The notes beneath the pieces were generated by a model. It made no database searches. It saw nothing but the letters and a program-made list of their open reading frames with translations, and was not told the origin of the DNA. From Flavobacteriaceae bacterium GF1 (GTDB taxonomy: Bacteria > Bacteroidota > Bacteroidia > Flavobacteriales > Flavobacteriaceae): a stretch of 64,000 bases of DNA. Each line of letters begins with the position of its first letter. Positions within the stretch are counted from its first letter, which is position 1. Shown piece after piece: positions 1 through 64,000 of the stretch. The stretch spans positions 124,001 to 188,000 of the forward strand of contig WNKP01000007.1 in assembly GCA_009797885.1 (NCBI GenBank), in the 5' to 3' direction. The position numbers and the translations under genes are program-made.

Positions 1-82
1 TTATAACTTTTTGATTTTGCTGCTCTCATAAGGAGGGAAGCTTCGTGTTTTTAAATCATTTTATAACTAAAAATTTAAAACC

Positions 83-1381
83 ATGAGCGATCAAAATTTT
101 TCAAACGCAACAAACGCCCTACATGCCGGGCATGACACCACGCAAACCAGCGGTACACGAGCGGTACCCATTTTTCAGTCCACTTCCTATGTCTTTAAGG
201 ATACAGACCATGCTGCCAATCTTTTTTCCTTGGCTGAATTGGGTTTTATTTACACCCGTCTGAATAATCCGACGAACCAAATCCTGCAAGAGCGCTTAGC
301 TGCTGTTGAAGGTGGGGTAGGGGCGGTGGTATTTGCTTCGGGCACAGCGGCCATTTCAACTGGACTATTGACCTTGTTGAGGGCTGGTGACCATATTGTG
401 GCATCGAGCAGCCTTTATGGGGGAACCTTTAATCTCTTAAAGGTCACCTTACCGCGTTTAGGTATCACCACCACATTTGTGGATGCATCCGATCCAGGGA
501 ATTTTGGAAAGGCCGTACAGGAAAATACTCGGGCTATTTTTGTGGAATCCCTGGGGAACCCAAAATTGGACGTATTGGATTTAAAAGCGATATCAGCACA
601 GGCCAAAGCTGCCAAAGTTCCGTTTATTGTTGATAATACCGTGGCCACTCCGGGACTTTTAAATCCTATTGAACACGGAGCAAACCTGGTTATTCATTCC
701 TTGACCAAATACATCAACGGAAATGGAACCGCTTTAGGTGGTGCCATAATTGATGCCGGCACCTTTGATTGGGCCAATGGCAAATTCCCTGAATTTACGG
801 AACCTTCTGCGGGCTATCATGGATTGGTGTATCATGAGGCATTGGGCGCTGCCGCATTTACCTTCAAATTGATTTTGGAAGGTCTTCGCGATTTTGGGGG
901 TGCCCTGAGCCCGTTCAATGCATTCCAGATTATACAGGGCTTGGAAACACTGGACGTTCGTATCAAAAAGCACAGCGAAAATGCATTGGCTTTGGCGAAG
1001 TGGTTACAGGATAGGGATGAAGTAGCTTGGGTAAACTATCCTGGGCTGGCATCCAGCAAATACAAAGATTTGGCCGATGCATACTTGCCAAAAGGCCAGA
1101 GTGGTTTGGTAACTTTCGGGGTGAAGGGTGGTTTTGAAGCGGCCAAGCAATTGACCGATGCAACAAAGGTGTTCTCCTTATTGGCCAATATCGGTGACAC
1201 CAAGTCTTTGATCATACATCCTGCCAGTACGACCCACCAACAATTGTCCGAACAAGAACAGTTAAGTACCGGGGTATCCCAGGATTTGATTCGTTTATCC
1301 GTAGGTCTTGAAGATTTGGATGATTTAAAGGCCGATTTAGAGCAGGCATTTGCCACGATTGACAAATCAATTCTTGCATAA
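83..1381 (+). CDS. metY: O-acetylhomoserine sulfhydrylase (aminocarboxypropyltransferase)
   Basis: PLP enzyme of the Cys/Met metabolism family that makes homocysteine from O-acetylhomoserine and sulfide in the cytoplasm. The 432-residue length fits the MetY branch, which is longer than MetB/MetZ. Visible family marks are the YTRLNNPT segment near residue 58, the ASGTAA segment near 88, and the PLP lysine in HSLTKYINGNGT (about Lys209); the C-terminal RLSVGLEDLDDL is also typical. The next gene supplies the acetylated substrate through its MetX domain, 57 bases downstream on the same strand, so co-transcription is likely. The window begins only 82 bases upstream, so any riboswitch aptamer would lie outside. 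Function is confident. Confidence 0.95.
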   Translation: MSDQNFSNATNALHAGHDTTQTSGTRAVPIFQSTSYVFKDTDHAANLFSLAELGFIYTRLNNPTNQILQERLAAVEGGVGAVVFASGTAAISTGLLTLLRAGDHIVASSSLYGGTFNLLKVTLPRLGITTTFVDASDPGNFGKAVQENTRAIFVESLGNPKLDVLDLKAISAQAKAAKVPFIVDNTVATPGLLNPIEHGANLVIHSLTKYINGNGTALGGAIIDAGTFDWANGKFPEFTEPSAGYHGLVYHEALGAAAFTFKLILEGLRDFGGALSPFNAFQIIQGLETLDVRIKKHSENALALAKWLQDRDEVAWVNYPGLASSKYKDLADAYLPKGQSGLVTFGVKGGFEAAKQLTDATKVFSLLANIGDTKSLIIHPASTTHQQLSEQEQLSTGVSQDLIRLSVGLEDLDDLKADLEQAFATIDKSILA

Positions 1382-1438
1382 AAATGATTGGCCCGTAAGG
1401 TTTAAAAGGCCTTACAATTATTGAATTTGTAGAGGAAT

Positions 1439-4400
1439 ATGCTCCAAAAATTGGAAATAAAGGATTTCACTACCCTTAGTGGTCATACCCAGGACATTCA
1501 ACTGTCCTATGAGGTCTTTGGACAGCCTTTGGACAAGGCACCTATTGTTTTGGTCAATCATGCCCTAACGGGAAATTCCAATGTGGCCGGAGCAAAGGGG
1601 TGGTGGACTGATTTGATTGGCGATGGGAAGTGCATCAATACCCAGAAGTTTGCCGTTTTGGCCTTTAATATTCCGGGCAATGGTTACGATGGATTTGTTA
1701 TTGATGCCTATAAGGAGTTTGTGGCCGGAGACATGGCTCGTATTTTTGTGAAAGGACTGGAACTCTTGGGGATTACCCGTCTTTTTGCCATCATTGGTGG
1801 GTCTCTGGGGGGCGGAATTGCCTGGGAAATGGCTGCCCTGAATCCCAATCTGACAAAACATTTAATTCCTGTGGCCTCTGATTGGAAGTCCACGGATTGG
1901 CTGATCGCCAATTGTCAGATTCAGGAACAGATTTTAAAAAACTCGAGTCAGCCCGTCCATGATGCCCGGATGCATGCCATGCTGTGTTACCGCACACCGG
2001 AATCCTTTAAGGAACGTTTTCAACGCAGTACAAATGAGGAACTGAACGTTTTTAATGTAGAGAGTTGGTTGATGCACCATGGGAAAAAGTTGCAGGAACG
2101 CTTTCAATTGTCGGCGTACCGCCTCATGAACCAATTGCTAAAGACCATTGATATCACCCGAAATGGGGATGGGAATTTTGAAGCCCTGCAAAACAGTGCT
2201 ATCAAAATCCATATTGTTGGGGTAAATTCCGATTTGTTCTTCACTGCCGAGGAAAATAAGGAGACCTACCGCAGAATTGCACAGACCAATTCCAATGTTA
2301 CCTATGGTGAGGTGCAATCCCTTCATGGACATGACGCCTTTTTAATCGAGTTCAAACAACTGGAAAACCTTTTAAAAGCGGTTTTTCCCTCAGAAAATGA
2401 CAAACCATTTAAGGTCCTTAAGTTTGGGGGAAAATCCCTTAGCAATGGCAATGGCCTTAAAACCGTACTTCAAATTATCGAAAAACGGGCTTTAGAGGGG
2501 GAACGTTTGGCGGTGGTACTGTCGGCCCGTGAACGTACTACCGATAAGTTGGAAGAGGTCCTTGAGCTGGCCGCAAAAGGCAGGGATTTCAAATCGACCT
2601 TGGCACAATTGTTTGCGTATCAAACCGAAGGATTTCAAATTGATTTTTCCCATGAAATTGAAAGGCTTACCAAAATATTGGAAGGGGTTTCCCTTATTGG
2701 GGATTACAGTTTAAAGACCAAAGATGAGGTCCTGGCGTTTGGTGAGGTATTTTCGGTGAAATTGGTGGCGAAGTTATTGGGGGAACAAGGGTTGTCAACA
2801 CATTTTGTGGATTCACGGGAACTTTTGGTAACCGATAGTACTTTTGGCGATGCCAGAATCAATGAAAATGGATCAAAGGCCAAAGTGCTGGCACGTTTTG
2901 TGGACTTTTCAAATGGCGATTTGCCCATTATTACCGGGTTCATAGCAGCCAATGAACAAGGGGAAACCACCACTTTGGGTAGGAATGGCAGCAATTATAC
3001 CGCCGCTTTATTGGCCAATTACCTGGACGCGGAGGAGCTCCTCAACTATACCCATGTGGATGGGATATACACGGCCAATCCGGACTTGGTCAGGGAAGCA
3101 AAGATTATTGAAAACCTGTCCTACGGGGAGGCCAATGAGTTGGCCAATTTTGGCGCTAAGGTCCTGCACGCCAAGACCATCATCCCACTGATTGAAAAAA
3201 ACATCCCACTTCGGATTTTAAATACGTTCAATCCTGATACCACCGGAACCCTAATCAGTTCCAAAAGCCAGAAAGATGGTATTACCTCACTTTCGGTTTT
3301 GGAGGATGTTTCTTTGATCAATTTGGAAGGTAGGGGTCTTTTGGGCAAGGTTGGTGTGGATGCCCGTATTTTTAGTGCATTGGAGAAAAGGAATATCAAT
3401 GTGGGAATTATTTCCCAAGGTTCTTCGGAACGTGGTATTGGCCTTGTGGTGGATTCCAACAGGGCGGAGGATGCCAAAAAGGCCCTGCAGGATGAGTTTC
3501 GGACCGATTATACCAGTAAGGATGTCAACTCCATTTCGGTTCGGAAGGATGTGGCGGTTATTTCGGCTGTGGGTCAGGACCTAAGCTCGTTTCACAGACC
3601 CTTCAATGCTTTGGTGAAGAACAAGGTTGTGCCTTTGTTGTTCAACAATACGGTCTCTGGGAAGAATGTGAGCTTGGTGGTGAAAAAGGAAGATTTGACC
3701 AAGGCCGTAAATGTGATGCATGGACAGTTGTTCGGTGTGAACAAACGCATTAATCTGTTCATTTTCGGACACGGTACGGTTGGGGGTACCCTGGTTGATC
3801 AAATCTTACGATCCGCAAAGAAAATTGAAGGGCGAAAAGGCATTGAATTGGTTTTGGTGGGCATAGCCAATTCACGCGAAGTACTTTTAAGGGTTGAGGG
3901 GATTTCCGGAAACTGGAAGAAGCAATTGAAGGAACAAGGGGAACCCTATCTAATTGCGGACATTATGGACTATGCCTCAAAACACCATTTGGAAAACCTT
4001 ATTGCCGTGGACAATACGGCGAGCATTGATTTTGTCCAAAATTATGAGGCATTGATCAACGAAGGTTTTGATTTGGTATCTTCCAATAAAATAGCCAATA
4101 CGTTGGACTTTGATTTTTATGGCAAGGTGCGTCATGCCCTGGGGGAAAATCAAAAGCAATATTTGTACGAAACCAATGTAGGGGCCGGCCTACCCTTAAT
4201 TGATACCATTCAGTTGTTACATCTTTCAGGAGAAAACATTACCCGTATTAAGGGAGTGTTCTCAGGATCGTTAAGTTATATTTTCAATGGTTTTTCGGAC
4301 TTGGACAAGCCTTTTTCCACGATAGTCATTGAAGCTATGGAAAAAGGATATACCGAACCGGACCCCAGGGAGGATTTGTCAGGTAATGATGTGGGACGAA

Positions 4401-4819
4401 AACTTCTCATCCTAGCACGGGAACTTGATTTGCACAACGAGTTTACGGATATTTCAATAGAAAATTTGATTCCTAAGGAATTGGAACAAATAGAAAAGGA
4501 AGAGTTCATCTCAAAGGTGTCCGTTTTGGATTCAAAATTTCAGGAAATCAAATTGCAACAGAAACCGGATCATGTATTGCGATACATTGGGGACTTGCAT
4601 GGCGATTTACAACAGGAAAAGGGCATTTTGGAAGTGAAGCTGGTTTCAGTTCCAAAAAGTAGTTCTCTTGGACAGGTCAAAGGTTCGGACTCCATCATTG
4701 AAATCTATACCGAATCTTATGGCGATAAACCTTTGGTCATCCAAGGGGCGGGAGCAGGTGCCGCGGTAACGGCTAGAGGGGTATTTGGGGATATTTTAAG
4801 AATAGCGGAGAAATTGTAG
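1439..4819 (+). CDS. thrA: Triple fusion: homoserine O-acetyltransferase (MetX) - aspartate kinase - homoserine dehydrogenase
   Basis: One 1126-residue protein carries three enzymes. Residues 1-320 are an alpha/beta hydrolase of the MetX type: nucleophile elbow GGSLGGG (Ser122), NSDLFF for the acid, GHDAFL with His298. Residues about 325-770 are aspartokinase (KFGGKSL, TTLGRNGSN, NFGAKVLHAKT) with an ACT segment (LLGKVGVDARIFSAL). Residues about 772-1126 are homoserine dehydrogenase with a GHGTVGG Rossmann loop, NVGAGLPLIDT and GYTEPDPREDLSG. The dehydrogenase product, homoserine, is the substrate of the N-terminal acetyltransferase, so the fusion commits aspartate carbon to methionine. It sits between metY and metZ. 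The MetX part lacks the usual N-terminal extension, and the kinase part has unusual Asn519 and His539 at normally acidic positions. Fusions of this kind are known in flavobacteria. Confidence 0.93.
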   Translation: MLQKLEIKDFTTLSGHTQDIQLSYEVFGQPLDKAPIVLVNHALTGNSNVAGAKGWWTDLIGDGKCINTQKFAVLAFNIPGNGYDGFVIDAYKEFVAGDMARIFVKGLELLGITRLFAIIGGSLGGGIAWEMAALNPNLTKHLIPVASDWKSTDWLIANCQIQEQILKNSSQPVHDARMHAMLCYRTPESFKERFQRSTNEELNVFNVESWLMHHGKKLQERFQLSAYRLMNQLLKTIDITRNGDGNFEALQNSAIKIHIVGVNSDLFFTAEENKETYRRIAQTNSNVTYGEVQSLHGHDAFLIEFKQLENLLKAVFPSENDKPFKVLKFGGKSLSNGNGLKTVLQIIEKRALEGERLAVVLSARERTTDKLEEVLELAAKGRDFKSTLAQLFAYQTEGFQIDFSHEIERLTKILEGVSLIGDYSLKTKDEVLAFGEVFSVKLVAKLLGEQGLSTHFVDSRELLVTDSTFGDARINENGSKAKVLARFVDFSNGDLPIITGFIAANEQGETTTLGRNGSNYTAALLANYLDAEELLNYTHVDGIYTANPDLVREAKIIENLSYGEANELANFGAKVLHAKTIIPLIEKNIPLRILNTFNPDTTGTLISSKSQKDGITSLSVLEDVSLINLEGRGLLGKVGVDARIFSALEKRNINVGIISQGSSERGIGLVVDSNRAEDAKKALQDEFRTDYTSKDVNSISVRKDVAVISAVGQDLSSFHRPFNALVKNKVVPLLFNNTVSGKNVSLVVKKEDLTKAVNVMHGQLFGVNKRINLFIFGHGTVGGTLVDQILRSAKKIEGRKGIELVLVGIANSREVLLRVEGISGNWKKQLKEQGEPYLIADIMDYASKHHLENLIAVDNTASIDFVQNYEALINEGFDLVSSNKIANTLDFDFYGKVRHALGENQKQYLYETNVGAGLPLIDTIQLLHLSGENITRIKGVFSGSLSYIFNGFSDLDKPFSTIVIEAMEKGYTEPDPREDLSGNDVGRKLLILARELDLHNEFTDISIENLIPKELEQIEKEEFISKVSVLDSKFQEIKLQQKPDHVLRYIGDLHGDLQQEKGILEVKLVSVPKSSSLGQVKGSDSIIEIYTESYGDKPLVIQGAGAGAAVTARGVFGDILRIAEKL

Positions 4820-4901
4820 GAACATAGATTTTGGAAATACGAATTTAGAATGGCATTGTGTGAAAAACGAATAGCATAAAGCGAATGGGGTAGAGTGAAT
4901 T

Positions 4902-6107
4902 ATGAAAAAAACGGACAACCAACAATCAACAACGAATAACCAGCGTTTTGAAACCAACGCCATCAGGAACCAATTGGATAGAACCCAATATTTGGAGCAC
5001 TCTTCCCCTATGTTTTTGACTTCCAGTTACGTGTTTGAAGATGCGGAAGATATGCGGGCGTCCTTTGCAGAGGAAAAGGAACGCAATATTTATTCGCGCT
5101 ATTCCAATCCCAATACTTCTGAATTTGTTGAAAAAGTATGCCAAATGGAAGGTGCGGAAGCGGGCTTTGCCTTTGCGTCTGGAATGGCAGCCGTATTCTC
5201 CACTTTTGCGGCACTTTTGGATAGCGGGGACCACATTCTAAGCGCCCGAAGTGTTTTTGGCTCTACCCACAGCTTGTACACCAACTTTTTTCCGAAGTGG
5301 AATATAAAGACCTCATTTTTTGAGGTCGATGATTTAGAAGGTCTGGAGTCCAAGATTCAGTCAAATACGAAGATAATCTATGCCGAATCCCCTACAAACC
5401 CCGGAGTGGATGTACTCGATTTGGAATTTATAGGTCAAGTAGCCAAAAAACATGATTTGATCTTTATTGTGGATAATTGTTTCGCATCCCCCTATTTGCA
5501 ACAACCCATACAATTCGGAGCTGATTTGGTGATTCATTCAGGAACCAAACTTATGGATGGTCAGGGAAGGGTCTTGGCCGGAATTACTGTAGGGAACAGG
5601 GCACTGGTGGAAAAGATATATCGCTTCTCCCGGATCACGGGTCCGGCTTTGTCCCCGTTTAATGCCTGGGTGCTTTCAAAGAGCTTGGAGACTTTGGCGA
5701 TACGAGTGGAAAGGCATTGTAAAAATGCACTGCAATTGGCCGAATTTTTGGAAGGACACGGTAAAATCAATTGGGTGAAATATCCGTTTCTGAAATCACA
5801 TCCAAATTATGAAATGGCCAAAAAACAGATGAAGGCAGGAGGATGTGTCGTGGCTTTTGAAGTGAAGGGTGGACTGGAAGCCGGTCGTAAGTTCTTTGAT
5901 TCCATTAAATTATTATCCCTGTCTGCCAATCTGGGGGATTCCAGAAGTATCGTTACCCATCCCGCATCGACCACCCACAGCAAGCTTTCGGAAGAAGAGC
6001 GTTCAAGGGTTGGGATTACCGATGGCATGGTGCGCGTTTCGGTTGGGTTGGAACATATTGAGGATATTATCGCAGATGTTAAGCGGGCACTGGAGGAAAT
6101 GAAATGA
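4902..6107 (+). CDS. metZ: O-succinyl/O-acetylhomoserine sulfhydrylase (MetZ-like trans-sulfuration enzyme)
   Basis: A 401-residue PLP enzyme of the Cys/Met metabolism family. Marks are IYSRYSNPNTSEF near residue 65, FAFASGMAA near 90, the PLP lysine in HSGTKLMDGQGR (about Lys216) and THPASTTHSKL near the C terminus. The DGQGR stretch after the lysine points to the MetZ subgroup rather than cystathionine synthase. It is a paralogue of the metY product two genes upstream. Because the neighbouring acyltransferase looks MetX-like, the physiological substrate is probably O-acetylhomoserine in spite of the family name; this is inference. A cystathionine gamma-synthase or lyase role cannot be excluded from sequence. 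It is 82 bases after the fusion gene. Confidence 0.85.
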   Translation: MKKTDNQQSTTNNQRFETNAIRNQLDRTQYLEHSSPMFLTSSYVFEDAEDMRASFAEEKERNIYSRYSNPNTSEFVEKVCQMEGAEAGFAFASGMAAVFSTFAALLDSGDHILSARSVFGSTHSLYTNFFPKWNIKTSFFEVDDLEGLESKIQSNTKIIYAESPTNPGVDVLDLEFIGQVAKKHDLIFIVDNCFASPYLQQPIQFGADLVIHSGTKLMDGQGRVLAGITVGNRALVEKIYRFSRITGPALSPFNAWVLSKSLETLAIRVERHCKNALQLAEFLEGHGKINWVKYPFLKSHPNYEMAKKQMKAGGCVVAFEVKGGLEAGRKFFDSIKLLSLSANLGDSRSIVTHPASTTHSKLSEEERSRVGITDGMVRVSVGLEHIEDIIADVKRALEEMK

Positions 6108-6139
6108 CAGCATACGACAAAACTGTGGGCTATTCCCTT

Positions 6140-6511
6140 TTATTTTCCTGTTTTGATTGCACCCAGCACCAAAGAGAGCGCGGAAAAAACCAGTAGAACC
6201 CCGGGAACGACAGCACCCAAATAGAACGCTAACAGGGCATCGATGCATACGAGGAGGGAGGTAAAAAACAATACCTTTTTAATTTCATGCTTCATAAAAA
6301 GCGTCAATAACCCAAATCCAGCCAATCCCAAAAGGTGGATGGATGGATGGGCGAATAAAACGGGAAAAATATCAATTAAAAAAGGTTTGGAGTTGGACTG
6401 TTGCATTAGCTCGTTGACGTAATGAAGTCCACTTCCGTGAAATAGCGCCATACCCATTAGAAGGGTGCAACTAAATACAGTAGATGCCTTGGCAATTTTG
6501 GATTTAGCCAT
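6140..6511 (-). CDS. Small integral membrane protein, unknown function
   Basis: A 123-residue hydrophobic protein with about four predicted membrane segments (roughly residues 7-25, 50-70, 78-98 and 100-118) and a basic N terminus (MAKSKIAK). I do not recognise a family. It converges on metZ, with 32 bases between the stop codons, and is followed upstream by the divergent-facing region of the GNAT gene on the same strand, 168 bases away. No catalytic motif is visible. The reading frame is open for the full length, and hydrophobic composition argues for a real gene. Confidence 0.6.
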   Translation of the reverse strand: MAKSKIAKASTVFSCTLLMGMALFHGSGLHYVNELMQQSNSKPFLIDIFPVLFAHPSIHLLGLAGFGLLTLFMKHEIKKVLFFTSLLVCIDALLAFYLGAVVPGVLLVFSALSLVLGAIKTGK

Positions 6512-6679
6512 TTTTTAAATTTTAGTGTCTATCGGAATAGACGCCAAATTTCCTTAAATGGATGCTTGAGAGCACTAATTAGTGGTTTGTGGCTGACTTA
6601 AAGCAATAAACCTAGCGCTTTTATTGCTGTGGAACCATCACGAAATCGTTCACTTGGAATAGTCTAACACCATACATGG

Positions 6680-7543
6680 CTAAACCTTGGTAGCTGTAAT
6701 TTTGTCCAATTCCAATTCCATTTCCAGTTGTTCAAGATTCTTTTGAAATCCCATCTTATGGAAAAAATCGTTTATGCCTTTCGACCTTTTGTCCACATTA
6801 ATGATCGAAAACGTATTTCCATATTTTTTTGTCAATTCAAAAATTAGGGTGGAGGCCATTCCTTTTTTTCTAAAATCCCTATCAATAGCGATTTGCTGTA
6901 TTCTTTGGGTTGTTGGATTGTAAATCACATAACCGACCAACCGATTGTCAAAATAGGCACCCAAGGAAACAGTGCTGGTCTTTAATTCATCCAGGATATG
7001 GCTTGAATTTTGCCAAGTGGGAAAAACATCCCAAAAGGATTTCATCAAATCCCAGTCATAGCTTTGCAAATTTTTGAGCGTAACACCTTTGTTGGTTTTT
7101 GATATGTTGACCTCCCCTTTATAGCATACCAATTCCCTTTTAATTGTAAAACCGGATTTTTTATAGGATTTTATGGCCTGAACGTTTTCAGCAATGACTT
7201 CCAGCAAAAGTCTATGGATTCCTTTTCCTTTTAAAAGAGGTAGAATAAAAAGATACATTTGTTTGGTCAGCCCAGCCCCCCTTTTTTCCGGGATTACTCC
7301 GGTTCCTCCATTGTATACCACTTTTTGATTGGTGATGATATCAAATCCGTGTAAAATAAAGGCAATCAGTTTTCCATTTTCAAAGGCGCCAACAGACAGT
7401 TCAAGGTTGGTTTTATCTGCCACTATTTTTGACGCCAATTGTTCCGCGGTTAGCTTAAGTGGAATGAAATAGTCGGAAAACGAGTCATTGAATGCTTTTA
7501 GAATTTCTTTGTTATCCGTCCCGCTTAAGGTTTTAATTTCCAT
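6680..7543 (-). CDS. Tandem GNAT-family N-acetyltransferase
   Basis: A 287-residue cytoplasmic protein made of two GNAT folds. The first (about residues 1-145) has the acetyl-CoA loop in PEKRGAGLTKQMY and a following VIAENVQAIKSYKKSGF motif typical of GNAT motif B. The second (about 155-280) has RDFRKKGMASTLI and INDFFHKMGF. Substrate is unknown: it could be an amine, an amino acid or a protein N terminus. It is transcribed away from the Rrf2 regulator, with a 300-base divergent region between them. Family assignment is firm; the biological role is not. Confidence 0.85.
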   Translation of the reverse strand: MEIKTLSGTDNKEILKAFNDSFSDYFIPLKLTAEQLASKIVADKTNLELSVGAFENGKLIAFILHGFDIITNQKVVYNGGTGVIPEKRGAGLTKQMYLFILPLLKGKGIHRLLLEVIAENVQAIKSYKKSGFTIKRELVCYKGEVNISKTNKGVTLKNLQSYDWDLMKSFWDVFPTWQNSSHILDELKTSTVSLGAYFDNRLVGYVIYNPTTQRIQQIAIDRDFRKKGMASTLIFELTKKYGNTFSIINVDKRSKGINDFFHKMGFQKNLEQLEMELELDKITATKV

Positions 7544-7604
7544 TTGGATTTTTCTGATTGAATTTAACGAATTGATATACAGTCCAATGATAGGTGTTCC
7601 ATCC

Positions 7605-7687
7605 CATCTATCGTTAAAATTAAAACTTTTTTGGAGGCATCATTTCCCGTGTCCTTTCAATGGCCCCTGTGCTTTTAATGATAGATG
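7605..7687. repeat. Imperfect inverted repeat in the divergent GNAT/Rrf2 intergenic region
   Basis: Arms at 7605-7619 and 7673-7687 match at 14 of 15 positions when one is reverse complemented (one arm reads TTTTAATGATAGATG). A longer-range pair, GTGTTCCATCCC to the left and a GGGATGGTGAAACAC segment near 7711 to the right, extends the symmetry loosely, and a CTTTTTGGAGG-like stretch occurs as a direct repeat near 7626 and 7723. The 300 bases between 7544 and 7843 contain no gene that I can support. The structure could be a regulatory RNA hairpin, a decayed miniature element, or chance in AT-rich DNA. Confidence 0.4.
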
Positions 7688-7806
7688 TTCCATAAAATGG
7701 GAATACAAGGGATGGTGAAACACTTTTTGGAGGTTGTCGCACCATGGTTTTCAGTGCCGTTCTTTTTGATAAATAGTGGTTTATGGAGGGTCCCAGCCAT
7801 TCCCTG

Positions 7807-7817
7807 CCTACTAAATC
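7807..7817 (+). promoter_or_regulatory. CCTACTAAATC half-site upstream of the Rrf2 gene
   Basis: This 11-base string begins 37 bases before the chosen start of the Rrf2 regulator and is identical to the left part of the candidate operator at 8387-8405. The right-hand TAGG arm is missing here. If it is a binding site, it would allow autoregulation. A weak -7-like box, TATATTCG, lies just downstream. Inferred only from the repeated string. Confidence 0.35.
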
Positions 7818-7843
7818 TGCCCTTTTTCCCTATATTCGTTACA

Positions 7844-8263
7844 ATGCTCTCTAAAAAAACGAAATACGGTTTAAAAGCACTTACCTTTTTGGCTTCAAGG
7901 GATAGTCAGGATCCCATTCAGATTGCCGAAATTGCCGAAAGTGAGAATATTTCCCAAAAGTTCCTGGAAAGTATTCTGCTCACCTTGAGAAGAAATGGTT
8001 TTTTGGGTTCCAAAAAAGGTAAGGGGGGAGGCTATTATTTGATCAAAGAGCCAAAGGACATTCCCATGACCGCTGTGATGCGCATTTTGGAAGGACCCAT
8101 TGCCATGGTGCCCTGCGTAAGTCTGAACTTCTATGAGAAATGTGATGACTGTCCAGATGAAAAACAGTGCTCCGTCCATGATTTAATGCTTAAGGTCCGG
8201 GACGCCAATCTCGAAGTATACCGAAATACAACATTGGCCGATTTAATTCCTACTAAATCGTGA
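7844..8263 (+). CDS. Rrf2-family transcriptional regulator (putative cys operon repressor)
   Basis: A 139-residue winged-helix regulator. The start at 7844 gives MLSKKTKYGLKALTFLAS, which matches the usual Rrf2 N terminus; a longer frame back to 7685 would add about 53 residues that do not resemble the family. The recognition region covers IAEIAESENISQKFLESIL, and the GGGYYL wing is visible. Four cysteines, Cys91, Cys100, Cys103 and Cys109 (spacing C-x8-C-x2-C-x5-C), lie where IscR/NsrR relatives bind iron-sulfur clusters, so redox or cluster sensing is possible. It precedes cysH by 178 bases in the same direction. By analogy with CymR-like Rrf2 proteins, it likely controls the sulfate assimilation genes; this is inference. 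Confidence 0.88.
   Translation: MLSKKTKYGLKALTFLASRDSQDPIQIAEIAESENISQKFLESILLTLRRNGFLGSKKGKGGGYYLIKEPKDIPMTAVMRILEGPIAMVPCVSLNFYEKCDDCPDEKQCSVHDLMLKVRDANLEVYRNTTLADLIPTKS
8249..8259 (+). promoter_or_regulatory. CCTACTAAATC half-site overlapping the end of the Rrf2 gene
   Basis: An exact copy of the 11-base left half of the cysH operator candidate, lying across the last codons of the Rrf2 gene (Pro-Thr-Lys-Ser-stop). The right TAGG arm is absent. It may be a secondary contact site, or it may reflect coding constraint and chance. Confidence 0.25.
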
Positions 8264-8374
8264 GAATCGTTGTCAATATTCAAATATTTTCATTGTTTGA
8301 CTAATAATCTATAAAAACTATGGGGTAGATTAAAAAATTATCGTTCCATTAACGAATTGGATTGATAAAAGAAT

Positions 8375-8382
8375 TATGTTTG
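8375..8382 (+). promoter_or_regulatory. Bacteroidota-type -7 box (TATGTTTG) for the cys operon
   Basis: TATGTTTG fits the TAnnTTTG consensus used by the flavobacterial primary sigma factor. A clear -33 TTG at normal distance is not seen (TTG at 8357 is only 15 bases away). The expected transcription start falls inside the inverted repeat at 8387-8405, leaving a leader of about 50 bases before cysH. Confidence 0.5.
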
Positions 8383-8386
8383 TATT

Positions 8387-8405
8387 TCCTACTAAATCTA
8401 TAGGA
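8387..8405 (+). promoter_or_regulatory. Candidate operator TCCTA-N9-TAGGA upstream of cysH
   Basis: The 5-base arms TCCTA and TAGGA are perfect inverted repeats separated by nine bases. The element begins five bases after a -7 box, the position expected for a repressor site over the transcription start. The same architecture, CCTA-N9-TAGG with the shared core CCTACTAAA, recurs at 9118-9134 in front of the sulfite reductase gene. The adjacent Rrf2 regulator is the obvious candidate ligand. Confidence 0.6.
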
Positions 8406-8441
8406 TAATAAAATAAGGGATAGTTTTTTGAAATCTTAATT

Positions 8442-9065
8442 ATGGCAGCAAACATTGACATTGAATATTACAATAAGCAATTCAGGGGAATCCCACCAGA
8501 GGAAATTATTAGTTGGGCACTAACGTTGTCCCATAAACGAATTGTTACCACTAGCTTTGGTAAGTATTCTGCAGTGTTATTGAGTACTTTTCAAAGGATA
8601 GAGCCCAATATAGATATTGTTTGGTGCGATACAGGTTATAATCTGCCGGAAACCTATGAACATGCTTCCCATCTAACCAGACGGTTTGATTTAAATCTCA
8701 ATACTTATGTGCCCAAAGAGACCAAGGCTTTTACGGAACATCGATTAGGTTTTCCCTCAGCTGACCAATCGGAACACGCAGAATTTTCGGAAATCGTAAA
8801 ACTGGAACCCTTTAGAAGGGCTTTGTCGGAATTTCAACCCGATATTTGGTTCACTAACATTAGAATACGTCAGACCGAATTAAGAAGTTCAAAAGATATT
8901 TTAAGTCGTAGTAAAGAAGGTATCTTAAAAGTAAGTCCATTTTATTATTGGAATGATGATGATTTGGATGATTATCTAGAAGCACATGACCTCCCTAAAA
9001 ATAGCACCTATTTTGATCCGGTAAAGGCACTCGAGACCCGAGAGTGTGGTATTCATTTGCAATAA
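8442..9065 (+). CDS. cysH: Phosphoadenosine phosphosulfate (PAPS) reductase family protein
   Basis: A 207-residue cytoplasmic enzyme that reduces activated sulfate to sulfite. It has the N-type ATP pyrophosphatase fold: TTSFGKYSAVLL takes the place of the SGG loop, followed by WCDTGYNLPETY. The C-terminal ECGIH carries the catalytic cysteine (Cys202). The extra CC and CxxC cysteines of iron-sulfur APS reductases are absent, so the thioredoxin-dependent PAPS type is more likely. It is the first gene after the putative operator and is followed by the sulfite reductase 81 bases later. The sulfate-activating genes cysD/cysN that often follow cysH in flavobacteria are not present here. Confidence 0.9.
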   Translation: MAANIDIEYYNKQFRGIPPEEIISWALTLSHKRIVTTSFGKYSAVLLSTFQRIEPNIDIVWCDTGYNLPETYEHASHLTRRFDLNLNTYVPKETKAFTEHRLGFPSADQSEHAEFSEIVKLEPFRRALSEFQPDIWFTNIRIRQTELRSSKDILSRSKEGILKVSPFYYWNDDDLDDYLEAHDLPKNSTYFDPVKALETRECGIHLQ

Positions 9066-9117
9066 CTCATGAACTTGGAAAAGGAACTTCCATCGTTTAA
9101 AAATTAATGTTTATAAA

Positions 9118-9134
9118 CCTACTAAAAAAATAGG
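9118..9134 (+). promoter_or_regulatory. Second candidate operator CCTA-N9-TAGG, upstream of sulfite reductase
   Basis: CCTA and TAGG arms with the same nine-base spacer as the site before cysH; the core reads CCTACTAAA. It lies 12 bases before the ATG of the sulfite reductase gene, in the 81-base gap after cysH. A site here could control an internal promoter or block the ribosome-binding region. No convincing TAnnTTTG box is visible next to it. Confidence 0.5.
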
Positions 9135-9146
9135 GTAAATAGGACA

Positions 9147-11264
9147 ATGAAAAGTTTTAGAACAGAAATAGAAAATCCAGTTGTTGAAAAGGACATCATA
9201 GAACTGGAACACAAAATACGCCAGTTTAAGGAAGGCAATGTTGATGAGGAAAAGTTTCGGAGTCTTCGTTTGGCCAGAGGGGTTTATGGACAACGTCAGC
9301 AGGGTGTACAGATGATTCGAATAAAACTGCCCTATGGCAAGGTCACTTCCAATCAGTTGTTGCGTATTTGCGATGTTTCCGATGAATATTCCACGGGGAG
9401 ATTACATATTACCACCCGTCAGGACATTCAAATCCATTATGTAGACCTGGAACGGACGCCCGAGCTCTGGGCGCAATTGGAAAAAGACCAGGTTACACTT
9501 CGTGAGGCCTGCGGGAATACCGTTCGTAATGTTACCGCAAGTGAAACGGCGGGCATAGACCCTAACGAACCCTTTGATGTCTCTCCGTATGCGCAGGCAG
9601 TTTTTGAATATTTCCTTCGAAATCCCATTGGTCAAGAGATGGGCAGGAAATTTAAGGTTTCCTTTTCGGCGACGGATGCAGATACCGGTTTGTCCTACAT
9701 GCATGATCTGGGATTTATAGCAAAAATAAGAGATGGCCAACGAGGCTTCAAAGTAATGCTTGGCGGTGGACTTGGTTCGCAACCCAGACATGCCGATGTG
9801 CTGTTCGAGTTTCTTTCAACGGAAAAGATTATTCCAATGATGGAAGGGGTTATTCGTGTGTTCGATCGCTATGGGGAACGTAAAAGTCGTGCCAAGGCCA
9901 GAATGAAATTTTTGATAAAGGATATTGGCCTGGAAGGGTTTCGGGAGTTGCTACAACAGGAACAAAAAGCCATACCGATCCAGTCTTACCCCATTGACTT
10001 TGAGAATTATCCAAAGGTCACGGTAACTGAAATAGAAGTTCCACAGCTTGCCATCGCAGATCGGGAGAGCTTTGAACAATGGAAGGCAACGAACATCGTT
10101 CCTCAAAAGCAAGAAGGATATGTTGCCATTGGTATCAAAGTACTCTTGGGGGATTTTTATACGGATAAGGCGCGATTACTTGCCCAATTGGTGCAGAAGT
10201 ATGCTGCTGGTGAAATTCGTTTGTCGCTACGACAGAATATCTTGATTCCCCATGTGAAGGAAGAATTGCTTCCGTTTTTCTATCAAGAACTTAAGAAATT
10301 GGGGTTTGCCGAAGTCGGTTACAATAAAGCATTGGACATTACGGCCTGCCCAGGTACCGATACCTGCAATTTGGGAATTGCAAGCAGCACGGGTATTGCA
10401 GAAAAACTGGAGGAGGTCATCAAGGAAGAATATCCCCAATACGTCAATAATCCGGATGTGGTCATTAAGATCAGCGGCTGTATGAATGCCTGTGGACAAC
10501 ATAATATGGCGCATATTGGGTTTCAAGGGATGAGTGTCCGTACCAAGGATAAGTTGGTGGCCCCTGCACTGCAAGTGCTATTGGGTGGTGGAAACCATGG
10601 CAATGGAAAAGGGACCTTTGCAGATAAAGTGGTTAAAATTCCGAGTAAACGTGGACCCGAGGCCCTAAGGCTGATTCTGAACGATTTTGACGCGCATGGC
10701 AATGGCCAAAAATTTGAGGACTATTATGCAACCAAAGGCGAACACTATTTTTATGATTTTTTGAAACACCTTTCGAATGTAGACAATTTGACCCCTGAGG
10801 ATTTTATCGATTGGGGAAATTCGGAAAAGTATAAAAAGGAAATCGGAATTGGGGAATGTGCCGGTGTCATAGTGGATTTGGTAGCCACCTTGTTTTTTGA
10901 AAGCGATGAAAAAATAGAAAATGCGCAAGAAGCATTGCAAGAGGGAAAATGTGCCGCCAGTATTTACTATAGTTACCAATCCATGGTCAATTCCGCAAAA
11001 GCTTTATTGACTGCCGAGAAAACCAAAACCAATACCCATTCCAGTATTATCAAGGATTTTGACAAGCTATTTGTTCAAACGGGGAAAGTCACGTTTTCCC
11101 CCTTTGGGAGAACGGAAAGGGGGCTTGGAAGTTTTGAGGACATGGTCCTTCAGTTGAACAAAACAAAACCCTCTGAAGAATTTGCGAAATCATATTTGGA
11201 AGATGCCAAGGCTGTATTGGGCCAACTCCAGGCATTTAGAAAACTTGAACTTCAAGAAGCATGA
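9147..11264 (+). CDS. Ferredoxin-type sulfite reductase fused to a C-terminal HEPN-like domain
   Basis: A 705-residue siroheme enzyme reducing sulfite to sulfide. Residues about 30-555 form the tandem nitrite/sulfite reductase hemoprotein repeat. The four cubane cysteines are visible as CPGTDTC (Cys401, Cys407) and SGCMNAC (Cys445, Cys449), the second set also providing the siroheme ligand. Residues about 570-705 form an extra, mostly helical segment (including AASIYYSYQSMVNSAKALL) that resembles HEPN-type four-helix bundles and is not part of classical CysI or NirA. The stop overlaps the next start by four bases (ATGA), giving tight coupling to siroheme synthesis. Electrons presumably come from ferredoxin through the reductase encoded at 12791. 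A nitrite reductase role is possible but the cys context argues for sulfite. Confidence 0.88.
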   Translation: MKSFRTEIENPVVEKDIIELEHKIRQFKEGNVDEEKFRSLRLARGVYGQRQQGVQMIRIKLPYGKVTSNQLLRICDVSDEYSTGRLHITTRQDIQIHYVDLERTPELWAQLEKDQVTLREACGNTVRNVTASETAGIDPNEPFDVSPYAQAVFEYFLRNPIGQEMGRKFKVSFSATDADTGLSYMHDLGFIAKIRDGQRGFKVMLGGGLGSQPRHADVLFEFLSTEKIIPMMEGVIRVFDRYGERKSRAKARMKFLIKDIGLEGFRELLQQEQKAIPIQSYPIDFENYPKVTVTEIEVPQLAIADRESFEQWKATNIVPQKQEGYVAIGIKVLLGDFYTDKARLLAQLVQKYAAGEIRLSLRQNILIPHVKEELLPFFYQELKKLGFAEVGYNKALDITACPGTDTCNLGIASSTGIAEKLEEVIKEEYPQYVNNPDVVIKISGCMNACGQHNMAHIGFQGMSVRTKDKLVAPALQVLLGGGNHGNGKGTFADKVVKIPSKRGPEALRLILNDFDAHGNGQKFEDYYATKGEHYFYDFLKHLSNVDNLTPEDFIDWGNSEKYKKEIGIGECAGVIVDLVATLFFESDEKIENAQEALQEGKCAASIYYSYQSMVNSAKALLTAEKTKTNTHSSIIKDFDKLFVQTGKVTFSPFGRTERGLGSFEDMVLQLNKTKPSEEFAKSYLEDAKAVLGQLQAFRKLELQEA

Positions 11265-12067
11265 GAATTAAAGGGACACAGCAGTATCATCCCCCCTTTG
11301 ATGGGACCGAAGGAGGGTTTGGAAAATTGACGGTGGTAGGCGCTGGTCCTGGGGCCATCGACTTGATTACGCTTAGGGGTATTAAAGCATTGCAATCGGC
11401 AGATGTGGTTTTGTACGATGCTTTGGTCGATCCAGAATTGCTTGAATATGCCCCAAAATCCGAACACATATTTGTTGGGAAGCGAAAAGGTTGTTATCGC
11501 TATCAACAGCAACAAATCAATGAATTGATCGTACAACGGGGAAAACAAGGTAAACATGTGGTGCGATTAAAAGGAGGAGATCCCTTCGTTTTTGGTCGAG
11601 GGGCTGAGGAAATGGAATATGCCGCTGAATACGGTCTTGAAGTAGCCGTCGTTCCTGGAATCTCATCCTCGGTTGCCGTGCCGGCCAATGCAAATATTCC
11701 CGTGACCAAAAGGGGTGCAGCCGAAAGCTTTTGGGTGATTACAGGGACCACCAAGGAACATAGGCTTTCCAATGATGTTACGTTGGCGGCAAAATCCAGT
11801 GCAACCGTGGTGATTTTAATGGGAATGTCAAAGCTTGCGGAAATCATGGAACTTTTCAAAAAAGAAGGCAAGGGGGATACCCCAGTGGCCATTATTCAAG
11901 AAGGGACCACAAGGAACGAAAAAATTGGAATTGGCACTGTTGCTACCATTGAAGCCAAGGTCAGGGAGCAACAGTTGTCCAATCCAGCGATTATTGTAAT
12001 CGGGGAAGTGGTGAAACACCACAACAAATTGATGGAAATTCAAAAACAACAAATGGTTTTTACCTAA
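11261..12067 (+). CDS. cobA: Uroporphyrinogen-III C-methyltransferase
   Basis: A 268-residue SAM-dependent methyltransferase that makes precorrin-2, the first step of siroheme synthesis for the upstream sulfite reductase. Signature segments are VGAGPGAIDLITLRG at the N terminus, the VRLKGGDPFVFGRGAEE motif near residue 100, and PGISSSVAVPANANIPVTKRG near 135. It resembles the stand-alone SUMT and the C-terminal half of CysG. Its start overlaps the sulfite reductase stop by four bases, and its stop shares a base with the next start (TAATG), so the three genes are translationally coupled. Confidence 0.95.
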   Translation: MRIKGTQQYHPPFDGTEGGFGKLTVVGAGPGAIDLITLRGIKALQSADVVLYDALVDPELLEYAPKSEHIFVGKRKGCYRYQQQQINELIVQRGKQGKHVVRLKGGDPFVFGRGAEEMEYAAEYGLEVAVVPGISSSVAVPANANIPVTKRGAAESFWVITGTTKEHRLSNDVTLAAKSSATVVILMGMSKLAEIMELFKKEGKGDTPVAIIQEGTTRNEKIGIGTVATIEAKVREQQLSNPAIIVIGEVVKHHNKLMEIQKQQMVFT

Positions 12068-12645
12068 TGGAACGAAACAATCTCTATCCCATTTTCTTAA
12101 AGACTTCCCAGTTGGAGGTGCTCATTGTGGGCGGGGGCTATGTTGCGGAGGAAAAATTGCATTTTCTCACCAAGTCAAGCCCAGATGCCAAGGTTACCAT
12201 GGTTGCCCCTATGTTTCGGGAAGCTACTTTGGATATCGCGAAACAATTCAACGTGACCATAGTCGAAGATGAATACAACGCTAATTATTTGTATCGAAAA
12301 CACATGGTAGTTGCCACAACGGACGTGCCTGAAGTGAATCTTAGGATATACAATGACTGTCGCAAGCTGCATACTTTGGTCAATGTTGCGGACAATCCCC
12401 CATTATGTGATTTCTATATGGGGGGTATTGTGACCAAAGGTCATGTAAAGGTGGCAATCTCCACCAATGGAAAATCACCAACAACAGCGAAACGTCTTCG
12501 ACAATTTTTTGAAGAGGTGCTACCTGAAGATATCAGTAAAATGGTACAGAACCTAAATGAATTTAGAAAAACGATAAAAGGTGATTTTGAAGAAAAAGTG
12601 GACAAAATGAATAAAATCACACAAAAATTGGTTGAAAAAGCCTGA
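12067..12645 (+). CDS. Precorrin-2 dehydrogenase / sirohydrochlorin ferrochelatase (CysG N-terminal, Met8-like)
   Basis: A 192-residue NAD-dependent enzyme that converts precorrin-2 to sirohydrochlorin and may also insert iron. The NAD loop is LIVGGGYVAEEKL near residue 20, followed by VNVADNPPLCDFYMGGIV and the STNGKSPTTAKRLRQ segment characteristic of the CysG N-terminal part. With cobA it completes siroheme synthesis from uroporphyrinogen III. It overlaps the cobA stop by one base. After it come 145 bases without a gene before the reductase gene. Confidence 0.9.
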   Translation: MERNNLYPIFLKTSQLEVLIVGGGYVAEEKLHFLTKSSPDAKVTMVAPMFREATLDIAKQFNVTIVEDEYNANYLYRKHMVVATTDVPEVNLRIYNDCRKLHTLVNVADNPPLCDFYMGGIVTKGHVKVAISTNGKSPTTAKRLRQFFEEVLPEDISKMVQNLNEFRKTIKGDFEEKVDKMNKITQKLVEKA

Positions 12646-12790
12646 GCAAGTAGTAAGATACGAGTACTTAGGATTTATGGAATTACCCTTAAAATAGAAT
12701 ACTAATGATTGAGATAATTAAAGACTTGAAGTCAATGGCATGCCATTTTTCTATCGTCTTATTACTCAATACTAATAACTAATAATAGAA

Positions 12791-13852
12791 ATGATTAAAA
12801 CCGATATATTGATAATTGGGGCAGGCCCAACAGGATTGTTTACCGTATTTGAAGCTGGATTATTAAAACTGAAATGTCATTTGATCGATGCATTGCCCCA
12901 ACCAGGGGGGCAGTGTTCGGAAATCTATCCAAAGAAACCCATTTATGACATTCCTGCCTATCCGGAGATTTTAGCCGGGGATTTGGTTGAACGTCTCTTG
13001 GAACAGATAAAGCCATTCAATGCTGGATATACTTTGGGAGAGCGGGCCGAAACATTGGAAAAACAAGAAGATGGTTCGTTCATTGTAACCACCAATAAAG
13101 GAACCAAGCACCATGCACCGGTAGTCGTAATCGCTGGAGGATTGGGGTCTTTTGAACCTCGCAAGCCACAACTCGAGAATTTGGAAAGGTTTGAGGATAA
13201 GGGTGTCTCCTATATCATTAAGGACCCTGAAATCTATAGGGATAGGAAGGTGGTAATTGCAGGGGGTGGCGATTCGGCTTTGGACTGGGCCATTTATCTG
13301 GCCGATGTGGCCTCCGAAGTATCACTGGTCCATAGAAGGAATGAATTTAGGGGGGCATTGGATTCCGTGGAAAAAGCACGGGAGTTGGCACAATTGGGGA
13401 AAATCAAGTTATATACCAAGGCAGAGGTAAAGGAATTGCATGGAAATAAGGAACTTCAGGCCGTAGTTATTAAAAGTACCGAGCCGGATAAAGAACCAAC
13501 ATATTTGGAAGTTGACCATTTTATCCCCTTGTTCGGACTTTCCCCTAAACTGGGGCCTTTGGGGAATTGGGGTCTCGAAATCGAAAAAAATGCCATTAGA
13601 GTAAATAACGCCAAGGATTACCAAACCAATATTCCAGGGGTTTTTGCCATTGGCGATGTCAACACCTATGAAGGGAAACTAAAACTGATTTTATCTGGTT
13701 TTCATGAAGCGGCCGTTATGTGCCAATACGCCTATCAAATTATAAATCCGGACAAGCGGTTTGTGATGAAATATACCACTGTCGGTGGTGTTGAAGGATT
13801 TGATGGCACCAAAAAGGAAGCCAAAAAAGAAGTGGTACAAAGTATCATATAG
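12791..13852 (+). CDS. Ferredoxin/flavodoxin-NADP+ reductase, thioredoxin-reductase-like type
   Basis: A 353-residue flavoprotein with an FAD-binding GAGPTGLF loop at residues about 10-17, PGGQCSEIYPKKPIYDIP near 38, a second dinucleotide loop VIAGGGDSALDWAI near 157, and the C-terminal GDVNTYEGKLKLI segment. There is no redox-active CxxC in the NADP domain, so it is the YumC-like ferredoxin-NADP reductase rather than a thioredoxin reductase. Its position after the siroheme genes suggests that it supplies electrons, via ferredoxin, to the sulfite reductase. A 145-base gap separates it from the operon, so it may have its own promoter. Confidence 0.9.
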   Translation: MIKTDILIIGAGPTGLFTVFEAGLLKLKCHLIDALPQPGGQCSEIYPKKPIYDIPAYPEILAGDLVERLLEQIKPFNAGYTLGERAETLEKQEDGSFIVTTNKGTKHHAPVVVIAGGLGSFEPRKPQLENLERFEDKGVSYIIKDPEIYRDRKVVIAGGGDSALDWAIYLADVASEVSLVHRRNEFRGALDSVEKARELAQLGKIKLYTKAEVKELHGNKELQAVVIKSTEPDKEPTYLEVDHFIPLFGLSPKLGPLGNWGLEIEKNAIRVNNAKDYQTNIPGVFAIGDVNTYEGKLKLILSGFHEAAVMCQYAYQIINPDKRFVMKYTTVGGVEGFDGTKKEAKKEVVQSII

Positions 13853-13991
13853 ATTTTTCGTGACGCTAAACCTCACGAACTCAAGACATGTTCTAAAGTG
13901 GAAAAGCCTTTCAATTTCTTTTTGGAAGGTTTTTTTGGTTTTCAAAACAATGCGCCGTTTCTTTGCGCAAGAGTTCATTTAAAAATTGAAA

Positions 13992-14149
13992 GTTATCAAG
14001 AAAGGTGGAGGGAATAGACCCTATGATGCCTTAGCAACCCTCGGTTTATCCTGATGCCGATCAGGACCTGAGAAGGTGCTACATTCTACCCACCCCAAAT
14101 TTGTTTGGGACCTGCTAAAGTAATTACAGGATGATATGGGAAGGATAAC
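13992..14149 (+). ncRNA. SAM-I (S-box) riboswitch
   Basis: The conserved S-box core is present: ATCAAGAAAGGTGGAGGGA at 13995, then CCCTATGATGCC and TTAGCAACC, a middle hairpin around 14042-14072, AAGGTGCTA near 14074, and the closing region ending in GGATAAC. P1 forms between GTTATC (13992-13997) and GATAAC (14144-14149). It stands 75 bases upstream of the split methionine synthase genes and should turn them off when S-adenosylmethionine is abundant. No U-tract terminator is seen in the 75 bases before the ATG. A GGGAA segment at the aptamer 3' side (14138-14142) can pair with TTCCC at 14172-14176, which might be part of the switch. Confidence 0.95.
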
Positions 14150-14224
14150 AGAATAAGACGTTTCTGTCTGTTTCCCGATACATTTTCTTGATGCTGACTT
14201 TCTCAAAGAAGAAAAAATAGACCT

Positions 14225-15226
14225 ATGTCAAAGATTGAAGAAATACTAAGTGAACGCATTTTGGTATTGGATGGTGCCATGGGCACCATGTTGCAGCGTT
14301 ATAAATTTACCGAAGAAGACTTTAGGGGAGAACGTTTCAAAGATTGGCCCATACCGTTGAAGGGAAATAACGACTTATTATCTCTGACACAACCGGAAAC
14401 AATCGCAGAAATACATAGAAAATATTTTGAAGCCGGTGCCGATTTGATTGAAACCAATACGTTCTCCAGTACGACCATTGCCATGGCCGATTATGAAATG
14501 GAAGAACTGGTTTATGAACTCAACTATGAGTCCGCAAGAATTGCAAAAAAGGTCGCGGATGAATTTACTATAAGAGAGCCCAATAAACCACGATTTGTAA
14601 TCGGTACCATGGGACCTACCAATAAAACAGCGAGTATGTCACCTGATGTAAATGATCCAGGCTATCGGGCAATTACCTTTGAAGATTTGCGTGTTGCCTA
14701 CAAGCAGCAGGCAGAGGCGTTGCTTGATGGTGGTGCCGATATTTTGATGGTAGAAACCATTTTTGACACCTTGAATGCCAAGGCGGCCCTTTTTGCCATT
14801 GAAGAAATTATTGAAGAAAGAGATAAAAAAGTGCCCATTATGGTCAGTGGAACCATAACGGATGCTAGTGGTAGAACCTTGTCCGGGCAAACCGCTGAAG
14901 CCTTTTTGATTTCAGTTTCCCACCTTCCCCTTTTATCTGTAGGGTTTAATTGTGCTTTAGGGGCAAAACAGTTGATTCCCTATTTAGAGGTGATATCCGC
15001 AAAATCTAATTTTGCCATATCCGCGCATCCCAATGCAGGGCTTCCAAATGCTTTTGGTGAGTATGATGAGACCTCGGAAAGTATGGCAAATCAAATTGGG
15101 GAATATTTGGAGAAAGGACTAATTAACGTCGTCGGTGGCTGTTGCGGCACTACAGAGGAACATATTAAGGCGATTGCCGATTTGGTTGCCAATTATCGAC
15201 CGCGAAAATTTGAATTTTCTACATAA
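14225..15226 (+). CDS. metH: Methionine synthase, homocysteine-binding module (split MetH, N-terminal half)
   Basis: A 333-residue homocysteine S-methyltransferase domain that normally forms the first third of cobalamin-dependent methionine synthase. Zinc ligands are visible in VGFNCALG and in GGCCGTT near the C terminus; the start [12 protein letters not shown] is typical. The protein ends where the linker to the folate domain should begin, and the rest of MetH is encoded by the next gene nine bases later. The two products must work together on homocysteine and methylcobalamin. It is the first gene after the SAM riboswitch. Split MetH is known in Bacteroidota. Confidence 0.93.
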
Positions 15227-15235
15227 CGTCCGTAG

Positions 15236-17929
15236 ATGAGTAATGTGGAATCAAAATATATGCGTTTAAGTGGTCTTGAACCACTTGTGATTACTCCGGA
15301 AAGTAATTTCATTAATGTTGGGGAGCGCACTAATGTAGCTGGGTCGCGGAAATTTCTGCGTTTGATCAAAGAGGATAAGTACGAGGAAGCACTTGAAATT
15401 GCGAGACATCAAGTAGAGGGCGGGGCCCAGATTATTGACATCAATATGGATGACGGTCTTATTGATGGCAAGCAGGCCATGGTCAGGTTTTTGAATTTGA
15501 TCGTTGCCGAACCCGACATCGCGCGTGTTCCCATCATGATAGATAGTTCCAAATGGGAGATTATTGAAGCAGGGCTTCAAGTGGTCCAGGGAAAATGTGT
15601 GGTAAACTCCATTAGCTTAAAGGAAGGTAAAGAAGAGTTCGTCCGCCAGGCTAAATTAATCAAGCGGTACGGTGCAGCGGTAATTATCATGGCGTTTGAT
15701 GAGGTGGGCCAAGCAGATAATTTGGAACGACGGATTGAAATAGCCGAACGTTCTTATAAAATCTTAGTGGATGAGGTGGGCTTTCCTCCGGAAGACATCA
15801 TTTTTGACCTCAATATTTTTCCTGTAGCTACAGGAATGGATGAACACAAGCGAAATGCACTCGACTTTATTGAAGGTACGCAATGGGTGCGTAGCAATCT
15901 TCCCCACTGCAGTGTGAGTGGAGGGGTCAGTAATGTTTCCTTTTCCTTTAGAGGTAATAACCCCGTACGGGAAGCGATGCATTCCGTTTTCTTATATCAC
16001 GCCATTCAGGCCGGAATGAACATAGGTATTGTCAATCCGGCTTTGTTGGAGGTTTATGACGATATCCCAAAGGACCTTTTGGAATATGTGGAAGATGTAA
16101 TTCTTAATCGAAGGGAAGATGCCACGGAAAGACTGTTGGAATTTGCTGAAACCGTCCAGGGAAAGACCAAAGAGAGTAAAGTGGACCTTTCCTGGCGTCA
16201 AGAACCACTGCAAGACCGTATCACTCGGGCCTTGGTCAAAGGAATAGACCAATACATTATTGAAGATGTTGAAGAAGCCCGTCAAAACGCTTCAAAACCA
16301 CTTGAAGTTATAGAGGGAAATCTAATGACCGGTATGAACGTTGTGGGGGATTTGTTCGGCAGCGGAAAAATGTTTTTGCCGCAAGTAGTGAAATCGGCCA
16401 GGGTCATGAAAAAAGCCGTTGCCCATCTAGAGCCTTTTATTGAAGAGGAGAAAAAGAACAATGCCGACATAACTGTCGGCCAAGCGGCCGGGCGTATTCT
16501 AATGGCTACCGTTAAAGGTGATGTGCACGATATCGGAAAAAACATTGTATCCGTGGTCCTGGCCTGTAACAACTATGAAATTGTTGATTTGGGGGTAATG
16601 GTACCTCCTGAAAAAATTATTAATAGGGCGATTGAAGAAAAAGTTGATATCATTGGATTGAGTGGATTGATAACCCCTTCACTTGATGAAATGGTCTTCT
16701 TGGCCAAGGAGATGGAACGTCAAAACTTCGACGTTCCGCTATTGATTGGTGGGGCAACTACGAGCAAGGCCCACACGGCGGTCAAAATAGACCCAATGTA
16801 CAGCCAATCCGTGGTGCATGTACATGATGCTTCAAGAGCTGTAACCGTGGTTGGGGACTTGCTTCAAAAAGAAACTTCCGAAACTTACAAGAAATCAATT
16901 AAACTCGACTACGAAAGCTTTCGTGAAAAATTTTTAAATCGAACCAAACAGAAAGAATATCTAAGCTTGGAAGAAGCACGGGCGAATAAATTGCAAATTG
17001 AATTTAAAGAAGAGGACATTTACAAGCCCAATCAACTGGGCATAGAGGTCTGGGATAATTTTGATTTATCCAAACTCAAGGAATTTATTGATTGGACCCC
17101 TTTTTTCCGTTCCTGGGACCTGCATGGAAAATACCCTGCTATTTTGGAAGATGAGGTAGTCGGTGAACAAGCAAATGAACTTTTTCATGATGCCCAAATT
17201 CTGCTCAAAAAAGTCTTGGATGAAAAGCTGTTGAAGGGTAAGGCCATCTTTGGGCTCTTCCCTGCAAATACCATAGATGGGGATGATATTGAAGTCCTTT
17301 CCAAGGAACATGGAAAATTTACGTTTCGAACCTTACGTCAACAGCTCAAAAAACGAGATGGCGTTCCCAATATGGCTTTAGCGGATTTTATAGCCCCAAA
17401 AGGAACCGGTATTCAGGATTACATGGGTTGTTTTTGTGTAACCGCTGGTTTTGGCACAAAAGAATTGGCCACAGCATTTGAAAAAGATCATGATGATTAT
17501 GGCTCAATTATGATCAAGGCCCTTGCCGACCGATTGGCCGAAGCTTTTGCCGAATATTTGCACAAAGAGGTGAGGACAAGATATTGGGGTTATGCGGCCA
17601 AGGAAAAATTGGATAACGATGCCTTGATTGATGAAAAATATAAGGGAATCCGTCCCGCCCCGGGTTATCCGGCCTGTCCGGACCACTTGGAAAAACTGAC
17701 CATTTGGGAATTACTGGGAGTAAACGAAAAAATAGGGGTAACACTGACCGAGAGTTTGGCGATGTGGCCCGCGGCCAGTGTCAGTGGCTATTATTTTGGG
17801 CACCATAAATCCAAATATTTTGGGCTTGGGAAAATTAAACCGGACCAAGTTGAAGATTATGCAAAACGGAAAAACTTGGGCTTGGAGGAAGCCAAGAAGT
17901 GGCTAGCTCCGAATTTGGTTGATCAATAA
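15236..17929 (+). CDS. metH: Methionine synthase, folate-, cobalamin- and activation modules (split MetH, C-terminal part)
   Basis: An 897-residue cytoplasmic protein. Residues about 20-310 are the methyltetrahydrofolate (pterin)-binding barrel ([29 protein letters not shown]). Residues about 330-545 are the cobalamin cap and Rossmann modules with the base-off histidine in GDVHDIGKN (His431). Residues about 580-897 are the AdoMet-binding activation domain with [12 protein letters not shown]. It completes the upstream homocysteine module; the genes are nine bases apart and evidently co-translated. Together they transfer a methyl group from methyltetrahydrofolate to homocysteine. Confidence 0.95.
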
Positions 17930-17938
17930 CAAAATGTC

Positions 17939-17991
17939 ATTCCTGTGAAAACAGGAATCCATAATAGAAAGATTCCCACCTACGCGGGAAT
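17939..17991 (+). repeat. REP-like double hairpin between metH and metF
   Basis: Two short palindromes sit in tandem. The first has an 8-base-pair stem, ATTCCTGT/ACAGGAAT at 17939-17958, closed by a GAAA (GNRA) tetraloop. The second pairs ATTCCC (17972-17977) with GGGAAT (17986-17991) with an inner C-G pair and a CTAC loop. The sequence resembles widespread dispersed palindromes found between bacterial genes. It lies inside the probable metH-metF transcript and could tune RNA stability. No other copy is seen in this window. Confidence 0.6.
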
Positions 17992-18005
17992 AGCAAAAAC
18001 AAAGA

Positions 18006-18959
18006 ATGAAAGTAACCGAGCATATTACAAAAGCAAAAGGGGAAACCCTTTTTAGTTTTGAGATTATTCCTCCCGTCAAGGGAAAGAGCATTCAAGAACT
18101 GTATGACAATATTGACCCGTTAATGGAATTTAAACCCCCGTTTATTGACGTAACAACTTCACGCGAGGAGTATGTCTATATTGACCGTGATGGGCTTTTG
18201 GATAAAAAACTCACCCGCATGCGGCCCGGGACATTGGGTATTTGCGCTTCCATCAAACACAAATACGATGTGGACGCCATTCCACATGTACTTTGTGGCG
18301 GATTTACCAAAGAAGAGACGGAATATCTTTTGGTGGATTGTCACTATTTGGGTCTTGATAATGTAATGGCGCTAAGGGGGGATGCCATGAAGGAAGAAAG
18401 GTATTTTGAGCCAACAAAAGGGGGACATCAATACGCATCGGACTTGGTACGGCAAATTCAGGAATTGAACTGTGGAAATTACCTCCATGAAGTAATTGAA
18501 ACCGATAACTGTGCCAACTTTTGTATTGGAGTGGCCGGTTATCCGGAAAAACATATGGAAGCCCCTTCATTAAAAACCGATTTAAAACGGCTAAAAGAGA
18601 AAATTGATTTGGGTGCCGATTATGTGGTGACCCAAATGTTTTTTGACAACAAAAAGTACTTTGCCTTTGTGGAGGCCGCCAGGGAAATGGGTATAGAGGT
18701 GCCCATTATACCCGGAATAAAGCCCATCGCCATAAAAAAACATTTACAGTTATTGCCCCAGGTGTTTCGGGTGGATATTCCGGAGGATTTGATTGAGGCC
18801 GTTGAACAGTGCAGTACAAACAAGGAAGTTCGGCAAGTTGGGATAGAATGGTGTATAGAACAATCAAAAGAATTGAAAAAGGCCGGTGTTCCCGTATTGC
18901 ACTATTATTCCATGGGAAAATCCGATAATATCAAGGCCATTGCCAAAGCCATTTTTTAA
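18006..18959 (+). CDS. metF: Methylenetetrahydrofolate reductase
   Basis: A 317-residue FAD-dependent enzyme making 5-methyltetrahydrofolate, the methyl donor of the preceding methionine synthase. FSFEIIPPVKG at the N terminus carries the catalytic glutamate, LDNVMALRGD near residue 120 is the flavin region, and ADYVVTQMFFDNKKYFAF near 205 is the folate-binding strand. The order metH-metF behind a SAM riboswitch forms a coherent unit, 76 bases apart with a REP-like element in the gap. Confidence 0.96.
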   Translation: MKVTEHITKAKGETLFSFEIIPPVKGKSIQELYDNIDPLMEFKPPFIDVTTSREEYVYIDRDGLLDKKLTRMRPGTLGICASIKHKYDVDAIPHVLCGGFTKEETEYLLVDCHYLGLDNVMALRGDAMKEERYFEPTKGGHQYASDLVRQIQELNCGNYLHEVIETDNCANFCIGVAGYPEKHMEAPSLKTDLKRLKEKIDLGADYVVTQMFFDNKKYFAFVEAAREMGIEVPIIPGIKPIAIKKHLQLLPQVFRVDIPEDLIEAVEQCSTNKEVRQVGIEWCIEQSKELKKAGVPVLHYYSMGKSDNIKAIAKAIF

Positions 18960-19026
18960 AGTTTAGGGCAATACAACAAGTCTCCAGGTCAAAATCATCG
19001 AGCAATTATCCCTACTTTTATGGCGC

Positions 19027-20127
19027 ATGAAGGACCTACTTTTACTTTGCTTCCTATTCAGCATTTGTTGTGGTTTCTCCCAAGAGGAAAAAAGGGCCAA
19101 AAAGTATGTTCTAGATCTTAGTCAGTTCAATGGATCTATACTCCTACACAATCCCGATATCTCCCACTTAATTACGGCGCACCCGGCAGGATTTATTCTG
19201 GGGTTCAATCGTAAACGGTTCGGCGAACAGGAATGGGAAGCGGACTATGGCTATCCGGATTCCGGCTTTACTTTTGTGTATCAAGACATGAGGAACCCTA
19301 CCCTCGGGGAACATTTTGGTATCTATGCCCACTATAATTTCTATTTCTTTAAAAGGAATCTGCAGTTTAGAATTGGTCAGGGCATTGCCTACAATACCAA
19401 TCCATATGACAAAAACAACAATTTCCGTAACAATGCCTACGGTTCCCATTTGTTGAGTTCCACCATGGCCATGGTAAACTATCACAAGGAAAATGTGATT
19501 GCAGGTTTAGGTTTTAAAGTAGGCCTTTCGTTGATCCATTACTCCAACGCCAATTTTAAAGCACCCAATACCTCAACAAATACGGCGGCTTTTAATTTTG
19601 GACTTACCTATGATTTGAACCAAGAATTGGTCTATGAATTTAAAAAACCAGAGAACGGAAAAAAGATGGTAGAGCCCATTCGTTACAATTTTGCACTACG
19701 GGGAGGGGTAAATGAAAGTGATGTGGTGAATTCGGGGCGATATGGTTTTTGGATCGTTTCTGCCTACATGGATAAAAGATTGGGTAGAAAGAGCGCCATT
19801 CAAGTGGGTGCGGATGCTTTCTTCTCCAATTTTTTAAAAGAACTGATTCGTTTCCAATCAATTTCGTTTCCTGAAATGAATGTAGCTCCAGATACGGATT
19901 TTAAAAGGGTTGGGGTTTTTCTCGGACACGAGCTTTTTATCAATAAATTGAGCGTCATAACCCAATTGGGTTATTATGTGTACTATCCTTTTGATTTTGA
20001 GGGGAGGGTTTACAATAGAATTGGTCTGAAGCACTATTTTGGAGATCGTTTTTTTGGTGCGGTTACGCTAAAATCCCATGGGGCGGCGGCCGAGGCAGTG
20101 GAATTTGGAATTGGAATTAGACTTTAA
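19027..20127 (+). CDS. PagL-like outer-membrane acyloxyacyl hydrolase (lipid A deacylase family)
   Basis: A 366-residue exported protein. Residues 1-19 look like a signal peptide ending near GFSQ. The mature part has the alternating pattern of an outer-membrane beta barrel. LSLIHYSNANFKAPN near residue 165 matches the PagL catalytic HxSNA motif, and the neighbourhood of EADYGYPDSGF fits the conserved N-terminal strand region of the family. It would remove an acyl chain from lipid A. It is longer than classical PagL (about 170 residues), as is common for Bacteroidota members. The next lipoprotein gene starts only seven bases later. Confidence 0.75.
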   Translation: MKDLLLLCFLFSICCGFSQEEKRAKKYVLDLSQFNGSILLHNPDISHLITAHPAGFILGFNRKRFGEQEWEADYGYPDSGFTFVYQDMRNPTLGEHFGIYAHYNFYFFKRNLQFRIGQGIAYNTNPYDKNNNFRNNAYGSHLLSSTMAMVNYHKENVIAGLGFKVGLSLIHYSNANFKAPNTSTNTAAFNFGLTYDLNQELVYEFKKPENGKKMVEPIRYNFALRGGVNESDVVNSGRYGFWIVSAYMDKRLGRKSAIQVGADAFFSNFLKELIRFQSISFPEMNVAPDTDFKRVGVFLGHELFINKLSVITQLGYYVYYPFDFEGRVYNRIGLKHYFGDRFFGAVTLKSHGAAAEAVEFGIGIRL

Positions 20128-20134
20128 AGAATTG

Positions 20135-20947
20135 ATGTTGAAAATTAGATTTTTACACGGGTATTCTCACAAAGAAGGCGTTAAGAAGTTACACCTTATG
20201 TCCTGGGTCCTAATCCTTATATCTTTTCCCTTCTTTTCCTGCAATTCAGAAAATGTTCCCGATTGCCTTCAAAATGCCGGGGACCTTACCCGAATCGAAG
20301 TTGAGGTGCCTGATTTCAACAATATCACCGTCTTTGAGAATTTGAATTTGGTGATAAAACAGGGAGATGAACAAAAAGTGGAGCTGGAATCCGGTGAGTT
20401 TTTATTGAATGAAATCTCGGCCAGGGTTGAAGAAGATCGATTGCTGTTGAGAAATGACAACGGCTGCAATATCTTTAGGGAATATGGGCTATCCACGGTG
20501 TATGTAACATCGCCTAATATTGAAGAGATACGAAGTAGTACGGGATTGTTGATTTCCAGCGATGGTGCGTTAAACTACCCCAACCTCAATTTGGTTTCCG
20601 AGAGCTTCAATGAACCGGAATCGGAAACCACGGACGGCTCATTTGATATTGAGGTAGCTAATGGGCGTGTGGGTATTGTGGTCAATGGGATAGCTTATTT
20701 TAAAGTAAGGGGAATAACAAATAACTTTAGTATCACAGTTGCAGCTGGGGATTCCAGAATTGAGGCAGAAGGACTTGTTGCTCAGGAAGTATCCGTGAAC
20801 CATAGGGGGTCCAACGATGTTTTTGTCAATCCACAACAACGCATTTCGGGTATCATCAGTGGCTATGGGGACGTCATCAGTTTCAATCGTCCCATTGATG
20901 TAGAAGTAGAGGAACTATTCAATGGACGTCTAATCTTTAGGGATTAG
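20135..20947 (+). CDS. GIN-domain (DUF2807) lipoprotein
   Basis: A 270-residue exported protein. The hydrophobic stretch WVLILISFPFFSC ends in a lipobox-like cysteine, so it is probably a lipoprotein. The start at 20135 follows the previous stop; an alternative ATG at 20198 would give a shorter signal sequence that fits equally well, so the start is uncertain. The mature part (PDFNNITVFENLNLVIKQGD and repeated short beta strands) matches the head GIN domain, a right-handed beta-solenoid-like fold of unknown role that faces the periplasm or cell surface. Confidence 0.8.
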   Translation: MLKIRFLHGYSHKEGVKKLHLMSWVLILISFPFFSCNSENVPDCLQNAGDLTRIEVEVPDFNNITVFENLNLVIKQGDEQKVELESGEFLLNEISARVEEDRLLLRNDNGCNIFREYGLSTVYVTSPNIEEIRSSTGLLISSDGALNYPNLNLVSESFNEPESETTDGSFDIEVANGRVGIVVNGIAYFKVRGITNNFSITVAAGDSRIEAEGLVAQEVSVNHRGSNDVFVNPQQRISGIISGYGDVISFNRPIDVEVEELFNGRLIFRD

Positions 20948-21004
20948 TTGCATTCATGCAAGGAAAGGAATCCATAACTCATTTCCTTTAAAAAGATTAG
21001 TGTA

Positions 21005-22096
21005 ATGGGCTTTATTTCTTACATCAAGGATTTTTTTCGGGAATCCCACAAATTCAAAGAACTTAAGGATTTCCAGGGGATTGATTTCGCGGATGCCCAA
21101 TATCACAACTTGGTGATTGGGAATAGGGTTCCGGGAATTTCAATTACCATAGTAAAAGAAGGGAAACCCGTTTTACAGAAGGGCTACGGACATTCCAGTG
21201 TAGAACGCAAGACGTATGTAGACCCAAAAAATACGGCATTTAGAATAGCCAGTATCTCAAAATGCATTACCGGTTTGGCACTGGGGAAAATGGTGGAAGA
21301 GGGAATTGTGCATTGGGACGATTCCTTTTATAACTACGTATCCTATTATCCAAAAAAGAAATATGACTTTACGCTTGGGCAGCTAGCTTCGCATACTGCT
21401 GGAATGCGAGGGTATCGGGGCAAGGAATTTGCTTTGAACAAACCCTATTCCATCAAAGATAGTATTGAGGTTTTTAAAGATGATCCCCTGGTTTTTGAAC
21501 CTGGAAATGGCTACTTGTACAACAGTTACGATTTTGTACTGTTGTCATTGGCAATGCAAGAAGCTTGTGGCATTCCATTTGAAGACTATGTAAGGGAAAA
21601 GATACTGATTCCTTTGGGAATGAAACGGACCTTTACGCCCCGGGAAATAAATTCATCATTTTCCAAGGGACGGAAAAGCTTAAAAACCGATTTCTATACC
21701 AGGAATTCAACGGGTTTAAAGAAAGCGGTTGCGGTCAATAATCATTACAAATTGGCTGGGGGGGGTTATCTGTCCACAAGTGCGGATATTGCAAAAATGG
21801 GCCAAGCGATTCTGGAACAAAAGCTTTTGGCAAAAGAAACCTATGAGCAGTTATTGACCGCTCAAACCATACATGGAAAACCTACCTATTATGGGTTTGG
21901 TTTTCAGGTGAGTGAAGATCCTGACGGGAGGGCATTTGTTGGTCATGTAGGGAATAGTGTGGGGGCATATACCAATTTTTTTGTCTATCCGAATGAAAGC
22001 GTGGTCATTTCAATTTTAATAAATGCTACGGATCCTAAAGTGCAATCCTATTTGGATGACACCATAAGTGCTGTTTTAAGGGAAGACTTCCCATAA
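21005..22096 (+). CDS. Serine hydrolase of the beta-lactamase class C family
   Basis: A 363-residue protein with the penicillin-binding-protein fold. The catalytic SxxK is SISK in FRIASISKCITGLAL (near residue 84), the YxN equivalent is YNS in NGYLYNSYDF, and the third motif is HVGNS near residue 318. There is no obvious signal peptide (MGFISYIKDFFRES), so it may be cytoplasmic or use an atypical export signal. Substrate is unknown; relatives are D-aminopeptidases or esterases. It is 57 bases after the GIN lipoprotein gene. Confidence 0.85.
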   Translation: MGFISYIKDFFRESHKFKELKDFQGIDFADAQYHNLVIGNRVPGISITIVKEGKPVLQKGYGHSSVERKTYVDPKNTAFRIASISKCITGLALGKMVEEGIVHWDDSFYNYVSYYPKKKYDFTLGQLASHTAGMRGYRGKEFALNKPYSIKDSIEVFKDDPLVFEPGNGYLYNSYDFVLLSLAMQEACGIPFEDYVREKILIPLGMKRTFTPREINSSFSKGRKSLKTDFYTRNSTGLKKAVAVNNHYKLAGGGYLSTSADIAKMGQAILEQKLLAKETYEQLLTAQTIHGKPTYYGFGFQVSEDPDGRAFVGHVGNSVGAYTNFFVYPNESVVISILINATDPKVQSYLDDTISAVLREDFP

Positions 22097-22337
22097 TTGG
22101 GACCTAGAATTGGGGAGACCATTAATTGGAATTTCGGAGGGAAAACCGCCGAAAAGCAAGACCATGGACCATTGGTGCCAGTGCGCGAATATTCTTGCAT
22201 TTCTCAAATAAAGATTGGAAATGCCCGAGTTAAAATGACCCTATATAACATTTCGACCTTATTTTTTGGCAATACATAGAAAAATACGGAATGTAAGGCC
22301 TAGAAGTAATAGTTTCACATCAGATAAGCTAACCGAA

Positions 22338-22487
22338 ATGAGAAAAAGTATACTTCTGTTTTTTCTGTTAATTGCAGCGATTTTCCTCCTAAAGTTAAAT
22401 ATGGCCGTTGAGGAGGATGAGTTAAAAAACACTGCCGTTGAAGAATTGGTGTCTGAAACGGAGGACACAAAAATCGCCAATAAATAA
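22338..22487 (+). CDS. Small single-pass membrane peptide, hypothetical
   Basis: A 49-residue open frame starting MRKSILLFFLLIAAIFLLKL, a basic N terminus followed by one membrane helix, then an acidic tail rich in Glu and Asp. A longer version beginning at 22266 is possible but has no family support. I do not recognise it. It lies between the serine hydrolase and the LuxR-type regulator in a 594-base stretch with no other coding signal; a weak hairpin (TTCGG-AGG...CC-GCCGAA) occurs at 22133-22153. The membrane profile supports a real small protein, with moderate confidence. Confidence 0.45.
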   Translation: MRKSILLFFLLIAAIFLLKLNMAVEEDELKNTAVEELVSETEDTKIANK

Positions 22488-22690
22488 AAAGTCGCCGCGC
22501 TGTTTGCTTGTGTGGTATATCTAGCACAACCTTCCCATATTTCCTTCAGGGCTTAGCAGCAATACATGGTATGTAAACCATAATGGTACGGGATCATTGC
22601 TCCCAACTGGATAAAAGGTAACAGGATTTGATTACTTTTTTTTGCCCGGTTACCCATTTTTATTGAACTTTAATCATTATCGATTTTATA

Positions 22691-23395
22691 ATGGGTTCCA
22701 AAAGATACGTATTGATTATTGGTTTTATACTGTTAACCCATTCCATATTTGGACAAGAGGAGGGCACCAGTCTTTCTGCCTTGGAATTGGGAGACAAGAC
22801 CTACAAAGAGTTATCACAGGCAGAATGGAAGAAGTTTAAACAGTTTGAAAAGAAACTGGAGTTTACCAAAACAGATGAGGAAAGACAATTGCGCGCCTAT
22901 GCCAGGGATTCCATTCAGATTTTGGAAGTTAAGCTAATGGCAGTCAAACTACTACGGGAAAAAAACTTGTTGGAAAAGGACATTTCGGAAAACAGTGCTT
23001 ATTATATGACTTTGTTGGAGGAGCTTCGTAAAAGTGGTATACCCCAGATGGAATATCAGTTTTTAGAGGAGAAACTAGCTTTTATAAATCAAGTGGCTTT
23101 GGAGAAGAAACTGTCCCAAAGCAGATGGTTGAACCTTGGACTGCTGTTACTTTCCCTTTCACTGATTTTTTTCGTATTTCGATTTAGAAAGAAAACCACG
23201 CTGCCACCAGAACTTAGTAAGCAGGAGACCACTGTACGGAACCTTATCCTACAAGGTAAAACCAATAAGGAAATTGCCAATGAGCTTTTCATTAGCTTAA
23301 GTACGGTAAAGACGCACATTACCAACATTTATGGGAAGTTGAATGTTTCCAACAGGCACGAGCTTTTCCAAAAAGGTACGGGTACTAGTACTTAA
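22691..23395 (+). CDS. Membrane-tethered LuxR-type transcriptional regulator
   Basis: A 234-residue protein with an unusual layout: a signal-like hydrophobic start (YVLIIGFILLTHSIFGQ), a charged helical and likely coiled-coil region of about residues 25-140, a transmembrane segment WLNLGLLLLSLSLIFFVFRF near residue 147, and a C-terminal LuxR/FixJ helix-turn-helix (QGKTNKEIANELFISLSTVK then HITNIYGKL) in about residues 175-234. The sensor part is presumably periplasmic and the DNA-binding part cytoplasmic. No REC domain is seen. The signal sensed and the targets are unknown. Confidence 0.8.
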   Translation: MGSKRYVLIIGFILLTHSIFGQEEGTSLSALELGDKTYKELSQAEWKKFKQFEKKLEFTKTDEERQLRAYARDSIQILEVKLMAVKLLREKNLLEKDISENSAYYMTLLEELRKSGIPQMEYQFLEEKLAFINQVALEKKLSQSRWLNLGLLLLSLSLIFFVFRFRKKTTLPPELSKQETTVRNLILQGKTNKEIANELFISLSTVKTHITNIYGKLNVSNRHELFQKGTGTST

Positions 23396-23468
23396 ATCAG
23401 ACCACGATATGGCTTCTTAAAAACGGTTTGGTCGTTAATTGTACCCCAGTTCTATTCGTACAATTGAC

Positions 23469-26400
23469 ATGTTTTCCAAACTAAAATCCCTTTATACACA
23501 TTCAAAATTCAAATTTTGGAACCTCACCTTGGGTTGGTTGGTCTTCCTCAACGCATTGGTGACCTATACATTGACCATGGAACCCACTGTAAGCTTTTGG
23601 GACTGTGGGGAATACATCGCCACCTCGGCAAAACTTGAAGTAGGTCACCCGCCGGGGGCACCACTCTTTCAGATGATAGGTGCCTTTTTTGCCACCTTCA
23701 CAACGGACGTAAGGCAAATCGCAAAAATGGTCAATTATGTTTCGGTCGTGGCCAGTGCCTTTACTATCCTCTTTATGTTTTGGACCATTACCAATTTAAT
23801 TCAAAAACTGGTGGGGACAAACCGATGCCAAGTGAAGAACGGTGCCATTTTGGGCAGTGCCCTAGTGGGCTGCTTGAGTTTTACCTATTCGGATAGCTTT
23901 TGGTTCAATGCTACGGAGACGGAGGTATACGCAATGGCAAGTCTGCTCATGGCCATTTTGATATGGCTGGGTTTACGATGGATGGACCATATCGATGCTA
24001 CGAGGGGCAATAAATGGCTTTTACTTATTTGTTTCATTATTGGACTCACCTTTGGCGTACAGTTTATGGGTTTTTTGGCCATTCCATCCATAGTTTTAAT
24101 GATCTATTTTAAAAGATACCACAGGACAACCTTTAAAAACTTCATGCTTTTTAACACAATAGCCATAGGTGTTTTGTTCTTCGTATTTAAATTTTCCTTG
24201 ACCTATGTCTTAAAAGTATTTGCATGGGGGGAGCTGTTTTTTGTGAATCAGGTTGGCTTGCCATTCAATGTAGGCTTACTTATCATGGGATTGCTCCTCT
24301 CTTTTATTTTCCACGGTATGATTGGGTATACCAAAAAAAAAGGTTATGTGACGGCCAATACGGTCATTCTCTGTTTCCTCTTTTTGTTCCTGGGTTTTTC
24401 TACGTGGTTGCTATTGCCCATAAGGGCCAACGCCCATGTGGGAATCAATGAAAATGACCCCTCTGATGCAAGAACGCTTTTGGCATACTATAACAGGGAA
24501 CAATATGGTGGTGTTGAGAGTCCTTTTTACGGCACCTATTATTCAGATATGTTTGCGGATTCCAGCGAGGATTTGGATGATAAGCCTAAGTATGAAAGGG
24601 ATGAAAAGCTTGGAAAATATGTAATTGTGAACGATTATAAGGATGCCCTGAGGGCACCCAACAAAAAACATAAAGGTTTTCTGCCAAGATTATGGAGCAG
24701 TGATCATGCCGAAAATTACATGCGCTTTTTTGGTCGATTGGATTTTAAGATTAAACCGGAATATGCTACCAACGGTGAATTGAGAAACGCAATAAATGAG
24801 TTTAAAAAGCTAAATGCCAATGGTGAAATTGATACGGAGCAATACATAGAATTCCTTCGCCAATTCAATGAATATATTGACGTTGCTCCCCCTTCCCTAA
24901 AACAAAACCTCGCTTTTTTGTTCGAATATCAGTGGGGTTTTATGTACCTGCGTTATTTTTTCTGGAATTTTGTCGGTAGGCAGAATGATGTACAATGGCG
25001 CTATGATGGCAATGGACATTGGTTGAGCGGCATTGACTTTATTGACAAAATAAGGTTGGGCAGCCAGCAGGACCTGCCTTCGGAAGCCCTTGATAACAAG
25101 GCACGTAACACCTATTTTTTTCTTCCGCTCTTACTGGGATTTCTGGGAATCGTTTTTCAGATTTCCCGTGACCCCAAACAATTTTGGGTACTCTTTGTGT
25201 TTTTCTTGCTTACAGGTGTTGCCATCCAATTTTATACCAACCCCTATATTTTCCAGCCAAGGGAGCGCGATTATTCGCTGGTGGGTTCGTTCTACGCCTT
25301 TGCCATATGGATAGGTATGGGTGCCTACCAGGTTTTTATCCTCCTTTGCAAATACCTATCGAAAAAAAATACGGCCATTGTTGGTATGTTGTGCTGTTTT
25401 TGCTGTGTTCCCTTGTTGATGGCCCATCAAAATTGGGACGATCATGATAGATCGGACCGGTTTACGGCAAGGGCTTCGGCCATGGCATATCTGGATTCCA
25501 CAAAGCAAGGTTCGGGTGCCATTTTGTTTACCATTGGAGACAATGATAATTTTCCACTTTGGTACCTTCAGGAAATAGAAGGCTATCGAACGGACGTTAG
25601 GGTAATTGTCTCGGGGTATTTTGCAACGGACTGGTACATTGATCAAATGAAACGAAAGGCCTATGAAAGTGATCCCATTCCATCGCAGTTGAACCACGAA
25701 CATTATAAATACGGGAGCCGGGACGTTATCCATTATAGCGGATTGCCCAACGTTCAGGAAAACAGATGGGACATCAAGGATTTTATGGATTGGGTGGCCA
25801 GTGACAAACCCCAGACCAAACTAAGGTACCTATTTGAAAAAATGGGCAGGGACACTTCCAATTATTCGGAAAGTATATTGAACATGGTGTACTATCCTAC
25901 AAATAAGATACGTGTTCCGGTAAACAAGGCCAATGTTCTTAAAAATGGTCTGGTTCAAGAGAAAGATGCGGATTTAATCGTGGATCATATTGATATTGAC
26001 CTTCCCCAAAGCTATATCACCAAGAATAGGATACTAATGTTGGATATCATTGCCAATAATGACTGGGAACGCCCTATTTATTTTTCAGGGGGCAGTTTTG
26101 ATAAGGCAGAATACATATGGATGGAAGATTATCTCCAATTGGATGGGCTCGCCTACAAATTGGTGCCCATCAAGACCGAAAATGGTAGCGCATTTGGAAT
26201 GGGCCGTATTGATACGGATTTGATGTATGATATTGTACAAAAATGGGACTGGGGCAATGCCGGTAGCCCTCAAGTATATCATGATCCCCAGACTCGAAAG
26301 CAATTTGGGGTAACCTTCAGGTTGGCCATGGCCAGATTGGTGGAAACGCTTATAGCGGAAGGTAAACAGGTAGAAGCAAGGGAAATATTGAAAATGGCCA

Positions 26401-26723
26401 CACATAACATTCCTTTTGAGCATTATGGGTATTATGCTTTTGTTGAACCCTTTCTTGAAAGCTATTATAAAGTGGGGCAATTGGATGAAGCAAGGAAACT
26501 ATTCCAAAAACTGAAAAAAGTCTATCGGGAAAGATTGAATTATTACGCGCAATTGCCCATGGAGGAAAAGTACATGCAGTTGGAAAGCATTGGTAGTGAT
26601 ATCCAGGCCTATCAACGCAATATTGACATACTTATTGAAAATGATGATGCCGTATATGCAGAGAATGAATATGAACTATTCAATTCCCTCATCGGTATGT
26701 TCGTTGAATTCGATACGGAATAA
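23469..26723 (+). CDS. DUF2723 protein, GT117-type protein O-mannosyltransferase-like glycosyltransferase
   Basis: A roughly 1084-residue integral membrane protein. The ATG at 23469 (MFSKLKSLYTH) is preferred over an in-frame TTG at 23439. The DUF2723 N-terminal part shows SFWDCGEYIATSAKLEVGHPP near residue 38, with conserved acidic residues in the first extracytoplasmic loop as in GT-C glycosyltransferases. About ten to twelve membrane helices occupy residues 15-400 and 540-660. The C-terminal third is soluble, containing a repeated helical region near the end. The family resembles TMEM260 and is linked to protein O-glycosylation in Bacteroidota. The sugar donor and protein targets are not visible here. 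Confidence 0.85.
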   Translation: MFSKLKSLYTHSKFKFWNLTLGWLVFLNALVTYTLTMEPTVSFWDCGEYIATSAKLEVGHPPGAPLFQMIGAFFATFTTDVRQIAKMVNYVSVVASAFTILFMFWTITNLIQKLVGTNRCQVKNGAILGSALVGCLSFTYSDSFWFNATETEVYAMASLLMAILIWLGLRWMDHIDATRGNKWLLLICFIIGLTFGVQFMGFLAIPSIVLMIYFKRYHRTTFKNFMLFNTIAIGVLFFVFKFSLTYVLKVFAWGELFFVNQVGLPFNVGLLIMGLLLSFIFHGMIGYTKKKGYVTANTVILCFLFLFLGFSTWLLLPIRANAHVGINENDPSDARTLLAYYNREQYGGVESPFYGTYYSDMFADSSEDLDDKPKYERDEKLGKYVIVNDYKDALRAPNKKHKGFLPRLWSSDHAENYMRFFGRLDFKIKPEYATNGELRNAINEFKKLNANGEIDTEQYIEFLRQFNEYIDVAPPSLKQNLAFLFEYQWGFMYLRYFFWNFVGRQNDVQWRYDGNGHWLSGIDFIDKIRLGSQQDLPSEALDNKARNTYFFLPLLLGFLGIVFQISRDPKQFWVLFVFFLLTGVAIQFYTNPYIFQPRERDYSLVGSFYAFAIWIGMGAYQVFILLCKYLSKKNTAIVGMLCCFCCVPLLMAHQNWDDHDRSDRFTARASAMAYLDSTKQGSGAILFTIGDNDNFPLWYLQEIEGYRTDVRVIVSGYFATDWYIDQMKRKAYESDPIPSQLNHEHYKYGSRDVIHYSGLPNVQENRWDIKDFMDWVASDKPQTKLRYLFEKMGRDTSNYSESILNMVYYPTNKIRVPVNKANVLKNGLVQEKDADLIVDHIDIDLPQSYITKNRILMLDIIANNDWERPIYFSGGSFDKAEYIWMEDYLQLDGLAYKLVPIKTENGSAFGMGRIDTDLMYDIVQKWDWGNAGSPQVYHDPQTRKQFGVTFRLAMARLVETLIAEGKQVEAREILKMATHNIPFEHYGYYAFVEPFLESYYKVGQLDEARKLFQKLKKVYRERLNYYAQLPMEEKYMQLESIGSDIQAYQRNIDILIENDDAVYAENEYELFNSLIGMFVEFDTE

Positions 26724-26765
26724 TGGTTTGGTCTACCGTCAAATTGATCTAAAAAACTCCATTTC

Positions 26766-28211
26766 TTATGGCGATGCCAAGAGGGAAGATTGTTTTGCAA
26801 ACGCCTCGCAAAGTGCCAGGGTATGTTGAATATCCTCCCAGGTGGTTCTGGGATTGATCAGACACATGCGCAAAACCACTTGGTCGTGAAGGGAGGTGGT
26901 GGCCAATAATGCCCGTTGGGATTCCATGACCTGTTCGGAAATGGAATGGTTCAACTCATCCAATTGGGATTCGCTCAGATTTTCCTCTATGGGATGGTAC
27001 CTAAAATTGATGACGGCCAAAGTGGCCGGAAATACCACCTGCCATTGTTTGCTTTGTCGTAAATGGGCTTCCAGGCGTTCCGCCAAATCAATGCCCGAAC
27101 CGATTGCTTTCCTAAAAGCGTTCAATCCAAAGGTTTTGACCGACATATAAAACTTCAAAGCATTGAATCGTCTTGTCATTTGCACTCCCAAATCATAGAA
27201 ATTTATTTCGGAAGTGTTTCCCTCAATATCCTTTAAATATTCTGGACGCTCCGTAAAGGTATGGGTAAGGTGGCGGTAATTGCGTACCAACAGACAGCCC
27301 ATCTCATAGGGTTGAAAGAACCATTTATGAGGGTCCACGGTCAGGGAATCCGCTTTGGAAATACCTTTCAACACCTTTTTTCCCTTGGGCGATAACATTG
27401 CAGCACCACCATAGGCGCCATCAATATGGAACCAGATATCCTCTTCCTTGCAAATCTTGGATAGTTGGGTCAACGGATCAACACTACCTGTGTTCGTAGT
27501 TCCTGCATTACCAATTACACAGAAGGGATGCAATCCATTTAAGCGGTCTTTGGCTATGCAGTTTTTAAGCTTATTGAGCGATAGTTTAAATTCATTGTCC
27601 GTTGGGATGATTCGGATTTGTTCTTTTTTAAAGCCCAGAATCCGAATGGCCTTGATATTGGAAGAGTGGGTTTGATCGGATAGGTAAATCACCGCTTTGG
27701 AAAAATCATCCCCACATTTAATGTTTCTGGCAGTGGCCAAAGCGGTTAAATTGGCCATGGATCCACCGCTGGTAAAAATACCACCACCTTTTTTCTTCGG
27801 AAGGCCAAACAGTCGCAACAACCATTGTATGGTAACAATTTCGAGCTCTGCAGCAGCAGGGGAAGTCACCCAACTCCCTGAAAAAATGTTATAGCCCGTT
27901 GCCAATGCATCCCCAATAACACTAACGTAATTGCTGGGACCGGGAACAAAGGCATATGATTTTGGATGTGACAGCAATGTACTTCTGGTAAGTACCTTCT
28001 CCACAACAAATTCCAGAACCTCATTGGCATTGGAAGGTTTTTCAGGAGCCTCCTCCAAAAAGAGAGAGTCCATTTCTTCTCTTGAGGCCAATGCCAAGGG
28101 TTTTTTTTCATGTTGGGTCTTATGGTGCGCCACAATAGCGTCAATCATTTGATATCCCAATTTTCGCATGTCTTCTTCAGAAAGGGTCAATGTATTTTGG
28201 TCCATTGGCAT
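26766..28211 (-). CDS. PLP-dependent group II amino acid decarboxylase
   Basis: A 481-residue enzyme of the aromatic L-amino acid / glutamate decarboxylase superfamily. The PLP lysine is in TVDPHKWFFQPYEMG, preceded by WFHIDGAYGGAAML with the aspartate that contacts PLP; TSGGSMANLTALATARN near residue 150 is typical. The substrate could be Tyr, Trp, Phe, DOPA, 2,4-diaminobutyrate or Asp; the sequence alone does not decide. It converges on the DUF2723 gene with 42 bases between stops and shares strand with gldA 99 bases beyond its start. Confidence 0.88.
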   Translation of the reverse strand: MPMDQNTLTLSEEDMRKLGYQMIDAIVAHHKTQHEKKPLALASREEMDSLFLEEAPEKPSNANEVLEFVVEKVLTRSTLLSHPKSYAFVPGPSNYVSVIGDALATGYNIFSGSWVTSPAAAELEIVTIQWLLRLFGLPKKKGGGIFTSGGSMANLTALATARNIKCGDDFSKAVIYLSDQTHSSNIKAIRILGFKKEQIRIIPTDNEFKLSLNKLKNCIAKDRLNGLHPFCVIGNAGTTNTGSVDPLTQLSKICKEEDIWFHIDGAYGGAAMLSPKGKKVLKGISKADSLTVDPHKWFFQPYEMGCLLVRNYRHLTHTFTERPEYLKDIEGNTSEINFYDLGVQMTRRFNALKFYMSVKTFGLNAFRKAIGSGIDLAERLEAHLRQSKQWQVVFPATLAVINFRYHPIEENLSESQLDELNHSISEQVMESQRALLATTSLHDQVVLRMCLINPRTTWEDIQHTLALCEAFAKQSSLLASP

Positions 28212-28310
28212 TGGATGGTTTTACTATAAAAAGTGCCTAAAAATAGGGTAGGCTCGGGAAATAAAAACTGACTTTACCCCACTTTGGGGAAAAATTAAAT
28301 TTTAATGGAA

Positions 28311-29204
28311 TCAACTGGTAAGTTCCGTGAACAAACTCTCCAAATTCTTGCTTTTTCGGCTTAGCTGTAGGGTTTTTAATTGATTGTCATGCGCAAAATC
28401 AAAGACGGCGGGACGCATATCCTGGTCGGTGTTGAAGACAATTTCGTAGACAAATCCACCAGTATTCCTTACGGCGGATACATTGGGCAATTGATGTAAC
28501 AATACTTCCTCTACACGATAATCAAACTCAACTTCAATGATCTGGTCCTCTACCTTCCTAAGTTCTTCCATCTTTTTATCGGCAACAATTTCACCCTTGT
28601 TGATAATGATGACCCGATCGCAAACCGCTTCCACTTCCTTCATAATATGTGTGGAGAATAGAATGGTTTTATGTTTGCCGATTTCACGAATAAGTTTACG
28701 TATGTCTACCAATTGATTGGGGTCCAAACCCGTTGTGGGCTCGTCCAAAATCAGAACTTCCGGTTCATGCAATAGGGCAGCGGCCAAACCAACACGCTGG
28801 CGATAGCCTTTAGAGAGCTTTCCTATGGTTTTATGGGCCTCGGGAGTCAATCCCGTTTGTTGGATGACCTCTGCTATCCTGGATTTTGACACCTTGTACA
28901 CTTCCGCATTAAAAGCCAGATATTCTTTTATGTACATATCCAAATAGAGCGGGTTGTGCTCAGGCAGATAACCAATGCTTTTTTGAACTTTGCGCATTTC
29001 CTTGCCAACATCAAACCCATTGACTTTTGCAGTGCCTTGATCTGCCTGATAATAGGTGGTCAAAATCCGCATCATGGTGGATTTTCCAGCACCATTGGGA
29101 CCTAAAAACCCTACTATTTCACCCTTTTGGATTTCAAAAGAGACGTTGTTCAATGCTATTTGCCTACCAAATGTTTTGGTGATTTTTTGGGCTACGATGG
29201 ACAT
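28311..29204 (-). CDS. gldA: Gliding motility ABC transporter ATP-binding protein GldA
   Basis: A 297-residue ABC ATPase. Walker A is GPNGAGKST near residue 37, the signature is LSKGYRQRVGLA near 130, Walker B is VLILDEPTTGLDP near 153, and the H-loop is FSTHIMKEVEAV near 185. The length and the C-terminal extension after residue 220 fit GldA. In flavobacteria it works with GldF and GldG as an ABC system needed for gliding in some species. gldF and gldG are not in this window; gldB and gldC are, 25 kb away. Confidence 0.85.
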   Translation of the reverse strand: MSIVAQKITKTFGRQIALNNVSFEIQKGEIVGFLGPNGAGKSTMMRILTTYYQADQGTAKVNGFDVGKEMRKVQKSIGYLPEHNPLYLDMYIKEYLAFNAEVYKVSKSRIAEVIQQTGLTPEAHKTIGKLSKGYRQRVGLAAALLHEPEVLILDEPTTGLDPNQLVDIRKLIREIGKHKTILFSTHIMKEVEAVCDRVIIINKGEIVADKKMEELRKVEDQIIEVEFDYRVEEVLLHQLPNVSAVRNTGGFVYEIVFNTDQDMRPAVFDFAHDNQLKTLQLSRKSKNLESLFTELTS

Positions 29205-29440
29205 AAAGTGGAATTTGGTTTCAAAAATAGATATTTCTAATAAGGGATGGATCGTCCTCTACATTTCAAAAAGCAACTCCCCTCCGCAGCTCGCAAAAAA
29301 TCCCATATTCTAAATTTATTCGTGAAATGGTTTCAGAATAACCAAAGAATTGAACAAAATCAAAAAATATCAAAAAAATTCCATCATTCTTTTTGAATTT
29401 TGAAAGGAATACCCAATCTTAGCCAAGAATTTAAGTTTAC
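29205..29440. other. Intergenic region between gldA and the aromatic leader
   Basis: 236 bases between the divergent gldA gene and the leader peptide. It is AT-rich. CAAAAATA at 29222-29229 is the reverse complement of a TAnnTTTG-type -7 box and may serve gldA. TAAGTTTA at 29432-29439, one base off the -7 consensus, lies right before the leader ATG, but no -33 element is found at normal distance. I see no gene. Confidence 0.5.
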
Positions 29441-29512
29441 ATGAAGAATACTTATTTCTGGAACGGTTTTTATTTCTACTTCTTTTATCGAGGGGGTACG
29501 GGACTGTTCTAG
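29441..29512 (+). CDS. Aromatic leader peptide (attenuator control peptide) of the pheA operon
   Basis: A 23-codon frame beginning ATG AAG AAT and ending in TAG at 29510. The peptide starts MKNTYFWNGFYFYFFY and has 11 aromatic residues out of 23 (six Phe, four Tyr, one Trp), concentrated in codons 5-16. It lies 57 bases before pheA, the first gene of a Phe/Tyr operon, and directly upstream of a terminator with a mutually exclusive antiterminator. This matches a ribosome-stalling leader that senses charged tRNA-Phe and tRNA-Tyr. It is too short for routine gene finders. Confidence 0.88.
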   Translation: MKNTYFWNGFYFYFFYRGGTGLF

Positions 29513-29543
29513 TGATAGCTAAATATAGAAAGTATAAGTCCCG
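29499..29543 (+). promoter_or_regulatory. Antiterminator pairing of the pheA attenuator
   Basis: CGGGACT at 29499-29505, inside codons 20-22 of the leader peptide, is perfectly complementary to AGTCCCG at 29537-29543, which is also the left arm of the terminator. The seven-pair antiterminator is all Watson-Crick. A ribosome stalled in the aromatic codons leaves CGGGACT free and lets the antiterminator form; a ribosome at the leader stop covers it and lets the terminator form. Confidence 0.8.
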
Positions 29544-29567
29544 GAATTCGTTCGGGGCTTTTTTTTT
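29537..29567 (+). terminator. Rho-independent terminator (attenuator) before pheA
   Basis: Stem AGTCCCG (29537-29543) with CGGGGCT (29553-29559), seven pairs with one G-U, a nine-base loop, and a run of nine T at 29559-29567. It ends two bases before the pheA ATG, so termination here keeps the whole aromatic operon off. Confidence 0.92.
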
Positions 29568-29569
29568 GA

Positions 29570-30400
29570 ATGAAACTGAAGGTAGCCATACAAGGTATTA
29601 AAGGGAGTAACCATCATCAAGTAGCCACGGAGTTCCTTGGTAAGGATATTGAATTGGTGGAATGTTTGTCCTTTGATAAACTAATTGACCGTGTTTTAGA
29701 CGGGACAGCGGACAAAGGGGTAATGGCCATTGAAAATTCCATAGCCGGTTCCATAATTCCCAACTACAATCTGGTGTACCACAATAACATTCACATTATT
29801 GGGGAACACTATCTGAGTATCCATCATAACTTAATGGTATTAAAAGGGCAGACGCTGGAACAGATTAAAGAGGTGAGAACCCACCCCATGGCCCTCTTGC
29901 AGTGTATGGAATTTTTAAAGCAATACCCCCAGTTGAAATTGGTGGAGGATGTGGACACTGCCGAAACAGCACGTCAAATACAGGAGAAACAATTAAAACA
30001 CGTAGCTGCGATAGCCCCAACGGTGGCCGCGGAACTTTATGGGTTGGACATCATTGCCCCGGAAATCCAGACCATAAAAAACAATGCTACCCGTTTCATT
30101 ATACTGAAAAAGCAGAACAAGGTCTTGCCCAAGGAAGAAATCAATAAAGCATCACTTCGCTTTATTACCGATCATAAACGTGGGAGTTTGGCAACAGTGT
30201 TGAACGTTATGAGCGACTGCAATATGAACCTTACCAAAATACAGTCACTTCCAGTAATTGAGACCCCTTGGAAATATGCCTTTTTTGTGGATGTCACTTT
30301 TGAAAAGTACGACCATTTTAACAAGGCAAAGTCCTTGTTGGAGATTATGTCGGAGGATTTCAGGGTATTGGGGGAATATAAAAATGCGTTAATAGGATGA
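29570..30400 (+). CDS. pheA: Prephenate dehydratase
   Basis: A 276-residue enzyme converting prephenate to phenylpyruvate for phenylalanine synthesis. The catalytic region ends with NNATRFIIL near residue 175 (the TRF motif), after VMAIENSIAGSI near 57. An ACT domain occupies about residues 193-276. There the usual Phe-binding ESRP motif is replaced by QSLP (residues 225-228), and the GALV motif by GSLA, so Phe feedback may be weak or different. There is no fused chorismate mutase; that activity is supplied by the fourth gene. It is the first gene after the attenuator and overlaps the next by four bases (ATGA). Confidence 0.95.
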   Translation: MKLKVAIQGIKGSNHHQVATEFLGKDIELVECLSFDKLIDRVLDGTADKGVMAIENSIAGSIIPNYNLVYHNNIHIIGEHYLSIHHNLMVLKGQTLEQIKEVRTHPMALLQCMEFLKQYPQLKLVEDVDTAETARQIQEKQLKHVAAIAPTVAAELYGLDIIAPEIQTIKNNATRFIILKKQNKVLPKEEINKASLRFITDHKRGSLATVLNVMSDCNMNLTKIQSLPVIETPWKYAFFVDVTFEKYDHFNKAKSLLEIMSEDFRVLGEYKNALIG

Positions 30401-31539
30401 TTACGGCAAAACGATTGGATAGCGTCCAGGAATATTACTTCTCCAAGAAATTACGTGAGGTACGCGGACTTGTTGCAAAGGGTAGACCAATAATCAATAT
30501 GGGAATTGGCTCCCCTGATCTGGCACCGCCACCCCAGGCATTAAAAGGGTTGAGTGCAACACTCCACCAAGAGGGTGCGCATCAGTACCAGAGCTATCAG
30601 GGATTACCGGAATTACGGGAAGCTATGGCAGATTTTTATAAAGAACGCTTTGGGGTTACCGTAAATCCCCAGAACGAATTGTTGCCCCTAATAGGTTCCA
30701 AGGAAGGTATTATGCACATTAGCCTTGCCTTCCTGAATGTAGGTGATGGGGTTCTGGTACCCAATCCCGGTTATCCTACCTACACTTCCGTAACGAGGTT
30801 GATTGGCGCCATTCCAATGGAATATGACCTAACGGAAGAAAATGGTTGGTTGCCGGATTTGGAGGCCATTGAACAAATGGACCTGTCCAAGGTCAAGCTC
30901 ATGTGGATCAGCTATCCCAATATGCCCACCGGAGCCAAGATCACCATGGATAAAATGGAAGTATTGTTGACATTTGCCCGTAAACACAATATTTTATTGG
31001 TAAATGATAATCCCTACAGCTTTGTTCTGAATGATGCGCCTACAAGTATCTTACAAATTTCAGGGGCCAAGGACCATGCTTTGGAATTGAATTCCCTGAG
31101 TAAAACATTTAATCTCGCTGGTTGGCGAGTAGGTATGGTCATGGGAAGTGCAGAACATATCCTGGCGGTGCTAAAGGTGAAAAGCAATATGGATTCCGGA
31201 ATGTTTTATGGAATCCAAAAAGGGGCAATTTCGGCATTGCACAGCGGAAAAGGTTGGTTTCAACAGCTGAATGAAACCTATAACGCCAGAAGGGAACTGA
31301 TGTTCCAGTTAGTGGACAAATTGGAATGCACCTACGATACGGACGCGGCCGGAATGTTTGTTTGGGCCAAGTTGCCCAAAGGGGCAAAACCATCTGAGGA
31401 TTTTATAGACGAAGTCCTGTATGACAAGGACATTTTCATTGCCCCCGGAACCATATTCGGCAGTAATGGAGAAGGGTATATTCGATTTTCACTATGTGTG
31501 AAAAAGGAAGAAATCAAAAAGGCCATAGCGCGATTTTAG
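30397..31539 (+). CDS. Class I/II aminotransferase (probably aromatic / prephenate-linked)
   Basis: A 380-residue PLP enzyme. The fold-type I motifs are VPNPGYPTY near residue 122, WISYPNMPTGAK near 168, NSLSKTFNLAGWRVGM near 230 with the PLP lysine, and a C-terminal IRFSLCV arginine that binds the substrate carboxylate. Within the pheA-tyrA operon, its likely job is transamination of phenylpyruvate and hydroxyphenylpyruvate (or of prephenate). Homologues include aspartate and LL-diaminopimelate aminotransferases, so the substrate is inferred from context. Confidence 0.88.
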   Translation: MITAKRLDSVQEYYFSKKLREVRGLVAKGRPIINMGIGSPDLAPPPQALKGLSATLHQEGAHQYQSYQGLPELREAMADFYKERFGVTVNPQNELLPLIGSKEGIMHISLAFLNVGDGVLVPNPGYPTYTSVTRLIGAIPMEYDLTEENGWLPDLEAIEQMDLSKVKLMWISYPNMPTGAKITMDKMEVLLTFARKHNILLVNDNPYSFVLNDAPTSILQISGAKDHALELNSLSKTFNLAGWRVGMVMGSAEHILAVLKVKSNMDSGMFYGIQKGAISALHSGKGWFQQLNETYNARRELMFQLVDKLECTYDTDAAGMFVWAKLPKGAKPSEDFIDEVLYDKDIFIAPGTIFGSNGEGYIRFSLCVKKEEIKKAIARF

Positions 31540-31540
31540 T

Positions 31541-32410
31541 ATGGACAGTATAGTTATTGTGGGCATTGGTTTGATCGGGGGATCTTTTGCAAAGGGGTTA
31601 AAACGCTTGTTTCCGGAATCCAGGATCATTGGATTTGACAAGGATGAAAATAACCTTTCCGAAGCTTTGCAATTGGGATTGATTGATGAAAAGGGAACGG
31701 ACCGTACCTTAAATAGTGCCAATATGGTACTGTTAGCGATTCCCGTAGATGCGTTGGTGAATGAACTTCCCAAAATCCTGGACAACGTAAGTGATGATTG
31801 CTTAGTGCTGGATGCAGGCTCTACCAAGGCCGCCATTTGCCAAAGTGTGGAAAACCATCCCAAGAGAAGGAATTTTTTGGCATGCCATCCTATTGCGGGA
31901 ACGGAGTTTTCCGGACCTTCTGCGGCTTTTGATGGCTTGTACGACGGAAAGACGAACATTATTTGTGAAGTGGAAAAAACGGCGTTTAAGTTACAGGAAA
32001 AAGCATTGGAACTTTTCCAAAAACTGGGAATGCGTATCCGCTATATGAACCCTGAAGCACACGATAAGCACATTGCCTATGTGTCGCATTTATCCCACAT
32101 TAGTTCATTTATGTTGGGAAAGACCGTAATAAGGGAAGAACAGAACGAACGGGATATTTTTGATATGGCCGGAAGTGGATTTGAAAGCACGGTCCGCCTG
32201 GCGAAAAGCTCACCGGATATGTGGACCCCAATTTTTGAACAGAACAAGGATAATGTGGTCAAGAGCTTGGAAGAGTACATAAAAAATTTGGAGTCCTTTA
32301 AACAGCTTATGGAAGAGAACGACTTTAAGGGAATTCATGATCAAATGAACAATACCAATAGAATAAAGCAAATTTTAAAAGGAATACCACTTACTAAAAC
32401 ACCTAAATGA
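31541..32410 (+). CDS. tyrA: Prephenate dehydrogenase
   Basis: A 289-residue NAD(P)-dependent enzyme converting prephenate to 4-hydroxyphenylpyruvate for tyrosine. The nucleotide loop is VGIGLIGGSFAKGL at residues 5-18, LACHPIAGTEFSGP near 110 carries the catalytic histidine and nearby GTE, and AYVSHLSHISSF near 185 is the second catalytic-region motif. It lacks the fused chorismate mutase and any ACT domain. It follows the aminotransferase with a one-base gap and precedes the DAHP synthase by one base, so the operon is tightly packed. Confidence 0.94.
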   Translation: MDSIVIVGIGLIGGSFAKGLKRLFPESRIIGFDKDENNLSEALQLGLIDEKGTDRTLNSANMVLLAIPVDALVNELPKILDNVSDDCLVLDAGSTKAAICQSVENHPKRRNFLACHPIAGTEFSGPSAAFDGLYDGKTNIICEVEKTAFKLQEKALELFQKLGMRIRYMNPEAHDKHIAYVSHLSHISSFMLGKTVIREEQNERDIFDMAGSGFESTVRLAKSSPDMWTPIFEQNKDNVVKSLEEYIKNLESFKQLMEENDFKGIHDQMNNTNRIKQILKGIPLTKTPK

Positions 32411-32411
32411 A

Positions 32412-33494
32412 ATGGAAAATTCAAAGGAATTAAGAACATGGTTGGATGATTTGCAGTTGCCTCATCCACTGGTGATTGCCGGGCCTTGTAGTGCGGAAAC
32501 CGAAGATCAAGTATTGCATATTGCACATGAACTTAAGGATTCTGACGTAAGTTACTATCGCGCAGGAATATGGAAACCACGGACAAGACCGGGAAATTTT
32601 GAAGGTGTAGGTGCCATAGGCCTTAAATGGCTGCAAAAAGTCAAGGAAGAAACAGGTTTGAAAACGGCCACCGAGGTCGCCAATAGGACACATGTGGATT
32701 TGGCTTTGGAGCATGATATCGATTTGTTATGGATAGGTGCCCGTTCCACAGTAAGCCCATTTATAGTTCAGGAGATTGCAGATGCCCTAAAAGGTACGGA
32801 CAAGGTGGTTTTGGTCAAAAACCCGGTCAACCCGGATTTGTCCCTTTGGTTGGGGGCAGTGGAACGTTTATCCAAGTCCAATATCAAAAAATTGGGGGTT
32901 ATCCATCGAGGGTTTTCCACGTATCAGAAAACAAAGTACAGGAACATTCCCGAATGGCAATTGGCTATTGAATTGCAGACCAAGTTTCCCGATTTGCCAT
33001 TGATAAACGATCCCAGTCATATTACTGGAAAACGTGAATTGGTATTTGACATTTCACAGACCGCACTGGACCTAAATTTTGATGGATTGATGATCGAAAC
33101 CCACATTGATCCGGATAATGCTTGGAGTGATGCCGCACAACAAGTAACACCCACCTCGTTAAAACAAATGTTCAAAGACTTAAAAATGCGGAAAGAAACT
33201 GATGAAGCAGCGGAATATAATGCGCAATTGGCCAATCTTAGGGCCCAAATCGATGTTTTGGACAATGAACTGATTGATTTGTTGGGCAAAAGGATGAAAG
33301 TTTCCGATGGTATCGGTGAATTGAAAAAGAAGCGTAACGTCGCTGTTCTTCAGACAAACCGATGGAATTCCATTTTGGGCAATATGATCTTGGAAGGGGA
33401 ACAACGTGGTTTGAGTGAGGAATTCGTCCTTAGGATGTTCAAGGCCATCCACCAAGAATCCATTAACCATCAAGAAAAGATTATCAATTCCTAA
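32412..33494 (+). CDS. Bifunctional 3-deoxy-7-phosphoheptulonate synthase / chorismate mutase (type II AroQ)
   Basis: A 360-residue fusion that catalyses the first committed step of the shikimate pathway and the branch to prephenate. Residues about 15-255 are the DAHP synthase barrel (VIAGPCSAET, GIWKPRTRPGNFEG, GLKTATEVAN, LPLINDPSHITGKR). Residues about 270-360 are a helical AroQ chorismate mutase (LRAQIDVLDNELIDLLGKRM). It provides the mutase missing from pheA and tyrA. Fused mutase domains can also serve as prephenate sensors. It is the last gene of the attenuated aromatic operon. Confidence 0.94.
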   Translation: MENSKELRTWLDDLQLPHPLVIAGPCSAETEDQVLHIAHELKDSDVSYYRAGIWKPRTRPGNFEGVGAIGLKWLQKVKEETGLKTATEVANRTHVDLALEHDIDLLWIGARSTVSPFIVQEIADALKGTDKVVLVKNPVNPDLSLWLGAVERLSKSNIKKLGVIHRGFSTYQKTKYRNIPEWQLAIELQTKFPDLPLINDPSHITGKRELVFDISQTALDLNFDGLMIETHIDPDNAWSDAAQQVTPTSLKQMFKDLKMRKETDEAAEYNAQLANLRAQIDVLDNELIDLLGKRMKVSDGIGELKKKRNVAVLQTNRWNSILGNMILEGEQRGLSEEFVLRMFKAIHQESINHQEKIINS

Positions 33495-33640
33495 TAACGG
33501 ACGGCCCTTAGGTGTATTTGACATCTTTTTGGGTTGTGGATAGGAGCTTACGGAACCATTTAGACGTGGTATTGGAATTATGCCCCAAAGTGTAACAATC
33601 TTATTTTTTGTTCATCATTTAACAAACAAAAAGGAAAACC

Positions 33641-34315
33641 ATGGGAAAAATAAGTACACTTCTGTTCGTCTTACTAACAGTGCCCTTGTTCGGGCAGCGC
33701 ATTATTGATAAAGACGTTGGGGAATTTCATGCAGTGAAGGTTTTTGATTTGATCGAGGTGAACTTGATCCAATCGGACGAAAATAAGATTTTGATCAAAG
33801 GAAGAAATGTAGATGACATCAAGTGGGTGAATAAGGATGGAGTCCTTAAGCTACGAATGCAATTGGATAGGAAATTCACCGGGGAAGATACCTTTATAGA
33901 AGTGTATTATACCGATTTGGATGTCATCGATGCCAATGAAGGATCGGAGATTACCTGCAATGAAATGGTAAAGAAGAACAAAATTGAGCTTAGGGCACAG
34001 GAAGGGGGTAAAATCACCATTGGAATGGATGTGCAGGTAGTTGAAATACGCGCAGTGACGGGAGGTATTGTACAAGCTTCCGGTTTAGCGGAAAACCAAT
34101 CCATAGTCATTAATACGGGAGGTATTTTTGAGGGGAGCGATTTGCGGACCTCCAACTCAGAAGTAAAGATATCCGCTGGGGGCGAAGCCGAGGTATTTGC
34201 TTCGGAACGGATAGATATAGATGTAAAGGCCGGTGGGGATGTTACGGTATATGGACAACCAAAACGAGTGAACAAGAAGACCTTTGTAGGTGGTAGGATA
34301 CGAATGGTCGACTAG
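33641..34315 (+). CDS. Secreted GIN-domain (DUF2807) protein
   Basis: A 224-residue exported protein with a signal peptide (ISTLLFVLLTVPLFGQ). The mature part follows the head GIN pattern FHAVKVFDLIEVNLIQSDEN and a run of short beta-strand repeats ending in KTFVGGRIRMVD. It is a distant paralogue of the lipoprotein at 20135 but has no lipobox. Function is unknown; such proteins are probably periplasmic or surface structural domains. It stands alone after the aromatic operon and is closed by a terminator. Confidence 0.8.
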   Translation: MGKISTLLFVLLTVPLFGQRIIDKDVGEFHAVKVFDLIEVNLIQSDENKILIKGRNVDDIKWVNKDGVLKLRMQLDRKFTGEDTFIEVYYTDLDVIDANEGSEITCNEMVKKNKIELRAQEGGKITIGMDVQVVEIRAVTGGIVQASGLAENQSIVINTGGIFEGSDLRTSNSEVKISAGGEAEVFASERIDIDVKAGGDVTVYGQPKRVNKKTFVGGRIRMVD

Positions 34316-34343
34316 GGTTGTGGAATCTGATGAATAAACAAAA

Positions 34344-34368
34344 AAAAGCCCCATAAATTGGGGCTTTT
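34344..34368. terminator. Bidirectional rho-independent terminator
   Basis: AAAAGCCCC (34344-34352) pairs with GGGGCTTTT (34360-34368) around a seven-base loop, giving a GC stem with A and T tracts on both sides. It lies between the convergent GIN-domain gene and the secreted-protein gene and can serve both. Confidence 0.88.
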
Positions 34369-34385
34369 CCTTTTTGATAGGGTGC

Positions 34386-34826
34386 TTATTTTTTGAAAAT
34401 GTAGCGTGTAATGAATATTCCCTTTCCATCGCCTTTGCCCCCTTCACTTTCCACTGCGCTGATTACATGTGCCAACGCCCATCCCTCGGCAATCATGGAA
34501 TTGATCATGTTGGTAATGATAGCGTCGTTTGCAGCGATATTTTGAAAGCGGATTCCACCCAAATTGTAGAAGTTCAGAAGTTTGGTCTCTTCAAAATTCT
34601 TTACCCTAATGTCACCCCTATCCGATTTATTTCTCGAATTGTCTTCATCGGAACGTACCGAAGTGTATTCCTTATAATCTTTTTCCTCAAGGGCGTTGAT
34701 AATTCTGGAACGTCCCAGTCCATTGGGTACAATGGACTCCACACTGGTAATCACTTTGTACTGTTGGGCATTCCCTTCAAAAAATGTTGCAATGGCGATG
34801 GCTGCCAAAAAAAGGATTTTTTTCAT
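34386..34826 (-). CDS. Hypothetical secreted protein
   Basis: A 146-residue protein with a clear signal peptide (MKKILFLAAIAIATFFEGNAQ). The mature part is hydrophilic with several predicted helices and strands and no cysteines. I do not recognise a domain; a C-terminal ISAVESEGGKGDG followed by ITRYIFKK might be a small strand pair. It converges on the GIN-domain gene and is divergent from rsgA. Confidence 0.65.
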   Translation of the reverse strand: MKKILFLAAIAIATFFEGNAQQYKVITSVESIVPNGLGRSRIINALEEKDYKEYTSVRSDEDNSRNKSDRGDIRVKNFEETKLLNFYNLGGIRFQNIAANDAIITNMINSMIAEGWALAHVISAVESEGGKGDGKGIFITRYIFKK

Positions 34827-34932
34827 AATTGATTTGTGTTGATTTTAATTTGCCACCAATGTTAACAGGAATTTGTAAGAAAAGAAAGTTGTTTCTTTGT
34901 TATTGTATGAATTGTTATCAACATATGATGTA

Positions 34933-35886
34933 ATGTACGGACTGGTGTATAAATCGACAGGCAGTTGGTACACCGTTAAGACAACGGAGGGACAATTCTA
35001 TGATTGTAGGATCAAAGGTAAGTTTCGAATTAAGGGTATAAAAAGCACCAATCCGGTGGCTGTTGGGGATGAAGTGACCTTTGAATTGGAAACCAATGGA
35101 GACGAGACCTATGGGATCATCACTGCAATTTCGGAACGTAAAAACTATATTATCCGCAAATCGGTAAACCTGTCCAAGCAGGTCCACATTATTGCTTCCA
35201 ATTTGGATCAGGCATTTTTGATGGTCACGCTCAATAATCCAACCACATTCACCAGCTTTATAGATCGATTTTTGGTGACCGCGGAAGCTTATGATATCCC
35301 AGCCGTTTTGTTGTTCAATAAAATGGATAGCTATGATGCTGATGAAAAAGTGGAGGTCGAGTATTTGATGGACCTTTATAAAAGTATAGGTTATACAACC
35401 ATAGCATTATCTGCCAAAGAGGGTGTAAATGTTAACGCTGTAAAAGAAATGATGGTCGGAAAAACCAGTATGTTCTCCGGCCATTCCGGAGTGGGAAAAT
35501 CCACATTGATCAATGCACTTGAGCCTGGGCTGGAACTAAAAACGGCCGAAATTTCCGAACAGCACTTACAGGGACAGCACACGACCACCTTTGCCGAAAT
35601 GTTCGATCTGTCCTTTGATGCCCGAATTATTGATACCCCCGGAATTCGTGGTTTCGGAATCGTAGAAATGGAAAAAGACGAGATAGGGGATTATTTTCCA
35701 GAGTTTTTTGAATTGAAATCCAATTGCAAGTTCAATAACTGCCTTCATTTGGATGAACCCCAATGTGCCGTAAAGGCTGCTCTGGAGAACAACGAATTGG
35801 CATGGAGCCGTTACCGAAGTTATGTACAAATGTTGGAGGAAGATGTTGAAGAAAACTACCGAATGGATATTTATAAGGAAAAGTAA
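34933..35886 (+). CDS. rsgA: Ribosome small-subunit-dependent GTPase A
   Basis: A 317-residue circularly permuted GTPase that helps late maturation of the 30S subunit. The order is G4 NKMD, G5 SAKEG, then G1 GHSGVGKSTLIN and G3 DTPGIRGFG, as expected for RsgA. An N-terminal OB fold (residues 1-70) and a C-terminal zinc site (CKFNNCLHLDEPQC) frame it. The ATG at 34933 (MYGLVYKSTG) is chosen because homologues start there; a TTG 36 bases upstream is unlikely. Its stop shares a base with dtd. Confidence 0.94.
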   Translation: MYGLVYKSTGSWYTVKTTEGQFYDCRIKGKFRIKGIKSTNPVAVGDEVTFELETNGDETYGIITAISERKNYIIRKSVNLSKQVHIIASNLDQAFLMVTLNNPTTFTSFIDRFLVTAEAYDIPAVLLFNKMDSYDADEKVEVEYLMDLYKSIGYTTIALSAKEGVNVNAVKEMMVGKTSMFSGHSGVGKSTLINALEPGLELKTAEISEQHLQGQHTTTFAEMFDLSFDARIIDTPGIRGFGIVEMEKDEIGDYFPEFFELKSNCKFNNCLHLDEPQCAVKAALENNELAWSRYRSYVQMLEEDVEENYRMDIYKEK

Positions 35887-36338
35887 TGCGCGCGGTAGTT
35901 CAACGGGTATCCAAGGCAAGTGTTACTGTGGAAGGGGAAAAGGTTTCCGAAATCCGAAATGGACTTTTGGTATTATTGGGTGTTGAAAATGCCGATAACC
36001 AAGATGATGTTGCCTGGCTTTCCAAAAAAATAGTGAACCTTAGGATTTTTAATGATCATGAAGGTGTCATGAACCGTTCCCTGATTGATCAAAATGGGGA
36101 TATTATTGTGGTAAGCCAATTTACCTTACATGCTTCCACCAAAAAAGGAAATCGCCCTTCTTATATAAAAGCGGCAAAGCCCCCCATTGCAATTCCATTA
36201 TACGAACAATTGGTGTCCCAAATAGAGCGGGATTTGGGAAAATCGGTGGGAACGGGAGTTTTTGGGGCCGATATGAAGGTGGAGTTATTAAATGACGGTC
36301 CAGTGACAATTGTCATAGATTCTAAAAATCGTGAGTGA
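35886..36338 (+). CDS. dtd: D-aminoacyl-tRNA deacylase
   Basis: A 150-residue proofreading enzyme that removes D-amino acids from tRNA. The two cross-subunit motifs SQFTL (near residue 79) and GPVT (near 138) are both present, and the start MRAVVQRVSKASV is typical. It overlaps the rsgA stop by one base (TAATG), indicating coupling. Confidence 0.97.
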   Translation: MRAVVQRVSKASVTVEGEKVSEIRNGLLVLLGVENADNQDDVAWLSKKIVNLRIFNDHEGVMNRSLIDQNGDIIVVSQFTLHASTKKGNRPSYIKAAKPPIAIPLYEQLVSQIERDLGKSVGTGVFGADMKVELLNDGPVTIVIDSKNRE

Positions 36339-36393
36339 TATCTTTAAGCGATTTTATTAAATATCGATAGTTAACCTACCTAACCAAACTTTT

Positions 36394-38304
36394 ATGCGAT
36401 TGTTAATCGGGATGATCCTTGTCCCACTTTTTCTATGTTCCCAGTCCCTTGATTATAGTATATCCAGTATTCCCCAAGGATTCGGAAAAGGTTCCAATGC
36501 CGTAGTACGTTCCAATGTTATGGAGGTAAATATTGCCTCCATAAAATCCATGAGTGCTTCATATAAACGGATAGTGACCATAATGAACGAAACTGGAAAC
36601 GAACATGTAAAGGGCTATGTGAGCTATGATGATGGAATTAGGGTCAAAGATGTTTCAGCTAAAATTTATAATAGTAATGGTGAACTCATTGAGAAGTTAA
36701 AGCGCAATGATTTTATTGATGTCAGTGCTGTGGATGGAGGCTCTCTCTATACAGATTCCAGAATGTTGCTGTTAAATTATTTCCCGGTGGAATATCCCTA
36801 TACCGTAGAATTTGACTACACTATAAGCTCAAGCAATACGGGAATGCTTCCCTATTGGTACTTTCAGGGTGATTTTTTGGTGGACGTGCTTTATTCCAAA
36901 TATTCAGTATCCTATAAGTCACCTGAATTAAAGCCAAAAATTAAGGAGAAAAACTTTGATGGGTTTCATATTGAGCGTGAGGAGATTGGAAATTCCATTG
37001 TGTATTCCACGAAAAATATCAAAATGCTCAGAGATGAGGCATTACGCCCCTCCCGGACCAATATTATGCCACATATTTTGGTGGCACCAAGCAACTTTTA
37101 TTATGAAGGGTTCGAGGGGAAAATTCAGGATTGGAAAGAGGTGGGGCAATGGATGAACACAAAAATCCTATCTGGACAAGAGGTGCTACCGGAAAGTACT
37201 GTCAATAAGGTAAAATCACTGGTCGCCGGTATTGAAGATAATTTGGAAAAAGCTAAAATTATTTTCAAATATGTTCAGGAAAACACAAGGTATATAAGTG
37301 TCCAGGTAGGTATTGGTGGCATAAGACCTATTAGTGCACAAGAAGTGGACCAAGTGAAATATGGCGATTGTAAAGGACTTTCAAACTATACAAAATCACT
37401 ACTGGCTGCAGTGGGTGTGGAATCTTTTTATGTCCACGTGGAAGCAGGTAAGGACAAAGTAAATTTAGAAGAAGATTTTGCCTCCTTGGCACAAGGTAAC
37501 CACGTCATTCTGGCCCTTCCCTACAAGGGGCAGTACTATTGGTTGGACAGTACTTCACAAATCATACCCTTTGGTTATATAGCGGATTTTACGGATGATC
37601 GGGATGTGCTGGTGATAAAACCCGAGGGTGGTGAACTGCATAGGACACGTTCGTATGGGGATGAACAGAACATTCAGCAGACCACTGGGTGGTATAGAAT
37701 CGATCATCAGGGAAATATAGAAGGGGAGGTCAATATAAAGACCCAGGGCACACAGTATGGAGATCATTATTATTTGGATACCATGGAAGCATTGGAGATA
37801 GATAAATACTACAAGAACTATTGGTCCAATGTCAACAATTTTCATCTGCTTTCATATGGGTTTGAGAACGATAAGGAAAATGTTCGGTTCGAAGAAGACG
37901 TAAAGTTCAAAGCTGAAAAATATGCAACCACCTTAGAAGAAAAGATGATGTTTGTGGCGAATACTTTTAACAACCACCAATATATACCACCAAGATATAG
38001 GGCCAGGAATTTTCCATTTGAAATCCAAAGGGGGTTTCTGGACAAGGACGAATACCGTATCAAATTGCCTGAGGGTTATGAAGTGGAATCCCTACCTGAC
38101 GAAACAGACTTGACCAGTGAATTTGGGAGGTTCCACTTAAGTTTTTCTGCCATTGAAAATGGTGAAATACAGGTCAGTAGAAATATACTCCTAAAAAAAG
38201 GACACTATCCCAAAGAGGATTACCAGGCATTTAGGTCATTTATGCGAAGTATTGCAAAACACGATAAATCAAAAATAATCATTCATAAAAAAACACAACC
38301 ATGA
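36394..38304 (+). CDS. DUF3857 transglutaminase-like protein, triad intact (copy 1 of 3)
   Basis: A 636-residue exported protein with an N-terminal hydrophobic signal (LLIGMILVPLFLCSQS). The DUF3857 beta-rich domain covers about residues 50-230. A transglutaminase core near 285-390 has a catalytic triad: Cys326 in GDCKG, His370 in GNHVIL and Asp385 in WLDST. A C-terminal DUF3858-like beta domain follows. It overlaps the next gene by four bases (ATGA) and heads a run of three paralogues. Substrate unknown; a periplasmic protease or cross-linking role is possible. Confidence 0.85.
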   Translation: MRLLIGMILVPLFLCSQSLDYSISSIPQGFGKGSNAVVRSNVMEVNIASIKSMSASYKRIVTIMNETGNEHVKGYVSYDDGIRVKDVSAKIYNSNGELIEKLKRNDFIDVSAVDGGSLYTDSRMLLLNYFPVEYPYTVEFDYTISSSNTGMLPYWYFQGDFLVDVLYSKYSVSYKSPELKPKIKEKNFDGFHIEREEIGNSIVYSTKNIKMLRDEALRPSRTNIMPHILVAPSNFYYEGFEGKIQDWKEVGQWMNTKILSGQEVLPESTVNKVKSLVAGIEDNLEKAKIIFKYVQENTRYISVQVGIGGIRPISAQEVDQVKYGDCKGLSNYTKSLLAAVGVESFYVHVEAGKDKVNLEEDFASLAQGNHVILALPYKGQYYWLDSTSQIIPFGYIADFTDDRDVLVIKPEGGELHRTRSYGDEQNIQQTTGWYRIDHQGNIEGEVNIKTQGTQYGDHYYLDTMEALEIDKYYKNYWSNVNNFHLLSYGFENDKENVRFEEDVKFKAEKYATTLEEKMMFVANTFNNHQYIPPRYRARNFPFEIQRGFLDKDEYRIKLPEGYEVESLPDETDLTSEFGRFHLSFSAIENGEIQVSRNILLKKGHYPKEDYQAFRSFMRSIAKHDKSKIIIHKKTQP

Positions 38305-40247
38305 ACCAAAAATACATTTTGGCAGTATTTGCCTTGATAACAATGGCCATCAACTCCCAAGAAGTTGAATTTGGAAAGGTAAGCAATGAGGAATTGGCCG
38401 AACAGGAATATCCTCATAACAAAGATGCGGCTGCGGCCATTACGTACAAAAAACAAAACACCTACTATACGACCTCCAATGGCAATAGTAGTTTGATAAC
38501 AGAAGTTCATGAGCGAATTAAAATCTATAAAAAAGAGGGTTTTGACTATGCCACGGAATACATCAACTTGTACAAGGGCCGTCGTGACGAGGAAAGGGTA
38601 AGTAGGATTAATGCGTTTACCTATAATTTGGTTGATGGTAAGGTTGTCCGGAACAAATTGGAAAAAGAACAGATTTTCGAGACCGAGGCAAGTTATAATT
38701 ATAACAGGGTAACTTTCACCATGCCCAATGTGCAGGTGGGTTCCGTAATCGAATTTAAATATAAGATTACTTCCCCCTTTATATGGAATATTGACGAGTT
38801 TCAATTTCAGTATGAAATCCCGGTCAAAAAAATGATTGCGGAAATAAGAACACCCAAGGGATTTCGATTTAACCAAACCCCTAAAGGGTATTTAAGTATC
38901 TTCCCGGAAACTTCCAAAAGGAATGATAATAGAATTGGAATGGATGTCATGGTCAAGACTTACACCATGGACAATGTCCCGGCAATGAAGGAAGAGAGTT
39001 TTGTGGACAATATTGATAATTATCGCTCTGGAGTTATGTTTGAATTGGTTTCCATTGATTTGCCGGGTTATTACAAAAGTTTTGCCAAATCATGGTCCGA
39101 CGTTGCCAAAACCATAGGCAATTCCGATGACTACGAAGATCAGTTGGACAAGACCAAGTCCTTTGATGACGAGTTGGATGTTCTTTTGGCCAATCATCCA
39201 GATCCACAATCCAAAATGAAGGCTATTTTTAAGTACGTAAAGCAGAACGTAACTTGGAACGGGATGGGAGGAAAGTATTTCTACTACGGCCTTAAAAAGG
39301 CATTAAAAGAAAAAAAAGGAAATGCAGCAGATATGAACCTGTTGTTGGTCGCCATGTTAAGGTATGCAGGTATAGATTCCAATCCTGTGGTAATCAGTAC
39401 AAAAGACAATACCATACCCTTATTTCCAACTGTTGAACGATTGAACCATGTTATTGCCTATGCAGTAATTGATGACAAACCTTATTTTTTGGACGCCACC
39501 GAAGAATTTAGTGATATCAATGTACTGCCGGAAAAAGATTACAATTGGAAAGGGATACTTATCAATAACCACGATATGGTCTGGCAACAGATTGACATTG
39601 TGTCCCCCCCTAAGAGCAATAGAATGTTTGCGTTAAATCTAAAACTTATGGAGGATGGTAGTTGTGAGGGAACCTACAAATCCAGATTGGATAAACATAG
39701 TGCCCTAAGATTTAGAAAAAAAGCCAAGAATTTGGATATGGAGACATATCTAACGGAACTGGAAAATCGTTTCCATGGAATTGAGATAAGTGATCATAAA
39801 TTGGAGAACATAGAGGATTATGAAGGATTTGTAAAGGAATCTTTTGCATTTTACGATGAAGCCGGTACTGAAATGATAGATGGGAAACTTTATGTTGATC
39901 CACTTGCATTTTTACGAATGGAAGAAAATCCGTTCAAGCTGGAAAATAGGACCTATCCGGTAGATTTTGGATTTCCTTTTAAAAATACTTATATGGTGAA
40001 TATAGATTTTCCGGAAGGGTACGTAGTCTCCACTGTTCCCGAACCCATGATTATGACCTTGCCCGATGACAGCGGAGTATTTAAATATACCATTCAGAAA
40101 AAGCCTGGAGGCATAAGTGTTTTGGTAAACTATGAAATCAACAGGGCTATGGTTCCAGTGACCACTTATCCACTGCTCAAGGAGTTTTACAAGCAAGCCA
40201 TAGGAAAGCAGGCAGAAAAAGTAATCTTGGAAAAGAAGACGTTGTAA
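38301..40247 (+). CDS. DUF3857 protein with degenerate transglutaminase core (copy 2 of 3)
   Basis: A 648-residue exported paralogue of the preceding gene, with a signal peptide (ILAVFALITMAINSQ). In the transglutaminase core the catalytic cysteine position is alanine (Ala342 in KGNAADMN), while His383 (NHVIAY) and Asp398 (FLDATEE) remain. It is therefore unlikely to be an active thiol enzyme. The DUF3857 N-terminal half and the C-terminal beta region are intact. It could act as a partner or binding protein for copy 1. The next gene starts eight bases later. Confidence 0.85.
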   Translation: MNQKYILAVFALITMAINSQEVEFGKVSNEELAEQEYPHNKDAAAAITYKKQNTYYTTSNGNSSLITEVHERIKIYKKEGFDYATEYINLYKGRRDEERVSRINAFTYNLVDGKVVRNKLEKEQIFETEASYNYNRVTFTMPNVQVGSVIEFKYKITSPFIWNIDEFQFQYEIPVKKMIAEIRTPKGFRFNQTPKGYLSIFPETSKRNDNRIGMDVMVKTYTMDNVPAMKEESFVDNIDNYRSGVMFELVSIDLPGYYKSFAKSWSDVAKTIGNSDDYEDQLDKTKSFDDELDVLLANHPDPQSKMKAIFKYVKQNVTWNGMGGKYFYYGLKKALKEKKGNAADMNLLLVAMLRYAGIDSNPVVISTKDNTIPLFPTVERLNHVIAYAVIDDKPYFLDATEEFSDINVLPEKDYNWKGILINNHDMVWQQIDIVSPPKSNRMFALNLKLMEDGSCEGTYKSRLDKHSALRFRKKAKNLDMETYLTELENRFHGIEISDHKLENIEDYEGFVKESFAFYDEAGTEMIDGKLYVDPLAFLRMEENPFKLENRTYPVDFGFPFKNTYMVNIDFPEGYVVSTVPEPMIMTLPDDSGVFKYTIQKKPGGISVLVNYEINRAMVPVTTYPLLKEFYKQAIGKQAEKVILEKKTL

Positions 40248-40255
40248 GTCGGCCA

Positions 40256-42214
40256 ATGAGAATATCGGTTGTTCTTATACTATTGTCCTGTACGGCCATG
40301 TTTGGCCAATCCACTTCCACATTTGGTGTGCTATCCAAAGCGGAAAAAGAGTTTGCGCGTTTTGATAAGGACACCACTGCCAATGCGGTCTATCTCTTTG
40401 AAAAAGGGGAGAATTTCTTTCAAGAAAGGGGGCGCTACATTCGATTGATCACCCGATACCATGCAAAGGTCAAAATCCTAAAAAAGGAAGGTTTTGACCA
40501 AGCTACCATAGAAATACCCTATTACCACAATGAAGATCTAACGGAAAAGGTAGGGAAAATAGTGGCACTGACCCATAACGGGATCGTGAAGGACTACGTA
40601 AAAAAATCCCAGGTATATGATGTGGACCTTTCTGAAAGATGGTCTGCCAAAAAGCTCACTTTTCCCAAGATATCTGTGGGCTCCGTTCTGGAGTATACCT
40701 ATGAGGTGGAATCCCCTTTCTTTTTCAATCTTTCCGGCTGGAAATTCCAGGCGGACATTCCAAAAGTCTACACGGAATACAATGCTAAAATACCAGGTAA
40801 TTGGGTCTATAATAGAAGTTTAATAGGGAGTCTCGAACTCGATTTTAATGATGCAAAACTTGAAAAGAACTGCTTTTCCGTTTCATGGGTTCCGAATGAA
40901 GCTTCATGTGAGGTCCTCAAATATGCCATGCGGGATGTTCCCGCTTTTAAGGAATCGGAAGCATTTATGCTGTCAAGCAGCAACTATCGCTCAAACTTGG
41001 AATTCCAGCTGGCCCAATATACCACTTTTAAAGGGGCAAAAAGAAAGTTCACCAAAACTTGGAGAGATGTGGACGAAGAATTTAGGACGGAAAAAAATAT
41101 AGGCCAACAATTGCGGAAAAAGAATTTTTTCGAAAAAAATGTTCCGGCGGAATTATTGACCCAAGGGACGGCTATGGAAAGGGCCAAAAACATCTATTCT
41201 TTTGTCCAAAACCACTATACATGGAATAAGAAATATAGACTTTGGCGGGATAACAAGGTCAAAAAAGCCTTTGAGGAAGGTAAAGGAAGCATTGCGGAAA
41301 TTAACATTACGCTCATCAATCTTCTTAATGCAGCAGGAATTGAGACTAAAATGATGATGTCCAGCACCCGTAATCATGGATTGCCAAAAAAGACACATCC
41401 GGTCATATCGGATTTCAACTACATTTTGGCCAAAGCCACCATAGAGGGGAAAGACTATTTATTGGATGCGACGGATAAATTTGTTCCTTTTGGGATGTTA
41501 CCCTATCGCTGTCTCAACTATTATGGTCGTGTCATGGATTTTGATAATGAAAGCTACTGGCAAAACATAGTACCGGAAGTAGATAACAAAAGGGTCATTA
41601 GGGCACAGATCAGTTACGATCTGGAAAATGGAATTGCAAAAGGGGGTTTCAACGATATCAGTACGGGTTATGAAAGTATCCGCCAACGTAAGAAGTTAAG
41701 TGAAATGGATGAAGATGCCTATGTTTCGGAAGCGGAAGGCAATTTTGAGGACGATGTTTTTATCACCGATCACGTAATAAACGAGCAAAACTCGAATGAA
41801 AAAAGACTTATCCAACAATTTAAATTTGAGTTGGAGGATATCTTTAAAGAGCAGGAAATTTTTGTTAATCCATTCCTAATAAGGTTTTTTGATGAGAATC
41901 CTTTTAAGGCGGAGGAACGAAACTATCCAGTAGATTTCGGCTACCCCAGAAAATATGAGTTTGCCCTGTCCATGGCTGTTCCCGAAGGTTATAAGGTCAA
42001 AAGCCTTCCGGAAAAAGTGGGCCTGCAATTACCAGGGGAGGCAGGTCTGCTAAAATTGAACAGTAGCGAAGAGTTTGGGACGGTCAGTGTGTCCTTTGAG
42101 TTTTCGGTAAATGCAACCCAAATCAGTAGTAAGGCTTACGAACTCATTAAAACATTCTTTGGAAAAGCGGTAGAAATCCAAAACCAGTCGTATATCGTTT
42201 TGGAGAAGGTATAG
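40256..42214 (+). CDS. DUF3857 protein with two triad positions lost (copy 3 of 3)
   Basis: A 652-residue exported paralogue with a signal peptide (ISVVLILLSCTAMFGQS). Its transglutaminase core has Ile346 in place of the cysteine (GKGSIAEIN) and Tyr389 in place of the histidine (FNYILA); only Asp404 (LLDATDK) remains. The overall architecture matches the other two copies. It is the last of the three tandem genes; a MazG-like gene follows 37 bases later. Confidence 0.85.
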   Translation: MRISVVLILLSCTAMFGQSTSTFGVLSKAEKEFARFDKDTTANAVYLFEKGENFFQERGRYIRLITRYHAKVKILKKEGFDQATIEIPYYHNEDLTEKVGKIVALTHNGIVKDYVKKSQVYDVDLSERWSAKKLTFPKISVGSVLEYTYEVESPFFFNLSGWKFQADIPKVYTEYNAKIPGNWVYNRSLIGSLELDFNDAKLEKNCFSVSWVPNEASCEVLKYAMRDVPAFKESEAFMLSSSNYRSNLEFQLAQYTTFKGAKRKFTKTWRDVDEEFRTEKNIGQQLRKKNFFEKNVPAELLTQGTAMERAKNIYSFVQNHYTWNKKYRLWRDNKVKKAFEEGKGSIAEINITLINLLNAAGIETKMMMSSTRNHGLPKKTHPVISDFNYILAKATIEGKDYLLDATDKFVPFGMLPYRCLNYYGRVMDFDNESYWQNIVPEVDNKRVIRAQISYDLENGIAKGGFNDISTGYESIRQRKKLSEMDEDAYVSEAEGNFEDDVFITDHVINEQNSNEKRLIQQFKFELEDIFKEQEIFVNPFLIRFFDENPFKAEERNYPVDFGYPRKYEFALSMAVPEGYKVKSLPEKVGLQLPGEAGLLKLNSSEEFGTVSVSFEFSVNATQISSKAYELIKTFFGKAVEIQNQSYIVLEKV

Positions 42215-42229
42215 TTCTGTCCTAGTTCA

Positions 42230-42237
42230 TACATTTG
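42230..42237 (+). promoter_or_regulatory. -7 box TACATTTG before the MazG-like gene
   Basis: Exact match to TAnnTTTG, 14 bases before the ATG. A TTTTG lies 27 bases further upstream, which is longer than the usual spacing, so the promoter is tentative. Confidence 0.35.
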
Positions 42238-42251
42238 TCAAAAAAGGAACA

Positions 42252-42578
42252 ATGAACATCCAAAATGCGCAAAAAGCTGTGGACGCCTGGATAAAAACCC
42301 ACGGGGTCCGTTATTTCAACGAACTTACCAATATGGCCCAACTAACGGAGGAAGTAGGCGAGGTGGCGCGCATCATTGCCAGAAGATATGGAGAGCAGAG
42401 TGAAAAAGAATCGGACAAAAACAAGGATTTGGGTGAAGAATTGGCCGATGTCCTTTTTGTGGTGCTCTGTCTGGCCAACCAGACCGGGGTGGATTTGCAA
42501 CAATCCTTTGAAAAAAAATTGGAAATCAAGACCAATAGGGATCACGATAGGCACCATAACAATCAAAAGCTCAAATAA
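42252..42578 (+). CDS. MazG-like nucleotide pyrophosphohydrolase
   Basis: A 108-residue all-alpha NTP pyrophosphohydrolase. The metal-binding pattern is seen as LTEEVGEVARIIARRYGE followed by LGEELADVLFVVLCLAN, that is EExxE then ExxD. It probably removes damaged nucleotides or acts on (d)NTPs in the cytoplasm. It sits between the DUF3857 run and aroA, an order commonly kept in flavobacteria. Confidence 0.88.
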   Translation: MNIQNAQKAVDAWIKTHGVRYFNELTNMAQLTEEVGEVARIIARRYGEQSEKESDKNKDLGEELADVLFVVLCLANQTGVDLQQSFEKKLEIKTNRDHDRHHNNQKLK

Positions 42579-42620
42579 ATCTATATTTGGGCTTTTGTTT
42601 AATCCAATAAAAGGTCCAAT

Positions 42621-43850
42621 TTGAAACTTCATCTTTCAGCACCTTCCAATACTATCCTTGACTCAGAAATTGCCATAACGGGATCTAAAAGCGAAACCAA
42701 TCGCCTTTTGCTGTTACAGGCCTTGTTCCCAAATGTAAGGATTGAAAACAGCTCTAATTCAGATGATGCGGAAGTGATGCAAAAAGGGTTGGCAATTTCC
42801 AAGGGAGTTGTGGACATTCACCATGCAGGCACCGCCATGCGTTTTTTGACCTCCTACTTTGCTTCCCAAGAAGGAAAAGAAGTGCTATTGACCGGTTCTG
42901 GGCGTATGAAGCAGCGACCTATAAAGGTATTGGTCGATGCATTGACAGGGTTGGGGGCCGATATCGAATACCAGGAAAATGAAGGATATCCACCTTTGAA
43001 AATCAAGGGCAAAAAAATAACGGAATCCACGGTAAGCCTTCCTGCCGACATAAGTAGCCAGTACATCTCATCCCTATGTCTTGTGGCACCAAGTTTGGAA
43101 AATGGATTGATTATCGATTTGGTAGGGAAGATCACTTCCGTGCCATATATTAAAATGACGCTTGCCCTTTTAAAAGAACTTGGGGTAAGGACATCCTTCC
43201 AGGGAAATCAAATAAAGGTCCATCCCCAACTAGAAATTGAACCCTTAAATCTTGTGGTGGAATCGGATTGGAGCGCGGCAAGCTACTATTACAGTATAAC
43301 TGCATTGGCCGCATTGGGCTCAGAAATAAAACTGTCGTCCTACAAGCGCAATTCCCTCCAAGGTGACAGCGTACTTTCAGAAATCTATAAGGACTTTGGG
43401 GTGGATACCGATTTTGCCCATAATTCAATTGTCCTTAAAAAAACACGAAAGCACACACCAAAACCCTTGCATTACGATCTTTCCAATGCACCGGATATTG
43501 CACAGACCATAGCCGTGACCTGTTTTGGTCTAGGAATGGAATGCCGTTTAACGGGCCTTCATACCTTGCCCATTAAAGAGACGGATCGTTTGGCAGCCAT
43601 GAAAACAGAGCTTGAAAAGTTTGGTGCGTCAGTTGTCATAGACCACGAAAGTTTAGCATTGCAGACCACTTCCCAACTAAATGAAAATGTAGAGGTGGAT
43701 ACCTATAACGATCATAGAATGGCTATGGCCTTTGCCCCTTTGGCATTGAAAATTGATTTAACGGTGAACGATGCCGGTGTAGTTTCAAAGTCCTATCCGG
43801 ATTTTTGGAACCATATGAAAAAAGTGGGCTTTAAAGTTTCCCATGCCTAA
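42621..43850 (+). CDS. aroA: 3-phosphoshikimate 1-carboxyvinyltransferase (EPSP synthase), TTG start
   Basis: A 409-residue shikimate pathway enzyme joining PEP to shikimate-3-phosphate. GSKSETNRLLLLQ near residue 21 contains the PEP/phosphate ligands, HHAGTAMRFLT near 72 is the second substrate loop, and DTYNDHRMAMAF near 370 is the late motif. The start must be the TTG at 42621 because an in-frame TAA stands at 42600 with no ATG between; an AAAAGG ribosome-binding-like stretch precedes it. The sequence is somewhat shorter than proteobacterial AroA. It extends the aromatic pathway whose other genes are at 29570-33494. Confidence 0.92.
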   Translation: MKLHLSAPSNTILDSEIAITGSKSETNRLLLLQALFPNVRIENSSNSDDAEVMQKGLAISKGVVDIHHAGTAMRFLTSYFASQEGKEVLLTGSGRMKQRPIKVLVDALTGLGADIEYQENEGYPPLKIKGKKITESTVSLPADISSQYISSLCLVAPSLENGLIIDLVGKITSVPYIKMTLALLKELGVRTSFQGNQIKVHPQLEIEPLNLVVESDWSAASYYYSITALAALGSEIKLSSYKRNSLQGDSVLSEIYKDFGVDTDFAHNSIVLKKTRKHTPKPLHYDLSNAPDIAQTIAVTCFGLGMECRLTGLHTLPIKETDRLAAMKTELEKFGASVVIDHESLALQTTSQLNENVEVDTYNDHRMAMAFAPLALKIDLTVNDAGVVSKSYPDFWNHMKKVGFKVSHA

Positions 43851-43870
43851 GGAATTAATACGGGTTTTAC

Positions 43871-43902
43871 TTGACAACGCCTTAGGCCAGATTGTATATT
43901 TG
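43871..43902 (+). promoter_or_regulatory. Flavobacterial promoter upstream of queA
   Basis: TTG at 43871-43873 and TATATTTG at 43895-43902 are separated by 21 bases, an excellent fit to the TTG/TAnnTTTG consensus of Bacteroidota primary promoters. The predicted start is about 25 bases before the queA ATG. This is the cleanest promoter seen in the window. Confidence 0.75.
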
Positions 43903-43931
43903 CGCTCCTTAAAAAAAAATCATTCGATAAG

Positions 43932-44981
43932 ATGAAATTGTCCAACTTCAATTTTGAGCTCCCCAAGGAGCTTTTGGCTGAGTATCCAGCAGAAAATAGA
44001 GATGAATCCAGATTAATGGTTATCCATAGGGAAACCGGGAAAATTGAACATAAAATGTTCAAGGACCTTATCGAGTATTTTGATGAGGGGGACGTTATGG
44101 TCCTGAACAATACCAAGGTATTTCCTGCGAGACTTTATGGAAATAAGGAAAAGACCGGGGCGCGGATTGAAGTATTCTTGTTACGCGAATTGAATGATGA
44201 ACAAAGACTTTGGGATGTGTTGGTTGATCCGGCCCGTAAAATAAGGATAGGCAACAAGCTCTACTTTGGGGACGATGAAAGTTTGGTGGCCGAGGTTATA
44301 GATAATACCACCTCCCGTGGGAGGACCCTACGTTTTCTCTATGATGGTTCCTACACCGACTTCAGGAGAAAACTGCGCGAGCTTGGGGAAACCCCGCTGC
44401 CCAAGTACATCAAAAGGGAGGTTACCCCAGAGGATGAGGAGCGCTACCAGACCATATATGCCAAACATGAGGGTGCCGTTGCTGCTCCAACCGCAGGCCT
44501 TCACTTTTCCAAGCACCTATTGAAACGATTGGAGATCAAAGGTGTGGATTTTGCTGAGGTAACCTTGCATGTAGGTTTGGGTACTTTTAATCCGGTTGAG
44601 GTAGAAGACCTTTCCAAGCACAAAATGGACAGTGAGGAATTGGTTATCGATGAGAAGGCCACTGAGGTTGTAAATAGCGCCAAGGCCAATAAAAATAAGG
44701 TTTGTGCCGTAGGGACAACCGTAATGCGTGGATTGGAGAGCGCAGTTTCCTCAGAACGCACTTTAAATACCTTTGAAGGGTGGACCAATAAGTTTATTTT
44801 CCCTCCGTACGATTTTAGTATTGCCGATTGTATGATCACCAATTTCCATTTGCCAAAGTCGACTTTATTGATGATGATTTCGGCTTTTGTTGGGCACGAT
44901 TTAATGAAGAAAGCCTACAAACAGGCCATTTTGGAGCAATACCGCTTTTATTCCTATGGCGATGCCATGTTGATCCTATAA
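43932..44981 (+). CDS. queA: S-adenosylmethionine:tRNA ribosyltransferase-isomerase
   Basis: A 349-residue enzyme of queuosine synthesis that transfers the ribosyl part of AdoMet to preQ1-modified tRNA. Typical segments are [15 protein letters not shown] near the start, [17 protein letters not shown] near 55, [12 protein letters not shown] near 180 and [17 protein letters not shown] near 305. It is preceded by a strong promoter and followed by a terminator, so it is likely monocistronic. Confidence 0.97.
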
Positions 44982-45026
44982 GATAAAACACCATGGTTTC
45001 CAGTGCAATTGTGAACCGGACAGTAA

Positions 45027-45055
45027 AAAAATCCCGATATGCGATCGGGATTTTT
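45027..45055 (+). terminator. Rho-independent terminator after queA
   Basis: ATCCCGAT (45031-45038) pairs with ATCGGGAT (45044-45051) around a five-base loop; A tracts before and T tracts after extend the stem to 45027-45055. It separates queA from rlmN. Confidence 0.9.
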
Positions 45056-45061
45056 CTTTTC

Positions 45062-45069
45062 TAACTTTG
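45062..45069 (+). promoter_or_regulatory. -7 box TAACTTTG directly before rlmN
   Basis: Exact TAnnTTTG match ending five bases before the rlmN ATG at 45075. A start site about six bases downstream would give an almost leaderless mRNA. No -33 TTG is seen at the usual distance because the queA terminator occupies that DNA. Confidence 0.4.
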
Positions 45070-45074
45070 CCCCT

Positions 45075-46115
45075 ATGCCAGAAACCAAAAAAGATATACG
45101 AGCATTGACCAGGGAACAGCTACGGCATTTCTTTGTTTCAAAAGGGGATAAGGCATTTCGGGGAAATCAGGTATACGAATGGCTGTGGCAAAAATCGGCC
45201 CATTCTTTTGATGGAATGACCAATCTCTCCAAGGAAACCCGGCAAATGTTAGAGGACCATTTCGTTATCAATCATATTCGGGTGGACCAGATGCAACGAA
45301 GCAATGATGGTACCATTAAGAACGCCGTACAGTTGCATGACGATTTGGTGGTGGAATCGGTCCTTATTCCAACCGATACAAGGACAACGGCCTGTGTTTC
45401 CAGTCAAGTAGGCTGTAGTTTGGATTGTAGATTTTGTGCCACCGCACGTTTAAAGCGTATGCGAAACCTTAACCCGGATGAAATCTATGATCAAGTGGTC
45501 GCTATTGACAATCAAAGCAAATTGTATTTTGATAGGCCTTTGAGCAATATTGTTTTTATGGGGATGGGGGAACCTTTAATGAATTACAACAATGTATTGA
45601 AGGCCATTGATAAGATTACCTCCCCGGACGGTCTTGGAATGTCCCCAAAAAGGATTACGGTTTCCACCTCTGGTGTTCCAAAGATGATTAAAAAAATGGC
45701 CGACGAAGGGGTGAAATTTAATTTGGCGGTCTCCTTACATTCCGCCATTGATGAACTACGCACTTCCATTATGCCCTTTAATGCCACTTTTCCACTTTCG
45801 GATTTAAGGGAGTCCCTACAGTACTGGTACCAAAAGACAAAAAAGAGGATTACCTATGAGTATGTAGTTTGGGAAGGTATCAACGATACCCAAAAAGATG
45901 TTGATGCTTTGGTGAAGTTTTGTCGTTTTGCACCTTCAAAAGTCAATCTTATTGAGTATAACCCTATTGATGATGGGGAGTTTTCCCAAGCATCCGAAGA
46001 AGCCATTCAACGATATGTGCATACTTTGGAGAAAAATCATATTACGGTCACCATAAGAAGATCAAGGGGAAAGGATATTGATGCCGCCTGTGGCCAATTG
46101 GCCAATAAAGGCTAA
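45075..46115 (+). CDS. rlmN: 23S rRNA/tRNA adenine-C2 methyltransferase (radical SAM)
   Basis: A 346-residue radical SAM enzyme that methylates A2503 of 23S rRNA and some tRNAs. The cluster motif is CSLDCRFCATA (CxxxCxxC) near residue 113, and GMGEPLMNYNNV near 155 is the SAM loop. A cysteine just before the end (DIDAACGQLA) is the second catalytic cysteine. The start at 45075 (MPETKKDIRALT) is preferred to an upstream in-frame start at 45039 that would fall inside the terminator. Confidence 0.95.
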   Translation: MPETKKDIRALTREQLRHFFVSKGDKAFRGNQVYEWLWQKSAHSFDGMTNLSKETRQMLEDHFVINHIRVDQMQRSNDGTIKNAVQLHDDLVVESVLIPTDTRTTACVSSQVGCSLDCRFCATARLKRMRNLNPDEIYDQVVAIDNQSKLYFDRPLSNIVFMGMGEPLMNYNNVLKAIDKITSPDGLGMSPKRITVSTSGVPKMIKKMADEGVKFNLAVSLHSAIDELRTSIMPFNATFPLSDLRESLQYWYQKTKKRITYEYVVWEGINDTQKDVDALVKFCRFAPSKVNLIEYNPIDDGEFSQASEEAIQRYVHTLEKNHITVTIRRSRGKDIDAACGQLANKG

Positions 46116-46240
46116 GTTTAAAAGCTTTGCTTTTACGTATTATCCATGGTTTTCCATCAAAAGTCGAAATCTATGCATAATGCCCATAAAACATTCGGCT
46201 TTTCCATACTTTTGATTTTCTGTGTAAAATATAGTAGTAC

Positions 46241-47224
46241 GTGCCTCGGAAAATCGTTTCACAAATACGGGAGCCTATAGAACGGGAAATGGAACTTTTT
46301 GAACAAAAGTTTTATGAGTCCATGTCTTCCAAAGTGGCCTTGCTCAATCGTATTACCTATTATATTGTAAACAGAAAGGGGAAACAGATGCGTCCCATGT
46401 TCGTTTTTCTAACGGCAAAAATGCTGAACCATGGCGAGGTCGCAGAACGGACCTATACGGGCGCTTCCATTATAGAGTTGATACACACGGCCAGTTTGGT
46501 ACATGATGATGTGGTGGACGAAAGCTATAAGCGTCGCGGGTTTTTTTCAATAAATGCCCTATGGAAAAATAAAATTGCGGTTTTGGTTGGGGATTACCTC
46601 TTTTCAAAAGGGCTGTTGGTTTCCCTGGAAAAAGGGGATTATGACCTACTTCAAATCATATCGGATTCGGTTAAATCCATGAGCGAAGGGGAGCTCTTAC
46701 AAATTGAAAAGGCCCGGCTTTTGGATATCACAGAGGAAGTCTACTATGATATCATAAGACAGAAGACGGCGACATTGATCGCCGCTTGCTGTAGCATGGG
46801 TGCCGCTTCCGTAAGACCTCATTCCGAAGAAGTGGAGATCTTTAGGAAGTTTGGTGAATTATGCGGCATGGCATTCCAGATAAAGGACGACCTATTTGAT
46901 TATGGGACCGAGCAAATAGGTAAACCTACCGGAATAGACATTAAAGAACAGAAAATGACCCTTCCTTTGATTTATGCCTTAAATCAAAGCGATAAAGCGA
47001 ATAAAAAGTGGCTCATCAATTCCATTAAAAATCACAATAAGGACAAAAAACGGGTCAAAGAAGTGATTGCCTACGTCAAGGAAATGGGAGGGCTGGATTA
47101 TGCGGTTTCCAAAATGATGGAATTTAAGGATGAAGCTTTGGAAATCCTCAACAACTACCCAAATTCGGATTACAAAGCAGCGCTTACCCTTATGGTAAAC
47201 TACGTTGTTGACCGAAAAAAGTAG
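46241..47224 (+). CDS. Polyprenyl diphosphate synthase
   Basis: A 327-residue trans-prenyltransferase making long-chain isoprenoids, probably for menaquinone. The two aspartate-rich motifs are LVHDDVVDE (near residue 85) and IKDDLFDYG (near 217); KGKQMRPMFVF near 48 is the isopentenyl diphosphate site. The start is GTG at 46241, giving MPRKIVSQIREP, which matches homologues. A TACTTTTG -7-like box lies at 46207-46214. Chain length cannot be told by eye. Confidence 0.92.
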   Translation: MPRKIVSQIREPIEREMELFEQKFYESMSSKVALLNRITYYIVNRKGKQMRPMFVFLTAKMLNHGEVAERTYTGASIIELIHTASLVHDDVVDESYKRRGFFSINALWKNKIAVLVGDYLFSKGLLVSLEKGDYDLLQIISDSVKSMSEGELLQIEKARLLDITEEVYYDIIRQKTATLIAACCSMGAASVRPHSEEVEIFRKFGELCGMAFQIKDDLFDYGTEQIGKPTGIDIKEQKMTLPLIYALNQSDKANKKWLINSIKNHNKDKKRVKEVIAYVKEMGGLDYAVSKMMEFKDEALEILNNYPNSDYKAALTLMVNYVVDRKK

Positions 47225-47296
47225 TTTTTTTTGGAATTTGGGCAACCGTTTATAAACTACTGACGTCTGTACTAATAGAAGACAAATCGAGAACCA

Positions 47297-47869
47297 TTGA
47301 AAGTCATCTCTTTTTATAGTAATGAAAAGCAATTGATAAAACGGGCCATTGCGGGGAGTCAAGGGGCGCAAAAAACCATTTATGATAGGTTTGCCCCCAA
47401 AATGCTAAGTGTTTGCCGTCAGTATATCAAAGATTTGCATTACGCCGAAGATGTTATGGTGAACGGATTTGTAAAAGCTTTTAAAAATCTCGATGCTTTT
47501 GAGCACCGGGGCAGTTTTGAGGGCTGGATTCGAAAGATTATGGTGAGGGAAAGTATCTCCCACCTAAGAAAACGGCAATTTGTGGTGTATGATGATGAGA
47601 TGGTGGATTTGAATCAAATGGATTCCCATTCAGATGCATCCTTAATGGACGTGGAATACATTCAAAGGTTGATAGATGCATTGCCCGAAGGATATAAAAT
47701 GGTTTTTGTGCTCTATGCCGTTGAAGGATACAAACACCATGAAATAGCGGACATGCTGAACATTTCGGAAGGAACGTCCAAATCCCAATTGTTTAAGGCA
47801 AGGAAACTGTTACAGGAAAACTTAAAATTAAAAGGATTATCGACCCAATTACGGTCCAAGAACAAATAG
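47297..47869 (+). CDS. ECF-family RNA polymerase sigma factor, TTG start
   Basis: A 190-residue sigma factor. Region 2 is visible around YDRFAPKMLSVCRQYIKD and the HRGSFEGWIRKI -10 recognition helix; region 4 is LPEGYKMVFVLYAVEGYKHH with EIADMLNISEGTSKSQLF as its helix-turn-helix. The TTG at 47297 gives MKVISFYSNEK, which matches the conserved N terminus; the nearby ATG at 47322 is out of frame. It is followed seven bases later by a membrane-anchored protein that is probably its regulator. Confidence 0.9.
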   Translation: MKVISFYSNEKQLIKRAIAGSQGAQKTIYDRFAPKMLSVCRQYIKDLHYAEDVMVNGFVKAFKNLDAFEHRGSFEGWIRKIMVRESISHLRKRQFVVYDDEMVDLNQMDSHSDASLMDVEYIQRLIDALPEGYKMVFVLYAVEGYKHHEIADMLNISEGTSKSQLFKARKLLQENLKLKGLSTQLRSKNK

Positions 47870-47876
47870 TACAGAC

Positions 47877-48620
47877 ATGGATAAGTTGGAAAAACATATA
47901 AAACAAAAATTGGAGAAGCGGGAAATTACGCCTTCGCCCAGGGCATGGGATAGGATTTCCGAGGGTTTGGGTACGGAAACCAGGAAATCGGCAAATAAAA
48001 CATACTGGTGGATGGTGGCCGCGGGCTTTGCAGCTTTGGTTGTATTGTCCCTGGGAGTTTTAATCAATAAGGAGGACCCTTTGGAGGGCAGTGGGAACAG
48101 TGTTTTGGTGGAAGGGAAAAATGCCACGGTTAACGACAGTGAAAACCAACTTGGAACACCCCTGGAAAATAAGGCCATTGTCTCCGTGGGGGAAGAAAGG
48201 GCAGCTATTGAAAGTGAGGTCCCGGAATCGGGAATGGCAATTAAGGAAATAACGCATCAGAACCAAAACACAACGGATGAATTGGTCGCACTAAAAGAAA
48301 CTCCACAGGAGAAGGTCCTGGAAGTGCCCTTAAAAGATAAAATCATCGAGGATAAACTGGAAGAAGTACTGGCCCAGGTAAACGATATGGAAAATAACGC
48401 CATTACCGTTTCCGATGCGGAGATAGATTCATTGCTCATGGTCGCACAGAGAGAACTTTTGGCCACCAAAGTTTTTAAAGAAGATGGAAAGGTGGATGCT
48501 GTGGCACTTTTAAATGAAGTGGAGATGGAGCTGTATGATGATGCCCGCAATCCATTGTTCATAAAACTAAGGGAAGGTTTCTTTAAGCTACGCACGGCAG
48601 TGGCCGATCGTAATAATTAA
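47877..48620 (+). CDS. Membrane-anchored protein, probable anti-sigma factor
   Basis: A 247-residue protein with a cytoplasmic N-terminal segment (residues 1-43, with PSPRAWDRISEGL), one membrane helix (WWMVAAGFAALVVLSLGVLI, about 44-64) and a long acidic, Glu-rich periplasmic part. The layout and its position right after the ECF sigma gene point to an anti-sigma factor. No classical ZAS cysteine/histidine motif is seen. The assignment is by context. Confidence 0.65.
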   Translation: MDKLEKHIKQKLEKREITPSPRAWDRISEGLGTETRKSANKTYWWMVAAGFAALVVLSLGVLINKEDPLEGSGNSVLVEGKNATVNDSENQLGTPLENKAIVSVGEERAAIESEVPESGMAIKEITHQNQNTTDELVALKETPQEKVLEVPLKDKIIEDKLEEVLAQVNDMENNAITVSDAEIDSLLMVAQRELLATKVFKEDGKVDAVALLNEVEMELYDDARNPLFIKLREGFFKLRTAVADRNN

Positions 48621-48650
48621 TATTCATCAATCAAACCAATCCTTATTCAT

Positions 48651-48670
48651 GCCCCTCGGTAACGAGGGGC
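48651..48670 (+). repeat. Stable hairpin with GUAA tetraloop between the anti-sigma-like and outer-membrane genes
   Basis: GCCCCTCG (48651-48658) pairs perfectly with CGAGGGGC (48663-48670) around GTAA, a GNRA-type tetraloop. No T run follows, so it is not a classical terminator. It could be an RNA processing or stability element within the sigma module transcript. Confidence 0.6.
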
Positions 48671-48703
48671 TGTTCAAGGGCGGACCAAAATCAAAAAACA
48701 ATC

Positions 48704-49786
48704 ATGAAAAAAATTACTGTATTCTTATTATTACTTTTTATTGCTTCATCGATCTCGAACGCTTATGCACAAGACAGTTCCGTTCAAAAGAAAATCCGGG
48801 TATTGGAGCGCCAAAAGGAAGAGGTTTCCAAACAAGAAAAGAAAGCTTTGAAGGAAGAGGTCAAAGCCATTCACGAACGTTTGGAGAAAGGTCTTATTAC
48901 CGAAAATGAGGCCCAAATACTTAAGGAGGAAGCCGCACGAAAAAGGGCGCTGAACATTGAGAACAGACTGGCCATTATTAACAACAGGATTGCCCTTTTG
49001 GAAAGAAATCAAGAGCTAACGGATGATTCCATTTTAGAAGGGGAAAACACCATGATCATAGATTTCACCGGTGGTAATGATGAGGATTATCGAATTTTGG
49101 GAATTCGTTTTAAGGACAAGGATTGGGACAGACCTGTTAAATACGATCGTAGAACATACTCGGATTTTGTTTTTGCGATAGGTTTTAACAATGCATTGAT
49201 TGAAGGACAGTCCTTGGATGATTCCCCGTATAAAATTGGTGGGAGTCGGTTTTTTGAAATGGGTTTCCAATGGCGGACAAGGGTATTCAGAAATTCCAAC
49301 TGGCTTCGTCTTAACTATGGATTGTCATTTCAATTTAATGGCCTAAAGCCAGACGGTAATCAATATTTTGTACAGAATGGGGACCAAACGGAACTCCAGG
49401 AGTTTGATGTGGAACTGGACAAATCCAAATTGCGCATGGATAATTTGGTTTTTCCCGTTCATTTTGAATTTGGCCCTTCCAGGCTTTATGAGACTGAGGA
49501 AAAAATACGGTATTCGCTCAGGAGACAGTTTAGAATGGGCATTGGGGGATATGGAGGGTTCAATATAGGGACCAGGCAAAAACTAAAGTACAGCAGGGAT
49601 GGGGAAGACGTCAAAGAGAAGTTCAAACGCGGTTACAACACCAGCAATTTAATATATGGACTAAGTGCATATGCCGGTTTTGGCAATACCTCACTTTATC
49701 TAAAATACGATTTGAACCCCATTTTTAGAAATGCAGAGGTGGACCAAAGGAACATTTCCTTGGGACTGCGTTTTGATTTGGATTGA
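48704..49786 (+). CDS. Outer-membrane beta-barrel protein with N-terminal coiled coil
   Basis: A 360-residue exported protein with a signal peptide (ITVFLLLLFIASSISNAYAQ). Residues about 25-105 are heavily charged with heptad-like spacing (KIRVLERQKEEVSKQEKKAL), a likely coiled coil. Residues 120-360 have alternating hydrophobic strands and end in GLRFDLD, as in outer-membrane barrels. The family is not known to me. Following the sigma and anti-sigma-like genes, it may be a main target of that sigma factor or part of its envelope sensing path. Confidence 0.7.
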   Translation: MKKITVFLLLLFIASSISNAYAQDSSVQKKIRVLERQKEEVSKQEKKALKEEVKAIHERLEKGLITENEAQILKEEAARKRALNIENRLAIINNRIALLERNQELTDDSILEGENTMIIDFTGGNDEDYRILGIRFKDKDWDRPVKYDRRTYSDFVFAIGFNNALIEGQSLDDSPYKIGGSRFFEMGFQWRTRVFRNSNWLRLNYGLSFQFNGLKPDGNQYFVQNGDQTELQEFDVELDKSKLRMDNLVFPVHFEFGPSRLYETEEKIRYSLRRQFRMGIGGYGGFNIGTRQKLKYSRDGEDVKEKFKRGYNTSNLIYGLSAYAGFGNTSLYLKYDLNPIFRNAEVDQRNISLGLRFDLD

Positions 49787-49803
49787 GAAACCAACCGGAC
49801 TTT

Positions 49804-50043
49804 TCAGGATGCCGATCGCTTCATTTCCGCTGTAAATTCGTCTTCATGGTACACACGTTTGCAATGGGAGCATTCCGCATAGCGGGACGTCTGTATGGTA
49901 AATAGGGGCAACCAGAACAGGTGGAAATAGTTGGGGCGTGAAACCAGTGTCAATGTACCCATTTGGTTGCAATGGGAACAGGAAACACCGTGAAGTTGCC
50001 GTTCCATCTTTTTTCCCGGGCGTGTACCAAAGAAAAGAATCAT
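49804..50043 (-). CDS. Zinc-ribbon small protein
   Basis: A 79-residue protein with CSHCNQMGTL and ECSHCKRVY, two CxxC pairs about 35 residues apart, which form a zinc ribbon. Between them lies an aromatic stretch (NYFHLFWLPLFTIQT) that may insert in a membrane. The start MILFFGTRPGKK is typical of a common flavobacterial small-protein family. Function is unknown. It converges on the outer-membrane gene and is divergent from dnaG. Confidence 0.8.
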   Translation of the reverse strand: MILFFGTRPGKKMERQLHGVSCSHCNQMGTLTLVSRPNYFHLFWLPLFTIQTSRYAECSHCKRVYHEDEFTAEMKRSAS

Positions 50044-50113
50044 TTTTATGATAAATTTGAAGGTTTAACCACAAATTTAGGTTTTAAGACCTTCAAGTTT
50101 ATAAGATAGTCCA

Positions 50114-52087
50114 ATGATTTCAAAGACCACCATAGATCAAGTATATGAAACGGCACGGGTAGAGGAGGTCATAGGTGATTTTGTACAGTTGAAAAAATCC
50201 GGCTCCAATTTCAAGGGATTAAGCCCCTTCTCGGATGAGCGAACCCCAAGTTTTATGGTTTCCCCCGTGAAACAGATTTGGAAGGACTTTAGTAGTGGTA
50301 AGGGAGGAAATGTGGTCGCTTTCTTAATGGAGCATGAGCATTTTAGCTATCCGGAAGCCATCAGGTATTTGGCCAAAAAATACAATATAGAAGTTGAGGA
50401 GACCCAACAAACGGATGAGCAAAAGGAGCAGGCCAACGAACGGGAGAGTATGTACTTGGTCTCCGAGTATGCCCAGGATTATTTTGTAAGGACATTGTGG
50501 GAAACCGAGCAAGGCAAGGCCATTGGTCTCAGTTATTTTAAAGAGCGTGGCTTTTTGGACGGGACCATAAAAAAGTTTGGATTGGGCTATGGTTTGGACC
50601 AATGGGAAGCCTTTACCAAAGATGCGTTGGACAAAGGATATCAATTGGAGTTTTTGGAGAAGACCGGTTTGACCATTGTGAAGGAACAAGCGGGAAAAGC
50701 ACCAAAAACCTTCGATCGTTTTAAAGGAAGGGTACTCTTTCCCATCCACTCCATGAGCGGACGTGTATTGGGATTTGGGGGAAGGATTCTCGGTAATGAT
50801 AAAAAGGCGGCGAAATACCTGAATTCCCCAGAGAGTGAAATATACCATAAAAGTAAAGTGCTTTACGGCATTTATTTTGCAAAACAAGCCATAGCCAAGG
50901 AAGACAATTGTTATTTGGTTGAAGGGTATACCGATGTTATTCAAATGTACCAATCCGGCATAGAAAATGTAGTGGCTTCCAGTGGAACGGCACTTACTCC
51001 GGAGCAAATTCGATTGATCAACAGGCTTACAAAGAACATTACCGTTCTTTTTGATGGGGATGCTGCAGGACTCCGGGCTTCCCTTCGTGGGATAGACCTG
51101 ATCTTGGAACAGGGCATGAACGTAAAGGTCTGTTCCTTTCCGGAAGGTGAGGATCCGGATAGTTTCACCAGACATCATGCGTATGAAGATGTGGTATTGT
51201 ACTTGGAATCAAATTCCAAGGATTTTATTCAATTTAAAACATCACTGTTGGCCGAGGAGGCCGCTAATGATCCCATTAAACGTGCCGATACGGTAAGGGA
51301 TATTGTCAACAGTATTTCAAAGATTCCGGACCGGATAAAGCAGGAGATCTATATACAGGAGTGTGCCAAAATCATGCAGGTTTCCGAAGAGGTGCTGTAT
51401 AACACCCTGGCACAGATCAACAAGAAAGGGATTGCGGATGCCGGCAAAAAACTTAGGCAGGAACCGAAATCCTTTGAAGTCGTTAAAAACGAACGGTCCG
51501 TTGAAAAGGTAGATGTTCAAAATGAACTGGAACGAAAAATCATTGAGATTCTACTGCTTTATGGAAACCAGAAACAGGAGTTTGAGGACTTGGTATTGAA
51601 GGAAAACGAAGAAGGGGATTTGGTTTTGGAGCCCGAAACAATAGAAGCCAAAGTCTATGAGAAGGTGTATCTGGATTTACAGGAAGATGAAATTGAACTT
51701 TCCAATGAACGATTTAGGGATGTGTATTATGGTTTGGTACAAAAACTGAATGAGGAAAAGGATTTTTCCATAAGTACCTTTATTTCCAGTTTGGATCAAG
51801 AAATAGGCAATGAAGTCTCTTCAATTTTAATGGAAGAGGAGAAATATGTATTGCACAATTGGGAAAGTAAGGATATTTACCCAAAACCAAAGGATTATGG
51901 TATAGCGCAGTTGGTAAGTGAAACCATATTGACTTTGCGGTGCAACTTAATCAAGAACAGAATATCCTTGTTGCAAAAAAATACCCAGGACTCTATGGAA
52001 CACAATGCGGAGGTATTGGAAGAAATTATGAATTACCTTCAATTGAACAAGCTTCTCAACGAAAAGCTCAATAGGGTACTCTCCTAA
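50114..52087 (+). CDS. dnaG: DNA primase lacking zinc ligands
   Basis: A 657-residue primase that makes RNA primers at the replication fork. The N-terminal domain has the normal length and spacing of the zinc-binding domain, but all four ligand positions (canonical Cys-x2-His-x17-Cys-x2-Cys) are replaced: Ser37, Ser40, Asp58 and Ser61 (LSPFSDERTPSF, IWKDFSSGKGG). The RNA polymerase core with TOPRIM is intact: YLVEGYTDVIQM, VLFDGDAAGLRAS and EGEDPDSF. A helical C-terminal helicase-binding region follows residue 450. The gene is preceded by a short intergenic region and closed by a strong terminator. Confidence 0.94.
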   Translation: MISKTTIDQVYETARVEEVIGDFVQLKKSGSNFKGLSPFSDERTPSFMVSPVKQIWKDFSSGKGGNVVAFLMEHEHFSYPEAIRYLAKKYNIEVEETQQTDEQKEQANERESMYLVSEYAQDYFVRTLWETEQGKAIGLSYFKERGFLDGTIKKFGLGYGLDQWEAFTKDALDKGYQLEFLEKTGLTIVKEQAGKAPKTFDRFKGRVLFPIHSMSGRVLGFGGRILGNDKKAAKYLNSPESEIYHKSKVLYGIYFAKQAIAKEDNCYLVEGYTDVIQMYQSGIENVVASSGTALTPEQIRLINRLTKNITVLFDGDAAGLRASLRGIDLILEQGMNVKVCSFPEGEDPDSFTRHHAYEDVVLYLESNSKDFIQFKTSLLAEEAANDPIKRADTVRDIVNSISKIPDRIKQEIYIQECAKIMQVSEEVLYNTLAQINKKGIADAGKKLRQEPKSFEVVKNERSVEKVDVQNELERKIIEILLLYGNQKQEFEDLVLKENEEGDLVLEPETIEAKVYEKVYLDLQEDEIELSNERFRDVYYGLVQKLNEEKDFSISTFISSLDQEIGNEVSSILMEEEKYVLHNWESKDIYPKPKDYGIAQLVSETILTLRCNLIKNRISLLQKNTQDSMEHNAEVLEEIMNYLQLNKLLNEKLNRVLS

Positions 52088-52092
52088 AAACT

Positions 52093-52119
52093 AAAAACCC
52101 CAGAATTTCTGGGGTTTTT
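52093..52119. terminator. Bidirectional terminator between dnaG and the response regulator
   Basis: AAAAACCCCAGA (52093-52104) pairs with TCTGGGGTTTTT (52108-52119) around a three-base loop. A and T tracts on both sides allow use by the convergent genes. Confidence 0.9.
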
Positions 52120-52143
52120 AATCGAAACACTAATGGATTCTTC

Positions 52144-52773
52144 TTAATAAAGCTCCAAGGCTTTGGCTTGTTGCAACAAATCCACTAGGTTATCCACGTT
52201 CAACTTGCGCATTAAACGTGCTTTGTACGTACTAACAGTTTTTTCATTGAGGTTTAAGCCTTCGGCAACCTCTTTATTGCGCTTTCCGCTGGCCAGAAGT
52301 TTCAGTACTTCCACCTCTCTGGTGGAAAGCTTTCTAAAGAACCTTCTTGGTTTTTGTGTTCCTTCATCAAAGGCCAAACGTTGCGCCAGTTCATTGGTAA
52401 TAAACATATTTCCTTCCGCTACCTTTTTAATGGCAGCGATAATGTAATCTACATCAGCGGTTTTGGATAGATAACCAAAGGCACCAGCCCTTATGGTACT
52501 TAGGGCGTAGACATCTTCGGATTGACCACTGTACATTAAGACTTTTGTGGTAGGAAATTCTTGCTTGATTTTTCTCAGGGTAGCAATCCCATTAATTTCT
52601 GGAATATCCATTTCCAGCATTACGACATCGGGGGTAACTTTTTCCAAGGCCGCAAAAAGCTCAGTAGTGGATGCGACATCCGCTACGACTTCGAAACCTG
52701 AAGCAGAAGCCAAGACCTGCTTTATCCCTAAACGGACAATCGGATGGCTATCAGCTATTAAAACGTTGATCAT
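52144..52773 (-). CDS. NarL/FixJ-type response regulator with atypical receiver (Asp to Glu)
   Basis: A 209-residue two-domain protein. The start at 52773 (MINVLIADSHPIV) is chosen over an upstream extension that lacks receiver homology. In the REC domain, the phosphoacceptor position is Glu54 (VVMLEMDIPEING) rather than Asp, and the acidic pair is Asp8-Ser9; Ser82 and Lys104 are conserved. The LuxR helix-turn-helix is in about residues 145-209 (KLSTREVEVLKLL, KRNKEVAEGLNLNEKTVST). The glutamate suggests a constitutively active-like or phosphorylation-independent regulator. No partner kinase is nearby. Confidence 0.88.
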   Translation of the reverse strand: MINVLIADSHPIVRLGIKQVLASASGFEVVADVASTTELFAALEKVTPDVVMLEMDIPEINGIATLRKIKQEFPTTKVLMYSGQSEDVYALSTIRAGAFGYLSKTADVDYIIAAIKKVAEGNMFITNELAQRLAFDEGTQKPRRFFRKLSTREVEVLKLLASGKRNKEVAEGLNLNEKTVSTYKARLMRKLNVDNLVDLLQQAKALELY

Positions 52774-52890
52774 GTGGGTAGTTTTTACTTTAACTTTATA
52801 TTGGTTGTTATTCTTTTTAGTACTTAAAAGCCTACAAAGAATGACGGGCAAGTTAACAAAATAGCAATACAAAACTCCCAAAATTTGATT

Positions 52891-52915
52891 AAAACCACAG
52901 AATTTTTGGGGTTTT
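52891..52915 (-). terminator. Terminator-like hairpin downstream of nadE
   Basis: AAAACC-A-CA (52891-52899) pairs with TG-G-GGTTTT (52907-52915) with one A-G mismatch and a seven-base loop. Read on the minus strand it ends in a T-like tract after nadE. Confidence 0.55.
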
Positions 52916-52941
52916 ATTCGTTTTAATTGCGATAAATACGG

Positions 52942-53739
52942 TTAAGATGCAGATTTTAGCGAATCAGGGATTTCACAAATGGGTATAGGAATCATCTTAT
53001 GCTTATTTGCCGAATTGAATTTTTTGTAGATGGCAAACACTTCTTTTTTCCTGTCAGAAAAGTCAGCAATGGTCTTTCCTTCGTCATCCATTTGCATGGC
53101 CCATTCCAATTCAGGGTAACTGGCCCCAATTTGGTCCTCGTCCGTTCTATGGTCTCCCCAAAGACCATCTGTGGGAGGTGCCTCCATAATGTCTTGGTTT
53201 ACCCCCAAAACCGATCCCAGCGCATACACCTCGGTCTTAACAAGGTCTGCGATAGGGCTTAAATCCACGCCTCCATCCCCATATTTGGTGTAAAAACCAA
53301 TACCAAAGTCCTCTACCTTATTCCCAGTTCCGGCAACCAGGTAGCCTTTGAGGGCAGCAAAGTAATATAAGGTTGTCATGCGTAACCTGGCACGGGTATT
53401 CGCCAAGGACATAAAACGTTTTTCTTCGTCCACTACCTTTGGCAAGGCGGCCACTAAACTGTCAAAAACGGGGGTAAGGTTTACGGGTTGGCGCTTTACA
53501 GTGGTATAATTGTCCATTAGCCAGTTGATATGCCCATCCGCACGTGTCACTTGGCTTTCCCCTTGGTGTATGGGCATTTCCACGCATAGGAGTTCCAATC
53601 CGGTTCTGGCACATAAGGTGGAGGTTACGGCCGAATCAATACCTCCGGAAACTCCAATGACAAAACCTTTCACATTGGCATTGATGGCATAATCCCTCAA
53701 CCAATTGACAATATGTTCAATTACCTTTTCTGTTTGCAT
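52942..53739 (-). CDS. nadE: NAD+ synthetase (ammonia-dependent type)
   Basis: A 265-residue enzyme that amidates deamido-NAD. The PP-loop ATPase motif is VIGVSGGIDSAVTS near residue 28; YLVAGTGNKVEDFGIGF near 137 and KYGDGGVDLSPIADL near 155 are conserved NadE segments. No glutaminase domain is fused, so free ammonia or another donor is used. It is divergent from gldB with 67 bases between starts. Confidence 0.95.
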   Translation of the reverse strand: MQTEKVIEHIVNWLRDYAINANVKGFVIGVSGGIDSAVTSTLCARTGLELLCVEMPIHQGESQVTRADGHINWLMDNYTTVKRQPVNLTPVFDSLVAALPKVVDEEKRFMSLANTRARLRMTTLYYFAALKGYLVAGTGNKVEDFGIGFYTKYGDGGVDLSPIADLVKTEVYALGSVLGVNQDIMEAPPTDGLWGDHRTDEDQIGASYPELEWAMQMDDEGKTIADFSDRKKEVFAIYKKFNSANKHKMIPIPICEIPDSLKSAS

Positions 53740-53765
53740 TATGTTTTATTTATGAATCTAAAAAT

Positions 53766-53773
53766 TACCTTTG
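53766..53773 (+). promoter_or_regulatory. -7 box TACCTTTG upstream of gldB
   Basis: Exact TAnnTTTG match 33 bases before the gldB ATG. A TTTG at 53733 is too far upstream for the normal spacing, so only the -7 part is supported. Confidence 0.4.
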
Positions 53774-53806
53774 CAGCTTGTAAATTTAAACGCTGGGACG
53801 CTAATA

Positions 53807-54775
53807 ATGCAGTGGGTACAAAAATACTTTCCGTCATTGTTGTTTATTCTTTTAATTTCATGTGGGGAAGACAATACATTGGAACAGGAGATTGCCAAGA
53901 TTCCAATTGATATGAAAATTGAGCGGTTCGATCGGGAATTCGCCCAAGCAGGCCCTGATCAAATTCCCGCACTTAAGTCCAAATACCCTTATTTATTCCC
54001 AAAACAATTTCCAGATAGCGTTTGGGTGGCCAAGCTTACGGATACAATTCAACAGGAATTGCTTTCCGAAGTTGATAAGGCTTTCGGGGATTTTAGGGAA
54101 CAAGAGTCGGAATTGATCTCCTTGTTCCGGCACATCAAGTATTATTTTCCAAAATATAAGGTTCCCAAAGGGATTACCCTAACGTCCGAAGTACAGTATG
54201 AAAATCGGGTTGTTTTGTCGGATTCCCTTTTGTTATTGGGTTTGGACAATTACTTGGGGCAGGATCATCATTTCTACAGGAGTATTTCAAGATATATTGC
54301 CCAGGGATTGGACAAGAAGTTCCTGGTTTCCGATGTAGCTGGTGCTTTTGCCAAAACGATCAATCATTATCCCCGCAATAGAACATTTCTTTCCAGGATG
54401 GTTTATTATGGGAAGGAACTTTATCTAAAGGATATTTTGATTCCCAATGCCACTGATGCCCGGAAAATAAACTATACTGATGCGGAAATGGAGTGGGCCA
54501 CCGCCAATGAAGAACAGATTTGGCGTTATTTTGTGGAAAGGGAGTTGTTGTACAGCACGGAATCTGCGCTGGACCGACGGTTTCTGGATCCAGCGCCATT
54601 CTCAAAGTTTCAACTGGAATTGGATAGCGAATCACCCGGAAGGCTGGGGCGTTATATGGGCTGGCAAATTATTAAGGCATTTGCACAAAGAAATCCTGGA
54701 GTTCCCTTGGTGGAGCTCTTGGACATGCCCGCTGATGAAATTTTCAAAAAATCAAACTATAAACCGAAAAAGTAA
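53807..54775 (+). CDS. gldB: Gliding motility lipoprotein GldB
   Basis: A 322-residue lipoprotein needed for flavobacterial gliding and type IX secretion-linked motility. The signal region KYFPSLLFILLISC ends in a lipobox cysteine; the ATG at 53807 is chosen because it gives a compact signal, whereas the upstream TTG at 53771 overlaps the promoter. The mature protein (IPIDMKIERFDREFAQ, HHFYRSISRYIAQGL) matches the GldB pattern. It shares one base with gldC (TAATG), which is the conserved pair. Confidence 0.9.
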   Translation: MQWVQKYFPSLLFILLISCGEDNTLEQEIAKIPIDMKIERFDREFAQAGPDQIPALKSKYPYLFPKQFPDSVWVAKLTDTIQQELLSEVDKAFGDFREQESELISLFRHIKYYFPKYKVPKGITLTSEVQYENRVVLSDSLLLLGLDNYLGQDHHFYRSISRYIAQGLDKKFLVSDVAGAFAKTINHYPRNRTFLSRMVYYGKELYLKDILIPNATDARKINYTDAEMEWATANEEQIWRYFVERELLYSTESALDRRFLDPAPFSKFQLELDSESPGRLGRYMGWQIIKAFAQRNPGVPLVELLDMPADEIFKKSNYKPKK

Positions 54776-55110
54776 TGGCAGTAGCACATACTTCAGAAAT
54801 ACGATTAAAAGTGGGACTGGACGAGAATAGGGTTCCAGAGGAACTCACCTGGTCCGCGGAAGACGGTGGCGTGGAAAATGAGGAAGCAAAGGCCATGTTG
54901 CTATCTGTTTGGGACAGTAAAAACAAGGAATCCTTAAAAATTGATCTTTGGACCAAGGATATGCCCGTTGACGAGATGAAACTCTTTTTTCATCAAACCT
55001 TGGTCACCTTGTCAGACACCTTTATGCGTGCCACCCAAGATGAGAAAATGACCGCGACCATGAAGGACTTTTGCGAGTACTTTGCCGAAAAATTGGAGCT
55101 TAACGGCTAA
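54775..55110 (+). CDS. gldC: Gliding motility protein GldC
   Basis: A 111-residue soluble protein (IRLKVGLDENRVPEELTWSA, MKDFCEYFAEKL) found directly after gldB in gliding flavobacteria. It overlaps the gldB stop by one base, and its 3' end overlaps the convergent DUF1287 gene by 11 bases. The exact biochemical role is not known; it supports gliding and growth with GldB. Confidence 0.93.
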   Translation: MAVAHTSEIRLKVGLDENRVPEELTWSAEDGGVENEEAKAMLLSVWDSKNKESLKIDLWTKDMPVDEMKLFFHQTLVTLSDTFMRATQDEKMTATMKDFCEYFAEKLELNG

Positions 55111-55696
55111 GCCTGTTGTTATAACGGTAATGTCCTATGATTTTATAATCAAACAGGCAATCCTGCAAAACCTGTCCCGAACCAATGTTATGGACCACTA
55201 GGGGTCGTTTTCCATCAGGGGATTTTTTTGGGCTCACAATACCAATATGGGTAACGGCCCCGCCAAGGTTCCAACATACGATAGCTCCGGGCTTGTAATC
55301 TTTTCCATCCCTGGTAATGGGCAGCGTTTCTCCAAATCGCCCAAAAAATACCATGAGATTGGGAACCCTCCTGTGGTCAATATTGGTATCCGGTCTTTTT
55401 AAGCCCCAAATCTTGGGATAGTTGTCAAAGTTGGACCGCATGTCTTCATGAACTTCTTTTTGAAGATCGATATCCATTTTGCGATAAGCCCTTATGATCA
55501 CATCCGTGCAAACTCCCTTGTCCGAAGGAACATCCCCATTGGGGTAAGGGATCGCGAAATAACCGGGGTCGTAAACCACCTTGTCCTCAGTAAGGACAAG
55601 GGCATTTTCAGCTAATTTTTGATAAAATCCATCTTGACCTAAGGTAGGGGTTACGCATAGGATACTCAGAAACAGGGTTAATATGTGGTCACGCAT
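55100..55696 (-). CDS. DUF1287 protein (putative secreted amidase-like)
   Basis: A 198-residue exported protein with a signal peptide (HILTLFLSILCVTPTLGQ). GVCTDVIIRAYRK near residue 60 and VTHIGIVS near 150 place a Cys and a His as in NlpC/P60-like papain folds, and CWNLGGAVTH is conserved in DUF1287. It may cleave peptidoglycan peptides, but this is inference. The stop lies inside gldC's 3' end. It shares its start base with the stop of the upstream membrane gene. Confidence 0.8.
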   Translation of the reverse strand: MRDHILTLFLSILCVTPTLGQDGFYQKLAENALVLTEDKVVYDPGYFAIPYPNGDVPSDKGVCTDVIIRAYRKMDIDLQKEVHEDMRSNFDNYPKIWGLKRPDTNIDHRRVPNLMVFFGRFGETLPITRDGKDYKPGAIVCWNLGGAVTHIGIVSPKKSPDGKRPLVVHNIGSGQVLQDCLFDYKIIGHYRYNNRLSR

Positions 55697-56178
55697 TAGG
55701 GTAAAGGTTCGTCCAGGTTATGAAACTGTCTTTTATGTTCCCCTTTGAGTTGTAAATCACTTTCTATTTTTGATGATTTGGGGCGCAATACAAACAAATA
55801 AAGCAGTAAAACCCCACCAACGGTCAGGAACAAAGCATTGCCCGTTTGTCCAAACCAGATAATGTTCAAAAGGGCCGGTCCTTCCAGTAATGCATATTGG
55901 ATGAGCAGGGCAGATTGAAGTCCAGTCAATTTTTCAGCTAGGGTTTCCTTTGGAAGAAGTGGATTTAGGAATAGCTTATGAAGAAACTTCCCCCCAAAAA
56001 TACCTATGAGCCCAATCAAGGGAAAAACATAGATGAACACAGCATTGCCGTCTTGTTCCGCAGTATTTATTATTTCGGTGTTCAGGAAAAAGAAAGTACC
56101 CAACAAAAGTGGCCCTATCATTAAAGCCGTATGGATTAGGGTAAGTGTTTTAATGTATGAACGCGGTGTGATTTGCAT
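55696..56178 (-). CDS. Four-helix membrane protein, unknown
   Basis: A 160-residue protein with about four membrane segments (residues 12-30, 45-65, 92-112 and 118-135) and a charged C-terminal tail. I do not recognise the family with certainty. It is co-transcribed with the DUF1287 gene, overlapping it by one base, so the pair is probably expressed together. Confidence 0.65.
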   Translation of the reverse strand: MQITPRSYIKTLTLIHTALMIGPLLLGTFFFLNTEIINTAEQDGNAVFIYVFPLIGLIGIFGGKFLHKLFLNPLLPKETLAEKLTGLQSALLIQYALLEGPALLNIIWFGQTGNALFLTVGGVLLLYLFVLRPKSSKIESDLQLKGEHKRQFHNLDEPLP

Positions 56179-56199
56179 TTAGGTGGATTTAATTAACGG

Positions 56200-56550
56200 C
56201 TATAATGCCAAAACATCGGAATTTATAAAGGTCCAATACAAACAGAGGGTATGCAGTAATTGGTCAAAACCCAAAATAGGATAGAAAATATTGGGCCTGT
56301 CGTGATATTTTGTGGTCAATTTACTGGTAAAAAAGTCTACAATCAGGTGCAAGGCACCATTAAATAGCGTATATCCAAGACCAACCTGCCATGAAAACAG
56401 GAACTGGGCCACAACAAAAAGCACTGCGGTATACGTAAATACATGGATTAGGAGCCATTTGATACTGCTACTCTTTTTAATGGCCATGTTTCTGGTCTGG
56501 ACCAGGTAATCCCCAATCCAGTGGCCAATAAGGACAATAATGAAATCCAT
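56200..56550 (-). CDS. DUF3307 membrane protein
   Basis: A 116-residue protein with three to four membrane helices. The N-terminal IGHWIGDYLVQTRNMA and the HLIVDFFTSKL segment are DUF3307 marks. In many bacteria DUF3307 pairs with SatD, but no SatD-like gene is adjacent here. It follows the membrane protein gene on the same strand with a 21-base gap. Confidence 0.8.
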   Translation of the reverse strand: MDFIIVLIGHWIGDYLVQTRNMAIKKSSSIKWLLIHVFTYTAVLFVVAQFLFSWQVGLGYTLFNGALHLIVDFFTSKLTTKYHDRPNIFYPILGFDQLLHTLCLYWTFINSDVLAL

Positions 56551-56663
56551 GGGTTTAAGATAACATATTTAAATCATGAAAAAGAATGCACAACAATAAC
56601 CCTTGTTCAACATAAAGCAAATGCTGTTATACACCTTAAAAGGATTTTGAACCGATGCCATAA

Positions 56664-58133
56664 CTAATTGTGTTCTTCCAACCACCGCTTTGCTTCCGAA
56701 GTGTACCAAAAAGGGGAAAAGTTTTTGGCATTCGCAATAGTCTCAAAATGGGATCGGGCCTTGTCCAAATTTCCCTTGCGATCATGGAAAGTTCCCATAT
56801 AGACATTCACATAGGGATTGTTTTGATCTTTTTCCAATAGGGTATTCGCTATGGCTTCAATTTGGGGGTCAAATTCATCAAATGATCCTAAATCCTTATG
56901 AAAATGTACGTCTTTGATAAATGTAAGGTTGTGCAATAGGTTGAGGTCGGCATAGGCCAAATAATCGGGATACTCCAGGAATACGCGTCGAAGCAATTTT
57001 TTGCTTTTTTCCAGTTCCGAATCCTCAAAACGGGCCATAAAAGAAGAGGCCAACGCTTCCGCAAGCAGTTTTTTCCGGTGCAGCTCGGTATTTTGAAATT
57101 TTTCCGTGCCGCCTTCAAATAGGGGCATCTCACCAAAATCAAACACGTAATTTTTTAAAAAGCTCTGGGTGAAGAGTGAGGAAAGACCATCGCCATAGAT
57201 AAGTCGAGCCGGGTCGCTCATCAAATTGTTATTGGCAAAAACGATAAGGCTCAAACGGTCCTCGGGAACTTTTAAAAGCAAACTGGAATAGGAATCGTAT
57301 TGCCCATAGGCCCAAATTACTTTTTTGCCATTAAACACCTGAGAGAAAATACCATGGCCGTAGGGAAGGTGGGATGCGAAGGGAGCGTACATCCCAAGCT
57401 TCGAGGTTTCGTCCAATAATAGGTTGTTATCCAGGGCTTTACAGAATTTGGCCATATCCCTTGGATTGGTAACAATCCCGGCAGAAGCAGAGGCACCATA
57501 TTCCACTTGTCCTGCTACCACCTGTCCATCAAAATTGTAGGGTCTGGCCATAGTCTTGGTAACCGAAGTTGAATCCGTTAGCAAAAATGTATGCTGCAAA
57601 TCCAAGGGTACAAAAATCCCATTCCCAATATAATCCCCAAACGACGTTTTAGATGCCTTTTCAATGACTTGGGTCAGCGCCCCAAAACGATAACTGTAAT
57701 AAAAGTTTTCACCTGGGCTTCCCTGCGAGGTATGGGACAGGACGTGTTTAATTTTGATGGAATCGTCAAAAATGGGGCCGTCAAAATAATTGTTGATGGG
57801 GTCTTCAAAAGAAAGCTTTCCCTCTTCTCGTAGTTTGAACAAAGCAACACTCGCAAAAACCTTGGTAATGGACGCGATGGGGAATTGGGTAGTGGAATCC
57901 ACCTTGATATTCTCCTCAATATTGGCATGGCCAAGGTAATCCTCGTAAAGTACGGAATCCCCTTTTTGGACCAATACCGCCAGTCCGGGAACATGGAAAT
58001 ACGCCTTTAACTGCTGTAGTTCAGATTTAAACTGTTCATTGTTTTTCGTAAAACTTTTCTCCTTATCGGAGGTATTGCAACTTATCAATAGGAGTAATGC
58101 AACAAGGGCAAAGCAGCTATTTTTCATTTTCAT
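56664..58133 (-). CDS. Serine hydrolase lipoprotein (beta-lactamase family) with C-terminal helical extension
   Basis: A 489-residue lipoprotein; the signal LVALLLLISC ends in a lipobox. The catalytic SxxK is SITK in FPIASITKVFASV near residue 92. The second-motif tyrosine region is YYSYRFGALTQV, where YxN reads YSY, so the asparagine is lost. The third motif (HxG or KTG) is replaced by WAYGQYDSYSS. Residues about 380-489 are helical and TPR-like (MGTFHDRKGNLDKARSHF). Hydrolase function is uncertain; it may bind a D-Ala-type peptide or be an esterase. It is unrelated in detail to the serine hydrolase at 21005. Confidence 0.8.
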   Translation of the reverse strand: MKMKNSCFALVALLLLISCNTSDKEKSFTKNNEQFKSELQQLKAYFHVPGLAVLVQKGDSVLYEDYLGHANIEENIKVDSTTQFPIASITKVFASVALFKLREEGKLSFEDPINNYFDGPIFDDSIKIKHVLSHTSQGSPGENFYYSYRFGALTQVIEKASKTSFGDYIGNGIFVPLDLQHTFLLTDSTSVTKTMARPYNFDGQVVAGQVEYGASASAGIVTNPRDMAKFCKALDNNLLLDETSKLGMYAPFASHLPYGHGIFSQVFNGKKVIWAYGQYDSYSSLLLKVPEDRLSLIVFANNNLMSDPARLIYGDGLSSLFTQSFLKNYVFDFGEMPLFEGGTEKFQNTELHRKKLLAEALASSFMARFEDSELEKSKKLLRRVFLEYPDYLAYADLNLLHNLTFIKDVHFHKDLGSFDEFDPQIEAIANTLLEKDQNNPYVNVYMGTFHDRKGNLDKARSHFETIANAKNFSPFWYTSEAKRWLEEHN

Positions 58134-58205
58134 GGTTTGATTCGGTCAAAATAAGGACAATCCGAGGAAAAAATAATTACTATTATGCGTTATCTTTTAA
58201 GAGAA

Positions 58206-58574
58206 ATGGAAAACGTTCAAAAACTACTTTTTATCTACAACGCCAACTCGGGCAAGGCCAATGCTTTTTTGGATAGTATGCACAAGGTGTTCAGTCCCCA
58301 AACCTATGACTGTAAGTTATGCGAATTGACCTTTGGCGCAGTCTTGGAAAATAGGACATGGAAAAAATTTAGACAGGAAACCGACCTGGAGATGGTATTT
58401 CTCCATAAAGACGAGTTTACCAAAAAATACAAAAGCAAGTTTGGGTACAAATTTTCTTTTCCCATTGTCCTAACCGAAGGGGGAAATGGTTTGGAAGTTG
58501 TGATTGCTACCGAAGAACTCAATCAATTAAAAACGGTTCAATCTTTGGTTCGTTTGGTAAAAGAGCGAACCTAG
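58206..58574 (+). CDS. Conserved hypothetical protein with CxxC motif
   Basis: A 122-residue cytoplasmic protein (start at 58206 preferred; 58185 is possible) with LLFIYNANSGKANAF at the N terminus and YDCKLCELTFG near residue 40, a CxxC pair. No signal peptide is seen. The C-terminal half (IVLTEGGNGLEVVIA) looks like alternating strands. The fold might be thioredoxin-like, but I cannot confirm it. It is divergent from the serine hydrolase lipoprotein and convergent with a secreted protein. Confidence 0.6.
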   Translation: MENVQKLLFIYNANSGKANAFLDSMHKVFSPQTYDCKLCELTFGAVLENRTWKKFRQETDLEMVFLHKDEFTKKYKSKFGYKFSFPIVLTEGGNGLEVVIATEELNQLKTVQSLVRLVKERT

Positions 58575-58589
58575 TTTTAAAAAGAATAC

Positions 58590-58607
58590 CCCCTCTAAAA
58601 AGAGGGG
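58590..58607. terminator. Hairpin between two convergent genes
   Basis: CCCCTCT (58590-58596) pairs perfectly with AGAGGGG (58601-58607) around AAAA. It stands between the CxxC protein and the secreted protein, both of which end here. A and T tracts are short, so terminator function is likely but not certain. Confidence 0.6.
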
Positions 58608-58629
58608 ATTCAGCGAGGGCGAAATGGCC

Positions 58630-59019
58630 TTAATTGATTTTTTCAGCCACCCAAATGGCCAGAAATCCCCTTTGAACGGCATGGGTGCTTCCATAGAGTT
58701 TTCCATTTTTAAAATAAAAAGCACTATTGTATTCCCCGGAATTATCTCCCGAGATAAGTGCTCCGTAAATAATAGCCGACTGTGTATTGATACGTCCATT
58801 TCTAAGTTTGACACCCTCCCTGTAAAAAGTGCCTTTCATTTCGTTGTTATCAACGCTGGTTATTCGCATCATGGCAAAATTGTTGTCGTTCGGGTTTTGA
58901 GGGCTCATGTCCAGTTTCCACTCCCCCAAGAGGACTTCGGTGTTGATTTCATCAGTTTCTTGGGCCGAAACCAAGAACATGGAGCATAGTAGAATTAGGA
59001 CCGTTACGTTTACTTTCAT
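58630..59019 (-). CDS. Hypothetical secreted protein, lipocalin-like size
   Basis: A 129-residue exported protein with a signal peptide (VTVLILLCSMFLVSAQ). The mature part begins TEVLLGEWKLDMSP and alternates short strands (AIIYGALISGDNSGEY, AFYFKNGKLYGSTH), which suggests a small beta barrel. No firm family assignment. It converges on the CxxC protein. Confidence 0.6.
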   Translation of the reverse strand: MKVNVTVLILLCSMFLVSAQETDEINTEVLLGEWKLDMSPQNPNDNNFAMMRITSVDNNEMKGTFYREGVKLRNGRINTQSAIIYGALISGDNSGEYNSAFYFKNGKLYGSTHAVQRGFLAIWVAEKIN

Positions 59020-59135
59020 GATTTAAAAATTTATTGTTTCCCCAAACGTAGAAAGCTTATGATGGCCATACGTTCCAATTTCGTAATTGAGTCCAACTTG
59101 AGGAAAGCGGGAAGTGTCAATTAAAAAAATGAACC

Positions 59136-60266
59136 TTACAGCTTGGTCTTTAATTCGGTAGGTGAGATTCCAAGGTGCTTCTTTACGGCTCTATTGAACG
59201 ATGATTTTGAATTAAAACCGGCCTCGTAGGCCAGACTTAACAATGTGAATTTTTCATTTTCGGGTTGCTGGAGTAAATGTTTCAATTCCTCAACTCGTAA
59301 TTGATTGATATAATCAGCAAACTTTTGGTCAATCACCGCATTCAAACATTTGGTAAGTAAATAGGGTTTGATTTGCATTTTACCAGCAAGGTTTGATAAC
59401 GTCAGTTCGGGGTCTTTGAACCATTTATTTTCTTCCATCGATCGCATTAAATTATCGGCAATGACTTGAAGCTGCTTTTGTTCTTCTTCAGAAAACTTTG
59501 GTTTTGTGGCTACTTTTTTGAGGTCTTTTCGTTTGTAACCTTCCAATCCCAACCAATAGGTCAAACCTGAAATACCGATGAAAAAAGGATAATAGTAAAA
59601 CTTGGTGAAGTAGAAATAGCTCATGAAATCGGAACTGCCCGTTACAATCAAGTCAACGACCAAAATGCCCATGACCAATGAAAAGTAGATTTTAAAGGCC
59701 AATAAAACTCGCCTTAACCAAATCATTCGTTCCTTGGAATATGATTTTTTTTGCTCTTGAAGTCTTACTAGCTTTTGGGATTTGGTGGCATAAACTATAA
59801 TCAAAATACTGGCAACAAGGTAAATGGTGCACAGGTTCATCCATACGACATAACCCCAATAGCCCAACCAAGATAAACTTTCACGGGTTCCATCCCAATA
59901 AAGATTTTGCAAGCGCACAAAAATGCTAAAGGAAACCTGAATCACAAATGGGATAAGATGTAGTAAATCACTTTTTTTAAATTTAAAGTCGGTATTTAGG
60001 TGTGATTTCACATAAAAATAGAGCAGCGGACCGTGAATCCAACTGAAGTCAAGCATTACGTAGTACCAACCATCATAATACCCCAACCCATACAAACGCA
60101 ATATCTGAACCAATAAACGGTAGGATAAAAAGAACAAAATGATGGCCAATATCCGATTGGCCATTTTATTGTTTGCAGTACTCCTAAGAAGTATTCCCCC
60201 ATAAACGATACCTTGGGTGGCACCAAGAGCGAGCAATAGTATAATTAGGGTATTTGAAACACTCAT
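59136..60266 (-). CDS. AraC-type regulator with multi-helix membrane N-terminal part
   Basis: A 376-residue protein. Residues 1-235 carry about seven membrane helices (for example LIILLLALGATQGIVYGGIL and TLIIVYAT-like segments). Residues about 275-376 are an AraC/XylS double helix-turn-helix (TLSNLAGKMQIKPYLLTKCL and LAYEAGFNSKSSFNRAVKKHLG). It thus resembles a membrane-embedded sensor-regulator common in Bacteroidota. The signal sensed and targets are unknown. It has 360 bases of gene-free DNA upstream. Confidence 0.88.
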   Translation of the reverse strand: MSVSNTLIILLLALGATQGIVYGGILLRSTANNKMANRILAIILFFLSYRLLVQILRLYGLGYYDGWYYVMLDFSWIHGPLLYFYVKSHLNTDFKFKKSDLLHLIPFVIQVSFSIFVRLQNLYWDGTRESLSWLGYWGYVVWMNLCTIYLVASILIIVYATKSQKLVRLQEQKKSYSKERMIWLRRVLLAFKIYFSLVMGILVVDLIVTGSSDFMSYFYFTKFYYYPFFIGISGLTYWLGLEGYKRKDLKKVATKPKFSEEEQKQLQVIADNLMRSMEENKWFKDPELTLSNLAGKMQIKPYLLTKCLNAVIDQKFADYINQLRVEELKHLLQQPENEKFTLLSLAYEAGFNSKSSFNRAVKKHLGISPTELKTKL

Positions 60267-60626
60267 CTAGGTAGAAAATTAAGCATTTCAATATAATGTA
60301 ACACCAAAAAACATAAACAGAATCTTTGGATCAAAATGAAATCGGTCCAGGGATTTCCTCGAAGAAATCTTTCCTTTTTTCTAACTTTTAATTGTTGGTA
60401 ATGCCATAGGTACTTCCATCAACCGAACCCGACCACCATCAAGTTTATATTCCTTTTAAGTAGATTCGGTTTGTCTTTACTTTTTTAAGGACAAAATAGG
60501 GTAAATGGCGTATGGCGGGGTTGATCGGATCCTCCATTTCGATTACGGAAAATATCTTCCATGCGGGAAATGCCGAAAAAGACATTTACTTTAGTGCCGT
60601 CAATAGCATACTAGGCTTTCGTATCT
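60267..60626. other. Gene-free stretch between the AraC-type gene and engB
   Basis: 360 bases. A weak 48-codon frame beginning at 60512 and running into the engB 3' end (MAGLIGSSISITENIF) is open but has no recognisable domain. No promoter box of the TAnnTTTG type, repeat or terminator could be supported here. Confidence 0.5.
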
Positions 60627-61241
60627 TCAAAATCTACTTTGGGCAACCTTATGGTTGATATCATCAATATAGGCCAATAGCGCTTCGCGTCCCAAATATT
60701 TTGTGGATGAGGTTATAAAATGTGGGGGCACCTCTTCCCAGGCGCCTTCCTTTAGGGTATTGAGATAAAAATCTACCCGGGTGTTTATGGCTTCGGACTT
60801 AAGTTTGTCTGCTTTGGTGAAAACAATGGAAAATGGGATGCCATTGGTCCCCAGCCATTCCATAAATTCCATGTCGATTTTTTGGGGCTCGTGCCTAATA
60901 TCAACCAGCACAAATGCGGAAACCAGTTGCTTTCGTTTCAAGAAATAGGCGGTGATGTATTTTTGAAAGGTCTTTTTTTCCTTTTTGGACACACGTGCAT
61001 AGCCATAACCGGGCAGGTCCACTAAAAACCAGTTGTTATTGATTTTGAAATGGTTGATGAGCTGGGTCTTGCCTGGTCTTCCAGAGGTTTTGGCCATGTT
61101 TTTGTTATCGACCAGCATATTGATAAGTGATGACTTTCCCACATTGGATCGGCCAATAAAGGCGTATTCAGGTAACGCTTCCTTGGGGCATTTGAGCACA
61201 TCGGAATTGCTCATTACAAATTCGGCAGCTGTAATTTTCAT
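60627..61241 (-). CDS. engB: Ribosome biogenesis GTP-binding protein EngB (YihA/YsxC)
   Basis: A 204-residue GTPase for large ribosomal subunit assembly. G1 is GRSNVGKSSLIN near residue 28, G3 is DLPGYG near 72, G4 is FTKADK near 141, G5 is SS. The start at 61241 (MKITAAEFVMSN) is preferred to an in-frame ATG 21 bases upstream because it fits the family N terminus. It follows the alpha/beta hydrolase gene on the same strand by 72 bases. Confidence 0.95.
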   Translation of the reverse strand: MKITAAEFVMSNSDVLKCPKEALPEYAFIGRSNVGKSSLINMLVDNKNMAKTSGRPGKTQLINHFKINNNWFLVDLPGYGYARVSKKEKKTFQKYITAYFLKRKQLVSAFVLVDIRHEPQKIDMEFMEWLGTNGIPFSIVFTKADKLKSEAINTRVDFYLNTLKEGAWEEVPPHFITSSTKYLGREALLAYIDDINHKVAQSRF

Positions 61242-61313
61242 TGTACCGGGATAGAAAATCAATTACAAAGATACAGGACATAAACGCTATACCAGGATGT
61301 ATACCGGGTGTTG

Positions 61314-62078
61314 TTAAAAGCCCCGTTTCACCAACCAGGCATCCAAGATTTGATTGAATTGTTCAGGATGCTCCATCATGGGCGCGTGGCCACATTTGTC
61401 GATCCAGAACAATTCGGAATCCGGTAAGAGCTCATGAAACTCCTCTGCTACGTTTGGAGGGGTAACGTTGTCCTGTTTCCCCCAAATAATACAAGTAGGT
61501 GTCTGCATATTGGGCAAATCCTTGGCCATGTTATGGCGAATGGCGCTTTTGGCAATGGCCAAAGTCTTCACCAGTTTCATTCGGTCATTTACCGTTGCAA
61601 ATACCTCGTCCACAATCTCTTTGGTAGCCACTTTAGGGTCATAGAAGACATCTTGGGCCTTCTTTTTAATGAATTCGTAATCCCCGCGTTTGGGATAGCC
61701 ATCACCCATAGCACTTTCATAGAGCCCTGAGCTGCCCGTTATCACCAATGCCTTTATTTTTTCTGGAAATAGTTTGGTATGTAAAAGGCCAATGTGGCCG
61801 CCTAGGGAATTTCCCAAAAGGATAACGTCTTTTAGGTTTTTGTGGGCTATAAACTCCTCCAGGAACTTAGCAAAGTTTTTTACCGTGGTTTTGAGCATGG
61901 GCATATCATAGATGGGCAATTCGGGCACCAAAACTTGATAACCTTTGGTTGGAAAAAAATGGGTAACCCCTTGGAAATTGCTTAAACCCCCCATGAGCCC
62001 ATGAAGAATGATAATGGGCTTCCCTTCACCAATTTCAATGTAACGGTATTTACCGTCTGTTATGATTTCGTCTTCCAT
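61314..62078 (-). CDS. Alpha/beta hydrolase
   Basis: A 254-residue cytoplasmic hydrolase. The oxyanion-loop HGLMGGLSNF, the nucleophile elbow GNSLGGH (near residue 89), the acid in WGKQDNVTPP and the histidine in CGHAPMMEHP are all present, so the triad is intact. The substrate could be an ester or C-C bond; it is not clear. It is divergent from mraZ, with 206 bases between. Confidence 0.88.
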   Translation of the reverse strand: MEDEIITDGKYRYIEIGEGKPIIILHGLMGGLSNFQGVTHFFPTKGYQVLVPELPIYDMPMLKTTVKNFAKFLEEFIAHKNLKDVILLGNSLGGHIGLLHTKLFPEKIKALVITGSSGLYESAMGDGYPKRGDYEFIKKKAQDVFYDPKVATKEIVDEVFATVNDRMKLVKTLAIAKSAIRHNMAKDLPNMQTPTCIIWGKQDNVTPPNVAEEFHELLPDSELFWIDKCGHAPMMEHPEQFNQILDAWLVKRGF

Positions 62079-62215
62079 CTAAGTTGGTTCGGCATCGAGC
62101 GGCAAATATAGGCATTTCAAAACACAACATTTTGGGATGGGAATGGGTAGGGAAAGTGTAGAAATGTGCAAAAGTGAGTGTCTTTTAGTGGATTAAGTTA
62201 TCAACAAAGTGGAGA

Positions 62216-62251
62216 TTTGTGGATTATTAGGTAATAATTTATATATATTTG
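62216..62251 (+). promoter_or_regulatory. Probable promoter of the division/cell-wall cluster
   Basis: TTTG at 62216-62219 and TATATTTG at 62244-62251 with 24 bases between, slightly longer than the usual spacing. It is placed 34 bases before the mraZ GTG start and is the only -7 consensus in the 206-base intergenic region. Confidence 0.55.
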
Positions 62252-62284
62252 GGTTAGTAATTACAATAAAGGGTTTTCTAAGAA

Positions 62285-62773
62285 GTGACTTCCATTGTTG
62301 GACAACATGATTGTAAAGCGGATGCCAAGGGTAGGATTATTCTGCCCACATCGCTAAAAAACAAATTAATGCCCTTTATGGGGGATGATTTTGTTATTAA
62401 GCGTTCCGTGGACCATGATTGCTTGGAATTGTATCCACGGGTGAAGTTCGATGAATTGATGAAACAGGTCATGTCCCATCCCAACAAGGGTAAAAAATTT
62501 CGTCTTTGGTTGCGAAAATACACAGCAGGGTTAAAAGATGATGTCACTATTGATAGGGATTCGGGAAGACTTCAGATACCAAAGAACCTAATAGGGTTTG
62601 CGGGGATTGAGAAGGAAGTCGTGCTGAATGCGGCCCATACGTTCGTAGAAATATGGGCTAAACCAAAATATGAGGAGAATCTGGATTCCATGACCGATAT
62701 GGAATTTGACGATTTCTCCGAAGAGATTTTCAATGGAGGAGCACAGGGCATACCACCTACCGGTACTTCTTAA
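62285..62773 (+). CDS. mraZ: Division/cell wall cluster transcriptional repressor MraZ, GTG start
   Basis: A 162-residue protein of two AbrB-like MraZ halves: DCKADAKGRIILPTSLKN near residue 9 and TIDRDSGRLQIPKNLIGFAG near residue 85 are the DxxGRxxxP repeats. The start is GTG at 62285, since an in-frame TAA lies just before it and no ATG is available. It forms rings that bind repeats upstream of its operon in other bacteria. Its 3' end overlaps rsmH by 41 bases. Confidence 0.93.
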   Translation: MTSIVGQHDCKADAKGRIILPTSLKNKLMPFMGDDFVIKRSVDHDCLELYPRVKFDELMKQVMSHPNKGKKFRLWLRKYTAGLKDDVTIDRDSGRLQIPKNLIGFAGIEKEVVLNAAHTFVEIWAKPKYEENLDSMTDMEFDDFSEEIFNGGAQGIPPTGTS

Positions 62774-63641
62774 GGAATCGGTAGATGGATTAAACATAAA
62801 AGAAGATGGAGTTTATGTGGATGTCACCTTTGGTGGAGGGGGCCATTCCACTGAAATATTGAAACGGCTGGGCAGTAAGGGAAGGTTGATTGCCTTTGAT
62901 CAAGATGAAGATGCGCTGGCCAATACCATTAAGGATGGGAGATTCCAATTGATCAATGAGAATTTTCGATTCCTTAAACGATTTTTAAAGTTCTATGGCA
63001 TTCTAAAAGTTGATGGAATCTTGGCTGACTTTGGGGTGTCTTCCCATCAGTTTGATGTGGCGGAACGAGGATTTTCCACAAGGTTTGATGCGGCATTGGA
63101 TATGCGAATGGACCAAAGAATGGCCAAAAGTGCCTATCATTTGGTGAATCAACGTAGTGCGGAGGAGTTGACCAGGGTCTTTCTTGAATTTGGGGAACTG
63201 CGAAGTGCTAAGGGCATAGCGCATGCCATTGTGGCCGAAAGGTCGCGGAGGCCGATTAAAACAACGGAAGGCCTTAAGCGTGCCATTGCAAAGTTTTTAC
63301 CAAGGGGAAAGGAGAATAAAACTTTGGCAAAGATTTATCAAGCCATTCGGATTGAGGTGAATGAAGAGGTCTTGGCGTTGAAGGAATTCTTGGAGCAGGT
63401 TCCCGAAGTGTTGGAGAAAGGGGGGAGGTTGAGTGTCATAAGTTACCATTCCCTGGAAGACAGGTTGGTAAAGCGGTTCATCCGGGATGGCAAATTTGAA
63501 GGTCAGGCAGAAAAGGATTTTTATGGTAATGTAAACGTGCCATTGAAAAAGATAGGGGGGCTCATAGTTCCGTCAAGTGGGGAAATAGCAAAAAACAATA
63601 GGGCACGTAGTGCTAAGCTCCGGATAGCGGAGCGAATTTAG
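62733..63641 (+). CDS. rsmH: 16S rRNA (cytosine1402-N4)-methyltransferase
   Basis: A 302-residue SAM methyltransferase. The ATG at 62733 (MEEHRAYHLPVLLKE) is chosen because the family begins with a YHxPVLL segment. YVDVTFGGGGHSTEIL near residue 30 is the SAM loop, DGILADFGVSSHQFD near 90, and SYHSLEDRLVKRF near 238. It overlaps mraZ and precedes the ftsL-like gene by 25 bases, the standard order. Confidence 0.95.
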   Translation: MEEHRAYHLPVLLKESVDGLNIKEDGVYVDVTFGGGGHSTEILKRLGSKGRLIAFDQDEDALANTIKDGRFQLINENFRFLKRFLKFYGILKVDGILADFGVSSHQFDVAERGFSTRFDAALDMRMDQRMAKSAYHLVNQRSAEELTRVFLEFGELRSAKGIAHAIVAERSRRPIKTTEGLKRAIAKFLPRGKENKTLAKIYQAIRIEVNEEVLALKEFLEQVPEVLEKGGRLSVISYHSLEDRLVKRFIRDGKFEGQAEKDFYGNVNVPLKKIGGLIVPSSGEIAKNNRARSAKLRIAERI

Positions 63642-63666
63642 GATTGGAAAAAACAATCGGCAGAAA

Positions 63667-63984
63667 ATGAAAAAAGGATTATTGGATATTTTAAAAGGCG
63701 GGTTTTTGGTGAGTGGGGATGCTCCCAAAAACTGGCTGTTCCTTCTTTTTGCATCCTTTCTGGCGGCCCTAATGATTTCCAGTAGCCATCGTGCGGATAA
63801 AAAAGTTACCAAAATTTCCGAATTGAACGAAGAAGTGCGTGCAATGCGCAGCGAGTTTGTGGCTTTGCGACAACAACTTCAACAAATGCGTTTGGAATCC
63901 ACTTTGCGAGTGGAAGTAGTGGATAATGGATTGAAACCTACAGCAGTTCCCCCTCAAAAAATAATAGTTAAATCCGAAGAATAG
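63667..63984 (+). CDS. ftsL: FtsL-like cell division protein
   Basis: A 105-residue bitopic protein: short cytoplasmic N terminus, one membrane helix (NWLFLLFASFLAALMISSS, near residues 22-40) and a leucine-rich coiled coil (ISELNEEVRAMRSEFVALRQ). It sits between rsmH and the right edge, where the penicillin-binding protein ftsI should follow, so the FtsL role comes mainly from gene order. Confidence 0.85.
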   Translation: MKKGLLDILKGGFLVSGDAPKNWLFLLFASFLAALMISSSHRADKKVTKISELNEEVRAMRSEFVALRQQLQQMRLESTLRVEVVDNGLKPTAVPPQKIIVKSEE

Positions 63985-64000
63985 TGCCCATTACCGAGAA

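Follow-up and report, generated by a model that had tools for sequence, protein, structure and literature searches.

Genes and features at the pheA locus

The window, that is, the whole stretch of 64,000 nucleotides analysed here, carries on its plus strand a leader peptide ORF and a terminator (29441-29567) directly followed by pheA, whose ATG begins at 29570. pheA (29570-30400) encodes prephenate dehydratase (PF00800, 198 bits), and a match of its product to the ACT domain stays under the Pfam cut-off. On the same strand it is followed by genes for a class I/II aminotransferase (30397-31539; PF00155), prephenate dehydrogenase or TyrA (31541-32410; PF02153 and PF20463), and DAHP synthase fused to chorismate mutase (32412-33494; PF00793 and PF01817). 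The aminotransferase gene overlaps pheA by 4 nt, and the other junctions in this four-gene operon are gaps of 1 nt. The sequence-only reading of this DNA had placed four genes of Phe and Tyr synthesis behind the leader, which the tight packing and the Pfam assignments bear out. The neighboring gene 5′ of the leader (28311-29204) lies on the minus strand, opposite to the pheA operon. Among the matches listed, the best named relatives of this pheA come from Croceivirga (99% identical), Allomuricauda/Flagellimonas, Maribacter and similar genera. The order pheA-aminotransferase-tyrA-DAHP synthase is found in 86 of the 100 loci of the family Flavobacteriaceae for which downstream sequence was fetched, and DAHP synthase lies close behind pheA in 10 of the same 100.

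The leader peptide and its putative promoter

The leader ORF (29441-29512, plus strand) encodes 23 residues, MKNTYFWNGFYFYFFYRGGTGLF, and is closed by a TAG stop codon (29510-29512). Eleven of its 23 codons specify aromatic residues, namely six Phe, four Tyr and one Trp, so that on its translation it would qualify as the short leader rich in end-product codons that is characteristic of an attenuator. The length and the aromatic count were given correctly in the earlier description of a Phe/Tyr-rich leader, but the aromatic residues are not confined to Phe and Tyr. Phe and Tyr codons occur in all the 124 family leaders collected below (124/124) and Trp codons in 85 of the 124, and because of the latter the sensor may cover all aromatic amino acids, Trp included, the role of Trp in sensing being a guess. 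Joint sensing of the aromatic amino acids would suit an operon whose enzymes make Phe and Tyr and feed into chorismate. The putative regulatory codons form the run F-Y-F-Y-F-F-Y (29468-29488).

A putative promoter lies upstream on the plus strand (29393-29422), with TTG at 29393-29395 and a degenerate -7 box, AATCTTAG, at 29415-29422. The promoter consensus TAnnTTTG is given in a passage of a published transcriptome study (PMC9723704). A box of the form TAnnTT[TA]G is located 8-45 nt 5′ of the leader ATG in 115 of the 124 family leaders, compared with 6/124 and 11/620 in controls; the window's own box departs from this pattern, being one of the 9/124 without an exact match.

Terminator and alternative helices

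Folding predicts an intrinsic terminator between the leader and the first gene (29536-29567, plus strand), consisting of a 10-bp stem with a loop of 5 (29536-29560) and a T-run that ends at 29567, two bases before the pheA ATG; it was also found in an independent terminator scan, and its end is where the sequence-only reading had put it. Within codons 20-22 of the leader, the heptamer CGGGACT (segment 2, 29499-29505) provides the 5′ strand of an antiterminator. It is the exact complement of AGTCCCG (segment 3, 29537-29543), which is common to the antiterminator and the 5′ arm of the terminator, so that the complementarity claimed earlier between the last leader codons and the left arm of the terminator proved exact. 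To locate segment 2, the best complement in the vicinity of the stop codon was taken, and the controls described below ran the same search.

A further hairpin, 1:2, is formed by pairing of 29453-29485 with 29490-29517 (26 bp, -21.8 kcal/mol when folded alone) and hides segment 2; it is more stable than synonymous recodings of the same peptide. In this hairpin the codons W-N-G-F pair with the codons G-L-F-stop, which makes the conservation of these non-aromatic codons explicable. When the RNA is free from 29497 and made to 29546, its best fold is the 2:3 antiterminator (-12.9 kcal/mol). When it is made to 29567, the terminator (3:4) wins over 2:3, and therefore the switch would have to be kinetic, as in the classical scheme. 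The helices 2:3 and 3:4 are mutually exclusive in that both use 29537-29543; such exclusion between antiterminator and terminator had been proposed from the letters, and the alternative folds confirm it, but the third helix, the 26-bp 1:2 hairpin, had been overlooked. Together, 1:2, 2:3 and 3:4 are the complete helix set of a classical attenuator. The folding energy of the region as a whole does not stand out (z = -1.30; equalled or bettered by 23 of 200 shuffles) and is uninformative, so that the evidence for an attenuator consists of the arrangement of these elements and their conservation.

Conservation in Flavobacteriaceae

pheA was found in 130 of 149 family genomes, the window's own included. 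Their upstream regions were scanned for an ATG-initiated ORF with at least 6 aromatic residues (over 28%) and a terminator within 60 nt, and the combination was detected at 124 of the 130 loci, counting the window; an initial sample had given 29 of 30 pheA loci, again with the window. When the six misses were read by eye, two were found to carry a leader, which sits further upstream in L019 and remains visible together with its terminator in L067, where the locus is cut by the contig end. This brings the count to 126/130, and the leader is absent from the four other family loci read (L060, L081, L104 and L121). By eye, GC-rich palindromes occupy its place upstream of pheA in L060, and short repeats of the GACCTG/AGGTC type do so in L121. 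Not one of 1040 dinucleotide-shuffled pheA upstream regions passed the scan, the ORF alone arising in 46 of them, and none of 55 stretches beside matches to trpE, hisG, ilvD or aspartokinase genes passed, the ORF alone being present in 1; a few of these 55 (e.g., L186, L210, L222) are displaced by contig edges. In a second set, the best 80 of 285 named pheA matches, 78 passed automatically and the leaders of two were accepted by eye, one with a GTG start (L288) and the other cut at a contig end (L310). The named 80 apparently include genomes of the first set, and the two sets are not independent.

The peptide itself is variable across the family: its length ranges from 18 to 29 residues, the order of Phe and Tyr varies, and Trp moves. 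An RNA model built from 20 close relatives drawn from the 124 leaders (alignment A1) matches the window's own genome at E ≤ 0.1 only at the known site.

Position of the regulatory codons

Measured from its first base, the last codon of the aromatic run is 11-16 nt 5′ of segment 2 in 117 of the 124 leaders and 13 nt 5′ of it in the window. Over 121 rows, with three outliers dropped, this distance has a standard deviation of 1.25 nt (3.9 with the outliers), and that from segment 2 to the stop codon one of 5.6 nt over the same rows (5.8 with the outliers). The regulatory codons thus lie one ribosome edge upstream of segment 2; judging from the sequences, a ribosome that stalls in the run and only just clears segment 2 would need such a spacing.

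Covariation of the paired segments

Where the terminator arm reads GTCCC, the leader end carries GGGAC in 23 of 27 family leaders and GAGAC in none (0), and where it reads GTCTC, GAGAC is found in 44 of 69, GGGAC in 1 and the G-U partner GAGGC in 18. The match is poorer for the less frequent arms (GTCCT 6/13, ATCCC 1/4, CCCGG 4/8). The mean energy of the 2:3 duplex over the 124 leaders is -10.4, as against -5.2 for shuffles and -6.1 with the arms of other loci; 106 of the 124 beat 95% of their own shuffles and 82 beat 90% of the mismatched arms. Among the remaining 34 loci, seven of them from the family, the corresponding numbers are 19 and 25. These and the family leaders make up the 158 loci of the wider comparison, that is, the family leaders plus the loci of the order and class searches; L134 duplicates L039, and its removal changes little. 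Of the 158 loci, 93 contain an exact 5-mer complementary to their own arm, compared with an average of 5.5% for the arms of other loci; in the other 65/158 the chosen core has no exact 5-base partner. An exact complement of 7 bp with G-U allowed is found in 66/158, in 3-15/158 after shuffling and in 171/1580 with other loci's arms, and because this test is too strict, the duplex energy and 5-mer tests were used. The loci of this divergent set are related rather than independent. In the family-wide MAFFT alignment (A2), segment 2 shifts by a column between lineages, and A2 was left out of the pair counts.

Constraint beyond the peptide is also seen when the codons are synonymously recoded. The 1:2 hairpin has -17.7 in the real sequences and -11.1 in the recoded ones, the real sequence ranking in the best 5% for 86 of the 124 leaders, and the 2:3 duplex is likewise weakened, with the real sequence in the best 5% for 67/124. 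In alignment A1, 94.4% of the cells of helices 1:2 and 3:4 are paired, and versions slid along the alignment reach at most 62.2%; six pairs of these helices show two-sided changes. Helix 2:3 is 95.0% paired (slid versions at most 65.8%) and near-invariant, with one two-sided change, and 102 of 500 shuffles were as good. Because 2:3 barely varies in A1, its covariation rests on the divergent set. The refutation test open to computation, conservation of the leader ORF and of covarying complementary segments in relatives, therefore came out in favor of the original proposal.

Distribution outside the family

Searches in the order and the class gave 52 further loci, of which seven belong to Flavobacteriaceae (one a repeat) and 45 lie outside the family; one wider search matched pheA in 38 genomes, and the eight weakest matches were left out. 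The same scan is passed by 22 of the 45 outside loci and a looser one, with at least 5 aromatic residues, by 27 (11/21 from the order search and 16/24 from the class search). The other 18 of the 45 fail even the looser scan; among them is L159, whose pheA match begins inside the gene. Seven more of the 18, from one genus with genomes of about 0.6 Mb (L151 and L153-L158), have no leader plus terminator by the scan and retain pheA, the aminotransferase gene and tyrA, which would fit a loss of regulation in reduced genomes. From this distribution the attenuator appears to be old in Flavobacteriaceae and probably also in Bacteroidia.

Proposed mechanism and alternative explanations

The predicted structure of the pheA leader is that by which a ribosome-mediated attenuator of the trp/phe/his type is defined, and the pheA operon is very probably controlled by such a transcription attenuator responding to Phe and Tyr. 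In this scheme RNA polymerase would transcribe the leader with a ribosome close behind. With ample charged tRNA-Phe and tRNA-Tyr, the ribosome would reach the stop codon at 29510-29512 and cover segment 2, segment 3 would then pair with segment 4, and transcription would end at about 29567. Under a shortage of Phe or Tyr, the ribosome would stall in the aromatic run and cover part of segment 1, its front edge lying just short of segment 2, so that 2:3 could form first and the polymerase could read into pheA-aminotransferase-tyrA-DAHP synthase/chorismate mutase. Without translation of the leader, the 1:2 hairpin would form, the terminator would follow, and transcription would terminate. Since the run mixes both codons, a shortage of either Phe or Tyr should relieve termination.

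Leader peptides can also act through their own sequence, as in TnaC, where the peptide mediates ribosome stalling in response to a metabolite. A nascent-peptide arrest of this kind, with the peptide itself rather than codon starvation stalling the ribosome in response to a metabolite, would account for the near-identical peptide that close relatives share around YFWNGFYFYFFF...GLF or GLL. However, it is improbable in the light of the whole family, in which the order of Phe and Tyr, the position of Trp and the length all vary, whereas the aromatic content, the distance to segment 2 and the base pairing are constant; moreover, the conserved non-aromatic codons sit in the 1:2 helix.

Still less probable is direct sensing of tRNA or a metabolite by a structured RNA, such as a T-box or riboswitch, with the ORF incidental. 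The region is indeed structured and has a terminator at its end, but searches of seven loci, including four pheA leaders, gave no Rfam match at cut-off, 126/130 loci retain the ORF with lineage-specific peptides, and the 1:2 helix is made of the ORF's own codons. A further alternative is a simple terminator, or a small hydrophobic protein that is expressed, in either case free of regulatory coupling; a terminator by itself would look alike at a single locus. Across many loci the segments covary and the geometry is fixed, and the terminator serves no upstream gene, as the neighbor at 28311-29204 is on the minus strand, which leaves this explanation just as slight a chance as direct sensing.

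Relation to known systems

The E. coli pheA attenuator, pheL, has a Phe-rich leader peptide and a terminator before pheA; its peptide contains Phe codons and no Tyr, and it precedes pheA alone. In contrast, the codons of the window's leader, for Phe, Tyr and, often in the family, Trp, precede a joint Phe/Tyr operon. The window is not a member of the Rfam family Phe_leader (RF01859) by score: with 24.3 bits (E = 0.085 for 501 bases) it stays below the cut-off of 55. A permissive Rfam search of the region also gave eight weak matches to other families, all of them short of the respective cut-off. T-box was sought in the pheA loci L002, L011, L044 and L178, in which no Rfam family reached its cut-off. 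Comparative surveys of amino-acid attenuators by Vitreschak et al. in 2004 and Lopatovskaya et al. in 2010 reportedly treat the same mechanism, to go by their titles, and the abstract of the 2004 survey is said to mention cases from Bacteroidetes/Chlorobi.

Bacteroid-trp RNA (RF01692) is listed in a table of an earlier paper as a likely cis-regulatory candidate in Bacteroidetes (PMC2864571); it has no match at cut-off in the phe (L002) or trp (L191) leader locus of the window's genome. In the passages concerned, the 2021 transcriptome of Flavobacterium psychrophilum places before pheA a 5′ transcribed element that is structured, is conserved in further genera of Flavobacteriaceae and matches no Rfam family; as a separate point, it reports strong clues to leader-peptide attenuation ahead of operons for amino-acid biosynthesis (PMC9723704). 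A pheA 5′ element as such is, according to these passages, already in print for a relative, and the earlier claim that translation-coupled attenuation is little described in Bacteroidota has to be reduced accordingly. The F. psychrophilum element shares family and gene with the window's leader, and the two are presumably homologous; the same passages do not name pheA in connection with attenuation, and peptide, helices and codon geometry are absent from them. Beyond this study, no description of a pheA attenuator in Bacteroidota was found in a body of literature that omits most subscription journals. What is new over the printed element is the helices, codon geometry, covariation and distribution, which turn it into a defined switch.

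Leaders before other amino-acid operons

Searches for trpE and hisG covered 13 genomes each (loci L184-L195 and L196-L207). All 12 trpE loci read, from relatives and the own genome, carry a leader with consecutive Trp codons and a terminator, the number of Trp being three in 11 and two in the other, and all 12 hisG loci read, again from relatives and the own genome, carry an HHH leader and a terminator. The trp leader of the window's genome, MKGKQQMNWWWNNLRILS, with a strong terminator, lies about 170 to 55 bases before the trpE match (L191, contig C5) and has no Rfam match at cut-off; its His leader, MRNKFTHHHIDSIAQAR, also with a terminator, lies about 250 to 140 bases before hisG (L202, C44). 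A named 5′ element of hisG also appears in a passage of PMC9723704.

In the same genome (L226, C33) a Thr/Ile-rich leader is found about 145 to 60 bases before an aspartokinase gene, and likewise throughout L223-L230. These leaders start with MQF and end in TTTPLG or similar, and their end forms a hairpin, ACCCC-loop-GGGGT, with a species-variable loop (CCCCTTTGGGG, CCCCTATGGGG, CCCCTTAGGGG, CCCCCTGGGGG); no clear terminator was seen in L223-L230. They may be a thr attenuator built to another geometry or a hitherto undescribed RNA. A branched-chain-rich leader, MRVNNVILSIIILLCQL, with a terminator lies about 190 bases before ilvD in L208, from another family of the order; among the 13 ilvD loci, of which L222 went unread, only L208 is leader-like, and none is clear in the window's genus.

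Implications for Bacteroidota

A broader view can be held only tentatively, leaning slightly towards doubt: that a single leader monitors at once how far two or three aromatic tRNAs (Phe, Tyr and often Trp) are charged, within a set of ribosome-mediated attenuators (phe/tyr, trp, his and perhaps thr) ancestral to Bacteroidia, where ribosomes are kept close behind RNA polymerase. Translation starts in this group differ from the Shine-Dalgarno model, as stated in part of PMC9723704. If the view is true, close coupling of ribosome and polymerase would be needed in bacteria whose translation does not rely on Shine-Dalgarno sequences. Because attenuation works only with the leading ribosome close behind the polymerase, an attenuator retained across the family and present in further families of the class would make transcription-translation coupling in Bacteroidota directly testable.
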